Shown here: positions 1 through 64,000 of the stretch, piece by piece | Position numbering within the stretch: the first letter of the stretch is position 1 | How the letters are laid out: the number at the start of each line of letters is the position of its first letter | Assembly: GCF_014644455.1 (NCBI RefSeq) | Contig: NZ_BMKS01000001.1 | Coordinates: 379,409 to 443,408 of the forward strand | DNA: 64,000 bases | Source of the DNA: Caldovatus sediminis | Lineage (GTDB): Bacteria > Pseudomonadota > Alphaproteobacteria > Acetobacterales > Acetobacteraceae | Reading direction: 5' to 3' | The notes under the pieces: model-generated | Seen by the model: only the letters and a program-made list of their open reading frames with translations | What the model was told of the DNA's origin: nothing | The model's database searches: none | Program-made: the position numbers and the translations under genes

Positions 1-927
1 GCCGCCCGCGCCGCGACCGAGGCGGACCGCCGGGCGGCGCAGGAGGCCGCCTTCGCCCGCCTGTGCGCGGAGGCGGGCTTCGCCGGCATCGCCGCCTTCG
101 AGGCGGCGCGCCTGCCGCCCGGCGCAGCCGACGCCCTGGAGGGGCGGATCGCCGGCTTCGACCAGGCGCTGGCGACCGCGCGCGCGGCCGAGGCGGCGGC
201 GCGGGCGGCGGCGGAGGGCCTCGCGCCGCCCGACCTCGCGGCGCTCGAACGGGCCGCGGAGGAGACCGCCGCCGGGCAGCGCGCCGCCACCGCGGCGGCG
301 GCGGCGCTCCGCCAGCGCCTGAGCGATGCGGACCGCCTGCTCGCCGCCATCGCCGAGGCCGGGCGCGACCTCGCCGCCGCGCGCGGGGCGCTGGAGCTGC
401 GCCAGGAGCTCGCCGCGCTGGTCGCGGGCAGGAACCCGCAGAACCTCAGCCTCGAGGGCTTCGTGCTGCGCAGCCTGCTCGACGAGGCGCTGTCCGCCGC
501 CAACCGGCGCCTCCGCGCGATGCTGCGCGGGCGCTACCAGCTCCGGCGGGTCGAGGACCCGGTGCGGCGGGGCGTCGGGCTCGACATCGAGGTGCTGGAC
601 GAATGGAACGGCGGCGTGCGTCCGCCCGGCACGCTCTCCGGCGGCGAGGGGTTCTGCACGGCGCTGGCGATGGCGCTCGGCCTCGCCGACACCGTGCAGG
701 CGCACGCCGGCGCGCGGCGGATAGATGCGCTGTTCGTGGACGAGGGGTTCGGCACGCTCGACGAGGAGGCGCTCGACACGGCGATGGAGGTGCTGGCCGG
801 CCTCGGCGGCGGCGACCGGCTGGTGGGGGTGATCAGCCACGTCGCGGAGCTGCGCGCGCGCATCCCCGCGCGGCTCGAGGTCACGCCCGGCCGCCGCGGC
901 AGCGCCGCGACGTTCCGCATCGGCTGA
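1..927 (+). CDS. sbcC: Nuclease SbcC, C-terminal part (5' end outside window)
   Basis: The last 308 residues of the SbcC ATPase, which with SbcD forms the SMC-like complex that opens and trims DNA ends and hairpins. The first ~130 residues are Ala/Glu/Arg-rich and look like the returning arm of the long coiled coil. The C-terminal ABC half is clear: signature motif TLSGGEGF near residue 211, Walker B ALFVDEGFG with its Asp near 247, D-loop GTLDEEAL and the switch His of VISHVAEL near 280. The reading frame is open from base 1, so the N-terminal Walker A lobe and probably sbcD lie to the left. It converges with glnD across only 24 bp. The family call rests on the DEGFGTLD and SGGE motifs with the coiled coil; another SMC-like ATPase is possible but less likely. 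Confidence 0.9.
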   Translation, partial: AARAATEADRRAAQEAAFARLCAEAGFAGIAAFEAARLPPGAADALEGRIAGFDQALATARAAEAAARAAAEGLAPPDLAALERAAEETAAGQRAATAAAAALRQRLSDADRLLAAIAEAGRDLAAARGALELRQELAALVAGRNPQNLSLEGFVLRSLLDEALSAANRRLRAMLRGRYQLRRVEDPVRRGVGLDIEVLDEWNGGVRPPGTLSGGEGFCTALAMALGLADTVQAHAGARRIDALFVDEGFGTLDEEALDTAMEVLAGLGGGDRLVGVISHVAELRARIPARLEVTPGRRGSAATFRIG

Positions 928-928
928 G

Positions 929-946
929 CGCGGCCGGGCGGCCGCG
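929..946. terminator. Candidate bidirectional terminator between sbcC and glnD
   Basis: A 7-bp all-GC stem (929-935 with 940-946) around the tetraloop GGGC fills the 24-bp gap between the two convergent stop codons. No T-run follows on either strand, so this is a stem-only candidate; such short GC palindromes are common at this base composition. Confidence 0.35.
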
Positions 947-951
947 GCGCC

Positions 952-3846
952 TCAGGCGGCGCCCGCGACCGCCTGGCGCGGCGCCGCCGCCTCCGCCTCG
1001 GGCGGCGTCAGCGCCTCGAGCAGCGCCTCGCGCAGCGCGGCGAGCTTGCGCTCGTTCTCGACCTTCAGGCCGAACACGTCCTTGACGTAGAACACGTCCA
1101 CCGCGCGCACGCCGTAGGTGGTGATGTGGGCGGAGGCGATCTGCAGCCCCTGGGCGCTGATCGCGGCGGTGACGTCGTGCAGCAGCCCGGGCCGGTCGCG
1201 GCCGTTCACCTCGATCACCGTGTGGGTGTTGGAGGCGTGGTTGTCTATGACCACCCGCGGCGGCACGGTGACGGCGCGCAGCCGCGCCGGCTCGCGCCGC
1301 ACCTTGCGGATCTCCTCCGCCACGCGCAGCCGGCCGGAGAGCGCCTGCTCGATCAGCACGGAGAGGCGGGCGAGGCGGTGCGGCGCATCGAAGGCCCCGC
1401 CCGCGGCGTCCTGCACCCAGAAGGTGTCGAGCGCCATGCCGTTGGTCAGGGTGTGGATGCGCGCGTCCACGATCGAGGCGCCGGCGACGGCGAGCGCGCC
1501 GGCGATGCGGCTGAACAGGCCCGGGTGGTCGGCGGCGTAGACCGTCACCTCGGTGACGCTGCGCGCCTCGAGCACGCGGGTGCGCACGGTGAGCGGGGCG
1601 TCGGCGGCCGCGGCCTCGCGGATCAGGTGGGCGTGGCGGGCGTGGGTCTCGGGGTCGAAGGAGAGCCAGTAGCCGGGGTAGCCGAGGGCGAGGAAGCGGC
1701 GCACCTCCTCCTCCGGCCAGTCGGCGAGCATGGCGGCCGCGGCCTGCTTCGCCTGCGTCACGCGCAGGTCGCGCTCCGGCACGGAGAGGCCGCCCGCCAG
1801 CACCTCGGCGACGCGCCAGTAGAGCTCGCGCAGCAGCGTCGCCTTCCAGTTGTTCCACACCTTGGGGCCGACGGCGCGCATGTCGGCCACGGTCAGCACC
1901 AGCAGCAGGCGCAGGCGCTCGGGCGACTGGATCAGGTCGGCGATGTCGAGGATGGTCTTGGGGTCCTCGATGTCGCGCTTGAAGGCGGTCTGGCTGATCA
2001 GCAGGTGGTGCAGGACGAGCCAGGAGACGGTCTCGGTCTCCTCCGGCGTCATGCCGAGCGCGGGGCAAATCTCCTGGGCGATGCGCGCGCCGAGCTCGGA
2101 GTGGTCGCCGCCGCGGCCCTTGGCGATGTCGTGCAGCAGCACCGCCATGTAGAGCGCGCGGCGCGACTGGAGCTGGCCGATCAGCTCGGAGGCGACTGGC
2201 GCCACCTCGACCAGATCGCCGCGGTCGAGCTGGCCGAGGACGCCGATCGCCTCGATCGTGTGCTCGTCCACGGTGAAGACGTGGTAGGTGTCGAACTGCA
2301 TCAGCCCGACGATGCGCGCCCAGTCGGGCAGGTAGCGCGACAGGAATCCCGCCTCGTTCAGCGCCCGCAGCCAGCGCGCGCCGTCGCGCCCCGTCAGCAG
2401 GTCGAGGAAGATCGCGCTCGCCTCCTCGTCGCCGCGCAGGGCGACGGCGCAGCGGGCGTTGCGGATCAGCGCGCGCAGCGCGAGCGGGTGGATCTCCAGG
2501 CCGCGGTCGCGCGCCATGCGCACCAGGCGCAGCATCAGCACCGGCTCGCGCCCGAAGTCCCGGCCCGGCGCCGCGATCAGCTTGCCGTCGGCGAGCGCGA
2601 AGCCGGCGCGCGAGAGGGTCTTGTCCGGGGCCGGCAGCACCGCGGGCGGACCGAGCGCCGCGCGCTCGATCGCGGGCTCGAGCAGGCGGGTGAGGCGGAC
2701 GGTGTCGCGCGCCGTCAGGAAGAAGTGCTTCATGAAGCGCTCGACGCCGTCCTGCAGGCCGTGGCGGGTGTAGCCCATGCGGGCGCCCACCACCGGCTGG
2801 AGGTCGAAGGTCAGGCGCTCCTCGGCGCGGCCGGTGACGTAGTGGAGGTGGAAGCGCACGGTCCAGAGGAAGGACCAGGCGCGGCGGATCGCCTTCGCCT
2901 CCTGCTCGGTGAGGATGCCGCCGCCCGGGCTGTCGGGGCCGACCAGCTCGGGCATCTTCTGCACGCCGAAGGCGTAGCGCGCGATCCAGTAGAGGGTCTG
3001 CAGGTCGCGCAGGCCGCCGCGGCCCTCCTTGATGTGCGGCTCGACCAGGAAGGGGCTGTCGCCGTAGCGCTTGTGGCGCTCCAGGCGCTCGGCCCGCTTG
3101 GCGGCGAGGAACTGGCCGAGGCCCCATTCGGCGCGGGCGCGGGCGAAGTCCTCGGCGAAGCGGTCGAACACCGCCCGCTCGCCGGCGAGGAAGCGGGCGT
3201 CGAGCAGCGCCGTCTGCACCGTCGCGTCGGCGCGCGCGTCCTCGATGCACTCCGCCACGGTCCTGGTCGCGTGGCCGACCTTCAGCCCGAGGTCCCAGAG
3301 GAGGTAGAGCATGAACTCGACGGCGCGCCGGCCGCGCGGGCCGATCGGCCGGTCCTCGCCCGCCGGGCCGGGCGTCAGGAACAGCAGGTCGATGTCGGAA
3401 TAGGGCGCCAGCACGCCGCGGCCGTAGCCCCCGGTGGCGACGAGGGCGAAGGGCGCCTCCTCCGCCTCCGCCGCGCCGCGCGGCGGCACCATGGCCGCGG
3501 TGTAGGCGTGGATCGCCTGCACCAGCCCGTCCATCAGCGCCGCGAGCCAGCGCGCGGCGGCGAGGCCGGAGAGCTGGCGCGCCTCGAAGCTCTCCTGCAC
3601 CCGCGCCTGCAGCAGGCCGAGATGGCGGCGCAGCAGGCCGAGCGCCTGGTCGCGCGGCAACGGGGCGCCGCCACGGTCCGGCGCGAGCAGCGCGGCGACC
3701 AGGTCGGCCGCCACTTCCGGCGCCGGAACGTCGGGCGCCGATGCCGGCGGGATGGCGGAGGGGGGCGGCGGGACGGCCGTGCTCTCCCGCGCCGGCGCGG
3801 GGCGCCGCGGTGCGGCTGCGCGGGATACGGCCTTGCTGTTCATCAT
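952..3846 (-). CDS. glnD: [Protein-PII] uridylyltransferase / uridylyl-removing enzyme
   Basis: GlnD senses glutamine and adds UMP to, or removes it from, PII proteins, so controlling nitrogen assimilation. The 964-aa product has all expected parts: a Pro/Ala-rich N-terminus of ~60 residues, the nucleotidyltransferase motif GGYGRGVLAPYSDIDL from about residue 139 with Asp151 and Asp153 in the metal-binding DxD, an HD hydrolase domain with His572-Asp573 in LLHDIAKGRGGDHSE, and two C-terminal ACT domains (DHPGL near 773 and DRPGL near 884) that bind glutamine. The ATG at 3846 overlaps the mutS stop by 4 bp (ATGA), with no clear Shine-Dalgarno, so translation is probably coupled to mutS. A second ATG follows at once. 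The N-terminal tail is longer and more proline-rich than in enterobacteria. Confidence 0.96.
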   Translation of the reverse strand: MMNSKAVSRAAAPRRPAPARESTAVPPPPSAIPPASAPDVPAPEVAADLVAALLAPDRGGAPLPRDQALGLLRRHLGLLQARVQESFEARQLSGLAAARWLAALMDGLVQAIHAYTAAMVPPRGAAEAEEAPFALVATGGYGRGVLAPYSDIDLLFLTPGPAGEDRPIGPRGRRAVEFMLYLLWDLGLKVGHATRTVAECIEDARADATVQTALLDARFLAGERAVFDRFAEDFARARAEWGLGQFLAAKRAERLERHKRYGDSPFLVEPHIKEGRGGLRDLQTLYWIARYAFGVQKMPELVGPDSPGGGILTEQEAKAIRRAWSFLWTVRFHLHYVTGRAEERLTFDLQPVVGARMGYTRHGLQDGVERFMKHFFLTARDTVRLTRLLEPAIERAALGPPAVLPAPDKTLSRAGFALADGKLIAAPGRDFGREPVLMLRLVRMARDRGLEIHPLALRALIRNARCAVALRGDEEASAIFLDLLTGRDGARWLRALNEAGFLSRYLPDWARIVGLMQFDTYHVFTVDEHTIEAIGVLGQLDRGDLVEVAPVASELIGQLQSRRALYMAVLLHDIAKGRGGDHSELGARIAQEICPALGMTPEETETVSWLVLHHLLISQTAFKRDIEDPKTILDIADLIQSPERLRLLLVLTVADMRAVGPKVWNNWKATLLRELYWRVAEVLAGGLSVPERDLRVTQAKQAAAAMLADWPEEEVRRFLALGYPGYWLSFDPETHARHAHLIREAAAADAPLTVRTRVLEARSVTEVTVYAADHPGLFSRIAGALAVAGASIVDARIHTLTNGMALDTFWVQDAAGGAFDAPHRLARLSVLIEQALSGRLRVAEEIRKVRREPARLRAVTVPPRVVIDNHASNTHTVIEVNGRDRPGLLHDVTAAISAQGLQIASAHITTYGVRAVDVFYVKDVFGLKVENERKLAALREALLEALTPPEAEAAAPRQAVAGAA

Positions 3847-6557
3847 GTTGACTCTGGGGAGTTTTGCACCGCAGCAACAGGGGCGGCAAGCGATTTGAGA
3901 CGGTAGAGCGTCGCCTGCGCCTCGCGCGGCGTCAGCGCGTCCGGGTCGAGATCGGCCAGGGCGGCGAGCACGGGGTGGGGCGCGGCCGCGCCGCCCGCAT
4001 CGCGCGGCGCGCCCTGCGGGGCCGGGGCGGCGGCCGGTCCGGCGAACAGCGGCAGCTCGTCCGACAGCGGATCGAGGCCGCGGGCGCGGTCCTCCAGCGC
4101 CTTCAGCACCGCCTCCGCCCGCGCCACCACCGGCCGCGGCACCCCGGCGAGGCGGGCGACGTGCAGGCCCCAGGACCGTTCCGCCGCGCCGGGCGCGACG
4201 CTGTGCAGGAACACCACCTCGCCCCGCCATTCCCGCACCCGCATGGTGGCGAGGGCGAGCTCGGGCAGCCGGCCGCCGGCGAGCGTCACCAGTTCGTGGA
4301 AATGCGTGGCGAAGAGCGCGCGGCAGCGGAGGCGGTCGTGCAGCGCCTCCAGCACCGCCCAGGCGATGGCGAGCCCGTCCCAGGTCGCGGTGCCGCGCCC
4401 GACCTCGTCGAGCACGACGAGGCTGCGGGGCCCGGCCTGGTTCAGGATCGCGGCGGTTTCCGCCATCTCGACCATGAATGTGGAGCGCCCGCCGGCGATG
4501 TCATCGGCGGCGCCGACGCGCGAGAACAGGCGATCCACGAGGCCGAGCCGCGCGCGCTCCGCCGGCACGAACAATCCCGCCTGCGCAAGGACGACGAGCA
4601 GCGCGTTCTGGCGCAGATAGGTGGACTTGCCGGCCATGTTCGGGCCGGTGAGCAGGCAGATGCGCCGGCCCGGCGAGAGGTCGCAGTCGTTGGACACGAA
4701 GGCCGGGCCGCGGGCGCGGGCGAGCGCCGCCTCGACCACCGGATGGCGGCCGGCGGTGACGGCGAACTCCGGCCGCTCGACGATCTCCGGCCGGCACCAG
4801 ACGCCCGAGGCGGCGAGCTCGGCCGCGGCGGCGTGGACGTCGAGCTCCGCCAGCGCCTGCGCCGCGGCGGCGATGCCGGGCGCGGCGTCGAGGCAGAGCC
4901 GGCGCAGGTGCTGCACGACGAGCCGCTCGCGCCGCTGCGCCTGCTCGCCCGCCTCGGCGACGCGGCGGTCGAGGTCGGCGAGCGCGGCGCAGGTGAAGCG
5001 CATCGCGTTCGCCATGGTCTGGCGGTGCACCGGGGCGTGCGGCCCCCCGGCGGGCGGGGCGCGCAGCAGCTTCTCGCCGGCGGCGGCGGGGACCTCGGCG
5101 AGGAAGCCGAGCTGCTGGTGGTGGCGGATCTTGAGCGACGCCACGCCCCAGGCCTGGGCGAGGTCGAGCTGCAGGGCGGCGATCGCCTCGCGCGCGCCGT
5201 CGCGCAGGCGGCGCAGCGCGTCGAGCTCGCCGTCGTAGCCGGGGGCGACCACGCCTCCGTCCTCGACGCGGGCGGGCAGGGTCTCGGCGAGGGCGCGCTC
5301 CAGCGCGGCGCGCGGGTCCGGATCGGGGCGCAGCGCGCGCAGCGCCGCGGCGAGCAGCGGCGGCAGCGGCGGCACGCCGCTCGCCTCGGCGAGCGCGGCG
5401 GCGATCGTCCCGGCCCGCGCCAGCCCGTCGCGGACCGCCGCGAGGTCGCGCGGGGCGAAGCGGTCGAGCGAGAGCCGCGCCAGCGCCCGCGCCATGTCGG
5501 GCGCGCCCTTGAGCGCCGCGCGCACCGCCGCCCGCACCGCGCCGGCGGCGAGCAGGAAGCCGACCGCGTCGTGGCGGGCGGCGATCGCCTCGGCCTCGGT
5601 CAGCGGCGCGGCGAGGCGGGCGGCGAGCTCGCGCGCGCCGGCGGCGGTCAGGGTGCGGTCCACGGCGCCGAGCAGGCAGTCGCGCGTGCCGCCGCGCTGG
5701 TCGCGCAGGATCTCGAGCGAGCGCCGGGTCGGCGCGTCCATCTGCAGCACGCCGCGCCCGCCCCGCGGGGAAGGGGGCGCGAGGCGCGGCAGGCCGCCGG
5801 CCTGGGTGGCGCGGACGTAGTCCACGGCCATGGCGGCGGCGGCGATCTCGGCCTCGGTGAAGGCGCCGAAGCCGTCGAGGGTCGCGACCTCGAAGGCGGC
5901 GGCGAGGCGCCGGGCGCCGTCGCGCGGCGGCTCGGCATGGGCGACCGCGCCGGCGTAGGGCGCGAGCGCCGGATCGGCGGCGAGCCCCTCGGGCGCGAGG
6001 ATCTCCGCCGGCTCCAGCCGCGCCAGCAGGGCGGCGAGCTCGCCGCGCGGCACCGCCTCCGTCTCGAAGGCCCCGGTCGAGACCTCGAGCCAGGCCGCGC
6101 CGACCACGGCGCCCGCGGGCGCCAGCGCCAGCAGCCAGGCCGGGCGCGCGGCCTCGAGCAGCGCCTCCTCGGTGACGGTGCCGGGGGTGACGACGCGCAC
6201 CACCTCGCGGCGGATGGTGGCGGCCCTGCGCCGCTTCGCCTCCTCCGGCGTCTCGAGCTGGTCGCAGATCGCCACGCGGAAGCCGCGGCGGATCAGGCGC
6301 GCCAGGTAGCCCTCGACGCTGTGGGCCGGCACGCCGCACATCGGCACCGGGCGGCCCTGGTGCTCGCCGCGGAAGGTGAGCGCGATGTCGAGCGCCTGGG
6401 CGGCGGCCTCGGCGTCGGCGAAGAACAGCTCGAAGAAGTCGCCCATGCGGAAGAAGACGAGGGCGTCCGGGTGCGCCGCCTTGGCGGCGAACCACTGCGC
6501 CAGCGCCGGGGTGGCGCCCGCGGCGCTGGGAATCGTGCTCGGCTCTCTCCGGTCCAT
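3843..6557 (-). CDS. mutS: DNA mismatch repair protein MutS
   Basis: MutS (904 aa) recognises base mismatches and recruits MutL. The N-terminus carries the mismatch-reading motif RMGDFFELFF with the wedge Phe-x-Glu at about 41-43, then the connector (CDQLETPEEAKRR, VTPGTVTEE), the lever/clamp region, and the ATPase core with Walker A TGPNMAGKSTYLRQ (Lys644), Walker B VVLDEVGRGT and FATHFHEL. The start at 6557 is chosen because it leaves the usual ~35-residue lead before the mismatch domain; the frame stays open upstream only as antisense to maeB. The intergenic gap to divergent maeB is 129 bp. It is co-transcribed with glnD, whose start codon overlaps its stop. Length is normal for the long alphaproteobacterial MutS. 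Confidence 0.97.
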   Translation of the reverse strand: MDRREPSTIPSAAGATPALAQWFAAKAAHPDALVFFRMGDFFELFFADAEAAAQALDIALTFRGEHQGRPVPMCGVPAHSVEGYLARLIRRGFRVAICDQLETPEEAKRRRAATIRREVVRVVTPGTVTEEALLEAARPAWLLALAPAGAVVGAAWLEVSTGAFETEAVPRGELAALLARLEPAEILAPEGLAADPALAPYAGAVAHAEPPRDGARRLAAAFEVATLDGFGAFTEAEIAAAAMAVDYVRATQAGGLPRLAPPSPRGGRGVLQMDAPTRRSLEILRDQRGGTRDCLLGAVDRTLTAAGARELAARLAAPLTEAEAIAARHDAVGFLLAAGAVRAAVRAALKGAPDMARALARLSLDRFAPRDLAAVRDGLARAGTIAAALAEASGVPPLPPLLAAALRALRPDPDPRAALERALAETLPARVEDGGVVAPGYDGELDALRRLRDGAREAIAALQLDLAQAWGVASLKIRHHQQLGFLAEVPAAAGEKLLRAPPAGGPHAPVHRQTMANAMRFTCAALADLDRRVAEAGEQAQRRERLVVQHLRRLCLDAAPGIAAAAQALAELDVHAAAAELAASGVWCRPEIVERPEFAVTAGRHPVVEAALARARGPAFVSNDCDLSPGRRICLLTGPNMAGKSTYLRQNALLVVLAQAGLFVPAERARLGLVDRLFSRVGAADDIAGGRSTFMVEMAETAAILNQAGPRSLVVLDEVGRGTATWDGLAIAWAVLEALHDRLRCRALFATHFHELVTLAGGRLPELALATMRVREWRGEVVFLHSVAPGAAERSWGLHVARLAGVPRPVVARAEAVLKALEDRARGLDPLSDELPLFAGPAAAPAPQGAPRDAGGAAAPHPVLAALADLDPDALTPREAQATLYRLKSLAAPVAAVQNSPEST

Positions 6558-6686
6558 GGGGGCGGCGACCCTAGCCCGGCTTGCCGCAGGCGCGAAGGGC
6601 CGGCCCCCGGCCGCAAGGGACTCGCGCCGGGGCGCCGGGCGCCGCATCATCGTCCCCCGAGCGACCCGAGGGGGAGGAACCGGAGG

Positions 6687-8990
6687 ATGGACGACGTGGC
6701 GAAGGACGCGCCGCTCGGCGATGCGCGCACCGCCCGGATCACCGCCGAGGAGGCGCTGGCGCTGCACGCCGAGGGCCGGCCCGGCAAGCTGGAGACGCGG
6801 CTGACCAAGCCGCTGGTGACCGCGCGCGACCTCTCGCTCGCCTACTCGCCCGGCGTCGCCGAGCCCTGCCTGCACATCCACCGCAACCCCGCGCTCGCCT
6901 ACGACTACACGAGCAAGGGCAATTTCGTCGCCGTCGTCTCGAACGGCACCGCGGTCCTCGGCCTCGGCAACCTCGGGGCGCTGGCGGCGAAGCCGGTGAT
7001 GGAGGGCAAGGTCGCCCTCTTCAAGCGCTTCGCCGACGTGGACGGCATGGACCTCTGCGTCGCCACCGAGGACGTGGACGAGTTCGTCGCCGCCGTGCGC
7101 TTCCTCGGCCCCTCCTTCGGCGGCATCAACCTCGAGGACATCAAGGCGCCGGAGTGCTTCGTCATCGAGCAGCGCCTGCGCGAGCTGATGGACATCCCGG
7201 TCTTCCACGACGACCAGCACGGCACGGCGATCGTCGCCGCCGCCGGGCTGATCAACGCGCTGCACCTGACCGGGCGCGACATCGCCGAGACGCGCCTCGT
7301 CATCAACGGCGCGGGCGCGGCCTCGATCGCCTGCGCCGAGCTGCTCAAGGCGATGGGGATGCGGCCCGAGAACGTCGTCCTCTGCGACACCAAGGGCGTG
7401 ATCTGGCGCGGCCGGCGCGAGGGCATGAACCAGTGGAAGTCGGCCCACGCGGCGGAGACCGGGGCCCGCACGCTGGCGGAGGCGCTGGAGGGGGCGGACG
7501 TGTTCTTCGGCCTCTCGGTCAAGGGCGCGCTGACGCAGGAGATGGTGCGCGCCATGGCGCCGAAGCCGATCATCTTCGCCATGGCCAACCCCGACCCGGA
7601 GATCACGCCGGAGGAGGCGAAGGCGGCGCGGCCGGACTGCATCATCGCCACCGGCCGCTCCGACTACCCGAACCAGGTCAACAACGTGCTCGGCTTCCCC
7701 TTCATCTTCCGCGGCGCGCTCGACGTGCGCGCGAGCACGATCAACGACGCGATGAAGATCGCCGCCGCCGAGGCGCTGGCGATGCTGGCGCGCGAAGACG
7801 TGCCGGAGGAGGTGTCCGGCGCCGGCGCCGGCAAGGCGCTGCGCTTCGGCCCCGACTACATCATCCCCAACGCCTTCGATCCCCGCCTGATCTCCCGCGT
7901 CCCGCCCGCCGTCGCCAAAGCGGCGATGGATTCGGGGGTGGCGCGGCGCCCGCTGATGGACCTGCGCCGCTACGCGCGCGAGCTCGCCAGCCGGCTCGAC
8001 CCCACCGCGGCGGCGCTCGAGGCGATCACCGAACGGGTGCGGGCCAACCCGCGCCGCGTCGTCTTCGCCGAGGGCGAGGAGGAAAAGGTGATCCGCGCCG
8101 CCATCGCCTTCCGCAACGCGGGCTACGGCACCCCGGTGCTGATCGGGCGCGAGGACCGCATCCACGCCAGCGTCGCCGCGCTCGGCCTGCCGATGCCGGA
8201 CGGCATCGAGATCCACAACGCCCGCCTGTCCGAGAGCAACCGCCGCTACGCGGAGTTCCTCTACGCCAGGCGCCAGCGCCAGGGCTTCCTGTTCCGCGAC
8301 TGCCAGCGCCTGGTCAACCAGGACCGCAACGTCTTCGCCGCCTGCATGGTGGCGATGGGCGACGCCGACGCGATGGTGACGGGCGTGACGCGCAGCTACT
8401 CCGTCGCGCTCGAGGGCGTGCTGACGGCGATCGACCCGGAGCCGGGCGGCGTGCTGTTCGGGCTGACGCTGATGCTGGCGAGCCGCTCCGGCACGGTGCT
8501 GGTCGCCGACACGGCGATCCACGAGCGGCCGGACGCGCCGACGCTCGCCGAGATCGCGACCAAGAGCGCGGCGGCGGCGCGCCGGCTCGGGCACGAGCCG
8601 CGGGTGGCGTTCCTCTCCTTCTCGACCTTCGGCGACCCGAAGGGGGTAATCCCGGGCTCGATCCGCGACGCGGTGAAGCTGCTCGACGCGCGCGGCGTGG
8701 ACTTCGAGTACGACGGCGAGATGGGCGCGGACGTGGCGCTCGACCCGGCGCTGCGGGCGGCGCTCTACCCGTTCTGCCGCCTGACCGGGCCGGCGAACGT
8801 GCTGGTCTGCCCGGGCCTGCACGCGGCGCACATCCTGACCAAGGCGGTGCCGCGCCTGACCAGCGCGACCTCGATCGGGCCGCTGCTGGTGGGGCTCTCC
8901 CGCCCGGCGCAGATCGTGCCGGTGGAGGCGGGGGTGAACCAGATCCTGGAGGTCGCCTGCCTCGCCGCGCACACCGCGATCCCGCGGTGA
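6687..8990 (+). CDS. maeB: NADP-dependent malic enzyme with C-terminal phosphotransacetylase domain
   Basis: A 767-aa two-domain protein. The N-terminal ~430 residues are malic enzyme, converting malate to pyruvate and CO2 with NADP: KPLVTARDLSLAYSPGVAEP, YTSKGNFVAVVSNGTAVLGL, the metal region FHDDQHGTAIV and the nucleotide fold VINGAGAASIA. The C-terminal ~330 residues are a phosphate acetyltransferase-like domain (VVFAEGEEEKVIRAA, VTGVTRSYSVALEG, CPGLHAAHI); in characterised family members it is usually a regulatory domain that senses acetyl-CoA rather than an active enzyme. Start: ATG 6687 with GGAGG directly before it and a second purine run GGGGGAGGA 8 nt upstream. The last codons overlap the GTG of the next gene (GTGA). 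The length matches MaeB-type enzymes. Confidence 0.96.
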   Translation: MDDVAKDAPLGDARTARITAEEALALHAEGRPGKLETRLTKPLVTARDLSLAYSPGVAEPCLHIHRNPALAYDYTSKGNFVAVVSNGTAVLGLGNLGALAAKPVMEGKVALFKRFADVDGMDLCVATEDVDEFVAAVRFLGPSFGGINLEDIKAPECFVIEQRLRELMDIPVFHDDQHGTAIVAAAGLINALHLTGRDIAETRLVINGAGAASIACAELLKAMGMRPENVVLCDTKGVIWRGRREGMNQWKSAHAAETGARTLAEALEGADVFFGLSVKGALTQEMVRAMAPKPIIFAMANPDPEITPEEAKAARPDCIIATGRSDYPNQVNNVLGFPFIFRGALDVRASTINDAMKIAAAEALAMLAREDVPEEVSGAGAGKALRFGPDYIIPNAFDPRLISRVPPAVAKAAMDSGVARRPLMDLRRYARELASRLDPTAAALEAITERVRANPRRVVFAEGEEEKVIRAAIAFRNAGYGTPVLIGREDRIHASVAALGLPMPDGIEIHNARLSESNRRYAEFLYARRQRQGFLFRDCQRLVNQDRNVFAACMVAMGDADAMVTGVTRSYSVALEGVLTAIDPEPGGVLFGLTLMLASRSGTVLVADTAIHERPDAPTLAEIATKSAAAARRLGHEPRVAFLSFSTFGDPKGVIPGSIRDAVKLLDARGVDFEYDGEMGADVALDPALRAALYPFCRLTGPANVLVCPGLHAAHILTKAVPRLTSATSIGPLLVGLSRPAQIVPVEAGVNQILEVACLAAHTAIPR

Positions 8991-9415
8991 GGCTCTTCAC
9001 CATCGGCTACCCCGAGGCGACGCCGCCGCGGTTGATCGAGGCGCTGCGCGGCGCCGGCGTGCGCACGGTGGTGGACGTGCGCGCGCTGGCGAACAGCCGC
9101 CGCCCGGGCTTTTCCAGGCGTGCGCTCGCGGCGGCGCTGGAGGAGGCCGGGATCGGCTACGTGCACGAGCCGGCGCTGGGCACGCCGGCGGAGGGGCGCG
9201 CCGCGGTGCGCGCGGGGCGGCCGCAGGCGATGCGGCCGGTCTTCCTCCGCCACCTCGCCGGGGTGGAGGCGCAGGCGGCGCTCGCCGCGCTCAGGGCGCG
9301 CGCGCGGCGCGAGGGACCCGTCTGCCTGCTGTGCCTGGAGGCCGACCCGGCGCATTGCCACCGCACGCTGGTGGCGGAGGCGGTGGGGCTGCCGGTGGTG
9401 CATTTGCGGGCATGA
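8987..9415 (+). CDS. DUF488 family protein
   Basis: A 142-aa DUF488 protein of unknown biochemical role. Recognisable family features are the start VRLFTIGYPEATP, the strand VRTVVDVRALANSRRPGF, and the C-terminal Cys-rich motif VCLLCLEADPAHCHR, whose Cys and His residues resemble a metal site or active-site cluster. The start is GTG at 8987, which overlaps the maeB stop by 4 bp (GTGA), so it is probably translated by coupling to maeB. No function linking it to malate metabolism is established. It ends inside an inverted repeat shared with the convergent gene at 9438. Confidence 0.85.
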   Translation: MRLFTIGYPEATPPRLIEALRGAGVRTVVDVRALANSRRPGFSRRALAAALEEAGIGYVHEPALGTPAEGRAAVRAGRPQAMRPVFLRHLAGVEAQAALAALRARARREGPVCLLCLEADPAHCHRTLVAEAVGLPVVHLRA

Positions 9416-9440
9416 CGGCGCGCCGTCCGCGCGGCCGTCA
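9413..9440. terminator. Stop-to-stop hairpin, bidirectional terminator candidate
   Basis: TGACGGC (9413-9419) pairs perfectly with GCCGTCA (9434-9440). An inner GCGC/GCGC stem (9420-9423 with 9429-9432) stacks on it with one bulged G, leaving a 5-nt loop: 11 bp in all. The two arms contain the stop codons of both convergent genes, TGA for DUF488 and TGA on the other strand for the repeat protein. No T-run, as in many GC-rich terminators. Confidence 0.6.
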
Positions 9441-9737
9441 GTCGGCGATCCCGACGCGCTCCGCCGCGCGGCGCACCTTGCGCTCGGTCCAGTTCCCGGC
9501 GCGCTGCAAAGCCGCGCCGGTCTGCCGCGCGCGCTTCTCCAGATGCGCGGCGGTGCGCCGCCCGGCGCGATCGAGCGCGGCGCCGGTGCGCTGCGCCCCG
9601 CGCTCCACCGCCGCGCCGGCGCGCTGGATCGCGCCCGGCGGCTCCTCGGCGCGCGCCGCCGCGCGCGGCGCGGCGGCGCCGAGCGCGAGCAGCGCCATCG
9701 CCAGCGCCCACCCGGTCGCTGCGCGAGCGCGGCGCAT
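9438..9737 (-). CDS. Small exported protein built of 11-residue repeats
   Basis: A 99-aa protein not recognised from any named family. Residues 1-30 form a signal peptide (MRRARAATGWALAMALLALG, cleavage likely after an Ala-rich stretch). From residue 36 the mature part is a regular 11-residue repeat: AIQRAGAAVER, GAQRTGAALDR, AGRRTAAHLEK, RARQTGAALQR, AGNWTERKVRR, then a 9-residue tail. The pattern x3-R/Q-T/A-G/A-A-x-V/L-x-R/K makes a highly basic amphipathic helix, like apolipoprotein or LEA-type 11-mers. The ATG lies only 2 nt after the stop of the TctC-type gene upstream, so they are in one operon. A membrane- or polyanion-binding periplasmic role is inference from charge and periodicity only. 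Confidence 0.7.
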   Translation of the reverse strand: MRRARAATGWALAMALLALGAAAPRAAARAEEPPGAIQRAGAAVERGAQRTGAALDRAGRRTAAHLEKRARQTGAALQRAGNWTERKVRRAAERVGIAD

Positions 9738-9739
9738 GC

Positions 9740-10729
9740 TCAACTGTCCACCCGGATGCCCAGCTCGCGGATCAGCGGGCGCCAGAAGCCGCACTCGCGC
9801 TGGACGAAGGCGTTGAACTGCTCGGGCGTCATGTTCACCACCTCGACGCCGATGTTGCGCGCGTGGGCGGTGAGCTCCGGCGTGCCCATGGCGCGCACCA
9901 GCTCCTCGTTCAGCCGGCGGATCACCGGCGCCGGCGTGCCCGCGGGGGCCGACAGCGACTGCCAGCCGTAGGCCACCGCGCCCTCGTGGCCGAGCTCGAC
10001 CAGCGTCGGCACGTCCGGCAACTGCTCGGACCGGCGGTCGCCGAGCTGGGCCAGCACGCGCACGCGGTCGGCGCGCACGAAGGGGATGCCGGTGGAGGTG
10101 TCGATCAGCACCAGGTCCACCCGCCCGCCCAGCAGGTCGTTCATGGCCAGCGGCCCGCCGCGGTAGGGCACGTGCGTCGCGTCGAGCCCGGTGCGCTTCT
10201 TCACCATCTCGCAGGCGAGGTGGTGCGGCGAGGCGACGCCCGGCGTGCCGTAGGTCAGCCCGTGCCGCTTCGAGGCCTCCACGAGCTCGGCGAAGCTGCG
10301 GTGCGGGCTCTCCGGCGCGACGACGAAGAACAGCGGCCAGCGGCCGATGAAGCCGATCCCGGTCAGGTCGCGGTCGGGGTCGTAGGGCAGGCGCCGGTAG
10401 AGCGCCGGGTTGTACACCAGCATGCCGTTGTCGGAGTGGAGCAGCGTGTGCCCGTCCGGCGCGGCGCGGGAGACCTGCTCGCTGGCCAGCACGGCGCCGC
10501 CGCCGGGCCGGTTCTCGACCACGATCGGCTGGCCGAGACGGGTGCCGATGGCGTTGGCGATCAGCCGCGCCATGGCGTCGGAGGCCCCGCCCGGCGGATA
10601 GCCGACGATCCAGCGGATCGGCCGGTCCGGCCAGGCGCCACCGCCCTGGGCGCGGGCCGCGCGGCTGCCCCGGGTCGCCGCCAGCGCCACCCCCGCCATG
10701 CCCAGCACCGTGTCCCTGCGTCGCAGCAT
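9740..10729 (-). CDS. Tripartite tricarboxylate transporter substrate-binding protein (TctC/Bug family)
   Basis: A 329-aa periplasmic binding protein. The N-terminus MLRRRDTVLGMAGVALAATR resembles a Tat-type signal, followed by the family motifs WPDRPIRWIVGYPPGGASD, VVENRPGGGAVLASEQV, YGTPGVASPHHLACEM, ATHVPYRGGPLAMNDLLGG and DVPTLVELGHEG. Bug proteins capture carboxylates (citrate, itaconate, aromatic acids) or amides; the ligand cannot be read here. The start at 10729 is preferred over the ATG at 10774 because CGGAG precedes it and it places the RR motif at the very N-terminus. It sits downstream of an AEC permease and directly upstream of the 11-mer repeat protein, not next to tctBA, which lie near 19.5 kb. 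Confidence 0.92.
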   Translation of the reverse strand: MLRRRDTVLGMAGVALAATRGSRAARAQGGGAWPDRPIRWIVGYPPGGASDAMARLIANAIGTRLGQPIVVENRPGGGAVLASEQVSRAAPDGHTLLHSDNGMLVYNPALYRRLPYDPDRDLTGIGFIGRWPLFFVVAPESPHRSFAELVEASKRHGLTYGTPGVASPHHLACEMVKKRTGLDATHVPYRGGPLAMNDLLGGRVDLVLIDTSTGIPFVRADRVRVLAQLGDRRSEQLPDVPTLVELGHEGAVAYGWQSLSAPAGTPAPVIRRLNEELVRAMGTPELTAHARNIGVEVVNMTPEQFNAFVQRECGFWRPLIRELGIRVDS

Positions 10730-10798
10730 CCGCTCCGTGCTCCCGTTCCCCGCGGCATTCCTCGAGGCGCGCATAATGCGCCGCGCGCCGGCGTCGCG

Positions 10799-11734
10799 CT
10801 ACGGGGCGGCGATCGCGTAGGCGCCGACGAGCAGGGAGAGCCAGAACGGCAGGGTCGCCGCCGCGGCGACATGTTCGGTGGTGGTGATCGCCGCCATGAG
10901 CGGCGCGTCGCCGCCCATCGCGCGCGCCATGACGTAGCTCGTCGGTGCCGTCGGCAGGGCCATGAAGGTGACGGCGACCGCGGTCTCCAGCGGGGGCAGG
11001 CCGAGCAGCGCCGCCAGCCCCCAGGCCAGCGCCGGCATGCCGACCAGCTTGAGCGCCCCGGTCAGCGCCTGGGTCGGCGCCTGCGCCCCCAGCGTGCCGA
11101 GCGAGAGCGCCGCGCCGACGCACAGCAGGCCAAGCGCGATCGAGCCCTGCCCGAGCGCGGCGACCAGCCGCGAGAGGCCCGGCGGCAGCCCGCCCAGCGC
11201 GGCGAGACCGAAGCCGATCAGGCAGGCGAGCATCAGCGGATTCGCCAGGACCTGGCGAAGCAGCGTCAGCGGCCCCGGTGGCGCGCCGCCACGGCCGAGC
11301 AGGAAGGCGAGGACCGTCACCGTCTGCACCACCGGCACGATCAGCCCCGTCGAGACCGCGGCGAGGGCGAGGCCGGGGGCGCCGAACAGCGCGCCGCAGA
11401 TGGCGAAGCCCATCAGGTTGTTGAACCGGATGCCGCCCTGCAGCACCGAGGTCATCGCCGCGTGGCCGTGGCCGAGGGCGCGGGCGAGCGCGGTGCTCGC
11501 CACCGTCCCGACCGCCAGCGCGCCCCAGATCGAGAGCGCCATGCGCCCGAGCGGCAGCGTCGCGAGGTCCACGGCCGAGAGCGCGGTGACGATCAGCGAG
11601 GGGAGCAGCACCCAGAAGGTCAGGCGCTCCATCCCCGCCCAGATCGCCTCGTCGCGCAGCAGCACGCGCTTCAGCGCGGCGCCGAGCAGCAGCAGCCCGA
11701 AGGCCGGGACGAAGGCGTCGAGCCAGGGGGCCAT
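10799..11734 (-). CDS. AEC family (auxin efflux carrier-like) permease
   Basis: A 311-aa integral membrane protein with about ten hydrophobic segments arranged as two five-helix halves. The N-terminal segment VPAFGLLLLGAALKR, the broken-helix region LQGGIRFNNLMGFAI and the C-terminal half (LALGQGSIALGLLCVGAAL, MALPTAPTSYVMARAMGGD) fit bacterial AEC proteins, which export or import small carboxylates such as malate or malonate. It is followed after 69 bp by the TctC-type binding protein and preceded after 30 bp by a lipoprotein gene, all on the same strand. The substrate is unknown; proximity to a tricarboxylate-type binding protein hints at organic acids but does not show it. Confidence 0.88.
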   Translation of the reverse strand: MAPWLDAFVPAFGLLLLGAALKRVLLRDEAIWAGMERLTFWVLLPSLIVTALSAVDLATLPLGRMALSIWGALAVGTVASTALARALGHGHAAMTSVLQGGIRFNNLMGFAICGALFGAPGLALAAVSTGLIVPVVQTVTVLAFLLGRGGAPPGPLTLLRQVLANPLMLACLIGFGLAALGGLPPGLSRLVAALGQGSIALGLLCVGAALSLGTLGAQAPTQALTGALKLVGMPALAWGLAALLGLPPLETAVAVTFMALPTAPTSYVMARAMGGDAPLMAAITTTEHVAAAATLPFWLSLLVGAYAIAAP

Positions 11735-11764
11735 GCGGAACGGCGGGCGGCTGGCCGGACGACC

Positions 11765-12616
11765 TCAGTCCCCGCCGCCGAGGAGCGCCACCACCGGCCC
11801 CCTCGCCTCGCGTCGCCTGGGGCCGCCGGAGGCCTCGAACGGGGCGGCGTCGCGCGGCGATGCCGCCCGGCCGGACGCATCCGGCCCGTGCCCGCCCGCC
11901 GCGATGTCGCGCAGGCAGGCCGCCTCGGTGCGCGCCTCGGAGCCGGAGGCGCGGGCGGCGGCGAAGGCGACGCGCAGCGTCGCGGCCGCGCCGTCCGCGC
12001 CCTCGCGCGGGCCGCCTGCCGCGCGCACCGGCGCGGGCTGCGCCGGCTCGTCGCGGTAGAGGATGACGTCGAGCGCGCAGGAGCGCGCCGTGTAGAGCCA
12101 GACCTCGGCCGGCCCCTCGGGCCGTCGCAGCGCCGGCTCGCCGAGCCTCCGCACCACCGCCTCGGCCGGCAGGCCGAGCAGTTCCGCCGCCTCGGACGGC
12201 GGCGGACCGGCTTCGGCGCCGCGCCGCGCCGCGGCCGCGCCGAGGACGGCCAGGGCGACGGGACGCGCCCGCAGCGGCGCATCCGGGTCGGGCGACGACG
12301 ACACGGCATCGGGCCCGGCGCCCCGGGCCGCCACTGGCGACGCGCCACGCGGCGGCCGCGGGACGACGGCCCCGGCCGCCGGCCGCGACGCGCCGGCCAG
12401 CAGCGGGCCGCCCGCGGGTTCGAGGGCGGCGAGGCTGGCGCGCGTGCTCGCCAACGAGGCCCGGAGGCTGGCGGCGACGGCCGCCGGATCGGCCCCGCGA
12501 TCCGCGCCCGCGCACCCCGTGGCGGCGGCGGTCGCGCCCCCCGCCAGCAGCGCAAGCCGGCGCAGCGTCCGCACAGTCCGCCGCGAGCCCGGACGCCGGG
12601 CGGCAGCCGGCGCCAT
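11765..12616 (-). CDS. Putative lipoprotein with BamE/SmpA-like motif
   Basis: A roughly 283-aa Ala/Pro-rich exported protein without a firm family. A lipobox ATGC follows the hydrophobic stretch LALLAGGATAAA, so it is probably a lipoprotein. Near the middle, ELLGLPAEAVVRRLGEPALR leads into EGPAEVWLYTARSCALDVIL, which resembles the SmpA/OmlA (BamE) pattern of helix, LGxP turn, then WxY and a hydrophobic strand; this similarity is inferred by eye. Flanks are low-complexity. The start is uncertain: ATG 12679, ATG 12616 (used here) and GTG 12574 are in frame, and 12574 gives the most typical short lipoprotein signal (MRTLRRLALLAGG). It lies between bactofilin and the AEC permease. Confidence 0.6.
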   Translation of the reverse strand: MAPAAARRPGSRRTVRTLRRLALLAGGATAAATGCAGADRGADPAAVAASLRASLASTRASLAALEPAGGPLLAGASRPAAGAVVPRPPRGASPVAARGAGPDAVSSSPDPDAPLRARPVALAVLGAAAARRGAEAGPPPSEAAELLGLPAEAVVRRLGEPALRRPEGPAEVWLYTARSCALDVILYRDEPAQPAPVRAAGGPREGADGAAATLRVAFAAARASGSEARTEAACLRDIAAGGHGPDASGRAASPRDAAPFEASGGPRRREARGPVVALLGGGD

Positions 12617-12766
12617 GCCGGCGGCGGAACCGGCGACGGGCCGCGGCCCGTCCCCGGGCGCGGACGGTCCCGCGCTCATGCCCGCGGCGGATGGCGACGA
12701 CGCACCGGACGCGCCCCCCTCCTCTCCCCCTGCCCCCTCGCACCAGCGCGGAGGCCTATTGCGCCG

Positions 12767-13501
12767 TCAGGCCTCGGCGGGCTCCGGGGTGCGGGCGGGC
12801 GCGGCGGTCGGCATGGCCGGCGGCACCGGGGCACGGGCGGCGGCGCCGCTCAGCGCGGCATCGGTCAGCATCTCCATGCGGCCGGTGATCTGGCCGCCCT
12901 CCTCGACCTGGAGGCGCCGGCAGCGCGCCACGCCGAGAACCTTGCCGGTGGCACGGATGACGAGGCTGCCGGTGGCGGTGAGGGTGCCGTCGAAGGTGCC
13001 GGCGACCTCGGCGTCCTCGATCTGCACCTCGCCCTTGAACACGCCCGAATGCGTGATGAGGAGCTCGGCCGCCTGGATCATCTGCGACTCGACGGTGCCC
13101 TCGACGACGAGGCGCTCCGCGTCGCTGACCGTGCCCTGCAGGCTGATGCCCTTGCCCACGACCAGCGTGCGGCGATCGCCCGCCTCGGCGCGCGGCACGC
13201 CCCCGCCCTGCGTCACCGCGGCGGCGCCGACCGAACGCGCGCCGGCGAGCGTCGGCGTGCCGGGACGCGCCGCGCCAGCGACCGGCGAGGCGGGCGCGGC
13301 GTTGGGGCGCGGCGCGGTCGCGCCGACCGCCGGCGGCTCCTTGGGCGCCGGGCGGAACGGTGGCACGCCGAGTTCCGGATCGCGCGCCACCGGCACGCTC
13401 GCGCCCGGCTTGTCGGCCGAATCGGCGCCCCCCGAGGACGGCGAGGCGGCGCCCGGCGCGGCGCCCGGTGTCTCGTCACGGCGGCGGCGGAAGACGGACA
13501 T
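12767..13501 (-). CDS. Bactofilin (polymer-forming cytoskeletal protein)
   Basis: A 244-aa bactofilin. The core (about residues 105-215) is a right-handed beta-helix rich in valine and glycine: RRTLVVGKGISLQGTVSDAE, VVEGTVESQMIQAAELLITH, SGVFKGEVQIEDAEVAGTFD and ATGKVLGVARCRRLQVEEGG. Disordered, Pro/Ala-rich N- and C-terminal tails flank it. Bactofilins assemble without nucleotide into filaments on the inner membrane that organise cell-wall enzymes, stalks or cell shape. Start: ATG 13501 with AGGGGGA about 6 nt upstream. The N-terminus MSVFRRRRDE is basic, fitting a membrane-targeting tail. A BamE-like lipoprotein follows on the same strand after about 150 bp; no M23 peptidase, the common bactofilin partner, is visible nearby. 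Confidence 0.92.
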   Translation of the reverse strand: MSVFRRRRDETPGAAPGAASPSSGGADSADKPGASVPVARDPELGVPPFRPAPKEPPAVGATAPRPNAAPASPVAGAARPGTPTLAGARSVGAAAVTQGGGVPRAEAGDRRTLVVGKGISLQGTVSDAERLVVEGTVESQMIQAAELLITHSGVFKGEVQIEDAEVAGTFDGTLTATGSLVIRATGKVLGVARCRRLQVEEGGQITGRMEMLTDAALSGAAARAPVPPAMPTAAPARTPEPAEA

Positions 13502-13632
13502 GCTGTTCCCCCTGTCACAGCGGTGTGGGCCCCGCGGCGCGCGCTCTCCCCCGCGCCGCGCACCTCCCGGTCCTGCGGCTAGCACGCTCGGACGATCGCA
13601 TACAACCGGTAAGCGAGGGGTTATCCCCAGCT

Positions 13633-14355
13633 TCATGCGCCCCGGCTCGCGCCAGGCCCGCCCCGACCGCCAGCCGTGCCGGCACCCCCGTGCAGCAGAT
13701 GCGTCGCCGCCGCGAGCCCGAGGACCGGGACCAGCAGGTTGAGCAGCGGCACCGCGGCCGCCAGCACCCCGAGCGCGCCGAGGCCGAGGACGGAGAGCCG
13801 TTGCCGCCGGCGCTCGGCCCGCGCCGCGGGCGCCCCCATGCGGCGCATCGCCACGGTCTCGAACAGGCCGGCGCCGAACGCCCAGGCCCCGACCGCGAAG
13901 GCCAGCGCGGCGCCGACGCCCGGCAGCACCAGCGCCACAGGGATCAGCGCGAGGTGCAGCGCCAGCAGCCGTGCCCCGAGCCGCAGCCCGGCGCCGAGCT
14001 GCGCCGCCAGCGACGCCCCCACGGCAGGCGGCAGGCCCGGATAGTGCCGGCGTTCCACCGCCGCGGCCACCGGATCGGCGAACTGTGCCGCCAGCGCGAC
14101 CACCGCCGGTACGAACAGCCAGGCCGCGAGCAGCAGGGCGAGCAGGCCGCCAAGCGCCTGCGCCGCCCAGTCCAGCGCCGGCCCGGCCAGCCAGTCCGGG
14201 GCGCTCGCCGCGAGCCGCGCCGCGCCGCGCCAGGCGAGCCAGAACAGCAGCGCGAAGGCGGCGGCGGCCAGCGCCGCGGCGCGCCACAGCGGGCGGCGCA
14301 AGGCGGGGTCGTCGAGCTGGGCGACGGCGAGCAGGACGGCGCGCAGGAGCGACAT
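13633..14355 (-). CDS. EI24/CysZ-type membrane protein
   Basis: A 240-aa membrane protein with about five hydrophobic helices: ALAAAAFALLFWLAWRGAAR, LLALLLAAWLFVPAVVALAA, a reentrant central part with ADPVAAAVERRHYPGLPPA, LLALHLALIPVALVLPGVGA, and LGALGVLAAAVPLLNLLVPV. The ADPVxxxVE and YPGLP motifs are typical of the EI24 domain that includes the CysZ sulfate importers. Alphaproteobacterial homologues are not usually linked to cysteine genes and no sulfate genes are near here, so sulfate transport is only one possibility. Start ATG 14355 is divergent from the adenosine kinase gene across 56 bp. The Gly/Arg-rich C-terminus is probably disordered. Confidence 0.75.
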   Translation of the reverse strand: MSLLRAVLLAVAQLDDPALRRPLWRAAALAAAAFALLFWLAWRGAARLAASAPDWLAGPALDWAAQALGGLLALLLAAWLFVPAVVALAAQFADPVAAAVERRHYPGLPPAVGASLAAQLGAGLRLGARLLALHLALIPVALVLPGVGAALAFAVGAWAFGAGLFETVAMRRMGAPAARAERRRQRLSVLGLGALGVLAAAVPLLNLLVPVLGLAAATHLLHGGAGTAGGRGGPGASRGA

Positions 14356-14411
14356 GTTGCGGCCCCGGGTGGTGACGGGTATGCGGAGCGGCCCCCGCCG
14401 CGAGGTCCCGC

Positions 14412-15407
14412 ATGTCCCACGCCACCGAACTCGACATCCTCGGCATCGGCAACGCCATCGTGGACGTGCTGGCGCGCGCGGAGGACTCCTTCCTCCACGA
14501 GCACGGCATGGTGAAGGGCGCCATGCGGCTGATCGACGCCGCAGAGGCGGAGCGGCTCTACGCGGCGATGGGCCCGGCGGTCGAGAGCTCCGGCGGCTCG
14601 GCGGCGAACGCCTGCGCCGCGGCGGCGGCGCTCGGCGCGCGCGTCGGCTTCCTCGGCAAGGTGGCGGCGGACCAGCTCGGCGCGGTGTTCCGCCACGACA
14701 TCACCGCGGCGGGCGTGCGCTTCCCGACGCCGCCGCTCGACGGCGGGGCGCCGACCGCGCGCTGCCTGATCCTGGTGACGCCCGACGGGCAGCGGACGAT
14801 GAACACCCATCTCGGCGCCTGCGTCGCCTTCGGCGAGGGCGACCTCGACATCGCGGCGCTGCGCGCGGCGCGGATCACCTACCTCGAGGGCTACCTGTTC
14901 GATCCGCCGGCGGCGCAGGCGGCGTTCCGCGCGGCCTCGGCGGTGGCGCACGCGGCGGGGCGGAAGGTGGCGATCACGCTGTCCGACCCGTTCTGCGTCG
15001 CGCGGCACCGCGAGGCCTTCCTCGCCTTCGTCCGCGAGGAGGCCGACATCCTGTTCGCCAACGAGGCGGAGATCCGCGCGCTCTACGAGGTCGAGCGCTT
15101 CGAGCACGCGGCGATGCTGGCCCGCGCCGACGTGGACCTCGCGGTGCTGACGCGCGGGGCGCAGGGCAGCGTGATCGTCGCCGGCGAGGCGACGCACGAG
15201 GTCCCGGCCATGCCGGTGCGGGTGGTGGACACGACCGGCGCGGGCGACGCCTACGCGGCCGGGTTCCTCGCCGCGCTCGCGCAGGGCCGGGCGCTGCCGG
15301 AGTGCGGCCGCTGGGGCGCGGTGGCGGCGGCGGAGGCGATCAGCCACTTCGGCGCGCGGCCCCAGGCCGACCTGAAGGCGCTGGTCGCCCCGCGCCCGCA
15401 TCGCTGA
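14412..15407 (+). CDS. Adenosine kinase-like PfkB family sugar kinase
   Basis: A 331-aa ribokinase-fold kinase most similar in pattern to the bacterial adenosine kinases of alphaproteobacteria. It shows DILGIGNAIVDVLARAEDSF, the substrate motif SSGGSAANACAAAAALGARVG, TPDGQRTMNTHLGAC, DPFCVARHREAF, NEAEIRALY, and the PfkB signature DTTGAGDAYAAGFLA with catalytic base Asp279. The family phosphorylates adenosine or a related sugar/nucleoside with ATP, feeding purine salvage. Start ATG 14412. Divergent from the EI24 gene and followed by a 250-bp gap holding a GC hairpin. Substrate assignment within PfkB is from the N-terminal motif and overall pattern, so adenosine is likely but not proven. Confidence 0.88.
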   Translation: MSHATELDILGIGNAIVDVLARAEDSFLHEHGMVKGAMRLIDAAEAERLYAAMGPAVESSGGSAANACAAAAALGARVGFLGKVAADQLGAVFRHDITAAGVRFPTPPLDGGAPTARCLILVTPDGQRTMNTHLGACVAFGEGDLDIAALRAARITYLEGYLFDPPAAQAAFRAASAVAHAAGRKVAITLSDPFCVARHREAFLAFVREEADILFANEAEIRALYEVERFEHAAMLARADVDLAVLTRGAQGSVIVAGEATHEVPAMPVRVVDTTGAGDAYAAGFLAALAQGRALPECGRWGAVAAAEAISHFGARPQADLKALVAPRPHR

Positions 15408-15536
15408 GCCGCCGGAACGGACGGCCCGCGTCCCGGACGCCCTGCGCGCCGCGCCTCCACGACCGGGGGCGCGGAGGGCGGCGGGCGCGTCGCGCACGCT
15501 CGGCCCGCCCTGCCGACCGGTCGCGCCTTCGCCGGT

Positions 15537-15555
15537 CCCCGGGGAAACCCCGGGG
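15537..15555. terminator. CCCCGGGG-AAA-CCCCGGGG hairpin
   Basis: Two identical self-complementary octamers separated by AAA give a perfect 8-bp GC stem with a 3-nt loop, about 130 bp after the adenosine kinase stop and 100 bp before the next gene. No T-run follows. It may end adenosine kinase transcription. Nothing else is clear in 15408-15657. Confidence 0.4.
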
Positions 15556-15657
15556 AGGCGTCCGTGTTGATTCGGCGATCGGGCGGCGGGGCCCGGTTCG
15601 CCGGGGCGCCGCCGCATCCGTCGTCCCATCCGAGACCAGCACGGAGACGTGATCGCG

Positions 15658-16233
15658 ATGCGCAAGGTCCAGCTTCTCGCCACGGTGTTCGGCGCCGCGC
15701 TGCTCGTCGCGGCGCCGGGGGCGCTGGCGCAGCAGGCCGGCTCCGACCTCGGTCGTCCCGGCGGCGCCGGCTACGGCTTCACCCCGCCTCCGGGCACGCC
15801 CCTGACGCCGCACACCGAGGGCGGCGCAGGCCTGATCCCGCCGGTCGGACAGCAGTACGACGCGGCGCGCCGCGCCGAGGCCATATCGCGCGACGTGGAC
15901 GCCCTCCTGCGCCAGGCCGACTCGGCGATGGCGCGCGGCAATTTCGCGCTGGCGAACGAGCTTCTCGAGCGTGCCGAGACCGAGCTGCTGAACCGCGAGG
16001 CGATCGCCGGCGGAATGACGCCGCAGGGCTCGGAGCTGCAGCGCCAGATCGCCGAGGCGCGCCAGGCGCTGAGGAACCGCGACCGCGCGGCGGCCCAGCA
16101 GCACATGCGGCTGGCGATGGACATGACGGCCCGCGACGCGGGCGCGGCGACCGGCGCCGGCGTCGCGGGGACGGCGCCGGCGCACGGCGGCAGCGGACCC
16201 GGCGGCGCCGGGCAGGGCGGCAGCCCGCGGTGA
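15658..16233 (+). CDS. Secreted helical protein of unknown function
   Basis: A 191-aa protein without a recognised family. It starts with a classical signal peptide (MRKVQLLATVFGAALLVAAP, predicted cleavage after ALA before QQAG). The mature N-terminus is Gly/Pro-rich with repeated short motifs (FTPPPGTPLTPHTEGGAGLI); the centre is helical and charged (DVDALLRQADSAMARGNFAL, LQRQIAEARQALRNRDRAAA) and somewhat reminiscent of one or two TPR-like helix pairs; the tail is Gly/Ala-rich. ATG 15658 is chosen over GTG 15649 because GGAG lies 11 nt before it and only 2 nt before the GTG. It is monocistronic, followed by a palindrome and a strong terminator. Likely periplasmic; role unknown. Confidence 0.75.
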   Translation: MRKVQLLATVFGAALLVAAPGALAQQAGSDLGRPGGAGYGFTPPPGTPLTPHTEGGAGLIPPVGQQYDAARRAEAISRDVDALLRQADSAMARGNFALANELLERAETELLNREAIAGGMTPQGSELQRQIAEARQALRNRDRAAAQQHMRLAMDMTARDAGAATGAGVAGTAPAHGGSGPGGAGQGGSPR

Positions 16234-16239
16234 TGCCGG

Positions 16240-16261
16240 CCGCCGGTCGGCCGACCGGCGG
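16240..16261. repeat. 22-bp perfect palindrome
   Basis: CCGCCGGTCGG followed directly by its complement, with no loop, starting 7 bp after the stop of the secreted protein. As it sits just before a strong terminator, it could be a 3' processing or stabilising stem or a protein-binding site. In DNA this GC-rich, chance palindromes of this size are uncommon but possible. Confidence 0.6.
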
Positions 16262-16274
16262 TCGTTGCGCCTTC

Positions 16275-16306
16275 GGCAGGGCCGGGGCCCCAGTCCCGGC
16301 CCTGCC
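16275..16306 (+). terminator. Strong intrinsic terminator
   Basis: A perfect 12-bp stem, GGCAGGGCCGGG (16275-16286) with CCCGGCCCTGCC (16295-16306), 8-nt loop, followed at once by TTCCTTCCT. This is the clearest intrinsic terminator in the window and separates the secreted-protein gene from the sigma-54 operon downstream. Confidence 0.8.
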
Positions 16307-16443
16307 TTCCTTCCTGCGGAACCGCACCGTCGGAGCCTGCGCAGCGGCGACCCCATCGCGGGCGCGGAGGCGATACGATGACAATGCGCAGCGCTCCGGC
16401 GTGACGCGCGGAGGCGCGCCGCCCGGGCGCGGCGCGGGCCTGT

Positions 16444-16461
16444 TGTCCGGATTCCCGGACA
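16444..16461. promoter_or_regulatory. Candidate enhancer (UAS) for the NtrC-class regulator
   Basis: TGTCCGG-ATTC-CCGGACA, a perfect 7-bp inverted repeat with a 4-bp spacer. Its centre is ~105 bp upstream of the -24 element and ~130 bp upstream of the expected start of transcription, the distance at which sigma-54 activators usually bind. Binding by the regulator encoded at 18146 is inferred from position only. Confidence 0.55.
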
Positions 16462-16555
16462 TTCTCCCCGGGCGCCGGCCGGAAAGCTGAACGGCAGCAC
16501 CGCGGAACCGGCCGGCGAGGCCCCGATTCCCCCCGATCCCGGCGCGGCGGCACGC

Positions 16556-16571
16556 TGGCACGCCGCTTGCT
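16556..16571 (+). promoter_or_regulatory. Sigma-54 (RpoN) promoter
   Basis: TGGCACG-CCGC-TTGCT matches the full -24/-12 consensus TGGCACG-N4-TTGCW at every fixed position. Transcription should start near 16582, giving a ~150-nt leader before the histidine kinase ATG at 16734. It rules out the in-frame GTG at 16575, which would lie upstream of the transcript. The operon it heads encodes a GAFTGA-type sigma-54 activator, so autoregulation is likely. Confidence 0.85.
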
Positions 16572-16733
16572 GCGGTGGGTCGCCATGCAGGTCCCCGCGT
16601 CGTCCCCTCCATGCGCCTTGCGTCCCGCCCGGGTGCTGGGACGGCCCTGCGCCGCTGCTATGAGGCCCCCGGCTCTCGCGCGCCCCGGGGAACGGCCTCG
16701 GTTGCGACGAGGCCGGAGGCGACGCGTCGAACC

Positions 16734-18145
16734 ATGCCGAAACCTTCCCGTCCGCCCTGGACGATCGCCGTGCGGCTGCCCCTCTTCGTGGGCGTCGCCG
16801 TCTTCCTCTCCGCCGTCGGCACCACCCATCTCGCGCTCTACGTGATGGGACGCGAGCTCGACCAGGAGATCGCGCAGATGGCGGATGTCTACATCGACAG
16901 CCTGGCCGGCGCCGTACTGCCGGCGCTGGTGCGCGACGACCGGGTCGAGCTGCAGGAGGTGCTGGAGCGCGGCCTCGGGCTGCAGCGGGGCGTCACCGAC
17001 CTCGGCATCGTCGTCACCCGGCCGGATGGCGCGCCCATCGCCCGGGTCGGCGACCCGCAGGGCGACCCGCCGTGGAACCGGGGCGGCGGCAACGTCGCCT
17101 GGACGCGGACCGCCGGTGGCGCGACGGCCTGGGCGCAGCGCGAACTGGTCGCGGACGGCGAGCCCATCGCGCTGATCGCCGCGCAGCTCGCCTTTCCCGA
17201 GCAGGTCACGCGCCGCAATCGCGTCGGCATCGCGCTCACCGTCGCCGACCTGGTGCTCGCGGCCCTGGCAGCGGCTCTCGCCATGCACTTCGCACGACGA
17301 CTGATACGTCCCTTCGCCGCCGTGACGGCGGCGATCGAGCGGGCCGGCAGCGGTCGGCCGGAGCCGCTGCCGCCGCTCGACGCCGCCGCCGCGCAGGACG
17401 CCGAGATCAGCCGGCTGGTCGCGGCCTACAACCTGATGGTCGAGCGCCTGCGCGACCGCCAGGAGCTCGCCGCCCGCCTGGAGGAGCAGGAACGCGCCGC
17501 GGTGCTCGGCCGGCTCGCCGCGACCGTCGCGCACGAGGTGCGGAACCCCCTCGCCGGCATGCTGACTGCGCTCGACACCATCCGGCGCTTCGGCGCGGAC
17601 GCGGCGGCGCGCGAGCATGCGGTCAGCCTCGTGGAGCGCGGGCTGATGCAGATCGAGGCCGTGGTGCGCACCACCCTCGCGACGCACCGCGAGGCGGCCG
17701 AGCCGCGGCCGCTTTCCGACGCGGATCTCGAGGACCTGAAGGTCCTGGTGCAGCCGGAGGCGCGCCGCCGCGGCGTCGACCTCGCCTGGCGGGTCGATCT
17801 GCGCGGCGACGTGCCGACCGATGCGGTGCGCGTGCGGCAGATCGTGCTCAACCTCCTGCTCAACGCCGTCACCGCGACGCGGCAGGGCGGCCGCGTGACG
17901 CTCGAGGCCGGCCGGCGCGGCGACGATCTGGTCATTGCGGTCGAGGACGAGGCCGGCGGGCTGCCGCCGGAGCTGGCGCGGCGCCTGGGCGGCGACGAGG
18001 GGGGGGCCGGGACCTCGCAGGGCCTCGGGATCTCGATCGCCGCCCGCCTCGTGGAGTCCCTCGCCGGCCGGATCGAGGTGGAGGCGGGCCGCAGCGCCGG
18101 CACGCGCATCGTGCTGCGCCTGCCGGCCCGGCGCGAGGGCGCGGC

Positions 18146-18149
<4 letters not shown>
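16734..18149 (+). CDS. Sensor histidine kinase, partner of NtrC-class regulator
   Basis: A 471-aa membrane kinase. Two transmembrane segments (about 9-37 and 160-182) enclose a periplasmic sensor of ~120 residues (QEVLERGLGLQRGVTDLGIV, no recognised PAS or Cache signature). A HAMP linker follows (ARRLIRPFAAVTAAIERAGS), then HisKA with phospho-acceptor His267 in ATVAHEVRNPLAG, and HATPase with N-box NLLLNAVTATRQGG, G1 VEDEAGGLP and G2 GTSQGLGISIA. The ATG at 16734 is used because the sigma-54 promoter places earlier starts outside the mRNA; GGAGG is 15 nt upstream, a rather wide spacing. The stop overlaps the regulator start (ATGA). By position in front of tctBA, it probably senses a carboxylate or the bound transporter protein; the ligand is unknown. 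Confidence 0.92.
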
Positions 18150-19468
<1,319 letters not shown>

Positions 19469-19480
19469 CCACGACACATC

Positions 19481-19487
19481 GGGAGGG
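19481..19487 (+). promoter_or_regulatory. Ribosome binding site fixing the TTG start of tctB
   Basis: GGGAGGG lies 5 nt before the TTG at 19493 in the short gap after the regulator stop. It is the strongest Shine-Dalgarno in this operon and is what supports the rare TTG start; no ATG or GTG lies near the expected N-terminus. Confidence 0.75.
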
Positions 19488-19492
19488 TACGC

Positions 19493-19942
19493 TTGAAACG
19501 CGCACGCGATTACGGCGACATCGTCGGGGGCCTGCTCCTGATCGGCGCCGGGGCCTGGTTCGGCATCTACGCCCTCGAGTACCCGGTCGGGCAGCTGCGC
19601 CGCATGGGTCCCGGATTCTTCCCGGCCGTGCTCGGCGCGCTCGTCGCCCTCTTCGGCGTGCTGGTGCTGATCCCGGCGCTGTTCCGCGGCGCCGAGCTGC
19701 CGAAGATCGAGTGGCGGCCGTTCTTCATGGTCTGCGCCGCGCTGCTCGGCTTCGCGCTGGCGGTCGAGCGCGTCGGCCTGGTGCCGGCCACCTTCGTGCT
19801 CGTCATCCTGGCCTCGATCGGCCGGCGCGGCTTCAGCCTGTTGCCGACTCTGGTGCTCGCCGCCGCGCTCGCCGTCATCGCCGTGGTGATCTTCAGCAAA
19901 GGGCTCGGCATCCCCATCTACGCCTTCCGGTGGAATTTCTGA
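19493..19942 (+). CDS. tctB: Tripartite tricarboxylate transporter small membrane subunit TctB
   Basis: A 149-aa protein with four hydrophobic segments, the normal size and topology for TctB: IVGGLLLIGAGAWFGIYALE, then the conserved LRRMGPGFFPAVLGALVALF, FFMVCAALLGFALAVERVGL, and VLAAALAVIAVVIFSKGLGI. TctB pairs with the large permease TctA to move carboxylates by a secondary mechanism, with a TctC protein delivering substrate in the periplasm. The start is TTG 19493, fixed by GGGAGGG. Its stop overlaps the tctA start (TGATG). The transporter is probably induced by the sensor/regulator pair directly upstream. Confidence 0.92.
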   Translation: MKRARDYGDIVGGLLLIGAGAWFGIYALEYPVGQLRRMGPGFFPAVLGALVALFGVLVLIPALFRGAELPKIEWRPFFMVCAALLGFALAVERVGLVPATFVLVILASIGRRGFSLLPTLVLAAALAVIAVVIFSKGLGIPIYAFRWNF

Positions 19943-21474
19943 TGGACCTCATCGCGAACCTGGCGCTCGGCTTCGAGCACGCCTTCTCGCCGACGAACCT
20001 GCTCTACTGCTTCATCGGCGTGTTCCTCGGCACCTTCGTCGGGGTGCTGCCCGGGATCGGCGCGCTCGCGACGATCTCGATGCTGCTGCCGCTCACCTTC
20101 CACGTTCCGCCGACGACGGCGCTGGTGATGCTGGCGGGCATCTACTACGGCGCCGCCTACGGGGGCTCGACGGCGTCGATCCTGCTGAACCTGCCGGGCA
20201 CGCCCTCGGCCGCCGTCGCCTGCCTCGACGGCTATCCGATGTCGAAGCAGGGCCGGGCCGGGGTGGCGCTGCTGATGACGACGGTCGCCTCCTTCTTCGG
20301 CGCCACCATCGGCATCATCATCCTGACCCTCTTCTCGCCCGTGCTGGCGGAGGTCGGGCTCGCCTTCGGGCCGGCCGACTACTTCGCGATGATGGTGCTC
20401 GGCCTGGTCGCGGCGGCGACGCTGACCCAGGGCTCGCCGATCAAGGGCATCGCGATGGTGCTGGTGGGACTCTGCATCGGCATGGTGGGCACCGACGTGC
20501 AGACCGGCCAGCAGCGCTTCACCTTCGGCATCCCGGAGCTGTCGGACGGGTTCAGCCTGGTCGCCATGGCGATGGGCCTGTTCGGCGTGGCCGAGGTGAT
20601 CGCGAGCGTGCATCGCATCCGCGACCAGCGCGCGGCCGATCGGCCGAAGATCACCTTCCTCTCGATGCTGCCGACGCGCGACGACGTGCGCCGCTCCTGG
20701 TTCCCGATGCTGCGCGGCAGCGGCATCGGTTCGATCTTCGGCGCGCTGCCGGGCACCGGCCCGACCATCGCCTCCTTCATGTCCTACGCGGTGGAGAAGC
20801 GGGTCTCGAGGGAGCCATCGCGCTTCGGCAAGGGCGCGATCGAGGGCGTCACTGCCCCGGAATCGGCCAACAACGCCGCGGCGCAGACGGGCTTCATCCC
20901 GACCCTGACCCTCGGCATCCCGGGGGACGCGGTGATGGCGCTGATGCTCGGCGCGATGATCATCGCCGGCGTGCAGCCCGGCCCGCGCCTCGTGGTCGAG
21001 CATCCCGAAATCTTCTGGGGCCTGGTCGCCAGCTTCTGGATCGGCAACGTGCTGCTGGTGATCCTGAACATCCCCCTGGTCGGCATCTGGGTGAAGATGC
21101 TGCAGATCCCCTACCGCATCCTCTATCCGGCGATCCTGCTGTTCATCTGCATCGGCGTGTTCAGCGTGAACAACAACACCTTCGACATCCTGATGGTGAT
21201 GATGTTCGGGATCTTCGGCTACGTGCTGATGCTGCTGCGGTTCGAGCCGGCGCCGATGGTGCTCGGCTTCATCCTCGGGCCGCTGATGGAGGAGCATCTG
21301 CGGCGGGCCATGCTGCTCTCGCGCGGCGACCCGGCGGTGTTCGTGCAGCGGCCGATCAGCGCCACCCTGCTCGCGCTCACCGCGCTGCTGCTGATCTGGG
21401 CGATGATCTCGCTGCTGCGCTCCAACGGCGCCAAGCAGCGCGGGGCGGCGGCCGTCGCCAACGAGGCCGCATGA
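19942..21474 (+). CDS. tctA: Tripartite tricarboxylate transporter large permease TctA
   Basis: A 510-aa permease with about 11-12 transmembrane helices. Family hallmarks are FLGTFVGVLPGIGALATISM near the N-terminus, AGIYYGAAYGGSTASILLNL with LPGTPSAAVACLDGYPM, and in the second half the repeat-related GALPGTGPTIASFMSYAVEK and GVTAPESANNAAAQTGFIPT, ending with LGFILGPLMEEHLRRAM. The two PG(I/T)G motifs are the duplicated substrate/ion sites of the family. It overlaps tctB and ends the operon; no tctC follows. The next gene (DedA family) starts 27 bp later and may be co-transcribed. Substrate unknown. Confidence 0.96.
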   Translation: MDLIANLALGFEHAFSPTNLLYCFIGVFLGTFVGVLPGIGALATISMLLPLTFHVPPTTALVMLAGIYYGAAYGGSTASILLNLPGTPSAAVACLDGYPMSKQGRAGVALLMTTVASFFGATIGIIILTLFSPVLAEVGLAFGPADYFAMMVLGLVAAATLTQGSPIKGIAMVLVGLCIGMVGTDVQTGQQRFTFGIPELSDGFSLVAMAMGLFGVAEVIASVHRIRDQRAADRPKITFLSMLPTRDDVRRSWFPMLRGSGIGSIFGALPGTGPTIASFMSYAVEKRVSREPSRFGKGAIEGVTAPESANNAAAQTGFIPTLTLGIPGDAVMALMLGAMIIAGVQPGPRLVVEHPEIFWGLVASFWIGNVLLVILNIPLVGIWVKMLQIPYRILYPAILLFICIGVFSVNNNTFDILMVMMFGIFGYVLMLLRFEPAPMVLGFILGPLMEEHLRRAMLLSRGDPAVFVQRPISATLLALTALLLIWAMISLLRSNGAKQRGAAAVANEAA

Positions 21475-21501
21475 GCGCGCGGGCCCGGGGGGGCGCGGAC
21501 C

Positions 21502-22185
21502 TTGATCGGGGATCTCGCCGCGCCGCTGCTCGGCTGGGTGGAGGCGAACGGGCGCTGGGCGCCGCTGGTGCTGCTCCTGGTCGCCTTCCTCGAGTCGCTT
21601 CCCGTGGTCGGCCTCTTCGTCCCGGGCTCGCTGGTGCTCGTGGGCGCCGGGCTGCTGGTCGCGGCAGGGGTGCTCAGCCCGCTGCCGGTCCTCGCCGCGA
21701 CCGTGCTCGGGGCGGTGGCGGGCGACCTGGTCGGCTTCCGCCTCGCCCGCGCCTTCGGCCCGGCGGCGGTGCGCCGGCACCTGCCGAGGCGCTACCGGCG
21801 AACCTACGCCCGGTCGCTGCTCGGCTTCCGGCGGTTCGGCTGGTGGGCGGTGTTCGTCGGGCGCTTCCTGGCGCCGCTGCGGGCCTTCGTTCCGATCGCG
21901 GCCGGGCTGTCGCGCATGCCCGAGCGCAGCTTCCAGACCGCGAACGTCGCCTCGGCGCTGGTCTGGGCCCCGTTGCTGCTGCTCCCCGGCTGGCTCGCGG
22001 GCTCCGCGACGGCGCTGCCGGCCGGGAGCGGGGGGCCGCATGCGGGGCTGGTCCTCCTCGCCATCGCCGTTGCCGCCGGCGTGGTCGCCTTCCGCCGGTG
22101 GCGCGCGGAATCCGCCCCGTCCGGGCACCTGGTGAGGACGGCGCCGGGCGCCCCGACAGTGCCGGGACGACCGGCCCAGGGGTGA
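21502..22185 (+). CDS. DedA family membrane protein
   Basis: A 227-aa DedA/SNARE-associated (VTT) family protein, thought to move undecaprenyl phosphate or phospholipids across the inner membrane. The pattern is ESLPVVGLFVPGSLVLVGAG near residue 35, then GAVAGDLVGFRLARAFG, and the conserved FVGRFLAPLRAFVPIAAGLS with its two arginines, ending with helices LVWAPLLLLPGWLAGSA and LVLLAIAVAAGVVAF. The start is TTG 21502 (a G-rich run lies before it); no better ATG exists. It is on the same strand 27 bp after tctA, but a functional link to tricarboxylate transport is not expected. Its tail converges with moeA. Confidence 0.88.
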   Translation: MIGDLAAPLLGWVEANGRWAPLVLLLVAFLESLPVVGLFVPGSLVLVGAGLLVAAGVLSPLPVLAATVLGAVAGDLVGFRLARAFGPAAVRRHLPRRYRRTYARSLLGFRRFGWWAVFVGRFLAPLRAFVPIAAGLSRMPERSFQTANVASALVWAPLLLLPGWLAGSATALPAGSGGPHAGLVLLAIAVAAGVVAFRRWRAESAPSGHLVRTAPGAPTVPGRPAQG

Positions 22186-22195
22186 TGCCGCGTGG

Positions 22196-22246
22196 CCTCG
22201 ACCGGCGCGGCCGCGCGACCATGCCGGGACCGGCCGCGGCGCGAGG
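22196..22246. terminator. Candidate bidirectional terminator between dedA-like gene and moeA
   Basis: An interrupted stem in the 61-bp convergent gap: CCTCG (22196-22200) with CGAGG (22242-22246), then an internal loop and GCGGCCG (22207-22213) with CGGCCGC (22231-22237). No T-run. Confidence 0.3.
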
Positions 22247-23503
22247 TCAGAACAGCGCCGCGAAGGGCAGCACGGCCAGGCGATCGCCAGGCGTCACCGC
22301 CACGGTCTCCTCCGGCAGTTCCGCGAAGGCGTCGGAACCGGTGAGCGAAGACAGCAGCCCGGCCCCTTCGCGCGGAAAGATCCGCGCCCGCGGCAACGGG
22401 TCGCCCGGGACGAGCGAGACCCGCACATACTCCCGCCGTCCGGCCTTCTTCCGGTAGGCGAACGCCGCCTCGGCCGGGAAGCGCGGCAACGCCTCCGCCA
22501 GCGCGCCGGCGCGCCGCAGCACCAGCGGCCGCGCGAGCTGCAGGAAGGTGACGACCGCCGCGACCGGGTTGCCGGGCAGCCCGATCACCGGCGTGCCGCC
22601 GACCACGCCCATCGCCGCGGGGCGGCCGGGCTTCACCGCGAGGCGCCAGAACACCAGGCTGCCGCCGCGCTCGATGGCGCCGCGCACATGGTCCTCCTCG
22701 CCGGTCGAGACGCCGCCGGAGGTCAGCAGCAGGTCGTGCGCCCGCGCCGCCTCGGCCAGCGCCGCCGCCGTCGCCTCGGGACGGTCCGGCAGGATTCCGA
22801 GGTCGGTCGCCTCCACCGGCAGGCGCGCGAGCAGGGCGAGCAGGGTGAAGCGGTTGCTGTCATAGGTCCTGCCCGGCCCGAGCGGCGCCGTTCCCGGCTC
22901 GGCCAGCTCGTCGCCGGTGGAGAAGACGCCGACGCGCAGCCGCGGCCGCACCGGCAGCGCCGCCTGGCCGAGCGCCGCCGCAAGGCCGATCTCCGCCGGG
23001 CCGAGCCGCCGCCCCGCCGGCAGCGCCACCGTGCCCTCCGCCACGTCCTCGCCGGCCGGGCGCGCGTTGGCGCCGGGCTTCAGCCCCTGCGGCACGAGCA
23101 CCGCGCCGGGCTCGAGGCGGACGTCCTCCTGCATGACGACGGTGTCGGTGCCCGGCGGCATGGGCGCGCCGGTGAGCACGCGCAGCGCCTCGCCGGGGCC
23201 GGGGGCCGCAGGCGCGCCGGCCGCGCCCGCGGCGACCCGGCCGACGATCGCGAGCCGGGTCTCGCCCGCCGCCGCGAGGTCGGCGTGGCGGAAGGCGTAG
23301 CCGTCCACCGCGGAATTCGTGAAGGGCGGCAGTGGCAGCCGGGCGACCAGGTCGCGGGCCAGCACACGGCCGAGCGCGGCGCGCAGCGGCACCTCCTCCT
23401 CGCCGCCGAGCGGCGGGATGCGCGCCTCGATCAGCGCCTGGGCCTGCTCGATGCGCATCAGCGGGCCGGAGAAGGCGAAGCAGTCGTCGCTCAACTGGGC
23501 CAT
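22247..23503 (-). CDS. moeA: Molybdopterin molybdenumtransferase MoeA
   Basis: MoeA (418 aa) inserts molybdate into adenylated molybdopterin, the last common step of Mo-cofactor synthesis. Motifs follow the family order: LPLPPFTNSAVDGYAF, RVLTGAPMPPGTDTVVMQED, KPGANARPAGEDVAEG, RVGVFSTGDELAEPG, YDSNRFTLLALLARL, LLTSGGVSTGEEDHVRGAIE, FWRLAVKPGRPAAMGVVGG and VIGLPGNPVAAVVTF. The ATG at 23503 lies inside the 3' end of mobB (13-bp overlap), so the two are translated together. The molybdopterin dehydrogenase subunit at 52.8 kb is a possible user of this cofactor. Confidence 0.96.
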   Translation of the reverse strand: MAQLSDDCFAFSGPLMRIEQAQALIEARIPPLGGEEEVPLRAALGRVLARDLVARLPLPPFTNSAVDGYAFRHADLAAAGETRLAIVGRVAAGAAGAPAAPGPGEALRVLTGAPMPPGTDTVVMQEDVRLEPGAVLVPQGLKPGANARPAGEDVAEGTVALPAGRRLGPAEIGLAAALGQAALPVRPRLRVGVFSTGDELAEPGTAPLGPGRTYDSNRFTLLALLARLPVEATDLGILPDRPEATAAALAEAARAHDLLLTSGGVSTGEEDHVRGAIERGGSLVFWRLAVKPGRPAAMGVVGGTPVIGLPGNPVAAVVTFLQLARPLVLRRAGALAEALPRFPAEAAFAYRKKAGRREYVRVSLVPGDPLPRARIFPREGAGLLSSLTGSDAFAELPEETVAVTPGDRLAVLPFAALF

Positions 23504-24015
23504 GGCACCGTCTCCACCCCGACGGCGAAGCGCAGCACGAATTCCGCGACGCCCTCCACGTCGTCGAGGCCGACCCAGGGCAGCGCGCGGCCGCGCCCGG
23601 GCGGCGGGGCGTCGGCGGCGAGGGCGACCACGGCCGGGTCGTCCGGATGCAGCCAGGGTTTTCCGTTGGCGGCGCGATGCACCTCGATCTTCGGCACGGG
23701 GTCGCGTTTGAAGCCCTCGACCAGCACGAGGTCCACCGGCGCGAGACGGGAGAGCAGGAAGCGCAGGTCGGGCTCCGGCGCGCCGCGCAGCTCCGTCATC
23801 AGCGCCCAGCGATGGGCCGAGCTGATCAGCACCTGGGAGGCGCCGGCGGCACGGTGCTCGTAGGAATCCTTGCCGGGCTGGTCGAGGTCGAAGCGGTGGT
23901 GCGCGTGCTTGATCGTCGAGACCCTGAGGCCGCGGCCGGTCAGGCGGGGGATGACCCGGGTGAGCAGCGTGGTCTTGCCGGCCCCGCTCCAGCCGGCGAA
24001 GCCGATCAGGCGCAT
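23491..24015 (-). CDS. mobB: Molybdopterin-guanine dinucleotide biosynthesis adaptor MobB
   Basis: A 174-aa P-loop GTPase with MRLIGFAGWSGAGKTTLLTR (Walker A GWSGAGKTT at 8-16), VSTIKHAHHRFDLDQPGKDS and the Walker B-like strand VDLVLVEGFKRDPVPKIEVH, all standard for MobB, which assists MobA in making the guanine dinucleotide form of the Mo cofactor. The start at 24015 has AGGA 8-11 nt upstream; the frame stays open further upstream only without similarity. Overlaps moeA by 13 bp. No mobA is seen in the window. Confidence 0.94.
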   Translation of the reverse strand: MRLIGFAGWSGAGKTTLLTRVIPRLTGRGLRVSTIKHAHHRFDLDQPGKDSYEHRAAGASQVLISSAHRWALMTELRGAPEPDLRFLLSRLAPVDLVLVEGFKRDPVPKIEVHRAANGKPWLHPDDPAVVALAADAPPPGRGRALPWVGLDDVEGVAEFVLRFAVGVETVPWPS

Positions 24016-24145
24016 GCCCCGGTTCCTAGCCCGGCGGGCCGGGAGCGCCAAGCGGAAGCGGCGCCGGCCTCGCCCCCCTGGCGTGGCGGGGCGCACGGGG
24101 CGATCCTGCCGGCCGACCGTCCGTCGCGACCAGGGAGCCCGTGCC

Positions 24146-25165
24146 ATGGCCGAAACCAACCTCCAGGTCCTGCTGCGCCGCCGCCCGGTCGGCGCGCCCA
24201 CGCCCGAGGATTTCGAGATCGTCGAGACGCCCCCGCCCGCGCCCGGCGAGGGCGAGGTGCTGGTGCGGGCGCGCTACCTCTCGCTCGACCCTTACATGCG
24301 CGGCCGGATGTCCGACGCCCCGTCCTACGCCAAGCCGGTCGCGATCGGCGCGGTGATGGAGGGGCGCACGGCGGGCGAGGTCGTCGCCTCGCGCGATCCG
24401 CGCTTCAAGCCCGGCGATCTGGTGGCCGGCGGCTACGGCTGGCAGCGCTATTCGGCGGTGAGCGGCGAGCGCCTGATCAAGGTGGACGAGGCGGAGGCGC
24501 CGCTCTCCGCCTGGCTCGGCGTGCTGGGGATGCCGGGGCTGACCGCCTGGGTCGGACTCGAGGACATCGGCCAGCCGAAGCCGGGCGAGACGGTGGTGGT
24601 GAGCGCGGCCTCGGGCGCGGTCGGCCAGGTCGCCGGGCAGATCGCCAGGATCCGCGGCTGCAAGGTGATCGGCATCGCCGGCGGTCCGGCGAAGTGCGAC
24701 TTCGTGGTGCGGGAGCTCGGCCTCGACGCCTGCCTCGACCACCGCGGCGACCTTCCCGCGCAGCTCGACGCCGCCTGCCCGGAGGGGATCGACGTCTATT
24801 GGGAGAACGTGGGCGGCCCGGTGCAGGCGGCGGTGTTCCCGCGGCTGCGCGACTTCGCCCGGATGGTGATGTGCGGCATGATCGCGCAGTACAACGAGGC
24901 GCCGGGCGCCGACGCGGCGGGCGCGCCGCCGGGGCCGAACCTCGGGCCGGTGGTGAGGAAGCGCCTGCGCATCCAGGGCTTCATCGTCAGCGACACGGGC
25001 TGGCCGCGCTATCCGCGGTTCCGCGCCGAGATGCTGGGCTGGATGCGGGAGGGGCGGATGAAGTGGCGCGAGGACGTGGTGGAAGGATTGCGCAACGCGC
25101 CGGCGGCGTTCATCGGGCTGCTCAAGGGGCAGAATTTCGGCAAGCTGGTGGTGAAGGTGGACTGA
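24146..25165 (+). CDS. NADP-dependent oxidoreductase, zinc-independent MDR (CurA-like)
   Basis: A 339-aa medium-chain dehydrogenase/reductase of the leukotriene B4 dehydrogenase / curcumin reductase type. It has the GroES-like N-terminus with LSLDPYMRGRMSDAPSYAKP, the Rossmann motif VVVSAASGAVGQVAGQIARI, GCKVIGIAGGPAKCDFVV, and VDVYWENVGG-type text (IDVYWENVGGPVQAAVFPRL) followed by MCGMIAQYN. No zinc-ligand cysteines are present. Such enzymes reduce enone double bonds with NADPH in detoxification. Start ATG 24146 with GGGAG ~8 nt upstream. The next gene begins one base after its stop. Exact substrate cannot be read. Confidence 0.9.
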   Translation: MAETNLQVLLRRRPVGAPTPEDFEIVETPPPAPGEGEVLVRARYLSLDPYMRGRMSDAPSYAKPVAIGAVMEGRTAGEVVASRDPRFKPGDLVAGGYGWQRYSAVSGERLIKVDEAEAPLSAWLGVLGMPGLTAWVGLEDIGQPKPGETVVVSAASGAVGQVAGQIARIRGCKVIGIAGGPAKCDFVVRELGLDACLDHRGDLPAQLDAACPEGIDVYWENVGGPVQAAVFPRLRDFARMVMCGMIAQYNEAPGADAAGAPPGPNLGPVVRKRLRIQGFIVSDTGWPRYPRFRAEMLGWMREGRMKWREDVVEGLRNAPAAFIGLLKGQNFGKLVVKVD

Positions 25166-25166
25166 C

Positions 25167-26030
25167 GTGGCCGCCGGCGGCGCGGCGCCGGGCCGGAGCC
25201 GCGCGGCGGGGGTGACGGAGGAGGACGCGGCGCTCGCCGCTGCGCTGGCGGGCCATCGCGTGCTGCTCGCCTACGGGCTGCTGGGCGAGGTGGTGGCGGC
25301 GCTGCGGCCGATCGGGCTCGACTACATGGGCGAGCAGGCCGACTGGCTGCGCCACGGCCTCGGCCTGCCGGCGGTCGCGGTGGCGCGGCTGCCCTCCGCG
25401 GCGCCGGTGGCCGACAACGCCGCCCTCCTGCGCGGGGTGCTGCTCGGCGATCCGCGCCCGGCCGTCCTGGTCGCGCACAGCAAGGGCGGGCTGGAGGCCC
25501 TCGCGGCCCTGCTCGATGCGGAGGCCGCGGCGCGCTGCCGCGGCTTCCTCGCCCTGCAGTCGCCCTTCTTCGGCTCCCCGATCGCGGATGCGGTATGCGG
25601 AGTGTGGCCGGTGTTCGGAGCCGCGGACCAGGTGCTGCGGCTGCTGCGCATCGGCTCCGGCGAGGGGGTGCGCGACCTGACCACCGCGAGGCGCGCCGCC
25701 TGGATGCGCCGGCATGCGGCGGCAGTGGCCGAGGCCGCCCGGCGCCTGCCGGTGCTGTGCGCCGCCACCGTGCTGGACGAGGCGGCGCGCGGCCCGGACC
25801 GCATCTACCTGCCGCTGGCGCGCTGGATGGCGCGCCAGGGCGCCGGACCGAGCGACGGCCTGGTGCCGCTCGCCTCGGCCCTGCTGCCCGGCGTGCCCTC
25901 GGTGGTGCTGTGCGGCGGGCACCGCGCGCTGGTCAGCCGGGCTTCGGGACACGATCCGGTGGCCGCGCTGCGCCGGCTGCTGCGGCAGCTCCTCGGGCTC
26001 GCCCCTACCCGGCCGCCGTCTCCACCATGA
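25167..26030 (+). CDS. Lipase-like alpha/beta hydrolase
   Basis: A 287-aa protein with an alpha/beta hydrolase outline. The early strand HRVLLAYGLLGEVVAALRPI, the nucleophile elbow VLVAHSKGGLEALAALLDAE (Ser of AHSKGG), and a late DGLVPLASAL aspartate plus GGHRALV histidine could form the catalytic triad. Signal peptide is not evident, so it is probably cytoplasmic. The start is GTG 25167, one base after the preceding stop; GTG 25212 is an alternative that begins at VTEEDAALAA. It overlaps the convergent pirin gene by 26 bp at the 3' ends. Family not firmly identified; similarity to triacylglycerol-lipase-like proteins is by motif only. Confidence 0.7.
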   Translation: MAAGGAAPGRSRAAGVTEEDAALAAALAGHRVLLAYGLLGEVVAALRPIGLDYMGEQADWLRHGLGLPAVAVARLPSAAPVADNAALLRGVLLGDPRPAVLVAHSKGGLEALAALLDAEAAARCRGFLALQSPFFGSPIADAVCGVWPVFGAADQVLRLLRIGSGEGVRDLTTARRAAWMRRHAAAVAEAARRLPVLCAATVLDEAARGPDRIYLPLARWMARQGAGPSDGLVPLASALLPGVPSVVLCGGHRALVSRASGHDPVAALRRLLRQLLGLAPTRPPSPP

Positions 26031-26715
26031 CCAGCTCGGCGTCCTCCCGCGCGGCGATCGCGATCTCCGCCTCGTCGCGGATCGCGACGCCGTCGCGGGC
26101 GGTGGCGGCGACGCCGTTCACCGCCACCGCCCCGGTCGCGGGCACGAGGTAGGCGACGCGGCCGGCGGCGAGGGGATGGCGCAAGGTCTGGCCGGCCCTG
26201 AGCGTCGCCGCCAGCACCGCCGCGTCGGCGTGGATCGGCAGCGCGGCGGTGCCGGCGTCCTGCGGCCGGCCGCCGGCGAGCACCGCGAGGCGCGCCTCGC
26301 GGCCGGCCCGCGGGAAGCGCCGCGCGCCCCAACCCGGGCGGGCGCCGCGGCGGTCGGGCAGGATCCAGATCTGGAAGATCCGCGTCGTGACGGGCTCCAG
26401 GTTGTATTCGCTGTGGACGATGCCGGTGCCGGCGGACATGACCTGGACGTCGCCGGCCGCGGTGCGGCCCTCGTTGCCCAGGTCGTCGCGGTGGGTGATG
26501 GCGCCCTCGCGGACGTAGGTGACGATCTCCATGTCGCGGTGCGGGTGGGGATCGAAGCCGGCGCCCGGCGCGATCTCGTCGTCGTTCCAGACGCGGAGGC
26601 GGCCCCAGCCCATGCGGGCCGGGTCGCGGTAGTGGGCGAAGGCGAAGTGGTGCCGCGCCTTCAGCCAGCCGTGATCGGCGCCGCCGAGGGTGGCGAAGGG
26701 TCGGATCTCGATCAT
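26005..26715 (-). CDS. Pirin family protein (YhhW-type bicupin)
   Basis: A 236-aa pirin with two cupin barrels. The N-terminal cupin has the metal motif GFDPHPHRDMEIVTYVREGA and later VMSAGTGIVHSEYNLEP, supplying three His and one Glu as in pirin and bacterial quercetin 2,3-dioxygenases. The front HGWLKARHHFAFAHYRDP also matches the family. Some members open flavonols; others act as redox sensors, so function is open. Start ATG 26715. The C-terminus overlaps the convergent hydrolase tail. Length is normal for the YhhW subgroup. Confidence 0.92.
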   Translation of the reverse strand: MIEIRPFATLGGADHGWLKARHHFAFAHYRDPARMGWGRLRVWNDDEIAPGAGFDPHPHRDMEIVTYVREGAITHRDDLGNEGRTAAGDVQVMSAGTGIVHSEYNLEPVTTRIFQIWILPDRRGARPGWGARRFPRAGREARLAVLAGGRPQDAGTAALPIHADAAVLAATLRAGQTLRHPLAAGRVAYLVPATGAVAVNGVAATARDGVAIRDEAEIAIAAREDAELVMVETAAG

Positions 26716-26957
26716 GGTGCGCGCTCCCGAACGCGCGCGGCCTCGGCCTCCGCCGGCCGCGCGCCCTTCCGCGCTCCGAGATGGCGGCGACGCCGCGCCC
26801 CCGCCATGCAGCCGGGGCGATGGTGGCCATCACGGCAGGAAATGCCCGAAGCCCGCCGCCCCCCGCAGGCGCGGAGGCCGGCGCGCCCCGGGCGCGGATC
26901 GCCGGCCCGCGCGAGGCCGGACCCGAATCGTCCGGACGCGGCCGGGGCGATCCGGGC

Positions 26958-27836
26958 CTAGCGGCACATCTGCACGGGCAGGTCGGCGTTCTCCAGCACG
27001 TGCCGGGTCACGCCGCCCAGGATGAGCTGGCGCAGCCGCGAGTGGCTGTAGGCGCCCATCACCAGCAGGTCGGCGCCGAAGTCGCGCGCCGCGCCGAGCA
27101 GCCCGGCGCCCACCTCGCGCGTCTGCGGCTTGAACAGCACCGCCTCGGCCTCGATCTCGTGCCAGCGCAGATAGGCCTGGATGCCCTCGGCGCTCGGGCC
27201 GCGGCGCTGGTACTCGTCGGCGTAGAGGATGCGCACCTTCTCGGCGCGGTGCAGCCACGGCAGCGCCGCCGCGACCGCCGCGGCGCTCTCCGCCGTGCCG
27301 TTCCAGGCGACGCAGACCCGGGTGCCGATCGAGGCCGGCGCGGTGCGCGGGGCGATCAGCACCGGGCGGCCGGAATCGAACAGCACCGCGTGCAGCGCGT
27401 CGGAGGAGGAGACGTCCTCGTCCGCCTCCGGATGCGGCACCACGGCGAGGTCGTAGAGGCGCGACTGCTGGGCGACGATGTCCTCCTCCCGCCCCGCGAT
27501 CGAGGCGAAGGAGAGGGTCGGGCCCTCGTGCTTCCGCGCGGCCTCCGCGCTCTCGGCCAGCGCCACGTCGCCGTGGGTGTGGGCGAAGCGCTCGAACAGC
27601 GCGCGCACGCGCGCGGCGCGCTCGCCGCTCTCGCGCTCGGTCGCGGCCATCATCTCCTCGATCATGGCGCCGGAGAGGCCCTCGCCGGCGAGCGGGGCGA
27701 CGTCGCGGGCGTCCACGCGCACGTGCAGGCAGTGCAGATGGGCGTTCCAGATCCGCGCCACCATCAGCGCGGTGGTGAGCGCCGCCTCGCCGGCGGCGGT
27801 GCTGGTCAGCGGCAGCAGAATGCGGCGATAGGCCAT
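26958..27836 (-). CDS. Universal stress protein with two tandem USP domains
   Basis: A 292-aa protein made of two USP modules. The first begins MAYRRILLPLTSTAAGEAAL and has lost the classic ATP-binding glycine motif (VPHPEADEDVSSS in its place); the second begins GTRVCVAWNGTAESAAAVAA and ends with GADLLVMGAYSHSRLRQLIL GG-type text, where a G-x2-S-R-x9-G pattern normally binds ATP; here the residues are YSHSRLRQLILGGVTRHVL. Such tandem proteins are common in Acetobacteraceae and act in stress tolerance by unknown means. It stands alone, with 120-240 bp gaps on each side. Confidence 0.92.
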   Translation of the reverse strand: MAYRRILLPLTSTAAGEAALTTALMVARIWNAHLHCLHVRVDARDVAPLAGEGLSGAMIEEMMAATERESGERAARVRALFERFAHTHGDVALAESAEAARKHEGPTLSFASIAGREEDIVAQQSRLYDLAVVPHPEADEDVSSSDALHAVLFDSGRPVLIAPRTAPASIGTRVCVAWNGTAESAAAVAAALPWLHRAEKVRILYADEYQRRGPSAEGIQAYLRWHEIEAEAVLFKPQTREVGAGLLGAARDFGADLLVMGAYSHSRLRQLILGGVTRHVLENADLPVQMCR

Positions 27837-27908
27837 GGCCGCGTCTCCTTCGGTCGAACTTCGTCTCCCTGGCGAATCCTAGCACGGACCCGCGGGCGGG
27901 GGGCGAGA

Positions 27909-29423
27909 TCAATGCACGCCCAGCACGGACCGCGCCAGCGGCACGGGATCGCCGGAGGCGTCCACCCGCCGCCAGGCGATCGGGCCGGGATCGGTCCGCG
28001 CCGCCCGCTCCAGCACCGCCGCCGTGGCGTCGGAGGCGTCGTGGCGCCGCGCCCCGATCCGCCGGCGCAGGACCTCGAGCGGCGCCTCCAGCCAGAGCCC
28101 GTCGAAGCGGGCGCCGGCGGCGCGCGCGACGGCCTCGATCCCCGCCCGGTTGGCGGGATCGAGGAACACCGCGTCGGCGATCACCGCATGACCGGCGCGG
28201 ACGGCCGTCCCGGCGGCGGCGAAGAGCTCGGCATGCACCGCGGCGCTCACCGGCTCGGCGTAGGCCTCCGGCGGCAGGCGCCGCTCGGGCGGCACGCCGA
28301 AGCGGCGCTTGCGGATCTCGTCGGTGCGCAGGATCACGGCGCCCGGTGCCGGGCCGAGGGCGGGGGCGAGGGCGCGGGCGAGGCGGCTCTTGCCGGTGCC
28401 CTGCAGGCCGCCGATGGCGACCACGCGCGCCTCGGCCGGCCGCAGGAAGCCCTCGGCCGCGTCGAGGTAGGAGGCGGCGTCGGCGGCGCCGCGCGTCGCC
28501 TCGACATGGGCACGGATCATCGCGCGCAGCGAGAGCCAGAGCGGCAGCGGGGCGAGCAGGCCGTAATCGGCGCTGCGCGCGAGCAGCCGGTTCAGCACGC
28601 GGTTCGCCGCCGCGCGCCCGCCGAGGCCGCGGCGCCACTCCTCCTCCGCCTCCCCCGCCACGGCCCGCGCCTCGAGGTCCATCAGGAGGAAGGCGAGGTC
28701 GTAGCCGACGTCGATCCGCGCCAGGGATTCGTCGAATTCCAGCGCGTCGAAGGGCGTCGGCTTGCCGTCCCAGAGGCAGAGGTTGCCGAGATGGAGGTCG
28801 CCGTGGCAGCGGCGCACCCGCCCCTCCGCCGCCCGCGCCGCGAGCAGCGGGGCGAGGCGGTGCAGCGCCGCCTCGGCCGCCGCCGCCCAGGCCGCGACGC
28901 GCGGCGCCGGCAGGCCGGCGGCCAGCGCGGCGGCGCGGTTGCCCTCCAGCACCTGGCGCATCGCCCCCGGCGCGTCGGGCTCGGCGACGCGTTCCGCCGC
29001 CTCGTGCATCGCCGCGACCGCGTCGGCGAGGGCGTCGAGCAGCGCCGGCGTCAGGCCGCCGCGCGCGGCGATGCGGTCGAGGAAGGCGTCCTCCGGGATG
29101 CGGGCCATGCGCAGCACCCACTCCACCGCCGCGGCCGGCTCGCCGCCGAGGCGGAGCGCGCCGTCCGGGCCGCGGGTGAGCGGCAGGACCTCGCGGTAGA
29201 TGGCCGGGGCGGTGCGGCGGTTCAGCTCCAGCTCGCGCCGGCAGAAGCGCTCCCGCGCGGCGAGGCTGGTGAAGTCGAGGAAGCCGAGCGCGACCGCCTT
29301 CTTGAGCTTGAACGCCTCGTCGCGGCCGACGAAGACGGCGGAGATGTGGGTCTCGACCGGCGCCGCCCCCGTCAGCCGCGCGAGCAGCGCCGCCGCCTCG
29401 GCCTGGGGGGCGGGGACGGTCAC
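27909..29423 (-). CDS. Bifunctional aminoglycoside phosphotransferase-like / P-loop kinase fusion
   Basis: A 504-aa fusion. Residues ~1-320 form an APH-like kinase: [20 protein letters not shown] supplies the ATP Lys, and [13 protein letters not shown] (His207, Asp209) plus [20 protein letters not shown] form the catalytic loop and metal site. Residues ~335-504 form a gluconate/zeta-toxin-like P-loop kinase: [20 protein letters not shown] with Lys345, then [11 protein letters not shown]. The same two-part architecture is known in many bacteria as an uncharacterised AAA/APH protein. It starts at GTG 29423, overlapping the pdxH stop by 4 bp (GTGA). Coupling to pdxH hints at a small-molecule kinase; resistance to aminoglycosides is not implied. 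Confidence 0.85.
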
Positions 29424-30046
29424 GGGTAGAGCAGCTCCACCCGCCAGCCGCCGCCCGCCTCGTCCCGGCGGAACAGGCGGCGCTCGTGCAGGCGGAAGGG
29501 CATGCCGCGCCAGAACTCGATGCGCTCGGGCAGGACGCGGAAGCCGGACCAGAAGGGCGGGCGGGGCACCTCGCCGAGGCCGAAGCGCAGCGTGTGCTCG
29601 GCGACGCGCTTCTCCAGCGCCCAACGGCCCTCGAGCGGGCGGGATTGCGCGCTGGCCCAGGCGCCGATGCGCGAGCCGCGCGTGCGCGAGGCGAAGTAGG
29701 CGTCCGCCTCGGCGTCGGAGACGCGCTCGACCGGGCCCTCCACGCGCACGCTGCGCTCCAGCGACTTCCAGTGGAAGCAGAGCGCGGCGTGGGGGTTGGC
29801 GGCGAGCTCGCGCCCCTTGCGGCTCTCGAGATTGGTGTAGAAGACGAAGCCGCGCGCGTCCACGCCCTTGAGCAGCACCATGCGCGCCGAGGGCCGCCCC
29901 TCCGGCGTGGCGGTGGCGAGGCAGACCGCCTCGGGATCGTTCGGCTCGCTCCGGCGCGCCTCGGCGAGCCAGGACTCGAACAGCGCGATCGGGTTCTCGG
30001 CGGTCGCGGCGGTGGCGGTCGGATCGGCGGCGGAGTCGGCGCACAT
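29420..30046 (-). CDS. pdxH: Pyridoxamine 5'-phosphate oxidase
   Basis: PdxH (208 aa) oxidises pyridoxine or pyridoxamine phosphate to pyridoxal phosphate using FMN. It shows the full family series: [99 protein letters not shown] and the C-terminal [19 protein letters not shown] with WRVELLYP replacing the usual RL(A/S)P end. The start at 30046 has GAGG right before it. It is divergent from fabI across a 117-bp region with an inverted repeat and is translationally coupled to the downstream kinase fusion. Confidence 0.96.
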
Positions 30047-30058
30047 CCTCGGCGACCT

Positions 30059-30122
30059 CGTGGTGGTTGGCGGGCCGGCGGGCCGGGCCCCCTTGCCCGG
30101 GCGGCGGGTGTGTGCCACCACG
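30059..30122. repeat. Inverted repeat in the pdxH-fabI divergent region
   Basis: CGTGGTGG (30059-30066) and CCACCACG (30115-30122) are perfect inverted arms 48 bp apart; between them CCGGGC/GCCCGG (30083-30088 with 30095-30100) forms a second stem. As the arms flank the space where both divergent promoters must lie, they may be an operator or a leader structure. No protein is assigned. Confidence 0.4.
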
Positions 30123-30163
30123 GACCGGCACTCGCAACCAACAACGCCGCCGGTCACAGTCCG

Positions 30164-31009
30164 ATGCCTGACGCCACGCCCGCCAAGTCCGACGTCGCCA
30201 CAGGGACGCTGATGGCGGGCCGGCGCGGCCTGGTCATGGGCGTGGCGAACGACCGCTCGATCGCCTGGGGCATCGCGCGGGCCTGCGCCGCGCAGGGCGC
30301 GGAGATCGCCTTCACCTACCAGGGCGAGGCGCTGGAGAAGCGCGTGCGGCCGCTGGCCGAGAGCGTCGGCTCCCGCCTGGTGCTGCCCTGCGACGTGACC
30401 GACGACCCGAGCGTGGACGCGGTGTTCGAGACGCTGGCGGCGGAGTGGGGGTCGCTCGACTTCCTCGTCCATGCCATCGCCTGGTCGGACAAGGACCAGC
30501 TCAAGGGCCACTACGTGGACACGACGCGGGAGAACTTCCTGCGCACCCTCGACATCTCCTGCTACTCCTTCACCGCGCTCTGCCGCCGCGCGGCGGCGCT
30601 GATGCCGAACGGGGGCTCGCTGCTGACGCTGACCTATCTCGGCGCCGAGCGCGTGATGCCGCACTACAACGTCATGGGCGTGGCCAAGGCGGCGCTCGAG
30701 GCCTCGGTGCGCTACCTCGCCGCGGACCTCGGCGGGCGGGGGATCCGGGTGAACGCGATCAGCGCCGGCCCGATCAAGACCCTGGCGGCGAGCGGGATCG
30801 GCGACTTCCGCTACATCCTGAAGTGGAACCAGTACAACTCGCCGCTCAAGCGCAACGTGACCATCGAGGAGGTGGGCGGCGCGGGCGTGTACCTGCTCTC
30901 CGACCTCGGCGCGGGCGTGACGGGCGAGGTGCACCACGTGGACTGCGGCTACCACGTGGTCGGGATGAAGGCGGTGGACGCGCCGGACATCACGGTGGTG
31001 AAGGACTGA
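30164..31009 (+). CDS. fabI: Enoyl-[acyl-carrier-protein] reductase FabI
   Basis: A 281-aa short-chain dehydrogenase that carries out the last step of fatty acid elongation with [24 protein letters not shown] is the FabI-type nucleotide motif, [16 protein letters not shown] and [20 protein letters not shown] are typical, and the catalytic pair is Tyr168 and Lys175 in [13 protein letters not shown] (Y-x6-K). [20 protein letters not shown] closes the substrate pocket. Start ATG 30164; the N-terminal ~20 residues are an alphaproteobacterial-style extension. aroC follows after 35 bp on the same strand. Confidence 0.97.
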
Positions 31010-31044
31010 GGCGCGCCCGCCCGGGCGGGCGGAGGCTCCAGGCC

Positions 31045-32151
31045 ATGTCCCACAACAGCTTCGGCCACCTGTTCCGCGTCACCACCTGGGGCGAGAGCCA
31101 CGGGCCCGCCATCGGCGGCGTCGTGGACGGCTGCCCGCCGCGCATCCCGCTCGCCGAGGCCGACATCCAGCCCTTCCTCGACCGCCGCCGCCCCGGCCGG
31201 TCGAAATTCGTCACCCAGCGGCAGGAGCCGGACCAGGTCCGCATCCTCTCCGGCGTGTTCGAGGGCCTCACCACCGGCACGCCGATCAGCCTACTGATCG
31301 AGAACCAGGACCAGCGCTCGCGCGACTACGGCGAGATCAGGGACCGGTTCCGCCCCGGCCACGCCGACCTGACCTACCACCTGAAGTACGGCGTGCGCGA
31401 CTACCGCGGCGGCGGCCGTGCCTCGGCGCGCGAGACGGCGGTGCGCGTCGCCGCCGGCGCCATCGCGCGCAAGGTGCTCGGCGAGGGCGTGACCATCCGC
31501 GGCGCCCTCGTCGCCATGGGCGGCGACGCCGTGGACCGCGCCAACTGGGACTGGGCCGCCGTCGAGGAGAACGCCTTCTTCTGCCCCGACCGCGCCGCCG
31601 CCGCGCGCTGGGAGGAGCGGCTGCTCGCCGCGCGCAAGGCCGGCTCCTCGCTCGGCGCCGTGGTCGAGATCGTGGCCGAGGGCGTGCCGGTCGGCCTCGG
31701 CGCGCCGGTCTACGGCAAGCTCGACGCCGAGATCGCCGCGGCGCTGATGTCCATCAACGCGGTCAAGGGCGTGGAGATCGGCGAGGGCTTCGCCGCCGCC
31801 GCCCTCAGCGGCGAGGAGAACGCCGACGAGATGCGCATGGGCCCGGACGGGCGCGTGCGCTTCCTCTCCAACCGCGCCGGGGGGATCCTCGGCGGCATCT
31901 CCACGGGCCAGCCGATCGTGGCGCGCTTCGCGGTCAAGCCCACCTCCTCGATCCTGGCGCCGCGCCGCGCGGTGGACCGCTTCGGGGAGGAGGTGGAGGT
32001 CGTGACCAGGGGCCGGCACGACCCCTGCGTCGGCATCCGCGCCGTGCCGGTGGGCGAGGCCATGCTCGCCTGCGTCCTCGCCGACCACCTGCTGCGCCAC
32101 CGGGCGCAGAACCCCGACGCACCCGCCGAGGCCCGGCTGCCGCGGAATTGA
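31045..32151 (+). CDS. aroC: Chorismate synthase
   Basis: AroC (368 aa) makes chorismate from EPSP with reduced FMN, the last step of the shikimate pathway. It starts [20 protein letters not shown] and shows the signatures [94 protein letters not shown] and [20 protein letters not shown]. Start ATG 31045 with GGAGG 9 nt before it. Probably co-transcribed with fabI. Full length, no anomalies. Confidence 0.98.
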
Positions 32152-32186
32152 GGGGCGGGCCTCCCGCGCCCGACCCGGCGCGGTTC

Positions 32187-32215
32187 TTGACTCGGTCCGG
32201 CCGGGTCGGCTTAGG
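32187..32215 (+). promoter_or_regulatory. Candidate sigma-70-type promoter
   Basis: CTTGACT (alphaproteobacterial -35 consensus CTTGAC, hexamer 32187-32192) is followed after 17 bp by CTTAGG (32210-32215), a weak -10. It lies 35 bp before the ATG at 32250. In this GC-rich context such an AT-containing pair is notable, but the -10 match is only partial. Confidence 0.4.
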
Positions 32216-32249
32216 CAGGTCCCAGCGAGAACGCGGGACGAGCCGAGCC

Positions 32250-33482
32250 ATGTCCGTCGCCGATCCGCGGCCCGACCCGGCCGCGTTGCCGGCCTTCGCC
32301 GCGCTGGCGGGGGAGAGGCGCTGGGCCGCCCGGCTCTCCGAGCTTGCCCGCCGCGTGCAGCCTCCCTCCGGCGGGACCTGGCGCGGCCGGGCGGCGCAGC
32401 GCCGGCACGCGCTGGAGCTCGCGCTCGCGCGCCTCGGCGACGACCCGCGCGCCCTCGCCCGCGCGGGCCGCGGCGAGCGGCGGCTGCTCGCGATCGCCGC
32501 CGAGGCGGTGCGCCTTGCCGATACCCTCCCGGCGCGCGGGCGCGCCCGGCTGCGGGAGCGCCTGGCCGCCGGCCTCGAGGGCGAGGCGACCCTGGTGCCC
32601 CTGTTCCACCTGCTGCGCAGCGCCGCGCGCTACCGCGCCCGCGGCTTCACCGTGGAATTCCCGGGCCTCACCGAGGGCGCCGCCTTCGACCTGCTGATCC
32701 GCCGCGCCGGGGCCGAGGCGGCGGTCGCCTGCGAGACCTTCTCCGCCGAGGAGGGGCGCTCGCTCCACCGCGGCGACTGGTACGCGCTGGTGGACCGCGT
32801 CCATCCCGAGCTGCAGACCTGGCTGGCCGCGCATCCGGGCCGCTACGTCCTCAAGATGACCCTGCCCGAGGGCCTCGGCGGGCCGGACCGGCTGGCGGAG
32901 CTGCACCGGCGCATCAGCCAGCTCCTGGCCGCGCAGGAGCGGCAGGACTCCAGCGCCGACGCGGTGCTCAAGCTCGATCCGCTGGTGCTGGCGGGCGCCC
33001 AGGCGGCGGGCCAGGGGAGGCTGCTGCCGGAACGGCTGCGCGCCCAGTTCGGCCCCGAGGCGCACCTCGCCGTGACCGCCGACCCCTCGGGCGGCAGCGT
33101 CTTCGTCATGGCGGCGCGGGCAGGCCGGGACGACGCGATCGCCGGCGCGTTCGGCCGGCGCCTCGCGGAGGCGGCGGAGACGCGCCTCGGCGAGGCGGCG
33201 GGCGGGCGGCCGGGCATCCTCGCGGTCTTCGTCGAGGACGTGGACCGCGCGGAGTGGCGCGCGCTGCGCGAGAGCCTGGAGCTGGAGGGGGCGGCGCGGC
33301 GCTTCCTCACCACCGCGGCGGCGCGACCGGTGGTCGCGGTCACCTGCTGCTCGCGGATGGAGCTGCTCGGGCTGGAGGCGCCGGACGCGGCGCCGGAGGG
33401 GGAGCTGCGCTTCCGCAACCCGGCGCATCCGGCGGCGAAGCAGCCGGGTGGCCTGGCGCCGGCGATCGAGCCCCTGCCGTAG
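32250..33482 (+). CDS. Conserved-looking protein of unknown function, possible degenerate PD-(D/E)XK fold
   Basis: A 410-aa cytoplasmic protein I cannot assign. The first 130 residues are Arg/Ala-rich helices. Around 140-200 is a compact alpha/beta stretch, FTVEFPGLTEGAAFDLLIRR then AAVACETFSAEEGRSLHRGD and WYALVDRVHPELQTWLAAHP, where a strand ending in FDLLI and a following strand with ACETF recall the D...ExK layout of PD-(D/E)XK nucleases, but without the Lys. The rest alternates strands and helices (GRYVLKMTLPEGLGGPDRLA, RPGILAVFVEDVDRAEWRAL). Its own promoter-like sequence lies upstream and a stem-loop lies downstream. It reads like an orthologous-family protein, not a chance frame, given regular codon use and hydrophobic periodicity. 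Confidence 0.75.
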   Translation: MSVADPRPDPAALPAFAALAGERRWAARLSELARRVQPPSGGTWRGRAAQRRHALELALARLGDDPRALARAGRGERRLLAIAAEAVRLADTLPARGRARLRERLAAGLEGEATLVPLFHLLRSAARYRARGFTVEFPGLTEGAAFDLLIRRAGAEAAVACETFSAEEGRSLHRGDWYALVDRVHPELQTWLAAHPGRYVLKMTLPEGLGGPDRLAELHRRISQLLAAQERQDSSADAVLKLDPLVLAGAQAAGQGRLLPERLRAQFGPEAHLAVTADPSGGSVFVMAARAGRDDAIAGAFGRRLAEAAETRLGEAAGGRPGILAVFVEDVDRAEWRALRESLELEGAARRFLTTAAARPVVAVTCCSRMELLGLEAPDAAPEGELRFRNPAHPAAKQPGGLAPAIEPLP

Positions 33483-33495
33483 CGCGGCCGCGCGG

Positions 33496-33519
33496 GGCCG
33501 CCAGTCGGGCCTGGCGGTC
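33496..33519 (+). terminator. Stem-loop after the 410-aa gene
   Basis: GGCCGCCAG (33496-33504) pairs with CTGGCGGTC C (33511-33519), nine base pairs including one G-U, around a 6-nt loop. It lies 14 bp after the stop codon. No T-run follows. Confidence 0.5.
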
Positions 33520-33640
33520 CGCCACCGGACCGACACGAAGGCGCTCCGGCCGCGCCACGCAACCGGCTGCTTTCCGCCACGTTCCTCGGGTTGATTGCGT
33601 GCGGCGGGCCGATCCGGCGCCGCCCCGAGGACCCGCCCCG

Positions 33641-33859
33641 ATGACCGAGCTGGAGTTCGAGAGCAAACTTGCCGAGCTCGACCGGTTGCTGAACGACCCG
33701 GAGGTGCAGATGGACCCGCACCGCATCTGGTCGTTGCTGGCCGAGCTGAGCGCCCACGAGTTGCGCGGACGGCCGGCGAGGGTCGCCGCGAGGGGACCGG
33801 GCGCGATGGCGGGCGCGGCCGCATCGGCGGCCGCGGCGCGCGGCGTGGCGCAGGGTTAG
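33641..33859 (+). CDS. Small protein resembling the N-terminal helix pair of release factor RF1/RF2
   Basis: A 72-aa protein. Residues 4-38 (FESKLAELDRLLNDPEVQMD and PHRIWSLLAELSAHEL) read like the helical N-terminal part of peptide chain release factors, where an L-x-E-L-x-x-x-L-x-D-P-E-V-x-x-D-P pattern is frequent; the codon-reading and GGQ domains are absent. The C-terminal 30 residues are Ala/Gly-rich and probably disordered. Start ATG 33641 with GAGG 10 nt upstream. It stands alone after the unknown 410-aa gene. The relation to release factors is by eye and could be convergence of a coiled coil. Confidence 0.55.
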   Translation: MTELEFESKLAELDRLLNDPEVQMDPHRIWSLLAELSAHELRGRPARVAARGPGAMAGAAASAAAARGVAQG

Positions 33860-33985
33860 GGCGGATCGCGGACGGCGGCTACGGCCGCGAGCGCGAATCG
33901 CTCGGCAACCGACGGGCGAGGGCCGGCGCCGTGGACGCGGCCCAGCCGAGGGGCGCTTCGGCACGCGCCCCCGCGTGACCGGCAC

Positions 33986-34750
33986 TCAGGGCGCCGGTGC
34001 GGCCGATCCCTCGCGCCGCGCGGCGATCAGGAACTCGCGGTTCCCCTCCGGCCCCAGGATCGGGCTGGGGGTGATGCCGATCACCCGCCAGCCCGGCAGG
34101 CTCGACCACCAGGCCTCGATGGCGGCGCAGACCGCGGCGTGGACCGCGGGGTCGCGCACCACGCCGCCCTTGCCCACGGCCTCCGGCCCGGCCTCGAATT
34201 GCGGCTTGATCAGCGCCACCGCCCAGGCGCCGGGGGCGCAGAGGGCGAGCGGCGCCGGCAGGATCGTGCGCAGGCCGATGAAGCTCGCGTCGCAGGTCAG
34301 CGCGCCGACCGGCTCCGGCACCTCGGCGGCGCTGAGGTAGCGGGCGTTGGTCCGCTCCAGCACCACCACCCGCGGGTCGTTGCGCAGCGACCAGGCGAGC
34401 TGGCCGTGCCCGACGTCCACGGCATAGACCCGCGCCGCCCCCTGGCGCAGCAGCACGTCGGTGAAGCCGCCGGTCGAGGCGCCGATGTCGAGGCAGACGC
34501 GCCCCTCCGGCGAGAGGCCGAAATGCGCCAGGGCATGGGCGAGCTTCACCCCGCCGCGCGACACCCAGGGGTGGTCCTGCCCGCGCAGCTCGAGCGGCGC
34601 GTCCTCGCGCACCGCCTCGCCGGGCTTCTCCACCCGGCGTCCGCCGGAGAACACCCTCCCGGCGAGGATCAGCGCCTGGGCGCGGGCGCGGCTCTCGGCG
34701 AGGCCGCGCTCGACGAGCGCCTGGTCGGCGCGGCGCCTCGGCGCCTTCAA
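33986..34750 (-). CDS. tlyA: TlyA family rRNA (cytidine-2'-O)-methyltransferase
   Basis: A 254-aa protein with an N-terminal S4 RNA-binding domain ([40 protein letters not shown]) and a C-terminal FtsJ-type methyltransferase: [20 protein letters not shown] is the SAM motif, then [40 protein letters not shown] and [20 protein letters not shown]. TlyA enzymes methylate 16S and/or 23S rRNA. It starts at TTG 34750, overlapping the dxs stop by 4 bp (TTGA); no ATG/GTG is in frame near the S4 start. Last gene of the xseB-ispA-dxs-tlyA run. Confidence 0.93.
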
Positions 34751-36672
34751 GCCCGCGCCGGCCGCGCCGCCGCCGACTCGTCCCGGCCGAGCGCGCCGAG
34801 CGCCGCGGCGACGATGTGCGGCGCGTTGAGCCCGGCCTCGTCGTACTGCCGGCGCGGCGTGTCGTGGTCGATGAAGCGGTCGGGCAGGCAGAGGGTGCGG
34901 ATCTTCAGCCCCTGGTCGAGCATCCCGCGCGCGGCGAGGTGCTGCAGCACGATCGCGCCGAAGCCGAGCATGGCGCCCTCCTCGATCGTGATCAGCACCT
35001 CGTGCTCGCGCGCCAGGCGCTCGACCAGCGCGGCATCGAGCGGCTTGGCGAAGCGGGCGTCGGCGACGGTGCAGGAGAGGCCGCGCGCGGCGAGCTCCTC
35101 GGCGGCCTTCAGGCACTCGCCGAGCCGCGCGCCGTAGGAGAGCAGCGCGATCGCCGTGCCCTCGCGCAGCACGCGGCCCTTGCCGATCTCGAGCACGCTG
35201 CCGCGCGCCGGCACCGGCACCCCCACCCCCTCGCCGCGCGGGTAGCGGAAGGCGCTGGGCCGGTCGTCGATCGCCGCCGCGGTGGCGACCATGTGGGCGA
35301 GCTCGGCCTCGTCGGCCGCGGCCATCAGCACCATGCCCGGCAGGCAGCCGAGATAGGCGATGTCGTAGGCGCCGGCGTGCGTCGCGCCGTCGGCGCCGAC
35401 CAGCCCGGCGCGGTCCATGGCGAAGCGCACCGGCAGCGACTGCAGCGCCACGTCGTGCACCACCTGGTCGTAGGCGCGCTGGAGGAAGGTGGAGTAGATG
35501 GCGCAGAAGGGCTTCATCCCCTCGGTCGCCATGCCGGCGGCGAAGGTGACGGCGTGCTGCTCGGCGATGCCGACGTCGAAGGTGCGCTTCGGGAACCGCT
35601 TCGCGAACAGGTCGAGCCCGGTGCCGGAGGGCATGGCGGCGGTGATGGCGACGATGCGCTCGTCGGCCTCGGCCTCGGCGATCAGGGCGTTGGCGAACAC
35701 CTTGGTGTAGCTCGGCGGGCCGGGCGGGGCCTTGGCCTGCTCGCCGGTGATGACGTTGAACTTGGCGACGCCGTGGTACTTGTCGGCGCTCTGCTCCGCC
35801 GGCGGGTAGCCCTTGCCCTTCTGCGTCACGACGTGCAGCAGGACCGGCCCGTACTCGTCCGCCTCGCGCAGGTTGCGCAGCACGGGGAGCAGGTGGTCGA
35901 GGTCGTGCCCGTCGATCGGCCCGACGTAGTAGAAGCCCAGCTCCTCGAACAGCGTCCCCCCGGTGAGCAGGCCGCGGGCGTACTCGTCGGCGCGCTTGGC
36001 GGCGCGCTCGAGCGGCGCCGGGAAGCGACGGGCGAGGCGCGCCATCAGGTCGCGCATCGAGAGGAACGGGCGCGAGGAGATCAGCCGCGACAGGTAGGCC
36101 GACATGGCGCCGACGGGAGGCGCGATGGACATGTCGTTGTCGTTGAGGATGACGATCAGCTTCGCCCGGATCGCCCCGGCGTTGTTCATCGCCTCGTAGG
36201 CCATGCCGGCGCTCATCGCCCCGTCGCCGATGACGCAGACGACGTGCCGGTCCTCGCCCTTGAGGTCGCGCGCCACCGCCATGCCGAGGCCGGCGGAGAT
36301 GGAGGTGGAGGAGTGCGCCGCGCCGAACGGGTCGTACTCGCTCTCGCTGCGGCGGGTGAAGCCGGAGAGGCCGCCGCCCTGGCGCAGCGTGCGGATGCGG
36401 TCGCGCCGGCCGGTGAGGATCTTGTGCGGATAGGCCTGGTGCCCGACGTCCCAGATCAGCCGGTCGCGCGGCGTGTCGAACACCGCGTGGACCGCGACCG
36501 TCAGCTCGACGACGCCGAGCGAGGCGCCGAGGTGCCCGCCCGTGGTGCTCACCACGTCGATCGTCTCGGCCCGCAGCTCGTCCGCCACCTGACGCAGCTG
36601 CGCGGCGGAGAGGTTGCGCAGGTCCGCAGGCGCGCGGATGCGGTCGAGCAGCGGGGTCGCCGGGCGGGTCAT
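34747..36672 (-). CDS. dxs: 1-deoxy-D-xylulose-5-phosphate synthase
   Basis: Dxs (641 aa) condenses pyruvate and glyceraldehyde 3-phosphate to open the non-mevalonate isoprenoid pathway. The thiamine diphosphate motif is [20 protein letters not shown], preceded by the catalytic His loop [20 protein letters not shown] and [17 protein letters not shown]; the second domain has [20 protein letters not shown] and [19 protein letters not shown], and the C-terminal domain [20 protein letters not shown]. Start ATG 36672 with GGAGGA 9 nt before it, 4 bp after the ispA stop. Coupled to tlyA downstream. Full length. Confidence 0.98.
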
Positions 36673-36676
36673 CCGG

Positions 36677-37597
36677 TCAGTTCCTCCGATGGATGGCATA
36701 GGCGGCGAGCGCGCGCAGCAGGTCCGCGCGCTCGCCCAGGGCGTCGAGGTGCCGCCGCGCCTGCTCGGCGAGGCGCTCGGCCTGCGCGCGGGCGCGCGCC
36801 TCGCCGAGCAGGCCGACCAGGGTGGCCTTGCCGGCACCGGCGTCCTTGCCGGTGCGCTTGCCGATCTCCTCCGCCGTCGCGGTCGCGTCGAGCAGGTCGT
36901 CGGCGATCTGGAAGGCGGCGCCGAGCTCGCGCCCGTAGGCGGCGAGGGCGTGGCGGAGCGGCCCCGGCGCCTTGCCGAGGATCGCCCCGGCCTCGGCGGC
37001 GAACTCGATCAGCTTGCCGGTCTTGAGGAGCTGCAGCCGGCCGATCGCCGCCTCGTCGAGCGGCGCGGCGCGCTCCTCGGCCAGCATGTCGAGCATCTGG
37101 CCGCCGCACATGCCGCGCGGCCCCGCGGCGCGGGAGAGGCAGCGCACCAGCTCGGCGCGCACCGCCGGGTCGGCGTGGGTGTCCTCCTCGGCGAGCACGG
37201 TGAAGGCGTGGGCCTGCAGGGCGTCGCCGGCGAGGATCGCGGTGGCCTCGTCGAAGGCCCGGTGGCAGGTGGGCTTGCCGCGGCGCAGGTCGTCGTCGTC
37301 CATCGCCGGCAGGTCGTCGTGCACCAGCGAGTAGGCGTGCACCATCTCGATCGCCGCGGCGACGCGCAGCGCCGAGGCGCGGGCGACGCCGAACTGGCGC
37401 GCGCCCTCGAGGACGAGGAAGCCGCGCAGCCGCTTGCCGCCGCCCATCGCGGCGTAGCGCATCGCCTCGAGCAGCCGCGCCTCGTCGCCCGCGGCCGGCG
37501 GCAGCAGCGCGTCGAGCGCCTGCTCGATCTCCGCCGCCGCCTCGGCGAGCGCGGCGCGGAGGGCGACCTGCCTCGCCTCGCCCCGGATGGCGTCCAT
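36677..37597 (-). CDS. ispA: Polyprenyl (farnesyl/geranyl) diphosphate synthase
   Basis: A 306-aa short-chain isoprenyl diphosphate synthase. The two Asp-rich motifs are [20 protein letters not shown] (first, DDxx(xx)D) and [20 protein letters not shown] (second, DDxxD), with [19 protein letters not shown] and [17 protein letters not shown] also diagnostic. FPP synthases supply undecaprenol, quinone side chains and hopanoids or carotenoids. Start ATG 37597 with AGGAG 8 nt before it. It lies between xseB and dxs, the standard alphaproteobacterial cluster order. Confidence 0.96.
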
Positions 37598-37616
37598 CGC
37601 GCGCGTGCTCCTGCCG

Positions 37617-37883
37617 CTACTCGACCTCGCGCAGGGTCGGGCCGGCGGACCCCTCGACGATCGCCTGCACCTTCTGCTCCGCCTCGGCGAGCTTGCGCTC
37701 GCAGTGCCGGCGCAGCGCGGCGCCGCGCTCATAGGCCTCGATCGACTCCTCGAGCCGGCGCTGGCCGGATTCCAGGCTCTTGACGATGGTCTCCAGCTCG
37801 GCCAGCGCCTCCTCGAAGGACAGGGCGGCGATGTCCGGCGGGTCCTGCGGCGGCACGGCGGGGCTTGCGGGCGGCTCCTGCAT
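37617..37883 (-). CDS. xseB: Exodeoxyribonuclease VII small subunit
   Basis: An 88-aa protein with the complete XseB core LSFEEALAELETIVKSLESG, QRRLEESIEAYERGAALRRH and CERKLAEAEQKVQAIVEG. It forms the helical small subunit that wraps the XseA nuclease, which degrades single-stranded DNA. xseA is not in the window. The Pro-rich N-terminal 20 residues are variable in the family. Starts at ATG 37883 and runs straight into ispA after 19 bp. Confidence 0.96.
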   Translation of the reverse strand: MQEPPASPAVPPQDPPDIAALSFEEALAELETIVKSLESGQRRLEESIEAYERGAALRRHCERKLAEAEQKVQAIVEGSAGPTLREVE

Positions 37884-38014
37884 CCGAATCTCCAGGCTCG
37901 GCCGTCAGGATACCGGGATCGGCCGGCCGCGGCCAAGGCGCGCGGCATAGCGCGGCCGCGTCGATCGGTCATCAGGCGGGGCCGCCGGCCTGGCCGCCCG
38001 CGCGCCCGGGCCGC

Positions 38015-38947
38015 TCAGGCCCGCAGCAGCGTCCGCAGGTGGGCGGCGGCGGAAGCCCCCAGCGCCTCGAGGTCGTAGCCGCCCTCCAGCAGCGAGACCA
38101 CGCGCCCGCGGCAATGCCGCTCCGCCACGGCGCACAGCTCGGCCGTCAGCCAGGCGAAATCCGCCTCGCGCACCCTGAGCTGCGCCAGCGGGTCGCGCGC
38201 ATGGGCGTCGAAGCCGGCGGAGACGACCAGCAGCCCCGGCGCGAACGCGTCGAGCGCAGGGAGGATCCGCTCGCGCCAGGCGGCGCGGAAGGCCTCGCCG
38301 TCCGCGCCCGGCGGCAGCGTGGCGTTGACGACGTTGCCCGCCACGCCCCGCTCGCGGGGATCGCCGGTGCCGGGATAGAGCGGCCATTGGTGCGAGGAGC
38401 CGTAGAACAGGGTCGCGTCGGTCTCGGCCACCGCCTGGGTGCCGTTGCCGTGATGGACGTCGAAATCCACCACCGCCGCGCGGGCGATGCCGTGCGCCGC
38501 CTGGGCGTGGCGCGCGGCGACGGCGGCGTTGGAGAACAGGCAGAAGCCCATCGGGCGCGCCGGCTCCGCGTGGTGGCCCGGCGGGCGGACGGCGCAGAAG
38601 GCGCGGCGCGCCTGCCCCCCCATCACCGCGTCCACCGCCGCGCAGGCGGCGCCGGCGGCGCGCAGCGCGGCCTCGGCCGAGCCCCAGGACATCAGCGTGT
38701 CGGCGTCGAGCGCGACGCGGTCGTCCGGCTCGGGCCGGATGGCGAGGATGGCCTCGACGTAGTTGCGCGGATGCACGCGGCAGAGCTGCTCGACCGTGGC
38801 GCGCGGCGCCTCGCCGCGGATGACCCCGGAGAACTCCTCCGCGTCGAGGGCGCGCAGCACCGCGCGCAGCCGGTCCGGGCATTCCGGGTGGTAGGGGCCG
38901 GGGTCGTGGTCGAGGCAGGCGCGATGGGTCAGCAGCAGCACGCTCAC
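38015..38947 (-). CDS. Histone deacetylase family protein (acetoin utilization / acetylpolyamine amidohydrolase type)
   Basis: A 310-aa arginase-fold zinc deacetylase. Conserved pieces are [40 protein letters not shown] with the active-site His pair, [20 protein letters not shown] supplying the zinc Asp and His, [20 protein letters not shown] (second zinc Asp region) and [13 protein letters not shown] with the catalytic Gly-Gly-Tyr. The natural substrate of bacterial members varies (acetylated proteins, polyamines, Acs). The start is GTG 38947, overlapping the stop of the TusA-like gene (GTGA); GTG 38941 is an alternative. xseB lies 131 bp downstream on the same strand. Confidence 0.93.
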
Positions 38948-39219
38948 GGCGGCGTTTCCCGGCCGGGGGAGGGCGGCGCCGACGGCTCCTCGCCGCGCCG
39001 GCGCAGGGTGAAGCGATAGACGCCTCCGGCATCCTCGCTGAACGCGACGAGGGCGTGGCCGGTCTCCCGGCAGAAGGCCTGGAAGTCCTTCACGCTGGCG
39101 GGATCGGTGGCGAGCACGACGAGGCGGGCCCCGGGCGCCAGGCCGCGCAGCGCCCTGTTGGCCTTGAGGACGGGCAGCGGGCAGGAGAGGCCCCGCAGGT
39201 CGAGGAGGGTTTCGGACAT
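38944..39219 (-). CDS. TusA-family sulfurtransferase/redox protein
   Basis: A 91-aa SirA/TusA-like protein. The hallmark is [20 protein letters not shown] with the single active-site Cys in CPxP, then [20 protein letters not shown] and [15 protein letters not shown]. Members relay persulfide sulfur for tRNA thiolation or molybdenum cofactor synthesis, or act in sulfur trafficking of unknown target. Start ATG 39219 with GAGGAG-like purines (AGGAGGGTTTCGGAC context on the other strand is inside the gene, so the site is weak). Overlaps the deacetylase start by 4 bp. Confidence 0.92.
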
Positions 39220-39316
39220 GGCGCGGCGGACTCCAACACCGGGGCGGGGCGGCGTCCAGCCTTCCGGCGGCGTCGCGGCCCTTGCCGAGGCGCGCGCCGG
39301 CCCGCACCCTGCCGCC

Positions 39317-40225
39317 ATGCGGCGCTTCAGAATCGGCATCGACCTGGGCGGGACCAAGACCGAGATCGCCGTGCTCGGCCCAGCGGGCGAGGTCCTGCTG
39401 CGCCGCCGCGCGCCGACCCCGCCGACCTACGAAGGCGTGATCGAGCGGATCGCCGCGATGGTCGAGGCGGCGGAGCGCGAGCTCGGCGCCGCGCCGGGCG
39501 AGGCGAGCGTGGGCATCGGCATCCCGGGCAGCCTCAGCCCGGCGACCGGCCTGGTCCGCAACGCCAACACGGTCGCCCTGAACGGCAAGCCCCTGGCCGA
39601 GGACCTGGAGGCGCGGCTCGGCCGGCCCTTGCGCTTCTCCAACGACGCCAACTGCATGGCGATGAGCGAGGCGACGGACGGCGCGGGGGCGGGCTACGGG
39701 ACGGTGTTCGCGGTGATCCTCGGCACCGGCGTGGGCGGCGGGATCGTGGTGAACGGGCGGCTGCTGGAGGGCCCGAACCGCGTCGCCGGCGAATGGGGCC
39801 ACACCCCCCTGCCCTGGATGACGCCGGAGGAATTCCCGGGGCGCCGCTGCTGGTGCGGGCGGCTCGGCTGCATCGAGACCTTCGTCAGCGGCCCGGCCCT
39901 GGCCATGGAGTGCGACGGGCCGGACGCGCGGGACGCGACCGGCGTGCCCGCGCGCGCGGCCGCCGGCGACGCGCGGGCGGCGGCGGCGCTGGAGCGCCAC
40001 GCGGACCGGCTGGCGCGGGCGCTCGCGGGCATCGTGAACATCCTCGACCCGGACGTGATCGTGCTCGCCGGCGGGGTGTCCAACATGAGGCACCTCTACG
40101 AGCGGGTGCCGGCGCTGATGGCGCCGCACGTCTTCAGCGACGTGGTGCGCACGCCGGTCCTGCAGGCCCGGCACGGCGATTCGAGCGGCGTGTTCGGCGC
40201 GGCGCGGCTGTGGGATTCGACGTGA
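39317..40225 (+). CDS. ROK family sugar kinase (fructokinase-like)
   Basis: A 302-aa ROK kinase. [20 protein letters not shown] is the phosphate-binding loop, [20 protein letters not shown] and [16 protein letters not shown] hold the sugar with catalytic Asp110, [20 protein letters not shown] is the second ATP loop, and the ROK zinc site is GEWGHTPLP with [12 protein letters not shown]. It phosphorylates a hexose such as fructose, mannose or glucose; the sugar cannot be fixed from sequence. Start ATG 39317. dinB begins one base after its stop, so the two share a transcript. Confidence 0.93.
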
Positions 40226-40226
40226 G

Positions 40227-41486
40227 ATGGCCACCCTCTGCCGCGACTGCCTGAGGGTCACGGCGGAGGACCTCGCGGCCTGCCCCTCCTGCGGCTCGCA
40301 CCGCCTGGTGCGGCACCCGGAGCTGCTGCGCCTGACGGTGGCGCATGTGGACTGCGACGCCTTCTACGCCGCGATCGAGAAGCGCGACCGGCCGGAGCTG
40401 CTGGCCCGGCCGGTGATCGTGGGCGGGATGAGGCGCGGCGTGGTCGCGGCCTGCTGCTACGTCGCGCGCACCCGCGGCGTGCGCTCCGCCATGCCGATGT
40501 TCCAGGCGCTGCGCGCCTGCCCGGACGCGGTGGTGATCCGCCCCGACATGGCGAAGTACGCGGCCGAGGGCCGGCGCATCCGCACGCTGATGGAGGCGCT
40601 GACGCCGCTCGTCCAGCCGCTCTCGATCGACGAGGCGGTGATGGACCTCGCCGGCACGGAGGCGCTGCACGGCGCGCCGCCGGCCGCGGTGCTGGCGCGC
40701 TTCGCGCTGCGGGTGGAGCGCGAGGTCGGCGTCACGGTCTCGATCGGCCTGGCGCCGAACCGGCTGCTCGCCAAGATCGCGGCGGAACGCGACAAGCCGC
40801 GCGGCTTCGCCGTGATCGGCAGGGCGGAGGCGGCGGCGCTGCTGGCGCCGGAGCCGGCGACGCTGCTGCCCGGCGTCGGCCCGGTGCTGGCGCGGCGGCT
40901 GGCGGCGGCGGGGGTGACGCGGCTCGGCCAGCTCCAGGCGCTGTCGGACAGGGAGGCCCTCGCCCGCTTCGGCGAGGAGGGGCCGGGCCTGGCGGCGCGC
41001 GCCCGCGGCGAGGATCCGCGGCCGGTGCGCCCGGAGCGCGAGGCCAGGAGCATCAGCGCCGAGACCACCTTCGAGCGCGACCTGCGCGAGGCGGCGGAGC
41101 TGGAGCGGCCGCTCTGGCACCTGTGCGAGAAGCTGGCCCGCCGGCTGGGGGAGAAGGGGCTGGCCGCGGGCGGCGTCGTCCTGAAGCTCAAGACCGCGGG
41201 CTTCGCGCTGCGCACGCGCCACGCCCGCCTGCCCGCGCCGACGCGACTGCCGGAGACGCTGTTCGAGGCGGCGCAGCCCCTGCTGCGGAAGGAGGCGGAC
41301 GGGACGGCCTTCCGCCTGGTCGGCATCGGCGCCCAGCCGCTGGCGCCGGCGGCGGAGGCGGACCGCGGCGACCTCGCCGACCCGGAGGCGCCGCGGCGCG
41401 CGGCGCGCTGGGCGGCGGTGGAGGCGCTGCGGGCGAGGTTCGGCGAGGGCGCCGTGGTGCGGGGGCGCGGGCTGCGGACCCGCTGA
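40227..41486 (+). CDS. dinB: DNA polymerase IV with N-terminal zinc ribbon
   Basis: A 419-aa Y-family translesion polymerase. Palm motifs: [20 protein letters not shown] (first metal Asp pair), [20 protein letters not shown] and [10 protein letters not shown] (second carboxylate pair); then thumb helix-hairpin-helix [20 protein letters not shown] and a little-finger domain. Unlike E. coli DinB, ~38 residues precede the catalytic core and contain four cysteines, CRDC at 5-8 and CPSC at 19-22, spaced as a zinc ribbon. This extension is seen in many alphaproteobacterial homologues. The C-terminus lacks an obvious beta-clamp motif of the QLxLF type. Start ATG 40227. Confidence 0.95.
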
Positions 41487-41526
41487 GGGGCGCGGACCGC
41501 GCCGGACCGCGCGAGGCGGCGGGGCC

Positions 41527-41546
41527 GGGCGGGATGCCTCCCGCCC
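41527..41546. terminator. Bidirectional terminator between dinB and aldolase genes
   Basis: GGGCGGGA (41527-41534) pairs perfectly with TCCCGCCC (41539-41546) around a TGCC tetraloop, in the 73-bp gap between the convergent stops. TTCC follows on the plus strand. One of the best terminators here. Confidence 0.65.
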
Positions 41547-41559
41547 TTCCCGCCCGCGC

Positions 41560-42324
41560 TCAGCCGCCGCGCGCCTCCTTCACCGCCGCGCGCGCCGCGT
41601 TGACCATCAGCCCGACGTCGTTGGCGATCGTCACCAGCCTGAAGCCCATCTTGATCATGCGGTGCGCGTAGGCCGCCGTGCCGTTGTGCAGGCCGGCGGC
41701 GATGCCGCGCTTCGCCGTCTCCTTCAGCAGCCGCTCGTAGATGCGCAGCACCTCCGGCTCCTCGCGGTCGAGCTTCGGCGCGAGGCCGAGCGACAGGCCG
41801 AGGTCCGAGGGGCCGACATAGATCGCGTCGATGCCCGGCACGTCGAGGATCGCCTCCAGGTTGTCGAGCGCCTGCTGCGTCTCGATCATCGGGATGACGA
41901 GGACCTCGTCGTTGGCGGTCGCCTGGTAGCTGGTCGCCTCGCCGTAGAGGGCGGCGCGGATCGGGCCGTTGCTGCGCGTCCCCTGCGGCGGGTACTTGCA
42001 GTACTGCACCAGGGCGCGCGCCTCGGCCGCGGTGTTCACCATCGGGCAGATGATGCCGTAGGCGCCGGCGTCGAGCACCTTGCCGATGATGCCGGGCTCG
42101 TTCCAGGGCACGCGCACCATCGGCACCAGGCCGGGCACGCGCTGCATGCCCTGGAAGCAGGCGACGCAGGAGAGGTAGTCCTGCACGCCGTGCTGCATGT
42201 CCACGGTCACGCTGTCCCAGCCGGCCTGGGCGTACATCTCGGCGCTGAAGGCGCTGGGGATGGCGAGCCACCCGTTGACCACGGCCTGGCCGGCCTTCCA
42301 GGCGTCCTTGACCTTGTTCGGCAT
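41560..42324 (-). CDS. HpcH/HpaI aldolase family protein
   Basis: A 254-aa class II aldolase of the 2-keto-3-deoxy acid type. It has the catalytic His in SVTVDMQHGVQDYL, the Arg in MVRVPWNEPGIIGKVLDAGA, the metal Glu in VLVIPMIETQQALDNLEAIL and the metal Asp in DAIYVGPSDLGLSLG. Such enzymes split 4-hydroxy-2-oxoheptanedioate or related hydroxy-oxo acids to pyruvate plus an aldehyde. There are no aromatic-degradation genes nearby, so the substrate is open. Start ATG 42324; divergent from panC across 153 bp in which I see no clear promoter. Confidence 0.92.
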   Translation of the reverse strand: MPNKVKDAWKAGQAVVNGWLAIPSAFSAEMYAQAGWDSVTVDMQHGVQDYLSCVACFQGMQRVPGLVPMVRVPWNEPGIIGKVLDAGAYGIICPMVNTAAEARALVQYCKYPPQGTRSNGPIRAALYGEATSYQATANDEVLVIPMIETQQALDNLEAILDVPGIDAIYVGPSDLGLSLGLAPKLDREEPEVLRIYERLLKETAKRGIAAGLHNGTAAYAHRMIKMGFRLVTIANDVGLMVNAARAAVKEARGG

Positions 42325-42477
42325 CGCTTCCCCCGGGGATGGACATCGGCCGGGACGCTAGAGCACGGCCGCCCCGGCTTGCAAAGCCCCGCCTCCGCAC
42401 GGCCGGGCCGCGGGACGCCTTGCCGGCGGACGCCGGGCGGGGAATCTAGCCCCGCACGGCGGAGGCGACGGCTCACC

Positions 42478-43341
42478 ATGCGGATTGCCCGGGATCTCGA
42501 CTCGCTGCGGCGGGAGGCGGCGGCGCTGCGCGCGGCGGCAGGCGGCGGCGCCCTGGCGCTGGTGCCGACCATGGGGGCGCTGCACGCCGGGCACCTGGCG
42601 CTGGTCGCGGCGGCGCGGCGGGCGGCGCCCGTCGTCGCCGTCTCGATCTTCGTCAATCCCCTCCAGTTCGGACCGCACGAGGACCTCGCCACCTATCCGC
42701 GCGACGAGGAGGGCGACCTCGCGAAGCTGCGCGGGGCGGGATGCGACCTCGTCTGGCTGCCGAGCGTGGAGGCGATGTACCCGCCCGGCTCGGTCACCGT
42801 CGTCGAGGTCGCGGGGCCGCCGGCCGAGGGCTTCGAGGGCGCGCACCGCCCCGGCCACTTCCGCGGCGTCGCGACGGTCTGCGCCAAGCTGTTCCTGCAG
42901 ACCGGCGCCGAGGTCGCGCTGTTCGGCGAGAAGGACTGGCAGCAGCTCCAGGTGGTGCGGCGGATGGTGCGCGACCTCGACCTGCCGGTGCGGATCGAGC
43001 CGGTGCCGACGGTGCGCGAGGCGGACGGCCTGGCGCTCTCCTCGCGCAACCGCTTCCTCACGGCCGAGGAGCGGGCGCGGGCGCCGCTCCTCGCCGCCTC
43101 GCTGCGCGAGGCCGCGGCGGCGCTGGCGGCGGGCGGGCCGGCGGCGCCGGTGCTGGCCGAGGCGACCGCGGCGCTGGCCGCGGCCGGCTTCGCCGTGGAC
43201 TACTTCGCCCTGGTCGAGGCGGAGTCGCTGCGGCCGATCGAGGCGCTGGGCGACCGGCCGGCGCGGCTGGTCGCGGCGGCGCGACTCGGCCGCGTGCGGC
43301 TGCTCGACAACATCGGCGTCCCGCCGCCGGAGGGCCGCTGA
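42478..43341 (+). CDS. panC: Pantothenate synthetase
   Basis: PanC (287 aa) joins pantoate and beta-alanine with ATP to make pantothenate, the CoA precursor. It has ALVPTMGALHAGHLALVAAA (HxGH motif), VVAVSIFVNPLQFGPHEDLA, YPRDEEGDLAKLRGAGCDLV, HRPGHFRGVATVCAKLFLQT, VALFGEKDWQQLQVVRRMVR and LALSSRNRFL. Start ATG 42478 with GGAGG about 14 nt upstream. No panB is adjacent. Followed after 71 bp by a glycosylase gene on the same strand. Confidence 0.97.
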   Translation: MRIARDLDSLRREAAALRAAAGGGALALVPTMGALHAGHLALVAAARRAAPVVAVSIFVNPLQFGPHEDLATYPRDEEGDLAKLRGAGCDLVWLPSVEAMYPPGSVTVVEVAGPPAEGFEGAHRPGHFRGVATVCAKLFLQTGAEVALFGEKDWQQLQVVRRMVRDLDLPVRIEPVPTVREADGLALSSRNRFLTAEERARAPLLAASLREAAAALAAGGPAAPVLAEATAALAAAGFAVDYFALVEAESLRPIEALGDRPARLVAAARLGRVRLLDNIGVPPPEGR

Positions 43342-43412
43342 GCGCGGCGTCCGGCCCGGAGGCGCCCTCGGCGGCGACCGCTTCCCCCATCCGACCGCAG
43401 GACGAGCCCAGG

Positions 43413-44198
43413 ATGCCCGACCCGACGCCGGTCGCCGCCGCGCTGCTCGGTGCGGCGCGCGCGCTCTCCGACGCCCTCGCCCCGATCGGGTTCGCGCCCC
43501 CGGTCGCGCATGTGTACGACCCCCACCGCTACGCCTGGGCGCCCTACGAGGAGTACGTCACGCGCTACGGCGCGACGCGCAAGCGCGTGGTGCTGCTCGG
43601 CATGAATCCGGGCCCGTTCGGCATGATGCAGACGGGCGTGCCCTTCGGCGAGGTCGCCGCGGTGCGCGACTGGATGGGCATCCGCGCCCCGGTCGCGCGG
43701 CCGGAGCGCCAGCACCCCAGGCGGCCCGTCGAGGGCTTCGCCTGCGCCCGCTCGGAGGTGAGCGGGCGAAGGCTGTGGGGCTGGGCGGCGGCGCGCTTCG
43801 GGACGGCGGAGGCGTTCTTCGCGGAGTGGTTCGTGCTCAACTACTGCCCGCTCGTCTTCCTCGAGCCGTCGGGGCGCAACCTCACGCCGGACCGGCTGCC
43901 GGCGGACGCGCTCCGGGCGGTGCAGCAGGCCTGCGATCGCCACCTCGCCGCGGCGCTGGCGGCGCTGGCGCCGCAATGGGCGATCGGCATCGGCGGCTTC
44001 GCCGAGCGGCGGCTGCGCGCGGTGCTGGCGGGCGACCAGGCCGGGCCGGGGCGCGCGCGGGCGGTCAGCATCGGGCAGATCCTGCATCCGAGCCCGGCCA
44101 GCCCGGCCGCCAACCGCGGCTGGGCAGAGGCGGTGGACGCGACCTTCGCGGCGCTCGGCATCGAGGCCCGGCCGCGGCACGGCGCGCCCGCCCGCTGA
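43413..44198 (+). CDS. SMUG1-type single-strand-selective uracil-DNA glycosylase
   Basis: A 261-aa UDG-superfamily protein. VVLLGMNPGPFGMMQTGVPF is the SMUG1 active-site motif (family 3 has GMNPGPFGMAQTGVPFG), EVAAVRDWMGI follows, and HPSPASPAANRGW is the C-terminal HPS loop that penetrates DNA. RRPVEGFACARSEVSGRRLW and FVLNYCPLVFLEPSGRN also fit. These enzymes remove uracil and oxidised pyrimidines. Start ATG 43413 (AGG immediately upstream). No repair gene is adjacent, but dinB, mutS and sbcC are in the same window. Confidence 0.92.
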   Translation: MPDPTPVAAALLGAARALSDALAPIGFAPPVAHVYDPHRYAWAPYEEYVTRYGATRKRVVLLGMNPGPFGMMQTGVPFGEVAAVRDWMGIRAPVARPERQHPRRPVEGFACARSEVSGRRLWGWAAARFGTAEAFFAEWFVLNYCPLVFLEPSGRNLTPDRLPADALRAVQQACDRHLAAALAALAPQWAIGIGGFAERRLRAVLAGDQAGPGRARAVSIGQILHPSPASPAANRGWAEAVDATFAALGIEARPRHGAPAR

Positions 44199-44287
44199 CG
44201 CCGCCGGCCCGCGCCGGCACCGCGGCGCGCCCGCTCCGCCCCCCGCGCTGGACGACGGGCGCCGCGCGGCCCACCCTGCGGACCGCC

Positions 44288-45157
44288 ATGCCGAACTGGA
44301 CCGTCGCCTCCGAGACCGGGCGGCTCGCCGAGGTGCTGGTCTGTCCGCCGGACCACTACCGGTGGCTTCCGACCAACGCCGTCGCCCGCCGCAGCCTGGG
44401 GGCCGGCCGCCAGCCCGGGCGCGCCGCCCTCGCCGCGCAGCACGCGGAGCTGTGCGACGCGCTGGCGCGGGCGGGCGCCACGGTGCACCGGCTGCCGCCG
44501 CAGCCGCACCTGCCCTACATGGCCTATACGCGCGATCCGGTGGTGGTGACGCATCGCGGGCCCGTGCTCTGCCAGCTCGAGCGCCCGCAGCGGCGCGGCG
44601 AGTACGCGCATCACCTGGAATGGCACCAGGCCCAGGGCTCGGCGATGTGGCGCCTGTCCTCCGCCGGCACTCTGGAGGGGGGCGACGTGCACATCCTCCG
44701 GCCCGGCCTCGCCGTGGTCGGCGCCTCCGGCGGGCGCACGGACCGCGCCGGCGCGGAACAGTTCGCGGGCTGGCTGCGCGCGGAGGGCTGGGAGGTGCGG
44801 ATCGAGCCCTTCGACGAGCACTTCCTCCACCTCGACCTGCTCTTCTGCATGGCCGCGCCCGGCCTCGCCGTCGCCTGCACCGAGGCGCTGCCGGACGATT
44901 TCCTCGCCTGGCTGCGCGCGCGGGCGATCCGCGTCCTGCCCACCACCTACCGCGAGGCGATGGCGCTCGCCGGCAACATCCTTTCCCTCGGCGCCGGCCG
45001 CGTGGTATCGGCCCGCGCCAGCGCCCGCCTCAACGCCGCGCTGCGCGCCGAGGGGCTCGAGGTCCTCGACCCCGACCTCTCGCTGTTCGCCGCGGGCGGC
45101 GGCGGCCCGCACTGCCTGACCTGCCCGCTGCGGCGGGAGGAGCCCGACGCCGGATGA
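44288..45157 (+). CDS. Dimethylargininase / amidinotransferase-fold hydrolase (DDAH-like)
   Basis: A 289-aa pentein-fold protein. PHLPYMAYTRDPVVVTHRG supplies the guanidinium-binding Asp, SSAGTLEGGDVHILRPGLAV the EGGD carboxylates, FDEHFLHLDLLFCMAAPG the catalytic His, and AGGGGPHCLTCPLR the nucleophile, probably Cys276. The pattern and size fit dimethylarginine dimethylaminohydrolase, which makes citrulline and dimethylamine; arginine deiminase-like activity on another guanidine is an alternative. Start ATG 44288. It overlaps the FAD oxidase gene by 4 bp (ATGA), with an MFS permease 9 bp after that, suggesting a three-gene uptake/catabolic unit. Confidence 0.85.
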   Translation: MPNWTVASETGRLAEVLVCPPDHYRWLPTNAVARRSLGAGRQPGRAALAAQHAELCDALARAGATVHRLPPQPHLPYMAYTRDPVVVTHRGPVLCQLERPQRRGEYAHHLEWHQAQGSAMWRLSSAGTLEGGDVHILRPGLAVVGASGGRTDRAGAEQFAGWLRAEGWEVRIEPFDEHFLHLDLLFCMAAPGLAVACTEALPDDFLAWLRARAIRVLPTTYREAMALAGNILSLGAGRVVSARASARLNAALRAEGLEVLDPDLSLFAAGGGGPHCLTCPLRREEPDAG

Positions 45158-46554
45158 GCACCGCCACTGCCGCCCTTCGCCCCGCCGACGCCGTGATCCC
45201 CGCGCTGCGCGCGCTGCTCGGCGAGCGCCTCTCCACCGGCGCCGCCGTGCGCGAGCAGCACAGCCGCGGCGAGGACACCACCACGCCCCACCTGCCCGAC
45301 GCGGTCGCCTTCGCCGCGACGACGGAGGAGGTGAGCCGCATCCTCGCCCTCTGCCACCAGCACGGCGTGCCGGTCGTCCCCTTCGGCGCCGGCACCTCGC
45401 TCGAGGGCCATGTCACGCCGGTGCGCGGCGGCATCTCGCTCGACCTCTCGCGCATGACGGCGGTGCTGGAGGTCAACGCCGAGGACATGGACTGCCTGGT
45501 CGAGCCCGGCGTGACGCGCCAGCAGCTCAACGATTTCCTGCGCGACCGGGGGCTGTTCTTCCCGGTGGATCCCGGGAGCCACTGCACCATCGGCGGCATG
45601 TGCGCGACGCGCGCCTCCGGCACCAACGCCGTGCGCTACGGCACCATGCGCGAGAACGTGCTCGGCCTCGAGGTGGTGCTCGCCGACGGGCGCGTGATCA
45701 CGACCGGCGGACGCACGCGCAAGGCGGCGAACGGCTACGACCTGACGCGGCTGTTCATCGGCTCGGAGGGCACGCTCGGCGTCATCACCAAGGTCCGGCT
45801 GCGCCTGCACGGCATCCCTGAGGCGATGAGCGCCGCGGTCTGCCAGTTCCCCACCCTGGCGGCGGCGGTCGGGACGGTGATCGCGACCATGCAGTCCGGC
45901 ATCCCCGTCGCGCGGATCGAGATCCTCGACGAGGTGCAGATGGCCGCCTGCATCCGCCACTCGAGGCTCGAGGGCTTCCGGACGCTGCCGACCCTGTTCC
46001 TGGAGTTCCACGGCACGCCGGCGGGGGTGAAGGAGCAGGCGGAGGCGGTCGAGGCGATCGCCGCCGAGGCGGGCGGCACCGGCTTCGCCTGGGCGACCGA
46101 CGCGGAGAGCCGCAACCGCCTCTGGCAGGCGCGCCACGACGCCTACTGGGCGGCGATCGCGCTCCGCCCCGGCGCGCGCAGCGTCACCACCGACATCTGC
46201 GTGCCGATCTCGCGCCTCGCCGAGGCGCTGCTCGGCGCCAAGCGGGACATCGAGGAGTCCGGCCTGGTGGCGCCGATCGTCGGCCATGTCGGCGACGGCA
46301 ACTTCCACACCTGCATCGTCGTCAACCCCGACGACCCGGCGGAGATCGAGCGCGCCTGGGCGCTCGACCGGAAGATCGTCGCGCGGGCGCTCGACCTCGG
46401 CGGCACCTGCTCGGGCGAGCACGGCGTCGGCCTCGGCAAGCGCGAGTTCCTCGAGCGGGAGCACGGGCCGGAGGCGCTCGCCGTGATGCGCGGCCTCAAG
46501 GCGACGCTCGACCCGAAGGGCATCCTCAACCCGGGCAAGATGTTCCGGAACTGA
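45154..46554 (+). CDS. FAD-binding oxidase (glycolate / D-2-hydroxyacid dehydrogenase family)
   Basis: A 466-aa VAO-fold flavoprotein of the GlcD/D-lactate dehydrogenase type. The FAD domain has VPVVPFGAGTSLEGHVTPVR, DCLVEPGVTRQQLNDFLRDR, FPVDPGSHCTIGGMCATRAS and NGYDLTRLFIGSEGTLGVIT; the cap domain has SVTTDICVPISRLAEAL, GHVGDGNFHTCIVVNPDDP with metal-binding His, and GTCSGEHGVGLGKREFLE. It oxidises a 2-hydroxy acid and passes electrons to the respiratory chain. Overlaps the DDAH-like gene at ATGA; 9 bp before the MFS gene. No GlcE/GlcF partners. Confidence 0.94.
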   Translation: MSTATAALRPADAVIPALRALLGERLSTGAAVREQHSRGEDTTTPHLPDAVAFAATTEEVSRILALCHQHGVPVVPFGAGTSLEGHVTPVRGGISLDLSRMTAVLEVNAEDMDCLVEPGVTRQQLNDFLRDRGLFFPVDPGSHCTIGGMCATRASGTNAVRYGTMRENVLGLEVVLADGRVITTGGRTRKAANGYDLTRLFIGSEGTLGVITKVRLRLHGIPEAMSAAVCQFPTLAAAVGTVIATMQSGIPVARIEILDEVQMAACIRHSRLEGFRTLPTLFLEFHGTPAGVKEQAEAVEAIAAEAGGTGFAWATDAESRNRLWQARHDAYWAAIALRPGARSVTTDICVPISRLAEALLGAKRDIEESGLVAPIVGHVGDGNFHTCIVVNPDDPAEIERAWALDRKIVARALDLGGTCSGEHGVGLGKREFLEREHGPEALAVMRGLKATLDPKGILNPGKMFRN

Positions 46555-46563
46555 GCGCGCGGC

Positions 46564-47811
46564 ATGGGCCTCCCTGCAGCGGCGGCCGCCGCCGGGCCCG
46601 CCTCGCGCGCCCTGGCCCTCGCCATCGTCGTGCTCGCGCTCGGCCATGTGTTCTCGAACGCGGTGCGGACCCTGCCCGCGGTGGCGGCGGACGTGCTGCA
46701 GCGCGACCTCGGCATCGCCGCGGACGAGCTCGGCGCCATCACCGGGATCTTCCCCCTCGCCTTCGCCGCGACGATGGTGCCGGTCGGCGTGGCACTCGAC
46801 CGCTACGGGGTGAAGCCGGTCGCGCTGGTCCTCCTCGCGGTCTCGACGGCGGGGGCGGCGCTGGCCGCGGTGGCGCCGGGGCCGCTCGGCATGGCGCTGG
46901 CGCAGGCCGTGCTCGGCGTCGGGTGCAGCGGGATGCTCATGTGCCCGATGACCTACGCCGGGAAGACGCTGAGCCCCGCCCGCTTCGGCCTGTGGTCCGG
47001 GCTGATCACGACGATCGGCAACACCGGCATGCTACTCTCGGCGAGCCCCCTCGCCTGGCTGGTCGAGGCGAGCGGCTGGCGCGCCGGCTACTGGTCGGCC
47101 GCGGGCTTCGCCGCGCTGGCCGCCTTCCTCATCGCCCTGATCGTGCGCGAGGCGCCACCGCCGCGGCGCGATCCCCGACACACGGTGTGGGCCGATGCGC
47201 GGGAGGTGGTCGCGCTCGGCCTGTCGCGCCGGCTGCGCGCGCCGATGGTGCTGGCGCTGGCGAGCTTCGCCGCGGTGCTCGGCGTGCGCGGACTGTGGGG
47301 CGGGCCGTGGCTCATGGAGGTGAAAGGGATGCCCCGCATCCCGGCGGGCAACCTGCTGCTCGCCTGCACCGTCGCGATGACGGTGGGGCCTGCCCTGGCC
47401 GGCTGGGTGGCGCGGCGGTCGGGCGGGCGGGAGCGGGCGCTGCTCGCCGGCGGGCACCTCGCCGCCGCGGGGCTGCTCGTGCTGCTGCTGGCGGGCGGCC
47501 CGGGGGGGCCGTTCGGGCCGTTTCCGCCGGCGCTCGACGGGGCGCTGCTGGTCGGCTTCGGCCTCGCCATCGGCTCGCAGGTCCTCGCCTTCCCGATGGT
47601 GCGCGCGGCGGTGGCGCCGGAGCAGACGGGGCGCGCGCTCTCGGCCATGAACATCGCCTACTTCGGCGGGGCGGCCGCGCTGCAGGCGATCTCCGGCGCG
47701 GCCGCGGCCTCGGGCGGGATCGGGGCGGCGATCGCGAGCTTCGTCCTCGCCCTCGTGCTGTGCACCGCGGCCTTCCTGCTGCTGTCGCGCCGCGGCGGGG
47801 GGCGCCGATGA
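46564..47811 (+). CDS. MFS transporter
   Basis: A 415-aa major facilitator with 12 predicted helices. The A-motif loop between TM2 and TM3 is GVALDRYGVKPVALVL, and LGVGCSGMLMCPMTYAGKTL and WSGLITTIGNTGMLLSASPL sit in TM4-5. The central loop is the charged VREAPPPRRDPRHTVWADAR. The pattern is like NarK/CynX-type anion or nitrate/cyanate carriers rather than drug pumps, but this is a weak impression. Start ATG 46564, 9 bp after the FAD oxidase stop; probably takes up the substrate of that unit. Confidence 0.9.
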   Translation: MGLPAAAAAAGPASRALALAIVVLALGHVFSNAVRTLPAVAADVLQRDLGIAADELGAITGIFPLAFAATMVPVGVALDRYGVKPVALVLLAVSTAGAALAAVAPGPLGMALAQAVLGVGCSGMLMCPMTYAGKTLSPARFGLWSGLITTIGNTGMLLSASPLAWLVEASGWRAGYWSAAGFAALAAFLIALIVREAPPPRRDPRHTVWADAREVVALGLSRRLRAPMVLALASFAAVLGVRGLWGGPWLMEVKGMPRIPAGNLLLACTVAMTVGPALAGWVARRSGGRERALLAGGHLAAAGLLVLLLAGGPGGPFGPFPPALDGALLVGFGLAIGSQVLAFPMVRAAVAPEQTGRALSAMNIAYFGGAAALQAISGAAAASGGIGAAIASFVLALVLCTAAFLLLSRRGGGRR

Positions 47812-48213
47812 GCCGCGGCCTCCCGCGCGCCCTGGACGATGTGGGCGGTGCCCCCGCCGCGCGACCCGCAGGCACGCGGCGGCGACGCCGCGCAGCCGGC
47901 CGCGCGGCGATCTGGTGAAGTCGGCGCCCCTCGGCTATGAGGGACGGCTGCCGGCGTTCCGGGCGGTCCGGCTCCGCGCCCCGCCCGGCCCGTGCGAGGG
48001 AGGAATGGCGCGCTTGCCGCGCGCCGGGTGCGCGGCCTCGCGCCCCTCGCCGCCGGCATGCCGGCGGGGTTGCTGGCGCGGGCGCTCCCTGCCGGCGCGA
48101 CGCGATGCGCCGGCGGGCGTCGCGCCTCGGGGCGGCGGGATCCGGCGCCCGCCGCTTGACCTTTGTCGCCGCACCGCAACATGGGCGCGGCGTCCGCTTG
48201 GGAGTTCCGGGCC
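47812..48213. other. 402-bp gap with two palindromes and a candidate promoter
   Basis: No convincing gene lies between the MFS and RND adaptor genes. It holds a 7-bp stem GGCGCGC/GCGCGCC with loop TTGCC (48007-48025) and an 18-bp perfect palindrome CCGCCGGCA/TGCCGGCGG (48050-48067), which may end MFS transcription or bind a regulator of the pump. A promoter-like TTGACC occurs near its right end. Confidence 0.5.
48156..48184 (+). promoter_or_regulatory. Candidate promoter of the RND pump operon
   Basis: CTTGACC (-35 hexamer 48156-48161) with a poor -10, ACATGG (48179-48184), 17 bp downstream. The start of transcription would lie ~10 bp before the Shine-Dalgarno GGAG at 48201. Supported mainly by the good -35. 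Confidence 0.35.
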
Positions 48214-49446
48214 ATGCCTCCGGTCAAGGCGCGCGCTCCGTTCCGCGCGCTGCTCGTCTGCCTGCTCCTCGCCGCCGGCCTCCTCGCGGGCCCGGCCATG
48301 GCGCAGTTCGGCGCGGCGGGACCGCCGGCCGTCGGCGTCGTCACCGCCGAGCGCCGCCCCGTGACCGAACGGACCGAGTTCGTCGGCCGCATCGAGGCGA
48401 TCCACCGCGTGGATCTGCGCGCCCGCATCACCGGCTTTCTCGAGGAGCGCCTGTTCGAGGAAGGCCAGGAGGTGCGGGCCGGCGAGCCGCTGTTCCGCAT
48501 CGAGCGCGCGCCCTACGAGGCGCAGCTCGAGCAGGCCCGCGCCAACCTCGCTTCGGCGCAGGCGACGCTCGAGAACGCCCGCGTCGCGCTCGCCCGCGCG
48601 CGCGAGCTGCGCGCGAGCGGCGCCGGCACCCAGGCGCAGCTCGACAACGCCATCGCGCAGGAGCGCACCGCCGACGCCGGCGTGCTCGCCGCCCGGGCGG
48701 CCGTGCGCGTCGCCGAGATCAGCCTCGGCTACACCGAGATCGCCGCGCCGATCGACGGCAAGATCGGCCGCTCGACCTATTCCGTGGGCAACGTGGTGGG
48801 GCCGCAGAGCGAGCCGCTGGCCACCATCGTCAGCCAGGACCCGATGCGGGTGGCGTTCCACGTCAGCCAGCGGCAGTCGCTCGAGCTGCGCAGCCGCTAC
48901 GACGCGCGCGGCGGCCTCGGGGCGACGGTGGTGCGCGTGCAGCGCGCCGACGGCACGCTCTACCCGCATGCGGGGCGGATCGACTTCATCGACACCCAGC
49001 TCGACCGCAACACCGACACGATCCTGGTGCGCGCGGCGATCCCGAACCCGCCGCACCGGGCGCCGGCCGGGACCGCCCGCGGCACCGGCGCCCGCGAGCT
49101 GATCGACGGCGAGTTCGTCACCGTCTTCCTCGAGGGGGCGGAGCCGGTGCAGGCGGTCGTCATCCCCCGCGCGGCGGTGCTGCAGGACCAGGGCGGCAGC
49201 TTCGTCTTCGTCGTCGGCGAGGGGAACCGCGCGGAGCGCCGCAACGTGCGGCTCGGCCGCGGCACCGCCGAGGTCGCGGTGGTCGAGGAGGGCCTCTCCG
49301 GCGGCGAGACCGTGATCGCCGAGGGCCTGCAGCGCGTCCGCCCCGGCCAGCCGGTGGATCCCGCCCCCGCGGCGCCGGCGGGCCCGCCGGCGGCCGCCGG
49401 CGGCGCGCGGCCGCCCGGCCCCGCCGCGGCCGGCCGGCGGGGCTGA
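48214..49446 (+). CDS. RND efflux pump periplasmic adaptor subunit
   Basis: A 410-aa membrane-fusion protein of the AcrA/MexE type. It has a signal peptide ([20 protein letters not shown], cleavage at AMA-QFG), the lipoyl half-motifs [20 protein letters not shown] and [20 protein letters not shown], a helical hairpin ([20 protein letters not shown]) and beta-barrel [20 protein letters not shown], ending in a Pro/Ala/Gly-rich tail. Start ATG 48214 has GGAG 9 nt upstream and gives a proper signal peptide; an earlier in-frame start at 48163 would not. The pump gene follows after 16 bp. Confidence 0.95.
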
Positions 49447-49462
49447 GGCGCGGACGGCGCCG

Positions 49463-52400
49463 ATGCTCTCCTCCGTCTTCATCGCCCGCCCGCGGCTCGC
49501 CATCGTCATCGCGATCGTGACGACGCTGGCGGGGCTGATCGCGATGCTGCGCATCCCGGTCAGCCAGTTCCCGGACATCGTCCCACCGCAGGTCTCGGTG
49601 ACCACGCGCTACCCGGGCGCCTCCGCCGCGGTGGTCGAGACCACGGTCGCCCAGCCGATCGAGAGCGCCGTCAACGGCGTGGACGGCATGCTCTACATGC
49701 GCTCCAACAGCGGCAACGACGGCAGCTACACGCTGAGCGTCACCTTCGCCCTCGGCACCAACCCGGACGTCAACACCGTCAACGTCAACAACCGGGTGCA
49801 GGCGGCGATGGCGCGGCTGCCGCAGGAGGTGCAGCGCAACGGCGTGACGGTGCGCAAGCAGTCCTCCGCCGTGCTGCAGTTCCTCGCCCTCTATTCGGAG
49901 AGCGGCGAGCACGACCGGCTGTTCCTGTCCAACTACGCGACGATCAACATCCTCGACACCCTCGCGCGCGTGCCCGGCGTCGGCCAGGTGAACCTGTTCG
50001 GCGCGATGGACTACTCGATGCGGATCTGGTTCGAGGTGGACCGGCTGATCAGCCTCAACGTCACGCCGCAGGACGTGATCGCCGCGATCCAGGCGCAGAA
50101 CGTGCAGGCCGCGGTCGGGCGGATCGGGGCGCAGCCCACGGGCGAGGAGCAGCAGTTCCAGCTCAACATCCAGACCCAGGGCCGCCTCTCCACGCCGGAG
50201 CAGTTCGGCAGGATCGTGATCCGGGCGAATCCCGACGGCTCGGTCCTGCGCCTGCGCGACGTGGCGCGCGTCGAGCTCGGCGCGGCCAGCATGGACACCG
50301 AGAGCCGCCTGAACGGCCGGCCGACCGTGACCATGGGCGTCTACCTCTCGCCCGGCGCGAACGCGGTGCAGGTGGCGCGGTCGGTGCGCGACACGCTGGC
50401 GCGCCTCTCCGAGCGCTACCCCGAGGGGGTGCGGCACCTCGTCGTGTACGACACCTCGGACTTCGTCTCCGACACCATCCGCGAGGTGCTCAAGACGCTG
50501 CTCGAGGCCTTCGTCCTCGTCGTGCTGGTGGTCTACCTCTTCCTCGGCAGCCTGCGCGCGACGGTGATCCCGACCATCGCGGTCCCGGTGAGCCTGATCG
50601 GCACCTTCGCGGTGCTGCTCGCGGTCGGCTACACGGCGAACACCATCTCGCTCCTCGCCCTCGCGCTCGCGATCGGCATCGTGGTGGACGACGCCATCGT
50701 CGTCGTCGAGAACGTCGAGCGGGTGATGGAGGAGAACCCCGACCTGCCGCCGGCCGAGGCGACGCGCAAGGCGATGCGCGAGATCACCGGGCCGATCATC
50801 GCCATCACCCTCGTCCTCCTCTCGGTCTTCGTGCCGGTCGCCTTCATCCCGGGCGTCTCCGGCGTGCTGTTCCGCCAGTTCGCGGTCACGATCTCGGTGG
50901 CGATGCTGATCTCGGCGGTCAACGCGCTCACCCTCTCGCCCGCGCTCTGCGCGCTGGTGCTGCGGCCGCGCCACGGGCCGCGGCGCGGTCCGATCCGCCA
51001 CGTGCTGCGGGGGATCGACGCGGTGCGCGACGGCTACGCCTGGATCGTGGCGCGGCTGACGCGCGTCGCCGCGCTCTCGCTGCTGCTGATCGCGGTGGTG
51101 GGCGCCGGCATCTGGGGCCTCGCCGCGCGCACGCCGCAGGGCTTCCTGCCGCAGGAGGACCAGGGCGCCTTCTTCGTCCAGGTCCAGCTCCCCCAGGGTG
51201 CCTCGGTCGCGCGCACCCGCGCCGCGGTCGAGCAGGTGGAGGCGATCCTGAGGCGGAACCCGGCGATCGAGCACGTCCTCGCCATCGTCGGCTTCAGCCT
51301 GATCGACCAGGGCGCGCAGCCCAACTCCGCCTTCATGGTCGCGCGGATGAGGCCCTTCGAGGACCGCACGCGGGTGCAGGATTCGGTCTTCGCCGCGATC
51401 GGGCAGGTGTTCGGCGCGGCGCAGGGCATCCGGGTGGCCAACGTCTTCGCCTTCAACATCCCGCCGATCATCGGCCTCGGCACCGGCGGCGGCTTCGACT
51501 ACCAGCTCCAGGACTTCGAGGGGCGGGACCCGGCCGAGCTCGGCGCCACCATGCTCGGCCTGGTCGTCGCGGCCAACCAGGACCCGCGCCTCGCCGCCGT
51601 CTTCTCCACCTTCTCGCCGACCACGCCGAGCCTGTTCCTCGACGTGGACCGCGACAAGGCGCAGGCGCTCGGCGTGCGCATCGCCGACATCTTCACCGCG
51701 CTGCAGGCGACGCTCGGCGGATTCTACGTCAACGACTTCAACCTGTTCGGGCGCACCTGGCAGGTCAACGTCCAGGCCGAGGCCACCGACCGCGACGACG
51801 TGCCCGACATCTGGCGCATCCACGTCCGCAACCGGAACGGCGAGATGGTGCCGCTGCGCGCCTTCGCCGACGTGCGCGTCGTCGTCGGCCCGCAGACCAT
51901 CAGCCGCTACAACAATTACCGCTCCGTGCTGATCAACGGGGCACCGCGCCCGGGCGTCTCCTCCGGCGACGCGCTGGCGGCGATGGAGGAGATCTCGGCC
52001 CGCGTGCTGCCCGCGGGCTACGGCTACGAGTGGACCGGCACCGCCTACCAGGAAAAGCAGGCCGCCGGGCAGACCGGCTTCCTGGTCGGCCTCGCCATCC
52101 TCTTCGCCTACCTGTTCCTCGTCGCGCTCTACGAGAGCTGGACCATTCCGGTGCCGGTGCTGCTCTCGGTCACGGTCGGCGGCCTCGGCTCCTTCCTCGC
52201 GATCCTCGTCGCGGGGATGAGCCTCGACGTCTATGCGCAGATCGGGCTCGTCGTGCTGATCGCCCTGGCGGCGAAGAACGGCATCCTGATCGTCGAGTTC
52301 GCCAAGGAGGCGCGCGAGCGCGGCCTCCCGATCCGCGAGGCCGCGGTGACCGGGGCGCGGCTGCGCTTCCGCGCGGTGATGATGACCTCGCTCGCCTTCA

Positions 52401-52615
52401 CCCTGGGGCTGGTGCCGCTCGTGCTCGCGACCGGGGCGGCGATGCTGTCGCGCCGCGCGGTGGGCACGCCGGTGTTCGGGGGCATGCTGGCGGCGTCGCT
52501 GGTCGGCATCTTCTTCATCCCCATGCTCTACGCCGTGTTCCAGACCGCGCGCGAGAGGGTCAAGCGCGGCCTGCGCCGGCACCCGGCGAGGCGGGAGCAG
52601 CTTCCGGCCGAATGA
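49463..52615 (+). CDS. RND efflux permease, HAE1 (AcrB/MexF-like)
   Basis: A 1050-aa inner membrane pump with 12 transmembrane helices and two large periplasmic loops. It starts [20 protein letters not shown] and has the proton relay Asp409-Asp410 in [20 protein letters not shown] and Lys938 in [60 protein letters not shown] and [20 protein letters not shown] are standard HAE1 text. It exports hydrophobic drugs or similar compounds with the adaptor at 48214. No outer-membrane channel or local TetR/MarR regulator is adjacent. Start ATG 49463. Confidence 0.97.
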
Positions 52616-52637
52616 ACCGCGGACGGGGCGACGGCCG

Positions 52638-52659
52638 GCGCCTCACCGCCGGGAGGCGC
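52638..52659 (+). terminator. Terminator after the RND pump
   Basis: GCGCCTC (52638-52644) pairs with GAGGCGC (52653-52659) around an 8-nt loop, 22 bp after the pump stop, followed by a pyrimidine stretch GTCATCTCTCC. Confidence 0.5.
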
Positions 52660-52759
52660 GTCATCTCTCCGTGCCCCCCTTGGCGGCGACGCCGGACCTG
52701 GCGGATGATGCGGCGACGGAGACCCGATGGTCCCTTTCCACGCGGGGGAGCGAGCGAAC

Positions 52760-55120
52760 ATGGCGAAGTTCGGACTGAGCCAGCCGGTCCGGCGGATCGA
52801 GGACCCGAGACTCCTGCTCGGCCGCGGGCGCTACACCGACGACATCGCGCTGCCCGGCCAGGCCCACGGCGTCGTCCTGCGCAGCCCGCACGCGCACGCC
52901 CGCATCCTGCGCATCGACACGGCGGCGGCCGCAGCCCTGCCGGGCGTGCTCGGCGTCTTCACCGCGAAGGACCTGCGGGCGGAGGGCCTGGGCGAGCTGC
53001 CCTGCGCCATCCCCCTGCGCAACGCCGACGGCACGCCGCGCGCCGACACGCCGCACTACGCCCTCGCCGAGGACCGCGTGCGGTACGTCGGCGACCCGGT
53101 CGCCTTCGTCGTCGCGGAGACCGCCAAGGCCGCGCGCGACGCCGCCGAGGCGGTCGAGGTGGACTACGAGGTCCTGCCCTCCGTCACCGACCTCGCCACC
53201 GCGACCGAGCCCGGCCAGCCGCAGGTCTGGGACGCGGCGCGGAACAACGTCTGCTTCGACTGGGAGGCCGGCGACAGGGCCAAGGCCGACGCGCTGTTCG
53301 CGCAGGCCGCGCACGTGACGCGGCTCCGCGTCGTCAACAACCGCGTCGTCGTCGCCAGCATGGAAGCGCGCGCCGCCCTCGCCCTCTACGACGAGCAGGA
53401 CCGCGGCGGGCGGTTCACGCTCTACGCCAACACGCAGGGCTCCTGGCTGGTGCGCGGCCTGCTCGCCAACGCGGTTTTCAGGCTGCCGGAGGACCGCTTC
53501 CACGTCATCACGCCCGACGTCGGCGGCGGCTTCGGCATGAAGCTCTTCCTCTATCCCGAGCACGTGCTGGTCTGCTTCGCCGCGCGCCGCCTGAGGCGCC
53601 CGGTGAAGTGGACCTCCGAGCGCACCGAGGCCTTCCTCGCCGACACCCACGGCCGCGACAACGTCACCGAGGGCGAGCTCGCGCTCGACAAGGACGGGCG
53701 GTTCCTCGCGCTGCGCACGCGCAACCTCGCGAACATGGGCGCCTACCTCTCCACCTTCGCGCCGTTCATCCCGACCGGGGCGGGGACCAAGGTGCTGGCG
53801 AGCGTCTACGGATTCCAGGCGGTCCACGCGCGGGTGATCGGCGTGCTGACCAACACCGTCCCGGTGGACGCCTACCGGGGCGCCGGCAGGCCGGAGAGCA
53901 ACTACCTGGTCGAGCGCCTGATCGACACGGCGGCGCGCGAGCTCGGGATCGACCGGGTGGAGCTGCGCCGACGCAACATGGTGCCCCCGGATGCCATGCC
54001 CTTCGTCACCGCGATGGGGCAGCGCTACGATTCGGGCGACTTCCCCCGGGTCCTCGACGCCGCGCTGGCGAAGGCCGACTGGGCCGGCTTCCCCGCGCGC
54101 AGGGCGGAGGCGGCGCGGCGCGGCCGGCGGCGCGGCATCGGCCTCGCCTACTACCTCGAGGCGACCGGCGGCGACCCGACCGAGCGCGCCGCCGTGCGCT
54201 TCGCCGCGGACGGCATGGTCGAGGTCGTCGTCGGCACCCAGAGCACGGGCCAGGGGCACGAGACCGCCTACGCCATGCTCACCAGCCACGAGCTCGGCAT
54301 CCCGATGGAGAAGATCCGCATCGTGCAGGGCGATTCGGACTCGCTGCCGAGCGGCGGCGGCACGGGCGGGGCGCGCAGCCTCTACTCGGAGGGCCAGGCG
54401 ATCCTCGTCACCGCCGCTGCGGTCGTGGAGAAGGGGAAGCGGGCGGCGTCCGAGCACCTCGAGGCCGCGGTCGCCGACATCGAGTTCTCCGCCGCCGGCG
54501 GCGTGGGGCGGTTCGCCGTGGCCGGCACCGACCGCGCGGTGGACATCCTGACCCTCGCCCGCATCCAGCGCGAGAAGGCGGCGCGCGGCGAGGCCGCGAC
54601 GCAGCTCGACGCGGCGGAGCAGGCGCAGATCCAGGCCCACACCTTCCCGAACGGCTGCCACGTCGCGGAGGTGGAGGTGGATCCCGACACCGGCCGCGTC
54701 GAGATCGTGCGCTACGTCGTCGCCGACGACTTCGGCCACCCGCTCAACCCGCTGATCGCGCGCGGGCAGGTGCACGGCGGCGTCGCGCAGGGCGTCGGCC
54801 AGGCGATGCTGGAGCGCGCCGCCTACGACCCCGACAGCGGCCAGCTCCTCTCCGCGAGCTTCATGGACTATGCGCTCCCGCGCGCCGACGACCTGCCCGA
54901 CATCCAGGTGGACCTGCTGGAAATCCCCTGCGAGACCAACCCGCTCGGCGTCAAGGGCGCGGGCGAGGCGGGGGCGGTCGGCTCGCCGCCGGCGTTCGTC
55001 AACGCGCTGGTGGACGCGCTCGCCGAGGACGGCGTGCGCCACCTCGACATGCCGGCCACGCCCGAGGCGGTGTGGAGGGCGCTGGCGGCGGCCGGGGGCG
55101 GGGCGAGGCGGGCGGCCTGA
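52760..55120 (+). CDS. Xanthine dehydrogenase family molybdopterin-binding subunit (solitary)
   Basis: A 786-aa molybdenum hydroxylase large subunit. RRIEDPRLLLGRGRYTDDIA starts the N-terminal aldehyde-oxidase domain; the cofactor domain has DVGGGFGMKLFLYPEH (Gly-loop 255-261), PVDAYRGAGRPESNYLVERL (Tyr372), GTQSTGQGHETAYAMLTSHE and the catalytic Glu736 in GVKGAGEAGAVGSPPAFVNA. The active-site loop lacks the Cys of CO dehydrogenase (AYRGAGR instead of YRCSFR), so an aldehyde or N-heterocycle substrate is likelier than CO. The FAD and 2Fe-2S subunits usually encoded beside it are absent on both sides. Start ATG 52760 with GGGAG 10 nt upstream, preferred over ATG 52727. Confidence 0.94.
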   Translation: MAKFGLSQPVRRIEDPRLLLGRGRYTDDIALPGQAHGVVLRSPHAHARILRIDTAAAAALPGVLGVFTAKDLRAEGLGELPCAIPLRNADGTPRADTPHYALAEDRVRYVGDPVAFVVAETAKAARDAAEAVEVDYEVLPSVTDLATATEPGQPQVWDAARNNVCFDWEAGDRAKADALFAQAAHVTRLRVVNNRVVVASMEARAALALYDEQDRGGRFTLYANTQGSWLVRGLLANAVFRLPEDRFHVITPDVGGGFGMKLFLYPEHVLVCFAARRLRRPVKWTSERTEAFLADTHGRDNVTEGELALDKDGRFLALRTRNLANMGAYLSTFAPFIPTGAGTKVLASVYGFQAVHARVIGVLTNTVPVDAYRGAGRPESNYLVERLIDTAARELGIDRVELRRRNMVPPDAMPFVTAMGQRYDSGDFPRVLDAALAKADWAGFPARRAEAARRGRRRGIGLAYYLEATGGDPTERAAVRFAADGMVEVVVGTQSTGQGHETAYAMLTSHELGIPMEKIRIVQGDSDSLPSGGGTGGARSLYSEGQAILVTAAAVVEKGKRAASEHLEAAVADIEFSAAGGVGRFAVAGTDRAVDILTLARIQREKAARGEAATQLDAAEQAQIQAHTFPNGCHVAEVEVDPDTGRVEIVRYVVADDFGHPLNPLIARGQVHGGVAQGVGQAMLERAAYDPDSGQLLSASFMDYALPRADDLPDIQVDLLEIPCETNPLGVKGAGEAGAVGSPPAFVNALVDALAEDGVRHLDMPATPEAVWRALAAAGGGARRAA

Positions 55121-55130
55121 CGCGGCGGGC

Positions 55131-55148
55131 GGCGCGCGGGGCCGCGCC
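55131..55148. terminator. Hairpin in the convergent gap before the Crp/Fnr gene
   Basis: GGCGCG (55131-55136) with CGCGCC (55143-55148), 6-nt loop, within the 28 bp between the two convergent stops. No T-run. Confidence 0.35.
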
Positions 55149-55937
55149 TCATCCGCGGTTGTTCGCCGCCTCGCCCGCTCCGCCCGGCAGCAGCTCCGGC
55201 GCGATCCGCCGGACGTGGCGCTCGACGGCGCGGTAGCACTCGCAGGCGCCGCGCTCGATCGGACGGCGGTCGCGCAGGACGATGCAGCCCCGCCGCTGGT
55301 CCAGCGCGCGCGCCTCCGCGAGGCCGGCGAGCACCCGGGTGACGGTGGTGCGCTGCACGCCGAGCATCTCGGCGAGGAACTCCTGCGTCAGCGGCAGCTC
55401 GTCCGTGCCGGCGCGGTCGTGGATCATCAGCAGCCAGCGGCAGGCGCGCGCCTCCACCGGATGCAGCGCGTTGCAGGCGGCCGACTGCATCACCTGGGCG
55501 AGCAGCAGGTCGGCGTAGCGCGCGAGCAGGCCGCGGAGCGGCGCGGAGGCGGCCTTGGCGGCCTCGAGCCGCGCGATGTCGATGCGCAGCGCGGGACCGG
55601 GCACCTGAACCTCGGCGCGCGCGGAGGCGAAATGCCGCCCGGCGCTGATGATGCCTCCGGCCGCGCCTTCGGCCCCGATGACCGCGACCTCCGCGACCCG
55701 GCCGTCGGACATCGCGCCGGCGAGCGAGATCACCGTGCCCGCGCAGGGAAAGTGGGAGAACGCGATCTCCTCGCCGGCCTCGAACAGCACCTGGCGCGGA
55801 GCGAGGTCCACAGGGACGAGGTGCGGCTCGAGCAGCGCGCGGTCCGCCTCGCGCATCGCGCCGATCAGCCGGTTGCCGCAGGCGGCGAGAGGGCACGTCT
55901 TCTCCTGCGCGCGCGGATCGGGGCGCGTCCCGTCCAT
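55149..55937 (-). CDS. Crp/Fnr family transcriptional regulator
   Basis: A 262-aa regulator with an N-terminal cupin-like sensor (RQVLFEAGEEIAFSHFPCAG, AEVAVIGAEGAAGGII) and a C-terminal winged helix (VEARACRWLLMIHDRAGTDE, LPLTQEFLAEMLGVQRTTVT, RVLAGLAEARALDQRRGCIV). The cNMP-binding Arg-Ser signature of Crp is not seen and the Fnr four-Cys cluster is not complete (KTCPLAACGNRL has two), so cAMP or Fe-S sensing is unlikely; this resembles the alphaproteobacterial Crp/Fnr group with unknown ligand. Start ATG 55937 with GAGGAGG about 10 nt upstream; the frame upstream to 56099 gives no family similarity. A matching palindrome lies ~100 bp upstream. Confidence 0.88.
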   Translation of the reverse strand: MDGTRPDPRAQEKTCPLAACGNRLIGAMREADRALLEPHLVPVDLAPRQVLFEAGEEIAFSHFPCAGTVISLAGAMSDGRVAEVAVIGAEGAAGGIISAGRHFASARAEVQVPGPALRIDIARLEAAKAASAPLRGLLARYADLLLAQVMQSAACNALHPVEARACRWLLMIHDRAGTDELPLTQEFLAEMLGVQRTTVTRVLAGLAEARALDQRRGCIVLRDRRPIERGACECYRAVERHVRRIAPELLPGGAGEAANNRG

Positions 55938-56036
55938 TCCTGCGAAGCCTCCTCGGGAGAAAACGGAAGCGGGTCGGCCGGTTGCAAGAACCGGGTGACG
56001 CCCGTGCGAGCCTTGCCACGCCGATGTGATGGCGTC

Positions 56037-56052
56037 TGTCGCGAAGGCGACA
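56037..56052. promoter_or_regulatory. Candidate Crp/Fnr-family operator
   Basis: TGTCG-CGAAGG-CGACA: an inverted repeat with the half-site spacing (N6) of Crp-family sites (TGTGA-N6-TCACA). It lies 100 bp upstream of the Crp/Fnr gene and 102 bp after the acs stop. Autoregulation by the 262-aa protein is inferred. Confidence 0.5.
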
Positions 56053-56153
56053 CAACGGGCCGGATCGGGTCGCGCGCGGGCTCGCTCCGCGGCCGGCACG
56101 ACCGCGGATCGGCCGGCGCGCCGCGGCGGCGCGGCACGCCGGCGCGGCGGCGG

Positions 56154-58097
<1,944 letters not shown>

Positions 58098-58408
58098 CGG
58101 CGGCCTCCACTCCTCGGCAGCGGTGGTTCCGGTTTCCGGAATTGCCCGGCCCCGGCCCGCCGCGTCAACCGTGGCCCGGCGCCCGGTCGCCTCGTGGTCC
58201 TCGCGACCCGCGCCGCCGCGGCGAGGCGGCCTCCGGCGGGCTCAACCCGTTCGGGTCATCGTGGTCGCGCGCCACCGGCCGTTCTCCCGGCCCGGCCGTA
58301 CGGCGGAGGTGGGCTACACGCCCCTGCGGCATCCTCGGCGCGATCGCGGCGGCGCCGGTGCTGCTGCGGGCGGGCCGGCGCCGCGGCACGGCGCCGCCGG
58401 CCCGCGCC

Positions 58409-59365
58409 TCAGCCCGGCGGCGCGGCGACCTCGCCGGGGTCGGCATTGGCGCCGCAGACCACCACCCCCACCCGCGCGCCTTCCGGCGGCGTCCAGGCGC
58501 CAGAGACCAGCGCCGCCAGCGCCGTCGCCCCGCCCGGCTCGGCGGCGATGCGGCAGGCCCGCCAGAGGCGCCGCTGCGCCTCGGCGATCGCGGAGTCCGC
58601 CACCACCACGCCGCGCGCGAGACGGCGCCCCGCCAGCGCGAAGGCGATCCGGCCGATCCGGCGCGCGCCGAGGCTGTCCGCGGCGATCCCCCCGACCGGC
58701 GCAGGCTGCGGCCGGCCGGCCAGCATCGCGACGGTCAGCGTCGGGCAGTTGCCCGGCTCGACGGCGATGACCTCGACGCCGCTGTCGGCGTACCAGGCGA
58801 GCACGCCGCCGAGCAGCCCGCCGCCGCCGACCGCGACCAGCACATGGGTCAGCTCCGGCGCGTCCGCCTCCAGCTCGCGCGCGAGGGTGCCGGCGCCGGC
58901 GACCACCTCCTCCTGGTCGTAGGCGTGCACCAGCAGCGCGCCGGTCTCGGCGGCGCGCGCCCGGCACGCCTCGAACGCCGCCTCGTAGTCGCGGCCGGCG
59001 GCGACGAGGCGGGCGCCGTGCTGCTCGATCAGGGCGCGCTTGGCCGCGGGCGTCGCCTCGGGCACGAAGATCTCCGCCCGCAGGCCGAGGGCACGGGCGG
59101 CATGGGCCACCGCGGCGCCGTGGTTGCCGCCCGAGGCGGCGATCACGCCGGCCTCCGGCGCCGGCGCGGCGGCGAGCATGCGGTTGAAGGCGCCGCGCGG
59201 CTTGAAGCTGCCGGTCACCTGCAGCGAGTCCAGCTTGAGGGTCACCGGATGGTCGAGCCCGAGGCCGCCGGCCTCGCCGGCGGCCAGGCGCAGGACGGGG
59301 GTGTGGCGGATGTGCGGGGCGACGCGCCGGGCGGCGGCCTCGATGTCGGGGCGTTCCACGATCAT
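58409..59365 (-). CDS. Serine/threonine dehydratase-like PLP enzyme
   Basis: A 318-aa fold-type II pyridoxal phosphate enzyme. The Schiff-base Lys is in SLQVTGSFKPRGAFNRMLAA, the phosphate and Asn loop in VIAASGGNHGAAVAHAARAL, and VLVAVGGGGLLGGVLAWYAD is the Gly-rich cofactor loop. The C-terminus has AEPGGATALAALVSGAWTPP and GVVVCGANADPGE. It lacks an ACT domain, so it is a catabolic-type threonine/serine deaminase or a related hydroxy-amino acid lyase. Start ATG 59365. The 191-bp space to divergent hprK contains no motif I can call with confidence. Confidence 0.9.
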   Translation of the reverse strand: MIVERPDIEAAARRVAPHIRHTPVLRLAAGEAGGLGLDHPVTLKLDSLQVTGSFKPRGAFNRMLAAAPAPEAGVIAASGGNHGAAVAHAARALGLRAEIFVPEATPAAKRALIEQHGARLVAAGRDYEAAFEACRARAAETGALLVHAYDQEEVVAGAGTLARELEADAPELTHVLVAVGGGGLLGGVLAWYADSGVEVIAVEPGNCPTLTVAMLAGRPQPAPVGGIAADSLGARRIGRIAFALAGRRLARGVVVADSAIAEAQRRLWRACRIAAEPGGATALAALVSGAWTPPEGARVGVVVCGANADPGEVAAPPG

Positions 59366-59557
59366 GGCGGCGGCAGGCTGTCATCCCCGGGGCGGCGGAA
59401 CAAGCGCGCCGCGGGCAGCGGGCAGGGCCGCAGCCGATCGGGGGGCAGGCGCCCGCCCCCCCCCGGGATCCGCTGCCGGCCGGTCACGTTCCGGGGACGC
59501 TTTCCCCCTTGCCGCGTTTCTGCCACAGTCCCGCCCCGACGCGAGGGTCTGCCGGGA

Positions 59558-60076
59558 ATGCTGGTCCACGGGAGCTGCGCCGCGCGCAATGGGGAGGCGG
59601 TCCTGTTCCTCGGCCCTCCGGGCGCGGGGAAGTCCGATCTCGTCCTGCGCCTGCTGGATCGGCCTGGCTGGCGCCTGGTGGCCGACGACCAGGTGCGGCT
59701 GACGCCCGAGGAGGCGGCGGACGATGCGGGGCCGGCGCCGCCGCAGGCGCGGCGCGGCGCCCTGCGCGCCGAGCCCGCGCCCGCCTTGCGCGGCATGCTG
59801 GAGGTGCGCGGCCTCGGCCTGTTCGCCGACCTGCCGGTGGAGGCCGGGGCGCGGCTGTGCCTCGCCGTCGAGTGCACGGCGAGCCGCGACGCCGTTCCGC
59901 GCCTGCCGGAGCCCGCGCGCTTCGCCTGCGGCCGCCTCTCGGTCCCGCTGGTGCGGCTGCACGCCCTCGACGGGTCCGCCCCCAGCAAGGTGGAATGGGC
60001 GCTCGACGCCGCGACGGCGCGGACGCGGATGCGGGCCGGCGCCTTCGAAACCGTCGCCGCCGGCGCGGGACGCTGA
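59558..60076 (+). CDS. hprK: HPr kinase/phosphorylase, short alphaproteobacterial form
   Basis: A 172-aa HprK that has only the catalytic domain; the N-terminal half of Gram-positive HprK is missing, as is usual in alphaproteobacteria. Walker A is GPPGAGKS at 19-26, VADDQVRL follows, and the HPrK signature is MLEVRGLGLFADLPVEAG. It phosphorylates (and dephosphorylates) a Ser of HPr, here probably Ser90 of the gene at 61625. Start ATG 59558. First gene of the PTS unit: rapZ begins 2 bp after its stop. Confidence 0.93.
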   Translation: MLVHGSCAARNGEAVLFLGPPGAGKSDLVLRLLDRPGWRLVADDQVRLTPEEAADDAGPAPPQARRGALRAEPAPALRGMLEVRGLGLFADLPVEAGARLCLAVECTASRDAVPRLPEPARFACGRLSVPLVRLHALDGSAPSKVEWALDAATARTRMRAGAFETVAAGAGR

Positions 60077-60078
60077 GC

Positions 60079-61080
60079 ATGGACGCCCTGCCGCCGCCCG
60101 GCGGCGCGCCGCCGGCCCGCCCCGCCCCGCGCCCGTTCGTGCTGGTGACCGGCCTGTCGGGGGCCGGCAAGGCCTCGATCCTCCGGGCGCTGGAGGACCT
60201 CGGCTTCGAGACGGTGGACAACCCGCCGCTCGCGGTGCTGGAGGCGCTGGTCGGCGACGGCGACCTGCCGCTCGCCGCGGGCATCGACAGCCGGACCCGC
60301 GACTTCGATCCGGCCGCCGCCCTGCGGCTTCTGGAGCGGCTGCGCCGGCGCCCCGAGATCGCGGTCGCCCTGGTCTTCGCCACCGCGGAGGAGGGCGTGC
60401 TGCTGCGCCGCTACACGGAGACCCGCCGGCGCCACCCGCTCGCCCCGGGCGGGCCGCTCGGCAGCCGCGTGGCCGACGGCATCGCGCGGGAGGCGGCGCT
60501 GCTCGGGCCGCTGCGCGAGGTGGCGGACTGGGTGATCGACACCTCGGAGCTGCCGCTGCCCGAGCTCAGGCGGATGATCGCGCGCCGCTTCCAGGGCGAG
60601 GCCGCGGCGGGCGCCGGGCTGGCGATCACCGTCGTCTCCTTCGCCTATTCGAGGGGGCTGCCGCGCGAGGCGGACCTGGTGTTCGACCTGCGGTTCCTGC
60701 GCAACCCGCACTACGATCCGGCGCTGCGGCCGCGGACCGGCCGCGACCCGGCGGTGGCCGCGCACATCGAGGCCGATCCCGGCTTCGCGCCATTCTGGGA
60801 GCGCATGACGGCCTTCCTCGACCCGCTGTTGCCCCGCTACGTGGCGGAGGGGAAGAAGTACCTCACGATTGCGCTCGGCTGCACCGGCGGCCGGCACCGG
60901 TCGGTGCTTGTGGCGGAGCGCCTGGCGAACCATCTCTTGCGGCAAGGCTGGCGGGCCGAGACCGTCCACCGCGAGTTGGCGGGGGCGGCGCCCGGGAACG
61001 ACGACGCGCAAGGCGGCGGCGCCCCCACCGGGACGGCCCAGCCCATGACGGGGCGGGAGGCCCTTTTGTACATCCCATGA
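60079..61080 (+). CDS. rapZ: RNase adapter / nucleotide-binding protein RapZ
   Basis: A 333-aa RapZ/YvcJ-family P-loop protein. Walker A is GLSGAGKAS (25-33), DLGFETVDNPPLAVLEAL and SRTRDFDP follow, and the C-terminal domain has SFAYSRGLPREADLVFDLRF, RFLRNPHYDPALRPRTGRD, LTIALGCTGGRHRSVLVAER. In enterobacteria RapZ targets small RNAs for decay and controls glucosamine-6-phosphate supply; in alphaproteobacteria its role is less known. Its stop overlaps the IIA gene start by 4 bp (ATGA). Pro-rich N-terminus of ~18 residues precedes the P-loop. Confidence 0.95.
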   Translation: MDALPPPGGAPPARPAPRPFVLVTGLSGAGKASILRALEDLGFETVDNPPLAVLEALVGDGDLPLAAGIDSRTRDFDPAAALRLLERLRRRPEIAVALVFATAEEGVLLRRYTETRRRHPLAPGGPLGSRVADGIAREAALLGPLREVADWVIDTSELPLPELRRMIARRFQGEAAAGAGLAITVVSFAYSRGLPREADLVFDLRFLRNPHYDPALRPRTGRDPAVAAHIEADPGFAPFWERMTAFLDPLLPRYVAEGKKYLTIALGCTGGRHRSVLVAERLANHLLRQGWRAETVHRELAGAAPGNDDAQGGGAPTGTAQPMTGREALLYIP

Positions 61081-61628
61081 TCGGCCTCGTACTGGTCACC
61101 CACGGCCGCCTGGCCGAGGAGCTTCGGCACGCCATGGAGCACGTGGTGGGGCCGCAACGCGGCGTCGCCACGGTGTGCATCGGCCCCGAAGACGACATCG
61201 AGGACAGGCGCGCCGACATCCGCGAGTGCATCCGCGCGGTGGACGAAGGCGACGGCGTCGTGGTGCTGACCGACATCCTGGGCGGCACGCCGTCGAACCT
61301 CGCCATGTCGCTGCTCGACCAGCGCCCGGACGTGGAGGTGATCGCGGGGGTGAACCTGCCCCTGCTGGTGAAGCTCGCCAAGGTGCGCGGCAGCGAACCG
61401 CTGGCCGAGGCGGTGGACCACGCGCAGACGGCGGGCCGGAAGTACATCGCCTGCGGCTCCGAGATGCTGAACGGCCATGCGCCGTTGCCGCCCGGCGCGG
61501 CGCGCGGCCGCGGTCGCGCCCCGGCGCAGCCGGAGCCGCCGGTCGTGCCGGCCGAGGGCGGTGCCGACATGGCCGCCGCGGCGAGGGGCCGCGCCGCGCC
61601 GCGGGAAGCGGGGCGGCGCTCGCCGTGA
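61077..61628 (+). CDS. PTS system IIA component, mannose (ManX) type, regulatory
   Basis: A 183-aa IIA-Man-fold protein. The phospho-acceptor is His9 in MIGLVLVTHGRLAEELRHAM, and VVVLTDILGGTPSNLAMSLL is the conserved active-site loop. After ~125 residues a Pro/Ala/Gly/Arg-rich tail of ~55 residues (GHAPLPPGAARGRGRAPAQP onward) extends the normal domain. With no IIB or IIC subunit in the cluster, it is likely a signal output of the phosphorelay, not a sugar transporter part. Start ATG 61077 overlaps rapZ; its stop overlaps the HPr GTG start. Confidence 0.92.
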   Translation: MIGLVLVTHGRLAEELRHAMEHVVGPQRGVATVCIGPEDDIEDRRADIRECIRAVDEGDGVVVLTDILGGTPSNLAMSLLDQRPDVEVIAGVNLPLLVKLAKVRGSEPLAEAVDHAQTAGRKYIACGSEMLNGHAPLPPGAARGRGRAPAQPEPPVVPAEGGADMAAAARGRAAPREAGRRSP

Positions 61629-62023
61629 GCGCCCCCCCTTCCGGTCCGCGCGGGCCCGAAGAGGCCGCCGCGGCAGCCATCCAGGGCGGGGGCGAGCCCG
61701 AACCGCGGCGCGAGGACTGCGGCTGCGCGCCCGCCCCCGACGCGGCGGACGCGCTGGTGCTGCGCCGGACCGTGGCCATCCGCAACAGCCGCGGGCTGCA
61801 CGCCCGCGCCGCGGCGAAGCTGGCGACGCTGGCGGAGCGCTACTCGGCCTGCGTGCGCATCACGCGCGGCGGGCAGAGCGTCCCGGCCTGCTCGATCATG
61901 GGGCTGATGATGCTCGGCGCCGGACAGGGCAGCGAGATCACGATCGAGGCCGAGGGCTGGGACGCCAAGGAGGCGCTCGAGGCGATCGCCGGCCTGATCG
62001 AGGCCGGCTTCCATGAAAGCTGA
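61625..62023 (+). CDS. HPr-like phosphocarrier protein with N-terminal extension
   Basis: A 132-aa HPr. The core (about 45-132) has phospho-acceptor His59 in IRNSRGLHARAAAKLATLAE and, 31 residues later, Ser90 in PACSIMGLMMLGAGQG, exactly the His15/Ser46 spacing of classical HPr, so both EI and HprK sites are kept. The first ~44 residues are an unusual extension, Gly/Pro/Glu-rich with REDCGCAPAP (Cys32, Cys34). The start is GTG 61625, overlapping the IIA stop (GTGA). It overlaps enzyme I by 11 bp at the 3' end. Confidence 0.93.
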   Translation: MSAPPSGPRGPEEAAAAAIQGGGEPEPRREDCGCAPAPDAADALVLRRTVAIRNSRGLHARAAAKLATLAERYSACVRITRGGQSVPACSIMGLMMLGAGQGSEITIEAEGWDAKEALEAIAGLIEAGFHES

Positions 62024-63884
62024 CCCCGACGCCGAGACCGTCGTGTCGGCGCCGCGCGGCGCCGACGGGCGCGCACGGGCCGGTTCGCCCCATGGCCGCC
62101 GCGGGGCGGCGCGCGAGACGCGGCTCAAGGGCATCCCGGTCTCGCCGGGCATCGCCATCGGCGCGATCTTCGACACCACCGAGGCGCCGGCCGAGGCGCC
62201 GCGCCGCAGCATCACCGCCGCCGAGGTCGAGGCCGAGCGACAGCGCCTGGCCGAGGCGGTCGCCGCCTCGCGCAAGCAGGTGGCGAAGCTCAAGACGCGC
62301 ATCGGCGTGCTGCCGGAGGAGGCGCAGGAGGAACTCTCGCCGCTGCTCGACGCCTACGCGATGATGCTCGCCAACTCCCGGCTCATCCGCGGCGCCCGCA
62401 AGCGCATCGAGAGCGACCTGGTCGCCGCCGAGACCGCGGTGCAGGACGAGGCGGAGAGCATCGCCGCGGCGATCCTCGCCACGCGCGACGACGACAAGAC
62501 CGGACTGCTGCGGCGCGCCCAGGAGGTGCGCGAGATCGCCCGGCGGCTGACGCGCAACCTCACCGCCCTGCCCTTCCGCGCTCTCAAGGACATCCCGCAG
62601 GGTGCGATCCTGATCGCCGAGGAGCTGACGCCGGCGGACGCCGCCCTGCTCAACCCCGCGCGCATCGCAGGCGTCGCCACCGAGGAGGGCGGCGCCGACG
62701 GCCACACCGCGATCATGCTGCGCGCGCTCGGCATCCCCTCCGTCCTCGGCTGCCACGGGCTGACGGGCACGGCGCGGCGCGGCGATCCCTGCGTGCTCGA
62801 CGGCACGGCGGGCACGGTGGCGCTGAACCCCTCCCCGGCGACGCTCGCCGCGGCGCGCGAGTCGCTCGCCGCCTTCGCGCGGGAGCGGGCGAAGCTCGCC
62901 AAGCTGCGGCGTCTGCCGGCGGTCACCACCGACGGGGAGGAGGTGGAGCTCCAGGCCAACCTGGAGATCCCGGCGGAGCTGCCGCTGATCGCGCAGGCGG
63001 GCGCGCAGGGCATCGGCCTGCTGCGCACCGAGTTCCTGTTCATGAACCGCGAGGACCTGCCCGACGAGGAGGCGCAGGTCGCGGCCTACGCCGAGATCCT
63101 CGAGGCGATGGACGGCGAGCCCGTCACCATCCGCGTCCTCGACTGGGGCGGCGAGAAGGACATCGAGGCGCTGGCCGAGGGCATACCCGCGCTGGGCGGG
63201 CCGAACCCGGCGCTCGGCCTGCGCGGCGTGCGGATGCTGCTGAAGCGGCCGGAGCTGCTCGAGGTGCAGTTCGCCGCCATCCTGCGCGTGGCGGCGAAGG
63301 GCCCGGTGCGCATCCTGCTGCCGATGGTCACCATCCCGGCCGAGGTGAAGCAGGCGCGCGAGATCTACGAGCGCGTCGCCCGCCGCCTGCGCCGCCGCGG
63401 CGAGAGGCTGCCCGACCCCCTGCCGCCGCTCGGCGCGATGATCGAGACGCCGGGCGCGGCCCTGGCGGCGGACGCGATCGCGCTGGAGGCCGACTTCTTC
63501 GCCATCGGCACCAACGACCTCGCCATGTACACGCTGGCGGTGGACCGCTCGGAGGCGGAGGTCGCGCACCTCTACGATCCGCTGCACCCGGCGGTGCTGC
63601 GGCTCGTGCAGTTCTCCACCGAGGCGGCGCTGCGGCTGCGCATGCCGGTCTCGGTCTGCGGCGAGATGGCGGGCAATCCGCGCCTGGTGCCGCTGCTGCT
63701 CGGCCTCGGGATCCGCTCGCTCTCGATGAACGCGAGCGCGATCCCGCGCGCGAAGCAGGCGGTGCGTTCGCTCGACATCGCCGACTGCGCCCGCTTCGCG
63801 CGGCGCGTGATGGAGCAGAGCGACCCGGCGCGGATCCAGGAGCTGGTGATGGGCTTCGCCGAGGGCCTGACCGAGCGGGCCTGA
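62013..63884 (+). CDS. ptsP: Phosphoenolpyruvate-protein phosphotransferase (enzyme I)
   Basis: A 623-aa enzyme I that transfers phosphate from PEP to HPr. It lacks the GAF domain of EI-Ntr. N-terminal ~38 residues are an Arg/Ala-rich extension; the HPr-binding domain follows (SPGIAIGAIFDTTEAPAEAP). The phospho-His is His231 in EEGGADGHTAIMLRALGIPS. The PEP-binding barrel has GIGLLRTEFLFMNREDLPDE, DWGGEKDIEALAEGIPALGG, MIETPGAALAADAIALEADF, AIGTNDLAMYTLAVDRSEAE and the proton donor Cys549 in MPVSVCGEMAGNPRLVPLLL. Start ATG 62013 is within the HPr gene. Last gene of the unit. Both ptsP and ptsI have been used as names for such proteins. Confidence 0.95.
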   Translation: MKADPDAETVVSAPRGADGRARAGSPHGRRGAARETRLKGIPVSPGIAIGAIFDTTEAPAEAPRRSITAAEVEAERQRLAEAVAASRKQVAKLKTRIGVLPEEAQEELSPLLDAYAMMLANSRLIRGARKRIESDLVAAETAVQDEAESIAAAILATRDDDKTGLLRRAQEVREIARRLTRNLTALPFRALKDIPQGAILIAEELTPADAALLNPARIAGVATEEGGADGHTAIMLRALGIPSVLGCHGLTGTARRGDPCVLDGTAGTVALNPSPATLAAARESLAAFARERAKLAKLRRLPAVTTDGEEVELQANLEIPAELPLIAQAGAQGIGLLRTEFLFMNREDLPDEEAQVAAYAEILEAMDGEPVTIRVLDWGGEKDIEALAEGIPALGGPNPALGLRGVRMLLKRPELLEVQFAAILRVAAKGPVRILLPMVTIPAEVKQAREIYERVARRLRRRGERLPDPLPPLGAMIETPGAALAADAIALEADFFAIGTNDLAMYTLAVDRSEAEVAHLYDPLHPAVLRLVQFSTEAALRLRMPVSVCGEMAGNPRLVPLLLGLGIRSLSMNASAIPRAKQAVRSLDIADCARFARRVMEQSDPARIQELVMGFAEGLTERA

Positions 63885-63892
63885 GGGCGCCC

Positions 63893-63912
63893 CCGGGCGG
63901 TGCCGCGCCCGG
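63893..63912 (+). terminator. Candidate terminator of the PTS operon
   Basis: CCGGGCG (63893-63899) pairs with CGCCCGG (63906-63912) around a 6-nt loop, 8 bp after the enzyme I stop. No T-run. Confidence 0.45.
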
Positions 63913-63956
63913 CCGCACGCCGACCTCGCCGCCAGGACAACTCGTCGAGCCGGCGA

Positions 63957-64000
63957 TCACGTTTTCTTGGCGGCCGCAGAACGCACGCGTGCCACTGACG
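63957..64000 (-). CDS. Possible C-terminal end of a gene entering from the right
   Basis: On the minus strand the last 44 bases read an open frame ending RVRSAAAKKT and a stop at 63957. The basic Ala/Lys-rich tail is typical of real protein ends, and it would converge with enzyme I across the hairpin. It is far too short to identify, and chance is not excluded. Confidence 0.25.
   Translation of the reverse strand, partial: SVARVRSAAAKKT

Follow-up and report, generated by a model that had tools for sequence, protein, structure and literature searches.

A cysteine-tailed HPr in a probably regulatory phosphotransferase relay of Caldovatus sediminis and related Acetobacteraceae

HPr is among the most studied bacterial proteins; to our knowledge, it is an open matter which inputs, besides PEP, ATP and related metabolites, transport-free phosphotransferase system (PTS) relays sense. 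The window, i.e., the whole stretch of 64,000 nucleotides from Caldovatus sediminis that was analysed here, carries a PTS operon whose HPr is preceded by an N-terminal tail with a Cys-Gly-Cys motif (CxC). A preliminary description of the sequence suggested that this tail could couple the relay to redox state, metal or a partner protein, which raises the question of how well each of these readings fits the protein itself, its relatives and the relay to which it belongs. The operon consists of five genes:

59558-60076, + strand: hprK-like gene, 172 aa; Pfam Hpr_kinase_C 38.1 bits (cut-off 33.3)
60079-61080, + strand: rapZ, RNase adapter family, 333 aa; NF003828 294.4 bits (cut-off 244)
61077-61628, + strand: EIIA-Man (ManX/PtsM) with His9, 183 aa; Pfam EIIA-man at residues 3-116, followed by a low-complexity C-terminal tail of about 60 residues
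61625-62023, + strand: HPr, GTG start, 132 aa; Pfam PTS-HPr at residues 47-126
62013-63884, + strand: Enzyme I (EI), 623 aa; Pfam PEP-utilisers_N, PEP-utilizers and PEP-utilizers_C only

The first two genes are separated by a 2-bp gap, and the remaining junctions are overlaps, namely ATGA between rapZ and the EIIA gene, GTGA between the EIIA and HPr genes and 11 bp between the HPr and EI genes. Coordinates, reading frames and Pfam domains agree with this order and with these junctions, as they had been described before. Both the N- and the C-terminal domain of RapZ were matched by Pfam. The product of the hprK-like gene gives a weak match to the NCBIfam HprK family (TIGR00679; 40.8 bits, far under the cut-off of 240) and is, judged by its sequence, a truncated alphaproteobacterial HPr kinase; according to excerpts of a study on Brucella, compared with the firmicute protein, HprK of alphaproteobacteria is missing N-terminal and C-terminal parts (PMC2937029). 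The order hprK-rapZ-IIA-HPr-EI is common to 36 of the 50 named loci of at least 18 kb, and the order of the first four genes to 41 of them; an unusual operon order was therefore rejected as a feature of the locus, and the arrangement is ordinary. An S-adenosylhomocysteine hydrolase gene (sahH) lies beyond the window end on the same strand (L197:4993-6390), and sahH is found downstream inside the fetched flanks in 17 of the 50 long named loci.

The Pro/Ala/Arg tail of EIIA, to which the preliminary description had also drawn attention, is indeed long, with 61 residues from YIA on, compared with a median of 25 and a range of 13-70 for the 151 loci, out of 163, in which it was measurable. Its conservation did not bear out: within the window's genus, the tail comprises 61, 70 and 55 residues, and the letters differ too. 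Since length and letters vary even inside the genus, the EIIA tail was rejected as a functional feature.

The genome assembly (4.8 Mb, 98.55% complete; the window lies within contig C1) holds one HPr, one EIIA-Man and one EI according to profile searches. The EI of the window is the sole full-length match, and three further partial EI matches (26.7, 62.1 and 81.4 bits) are located in two other large open frames, which we take to encode PEP synthase or pyruvate phosphate dikinase. Searches of this 98.55% complete genome with PF02378 (PTS_EIIC), PF03609 (EII-Sor) and PF00359 (PTS_EIIA_2/PtsN) yielded zero matches, and the control genomes were positive; the earlier term "permease-less" thus holds for the families searched, with EIIB, EIID and EIIA-Glc lying outside the search. 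Because there is a single HPr, EI and EIIA-Man and no PTS_EIIC, EII-Sor or PTS_EIIA_2/PtsN match, the relay is probably regulatory and transport-free. It is not a strict PTS-Ntr: Pfam matches no GAF domain in the window EI, whereas an N-terminal GAF domain marks EI-Ntr, and PtsN (EIIA-Ntr), the acceptor of that system, is missing as well. The genes for HprK, EIIA-Man and HPr follow one another in the order seen in alphaproteobacterial permease-less PTS with HprK.

Such a system is described, in excerpts of PMC2937029, for Brucella melitensis, whose incomplete PTS comprises EI-Ntr, NPr, EIIA-Ntr, an EIIA-Man-like protein and HprK. There, phosphate is passed from PEP via EI and the histidine of NPr to His9 of EIIA-Man, and the conserved serine receives phosphate from a truncated HprK (PMC2937029). 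The window resembles the Brucella system, as far as the excerpts go, in having hprK, EIIA-Man and HPr/NPr genes in a row, a truncated HprK, a putative relay to the HPr histidine and to His9 of EIIA-Man, no permease and sahH downstream of the PTS genes. It differs from B. melitensis in that EI is encoded inside the operon and is devoid of a GAF domain, rapZ is placed between hprK and the EIIA gene, PtsN is absent from the genome, and the HPr histidine is found at position 59 and not at 30 (PMC2937029). In alphaproteobacterial PTS-Ntr, as portrayed in excerpts of a review, ptsO is located downstream of manX and hprK upstream, and most of these systems are without EIIB or EIIC; the window shares the position of the HPr gene downstream of the EIIA-Man gene and of hprK upstream, but its genome lacks ptsN (PMC13104625). 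In PMC2937029, the word cysteine is used only twice, for EIIB and in a reference title, and a CxC tail is not discussed, and the words cysteine and redox are absent from the review PMC13104625.

From these homologues, we infer that EI would take phosphate from PEP and hand it to His59 of HPr, from which it would pass to His9 of EIIA-Man, and that the phosphorylation state of EIIA-Man would signal carbon or energy status. The truncated HprK would add phosphate to Ser90 of HPr, thereby slowing the relay. The parts of HPr that matter for the following are:

61625-61756, + strand: N-terminal extension, residues 1-44, predicted to be disordered
61718-61726, + strand: Cys32-Gly33-Cys34 motif, read from the sequence; CxC or CxxC here in 57/163 HPr (not a family frequency)
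61850-61852, + strand: Cys76 codon (position 32 in standard HPr numbering); Cys in 57/57 CxC HPr
61889-61894, + strand: Cys89-Ser90 codons; Cys89 in 57/57 CxC HPr

The protein is a member of the HPr family, with the catalytic His59 in GLHAR and scores of 98.1 bits for PF00381 and 92 bits for TIGR01003 (cut-off 47.9). Ser90, the regulatory serine in SIMG(L/V), corresponds to Ser46 of standard numbering, the position targeted by HprK, and directly follows Cys89; 134 of 135 relatives have a serine at this fixed offset, the sole exception (L021) having an insertion ahead of a serine that is present. The earlier account of an HPr with His59, Ser90 and a 44-residue N-terminal extension bearing Cys-Gly-Cys is matched by the sequence and by the start of the Pfam domain at residue 47. 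The window HPr contains four cysteines, at positions 32, 34, 76 and 89, the latter two of which were absent from that account.

AlphaFold2 predicts a confident HPr fold for residues 46-131, with block means of 96-98 across residues 51-120. The best PDB matches of this model are HPr proteins, with TM-scores by target of 0.93-0.94 for the best three. Fold, catalytic histidine and regulatory serine are those of the HPr/NPr family (PF00381; solved relatives include 3le1, 3ihs and 1poh), from which the window HPr differs by its 44-residue, predictedly disordered CxC tail and by two core cysteines, placed in a hairpin by the model, beside the regulatory serine. The four blocks of residues 1-40 reach mean pLDDT values of only 60, 50, 48 and 55, and in a short-tailed relative with the motif at residues 17-19, the mean is 44 over residues 11-20. 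Strands are predicted for residues 75-81 and 84-87 of the window HPr, connected by a two-residue turn (82-83), and by register, residues 76 and 89 would lie opposite one another in one hairpin. The tail might reach the edge on which Cys76 and Cys89 are located, a position in which AlphaFold2 does not place it; because the tail is left disordered by the model, a metal or disulfide site is put forward here as a candidate only.

Whether the tail is more than a peculiarity of one protein was followed across its relatives. A search of the family matched 334 of 397 genomes at an E-value of 1e-20, and 163 HPr from 45 genera were compared (30 loci of a first set, 26 loci of this search, 79 from its better-scoring places and 28 added later), with extra sampling aimed at the genera g126, g69 and g96, which were chosen since CxC varies there. 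As some script-chosen starts are doubtful (e.g., those of L141 and L168), CxC was called from the open frame itself, in the stretch that precedes the catalytic histidine by 10-34 residues, whatever start the script had picked. The core positions 76 and 89 were located by counting a fixed distance from the histidine, whereby rows with an insertion are misread (L021). CxC or CxxC was found in 57 of the 163 HPr and in 9 of the 45 genera (CGC in 51, CSC in 2, CNC in 2 and CISC in 2), a proportion that is not a family frequency because most of the lower-scoring matches lie outside the 163. The last cysteine of the motif precedes the catalytic histidine by 19-28 residues. Across an alignment of 41 CxC HPr, the extension has no invariant residue other than Met1 and the two cysteines; these rows were picked for CxC, so the invariance says no more than that no further residue is retained. 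Among three genomes of the window's genus, 10 of the 44 tail residues are identical, CGC among them, compared with 73 of 88 residues elsewhere in HPr. The cysteine codons of 55 three-residue motifs are TGC in 101 cases and TGT in 9, and the middle glycine uses four codons. The invariant cysteines, the conservation within the genus and the synonymous variation of the cysteine and glycine codons indicate that the motif is kept as protein sequence.

CxC also occurs in 7 of 80 named loci, a set that was kept out of the 163 and part of which belongs to the same species as genomes among them. All seven have Cys76 and Cys89 and are Roseomonas-like bacteria by title; we place them in the Acetobacteraceae, a name that one of them bears in its title. 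The named relatives closest to the window are Neoroseomonas, Siccirubricoccus, Roseomonas and Roseococcus. A class-wide profile search of 385 genomes gave matches in 251, of which 30 loci were examined, and none of the 29 loci besides the window's own (28 of them outside the family) has CxC; among the class matches listed, most begin downstream of the model columns that hold CxC (about 27-29) and some begin earlier. On the loci examined, CxC was rejected as a class-wide feature. The preliminary description had asked whether the cysteines are kept in homologues: this is the case for both other genomes of the genus and for the 57 HPr mentioned above. Part of the family has conserved the CxC tail. 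In titles and abstract openings on HPr with cysteine, redox or metal, no cysteine-tailed HPr was found, and the titles and abstract openings of the literature searched yielded no experiment on a CxC HPr and no precedent for oxidant or metal input to a PTS relay. No literature was found on Roseomonas HPr or on Acetobacteraceae HprK; these searches were mostly confined to journals without subscription.

The motif does not come alone. Cys76 and Cys89 are both present in 57 of the 57 CxC HPr. Among the 106 HPr without CxC, 43 have both core cysteines, 20 only Cys76, 9 only Cys89 and 34 neither; since the two occur together in those 43, the core pair does not need CxC, and tails with one cysteine plus both core cysteines were also found. 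In genus g126, all 15 CxC HPr have Cys89, and of the 16 without CxC, 15 have valine and one has Cys89, the latter with a single cysteine in its tail; the valine rows resemble one lineage (five are in one starred clade) and thus represent few events. Three HPr of genus g96 without CxC have His76 and Val89. Cys89 alone is present in some named loci outside the family (e.g., L091, L102 and L109) and is thus not special to this group. There was no sign of a linked cysteine elsewhere in the relay, with 0.96 cysteines per EI match in loci with CxC and 0.95 in loci without, and 1.8 and 2.9, respectively, for EIIA. At the level of sequence, the co-occurrence supports a link between the cysteines of the tail and those of the core.

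The reading favoured here, to which we assign a probability of about 0.4, is a regulatory relay with a lineage-specific four-cysteine HPr whose tail would sense redox state or metal near Ser90. The flexible CxC tail would fold back onto that edge of the HPr sheet at which the two core cysteines would sit side by side. The four cysteines would make a metal- or disulfide-based site adjoining Ser90, and this candidate site may open or close the access of HprK (or EI) to HPr depending on redox state or on how much metal is supplied. This reading has better grounds than when a coupling to redox state or metal was first proposed and is still putative.

Instead of folding back, the CxC tail might serve as a docking site or covalent tether for a partner protein or cofactor, such as a metal chaperone or a thioredoxin-like protein, and act independently of the core pair Cys76 and Cys89, which would then be kept for packing or by descent. 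Predicted disorder of this kind is typical of short linear motifs, and another short motif of the tail, Met-Asn/Thr-Glu-Trp-Pro, is found in 50 of the 163 HPr, 11 of which have no CxC; the 43 HPr with the core pair and no CxC fit this explanation as well. We nevertheless regard it as unlikely: if tail and core were unconnected, CxC would not be expected to be accompanied by both core cysteines in every case, and the core pair would not be expected to be lost more slowly where CxC is present, as was found on the trees.

These trees were constructed from EIIA and EI of the same operon, with HPr excluded, using a quick method that leaves many weak branches, and rows with short flanks were dropped (four from the 131-row tree and six, one of them with CxC, from the 157-row tree). 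The minimum number of changes on the 157-row tree is 15 for CxC, 5 for Cys89 and 11 for Cys76, and on the 131-row tree, CxC changes at least 11 times. A Pagel test of CxC against both core cysteines in a 128-row subclade gave a likelihood ratio of 12.3 (chi-square p 0.015), a value that none of 200 simulations under independence attained; their fits took 400 optimiser steps, compared with 900 for the data, which may slightly lower the simulated ratios. In this subclade, the core pair is lost at a fitted rate of 0.28 with CxC and 1.44 without. Tested alone against CxC in the same 128 rows, Cys76 gave a likelihood ratio of 10.6 (p 0.031) and Cys89 one of 6.4 (p 0.17, not significant), and in a smaller subclade of 102 rows, the p values are 0.010 for both, 0.021 for Cys76 and 0.027 for Cys89. 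For the whole 131-row tree, p is 1.1e-5, which is inflated because a deep split separates groups with and without these cysteines; for this reason, the subclade test was relied on. An independent-pairs test was not significant, with 1-4 informative pairs and no p below 0.125, and independent contrasts never pointed in the wrong direction for CxC against Cys76 or Cys89. The sequence comparisons provide moderate support for correlated evolution of CxC and the core cysteines.

The same numbers bear on a neutral history, in which a Roseomonas-like lineage already possessing both core cysteines gained a CxC motif that is now drifting away in several genera and has no function. The minimum of 11 and of 15 changes on the two trees would mean that the motif is easily lost or regained, and the independent-pairs test gives such a history no contradiction. 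Drift, however, would hardly leave the two cysteines, together with Met1, as the sole invariants of a fast-changing tail rich in Pro, Ala and Gly (in 41 rows chosen for CxC), nor CGC among the few identical tail residues of the genus, and none of the simulations under independence reached the observed ratio. A functionless tail is thus doubtful.

Translation of the extension had been set as a test in the preliminary description. Of 46 CxC HPr, 35 have a chosen start that overlaps the stop codon of the EIIA gene at an offset of -3, an NTGA start codon lies within 60 codons 5' of the motif in 55 of 57, and no ATG, GTG or TTG is found between the motif and the HPr domain in 7 of 57. Together with the synonymous cysteine codons, these counts do not bear out an untranslated extension, and the HPr tail is in all likelihood translated. 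An additional short HPr form from an internal start is possible, because in 50 of the 57, at least one in-frame start codon lies between motif and domain (an ATG in 35 of these). That the true HPr starts at such a codon near residue 44-46, leaving the tail outside the protein, is very improbable despite these 50, given the 7 HPr without any such codon, the NTGA starts 5' of the motif, the cysteines kept through TGC and TGT alike and the would-be start residue, which varies between Leu, Met, Ile and His in the alignment rows shown.

If the four-cysteine site exists, it would make the HPr of these Acetobacteraceae a metal- or redox-sensing phosphocarrier, a tentative conclusion that we hold to be possible, and oxidant or metal status would be written directly into the PTS relay. 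The conserved cysteines next to the regulatory serine offer a concrete and cheap test of such a direct redox or metal entry into the relay; should the tail prove inert, it would still be a clear case of a disordered terminal extension added to a much-studied bacterial protein.

The comparison of the HPr sequences revealed a second motif in the N-terminal tail, Met-Asn/Thr-Glu-Trp-Pro, which stands at the very start of the protein and is present in 50 of 163 HPr proteins, a selected sample of the Acetobacteraceae, from five genera (e.g., at the relatives' loci L032, L037, L041 and L211). Eleven of these 50 proteins lack the Cys-x-Cys motif, and among the 163 HPr proteins compared, Met-Asn/Thr-Glu-Trp-Pro was not found in the genus of the window. 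In the HPr of another relative (locus L021, genome G033), the hairpin preceding the regulatory serine carries an insertion; the serine is present, and a fixed-offset reading gives alanine at this position because the insertion shifts the offset.

According to a review, alphaproteobacterial ptsN is located in the rpoN operon (PMC13104625); in contrast, a profile search of the whole genome carrying the window gave no match to PtsN (PF00359), and EIIA-Man is its sole EIIA within the two EIIA families searched.

Further genes are:
52727-55120, plus strand, gene with xanthine dehydrogenase-type molybdopterin-binding domains
55149-56099, minus strand, Crp-type helix-turn-helix gene (domain content)
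56154-58097, minus strand, acetyl-CoA synthetase-like gene
L197:4993-6390 (same contig, just beyond the window), downstream of and on the same strand as EI, S-adenosylhomocysteine hydrolase gene

The Crp-type gene adjoins the acetyl-CoA synthetase-like gene. An S-adenosylhomocysteine hydrolase gene likewise lies downstream in the Brucella PTS operon, as described in PMC2937029.
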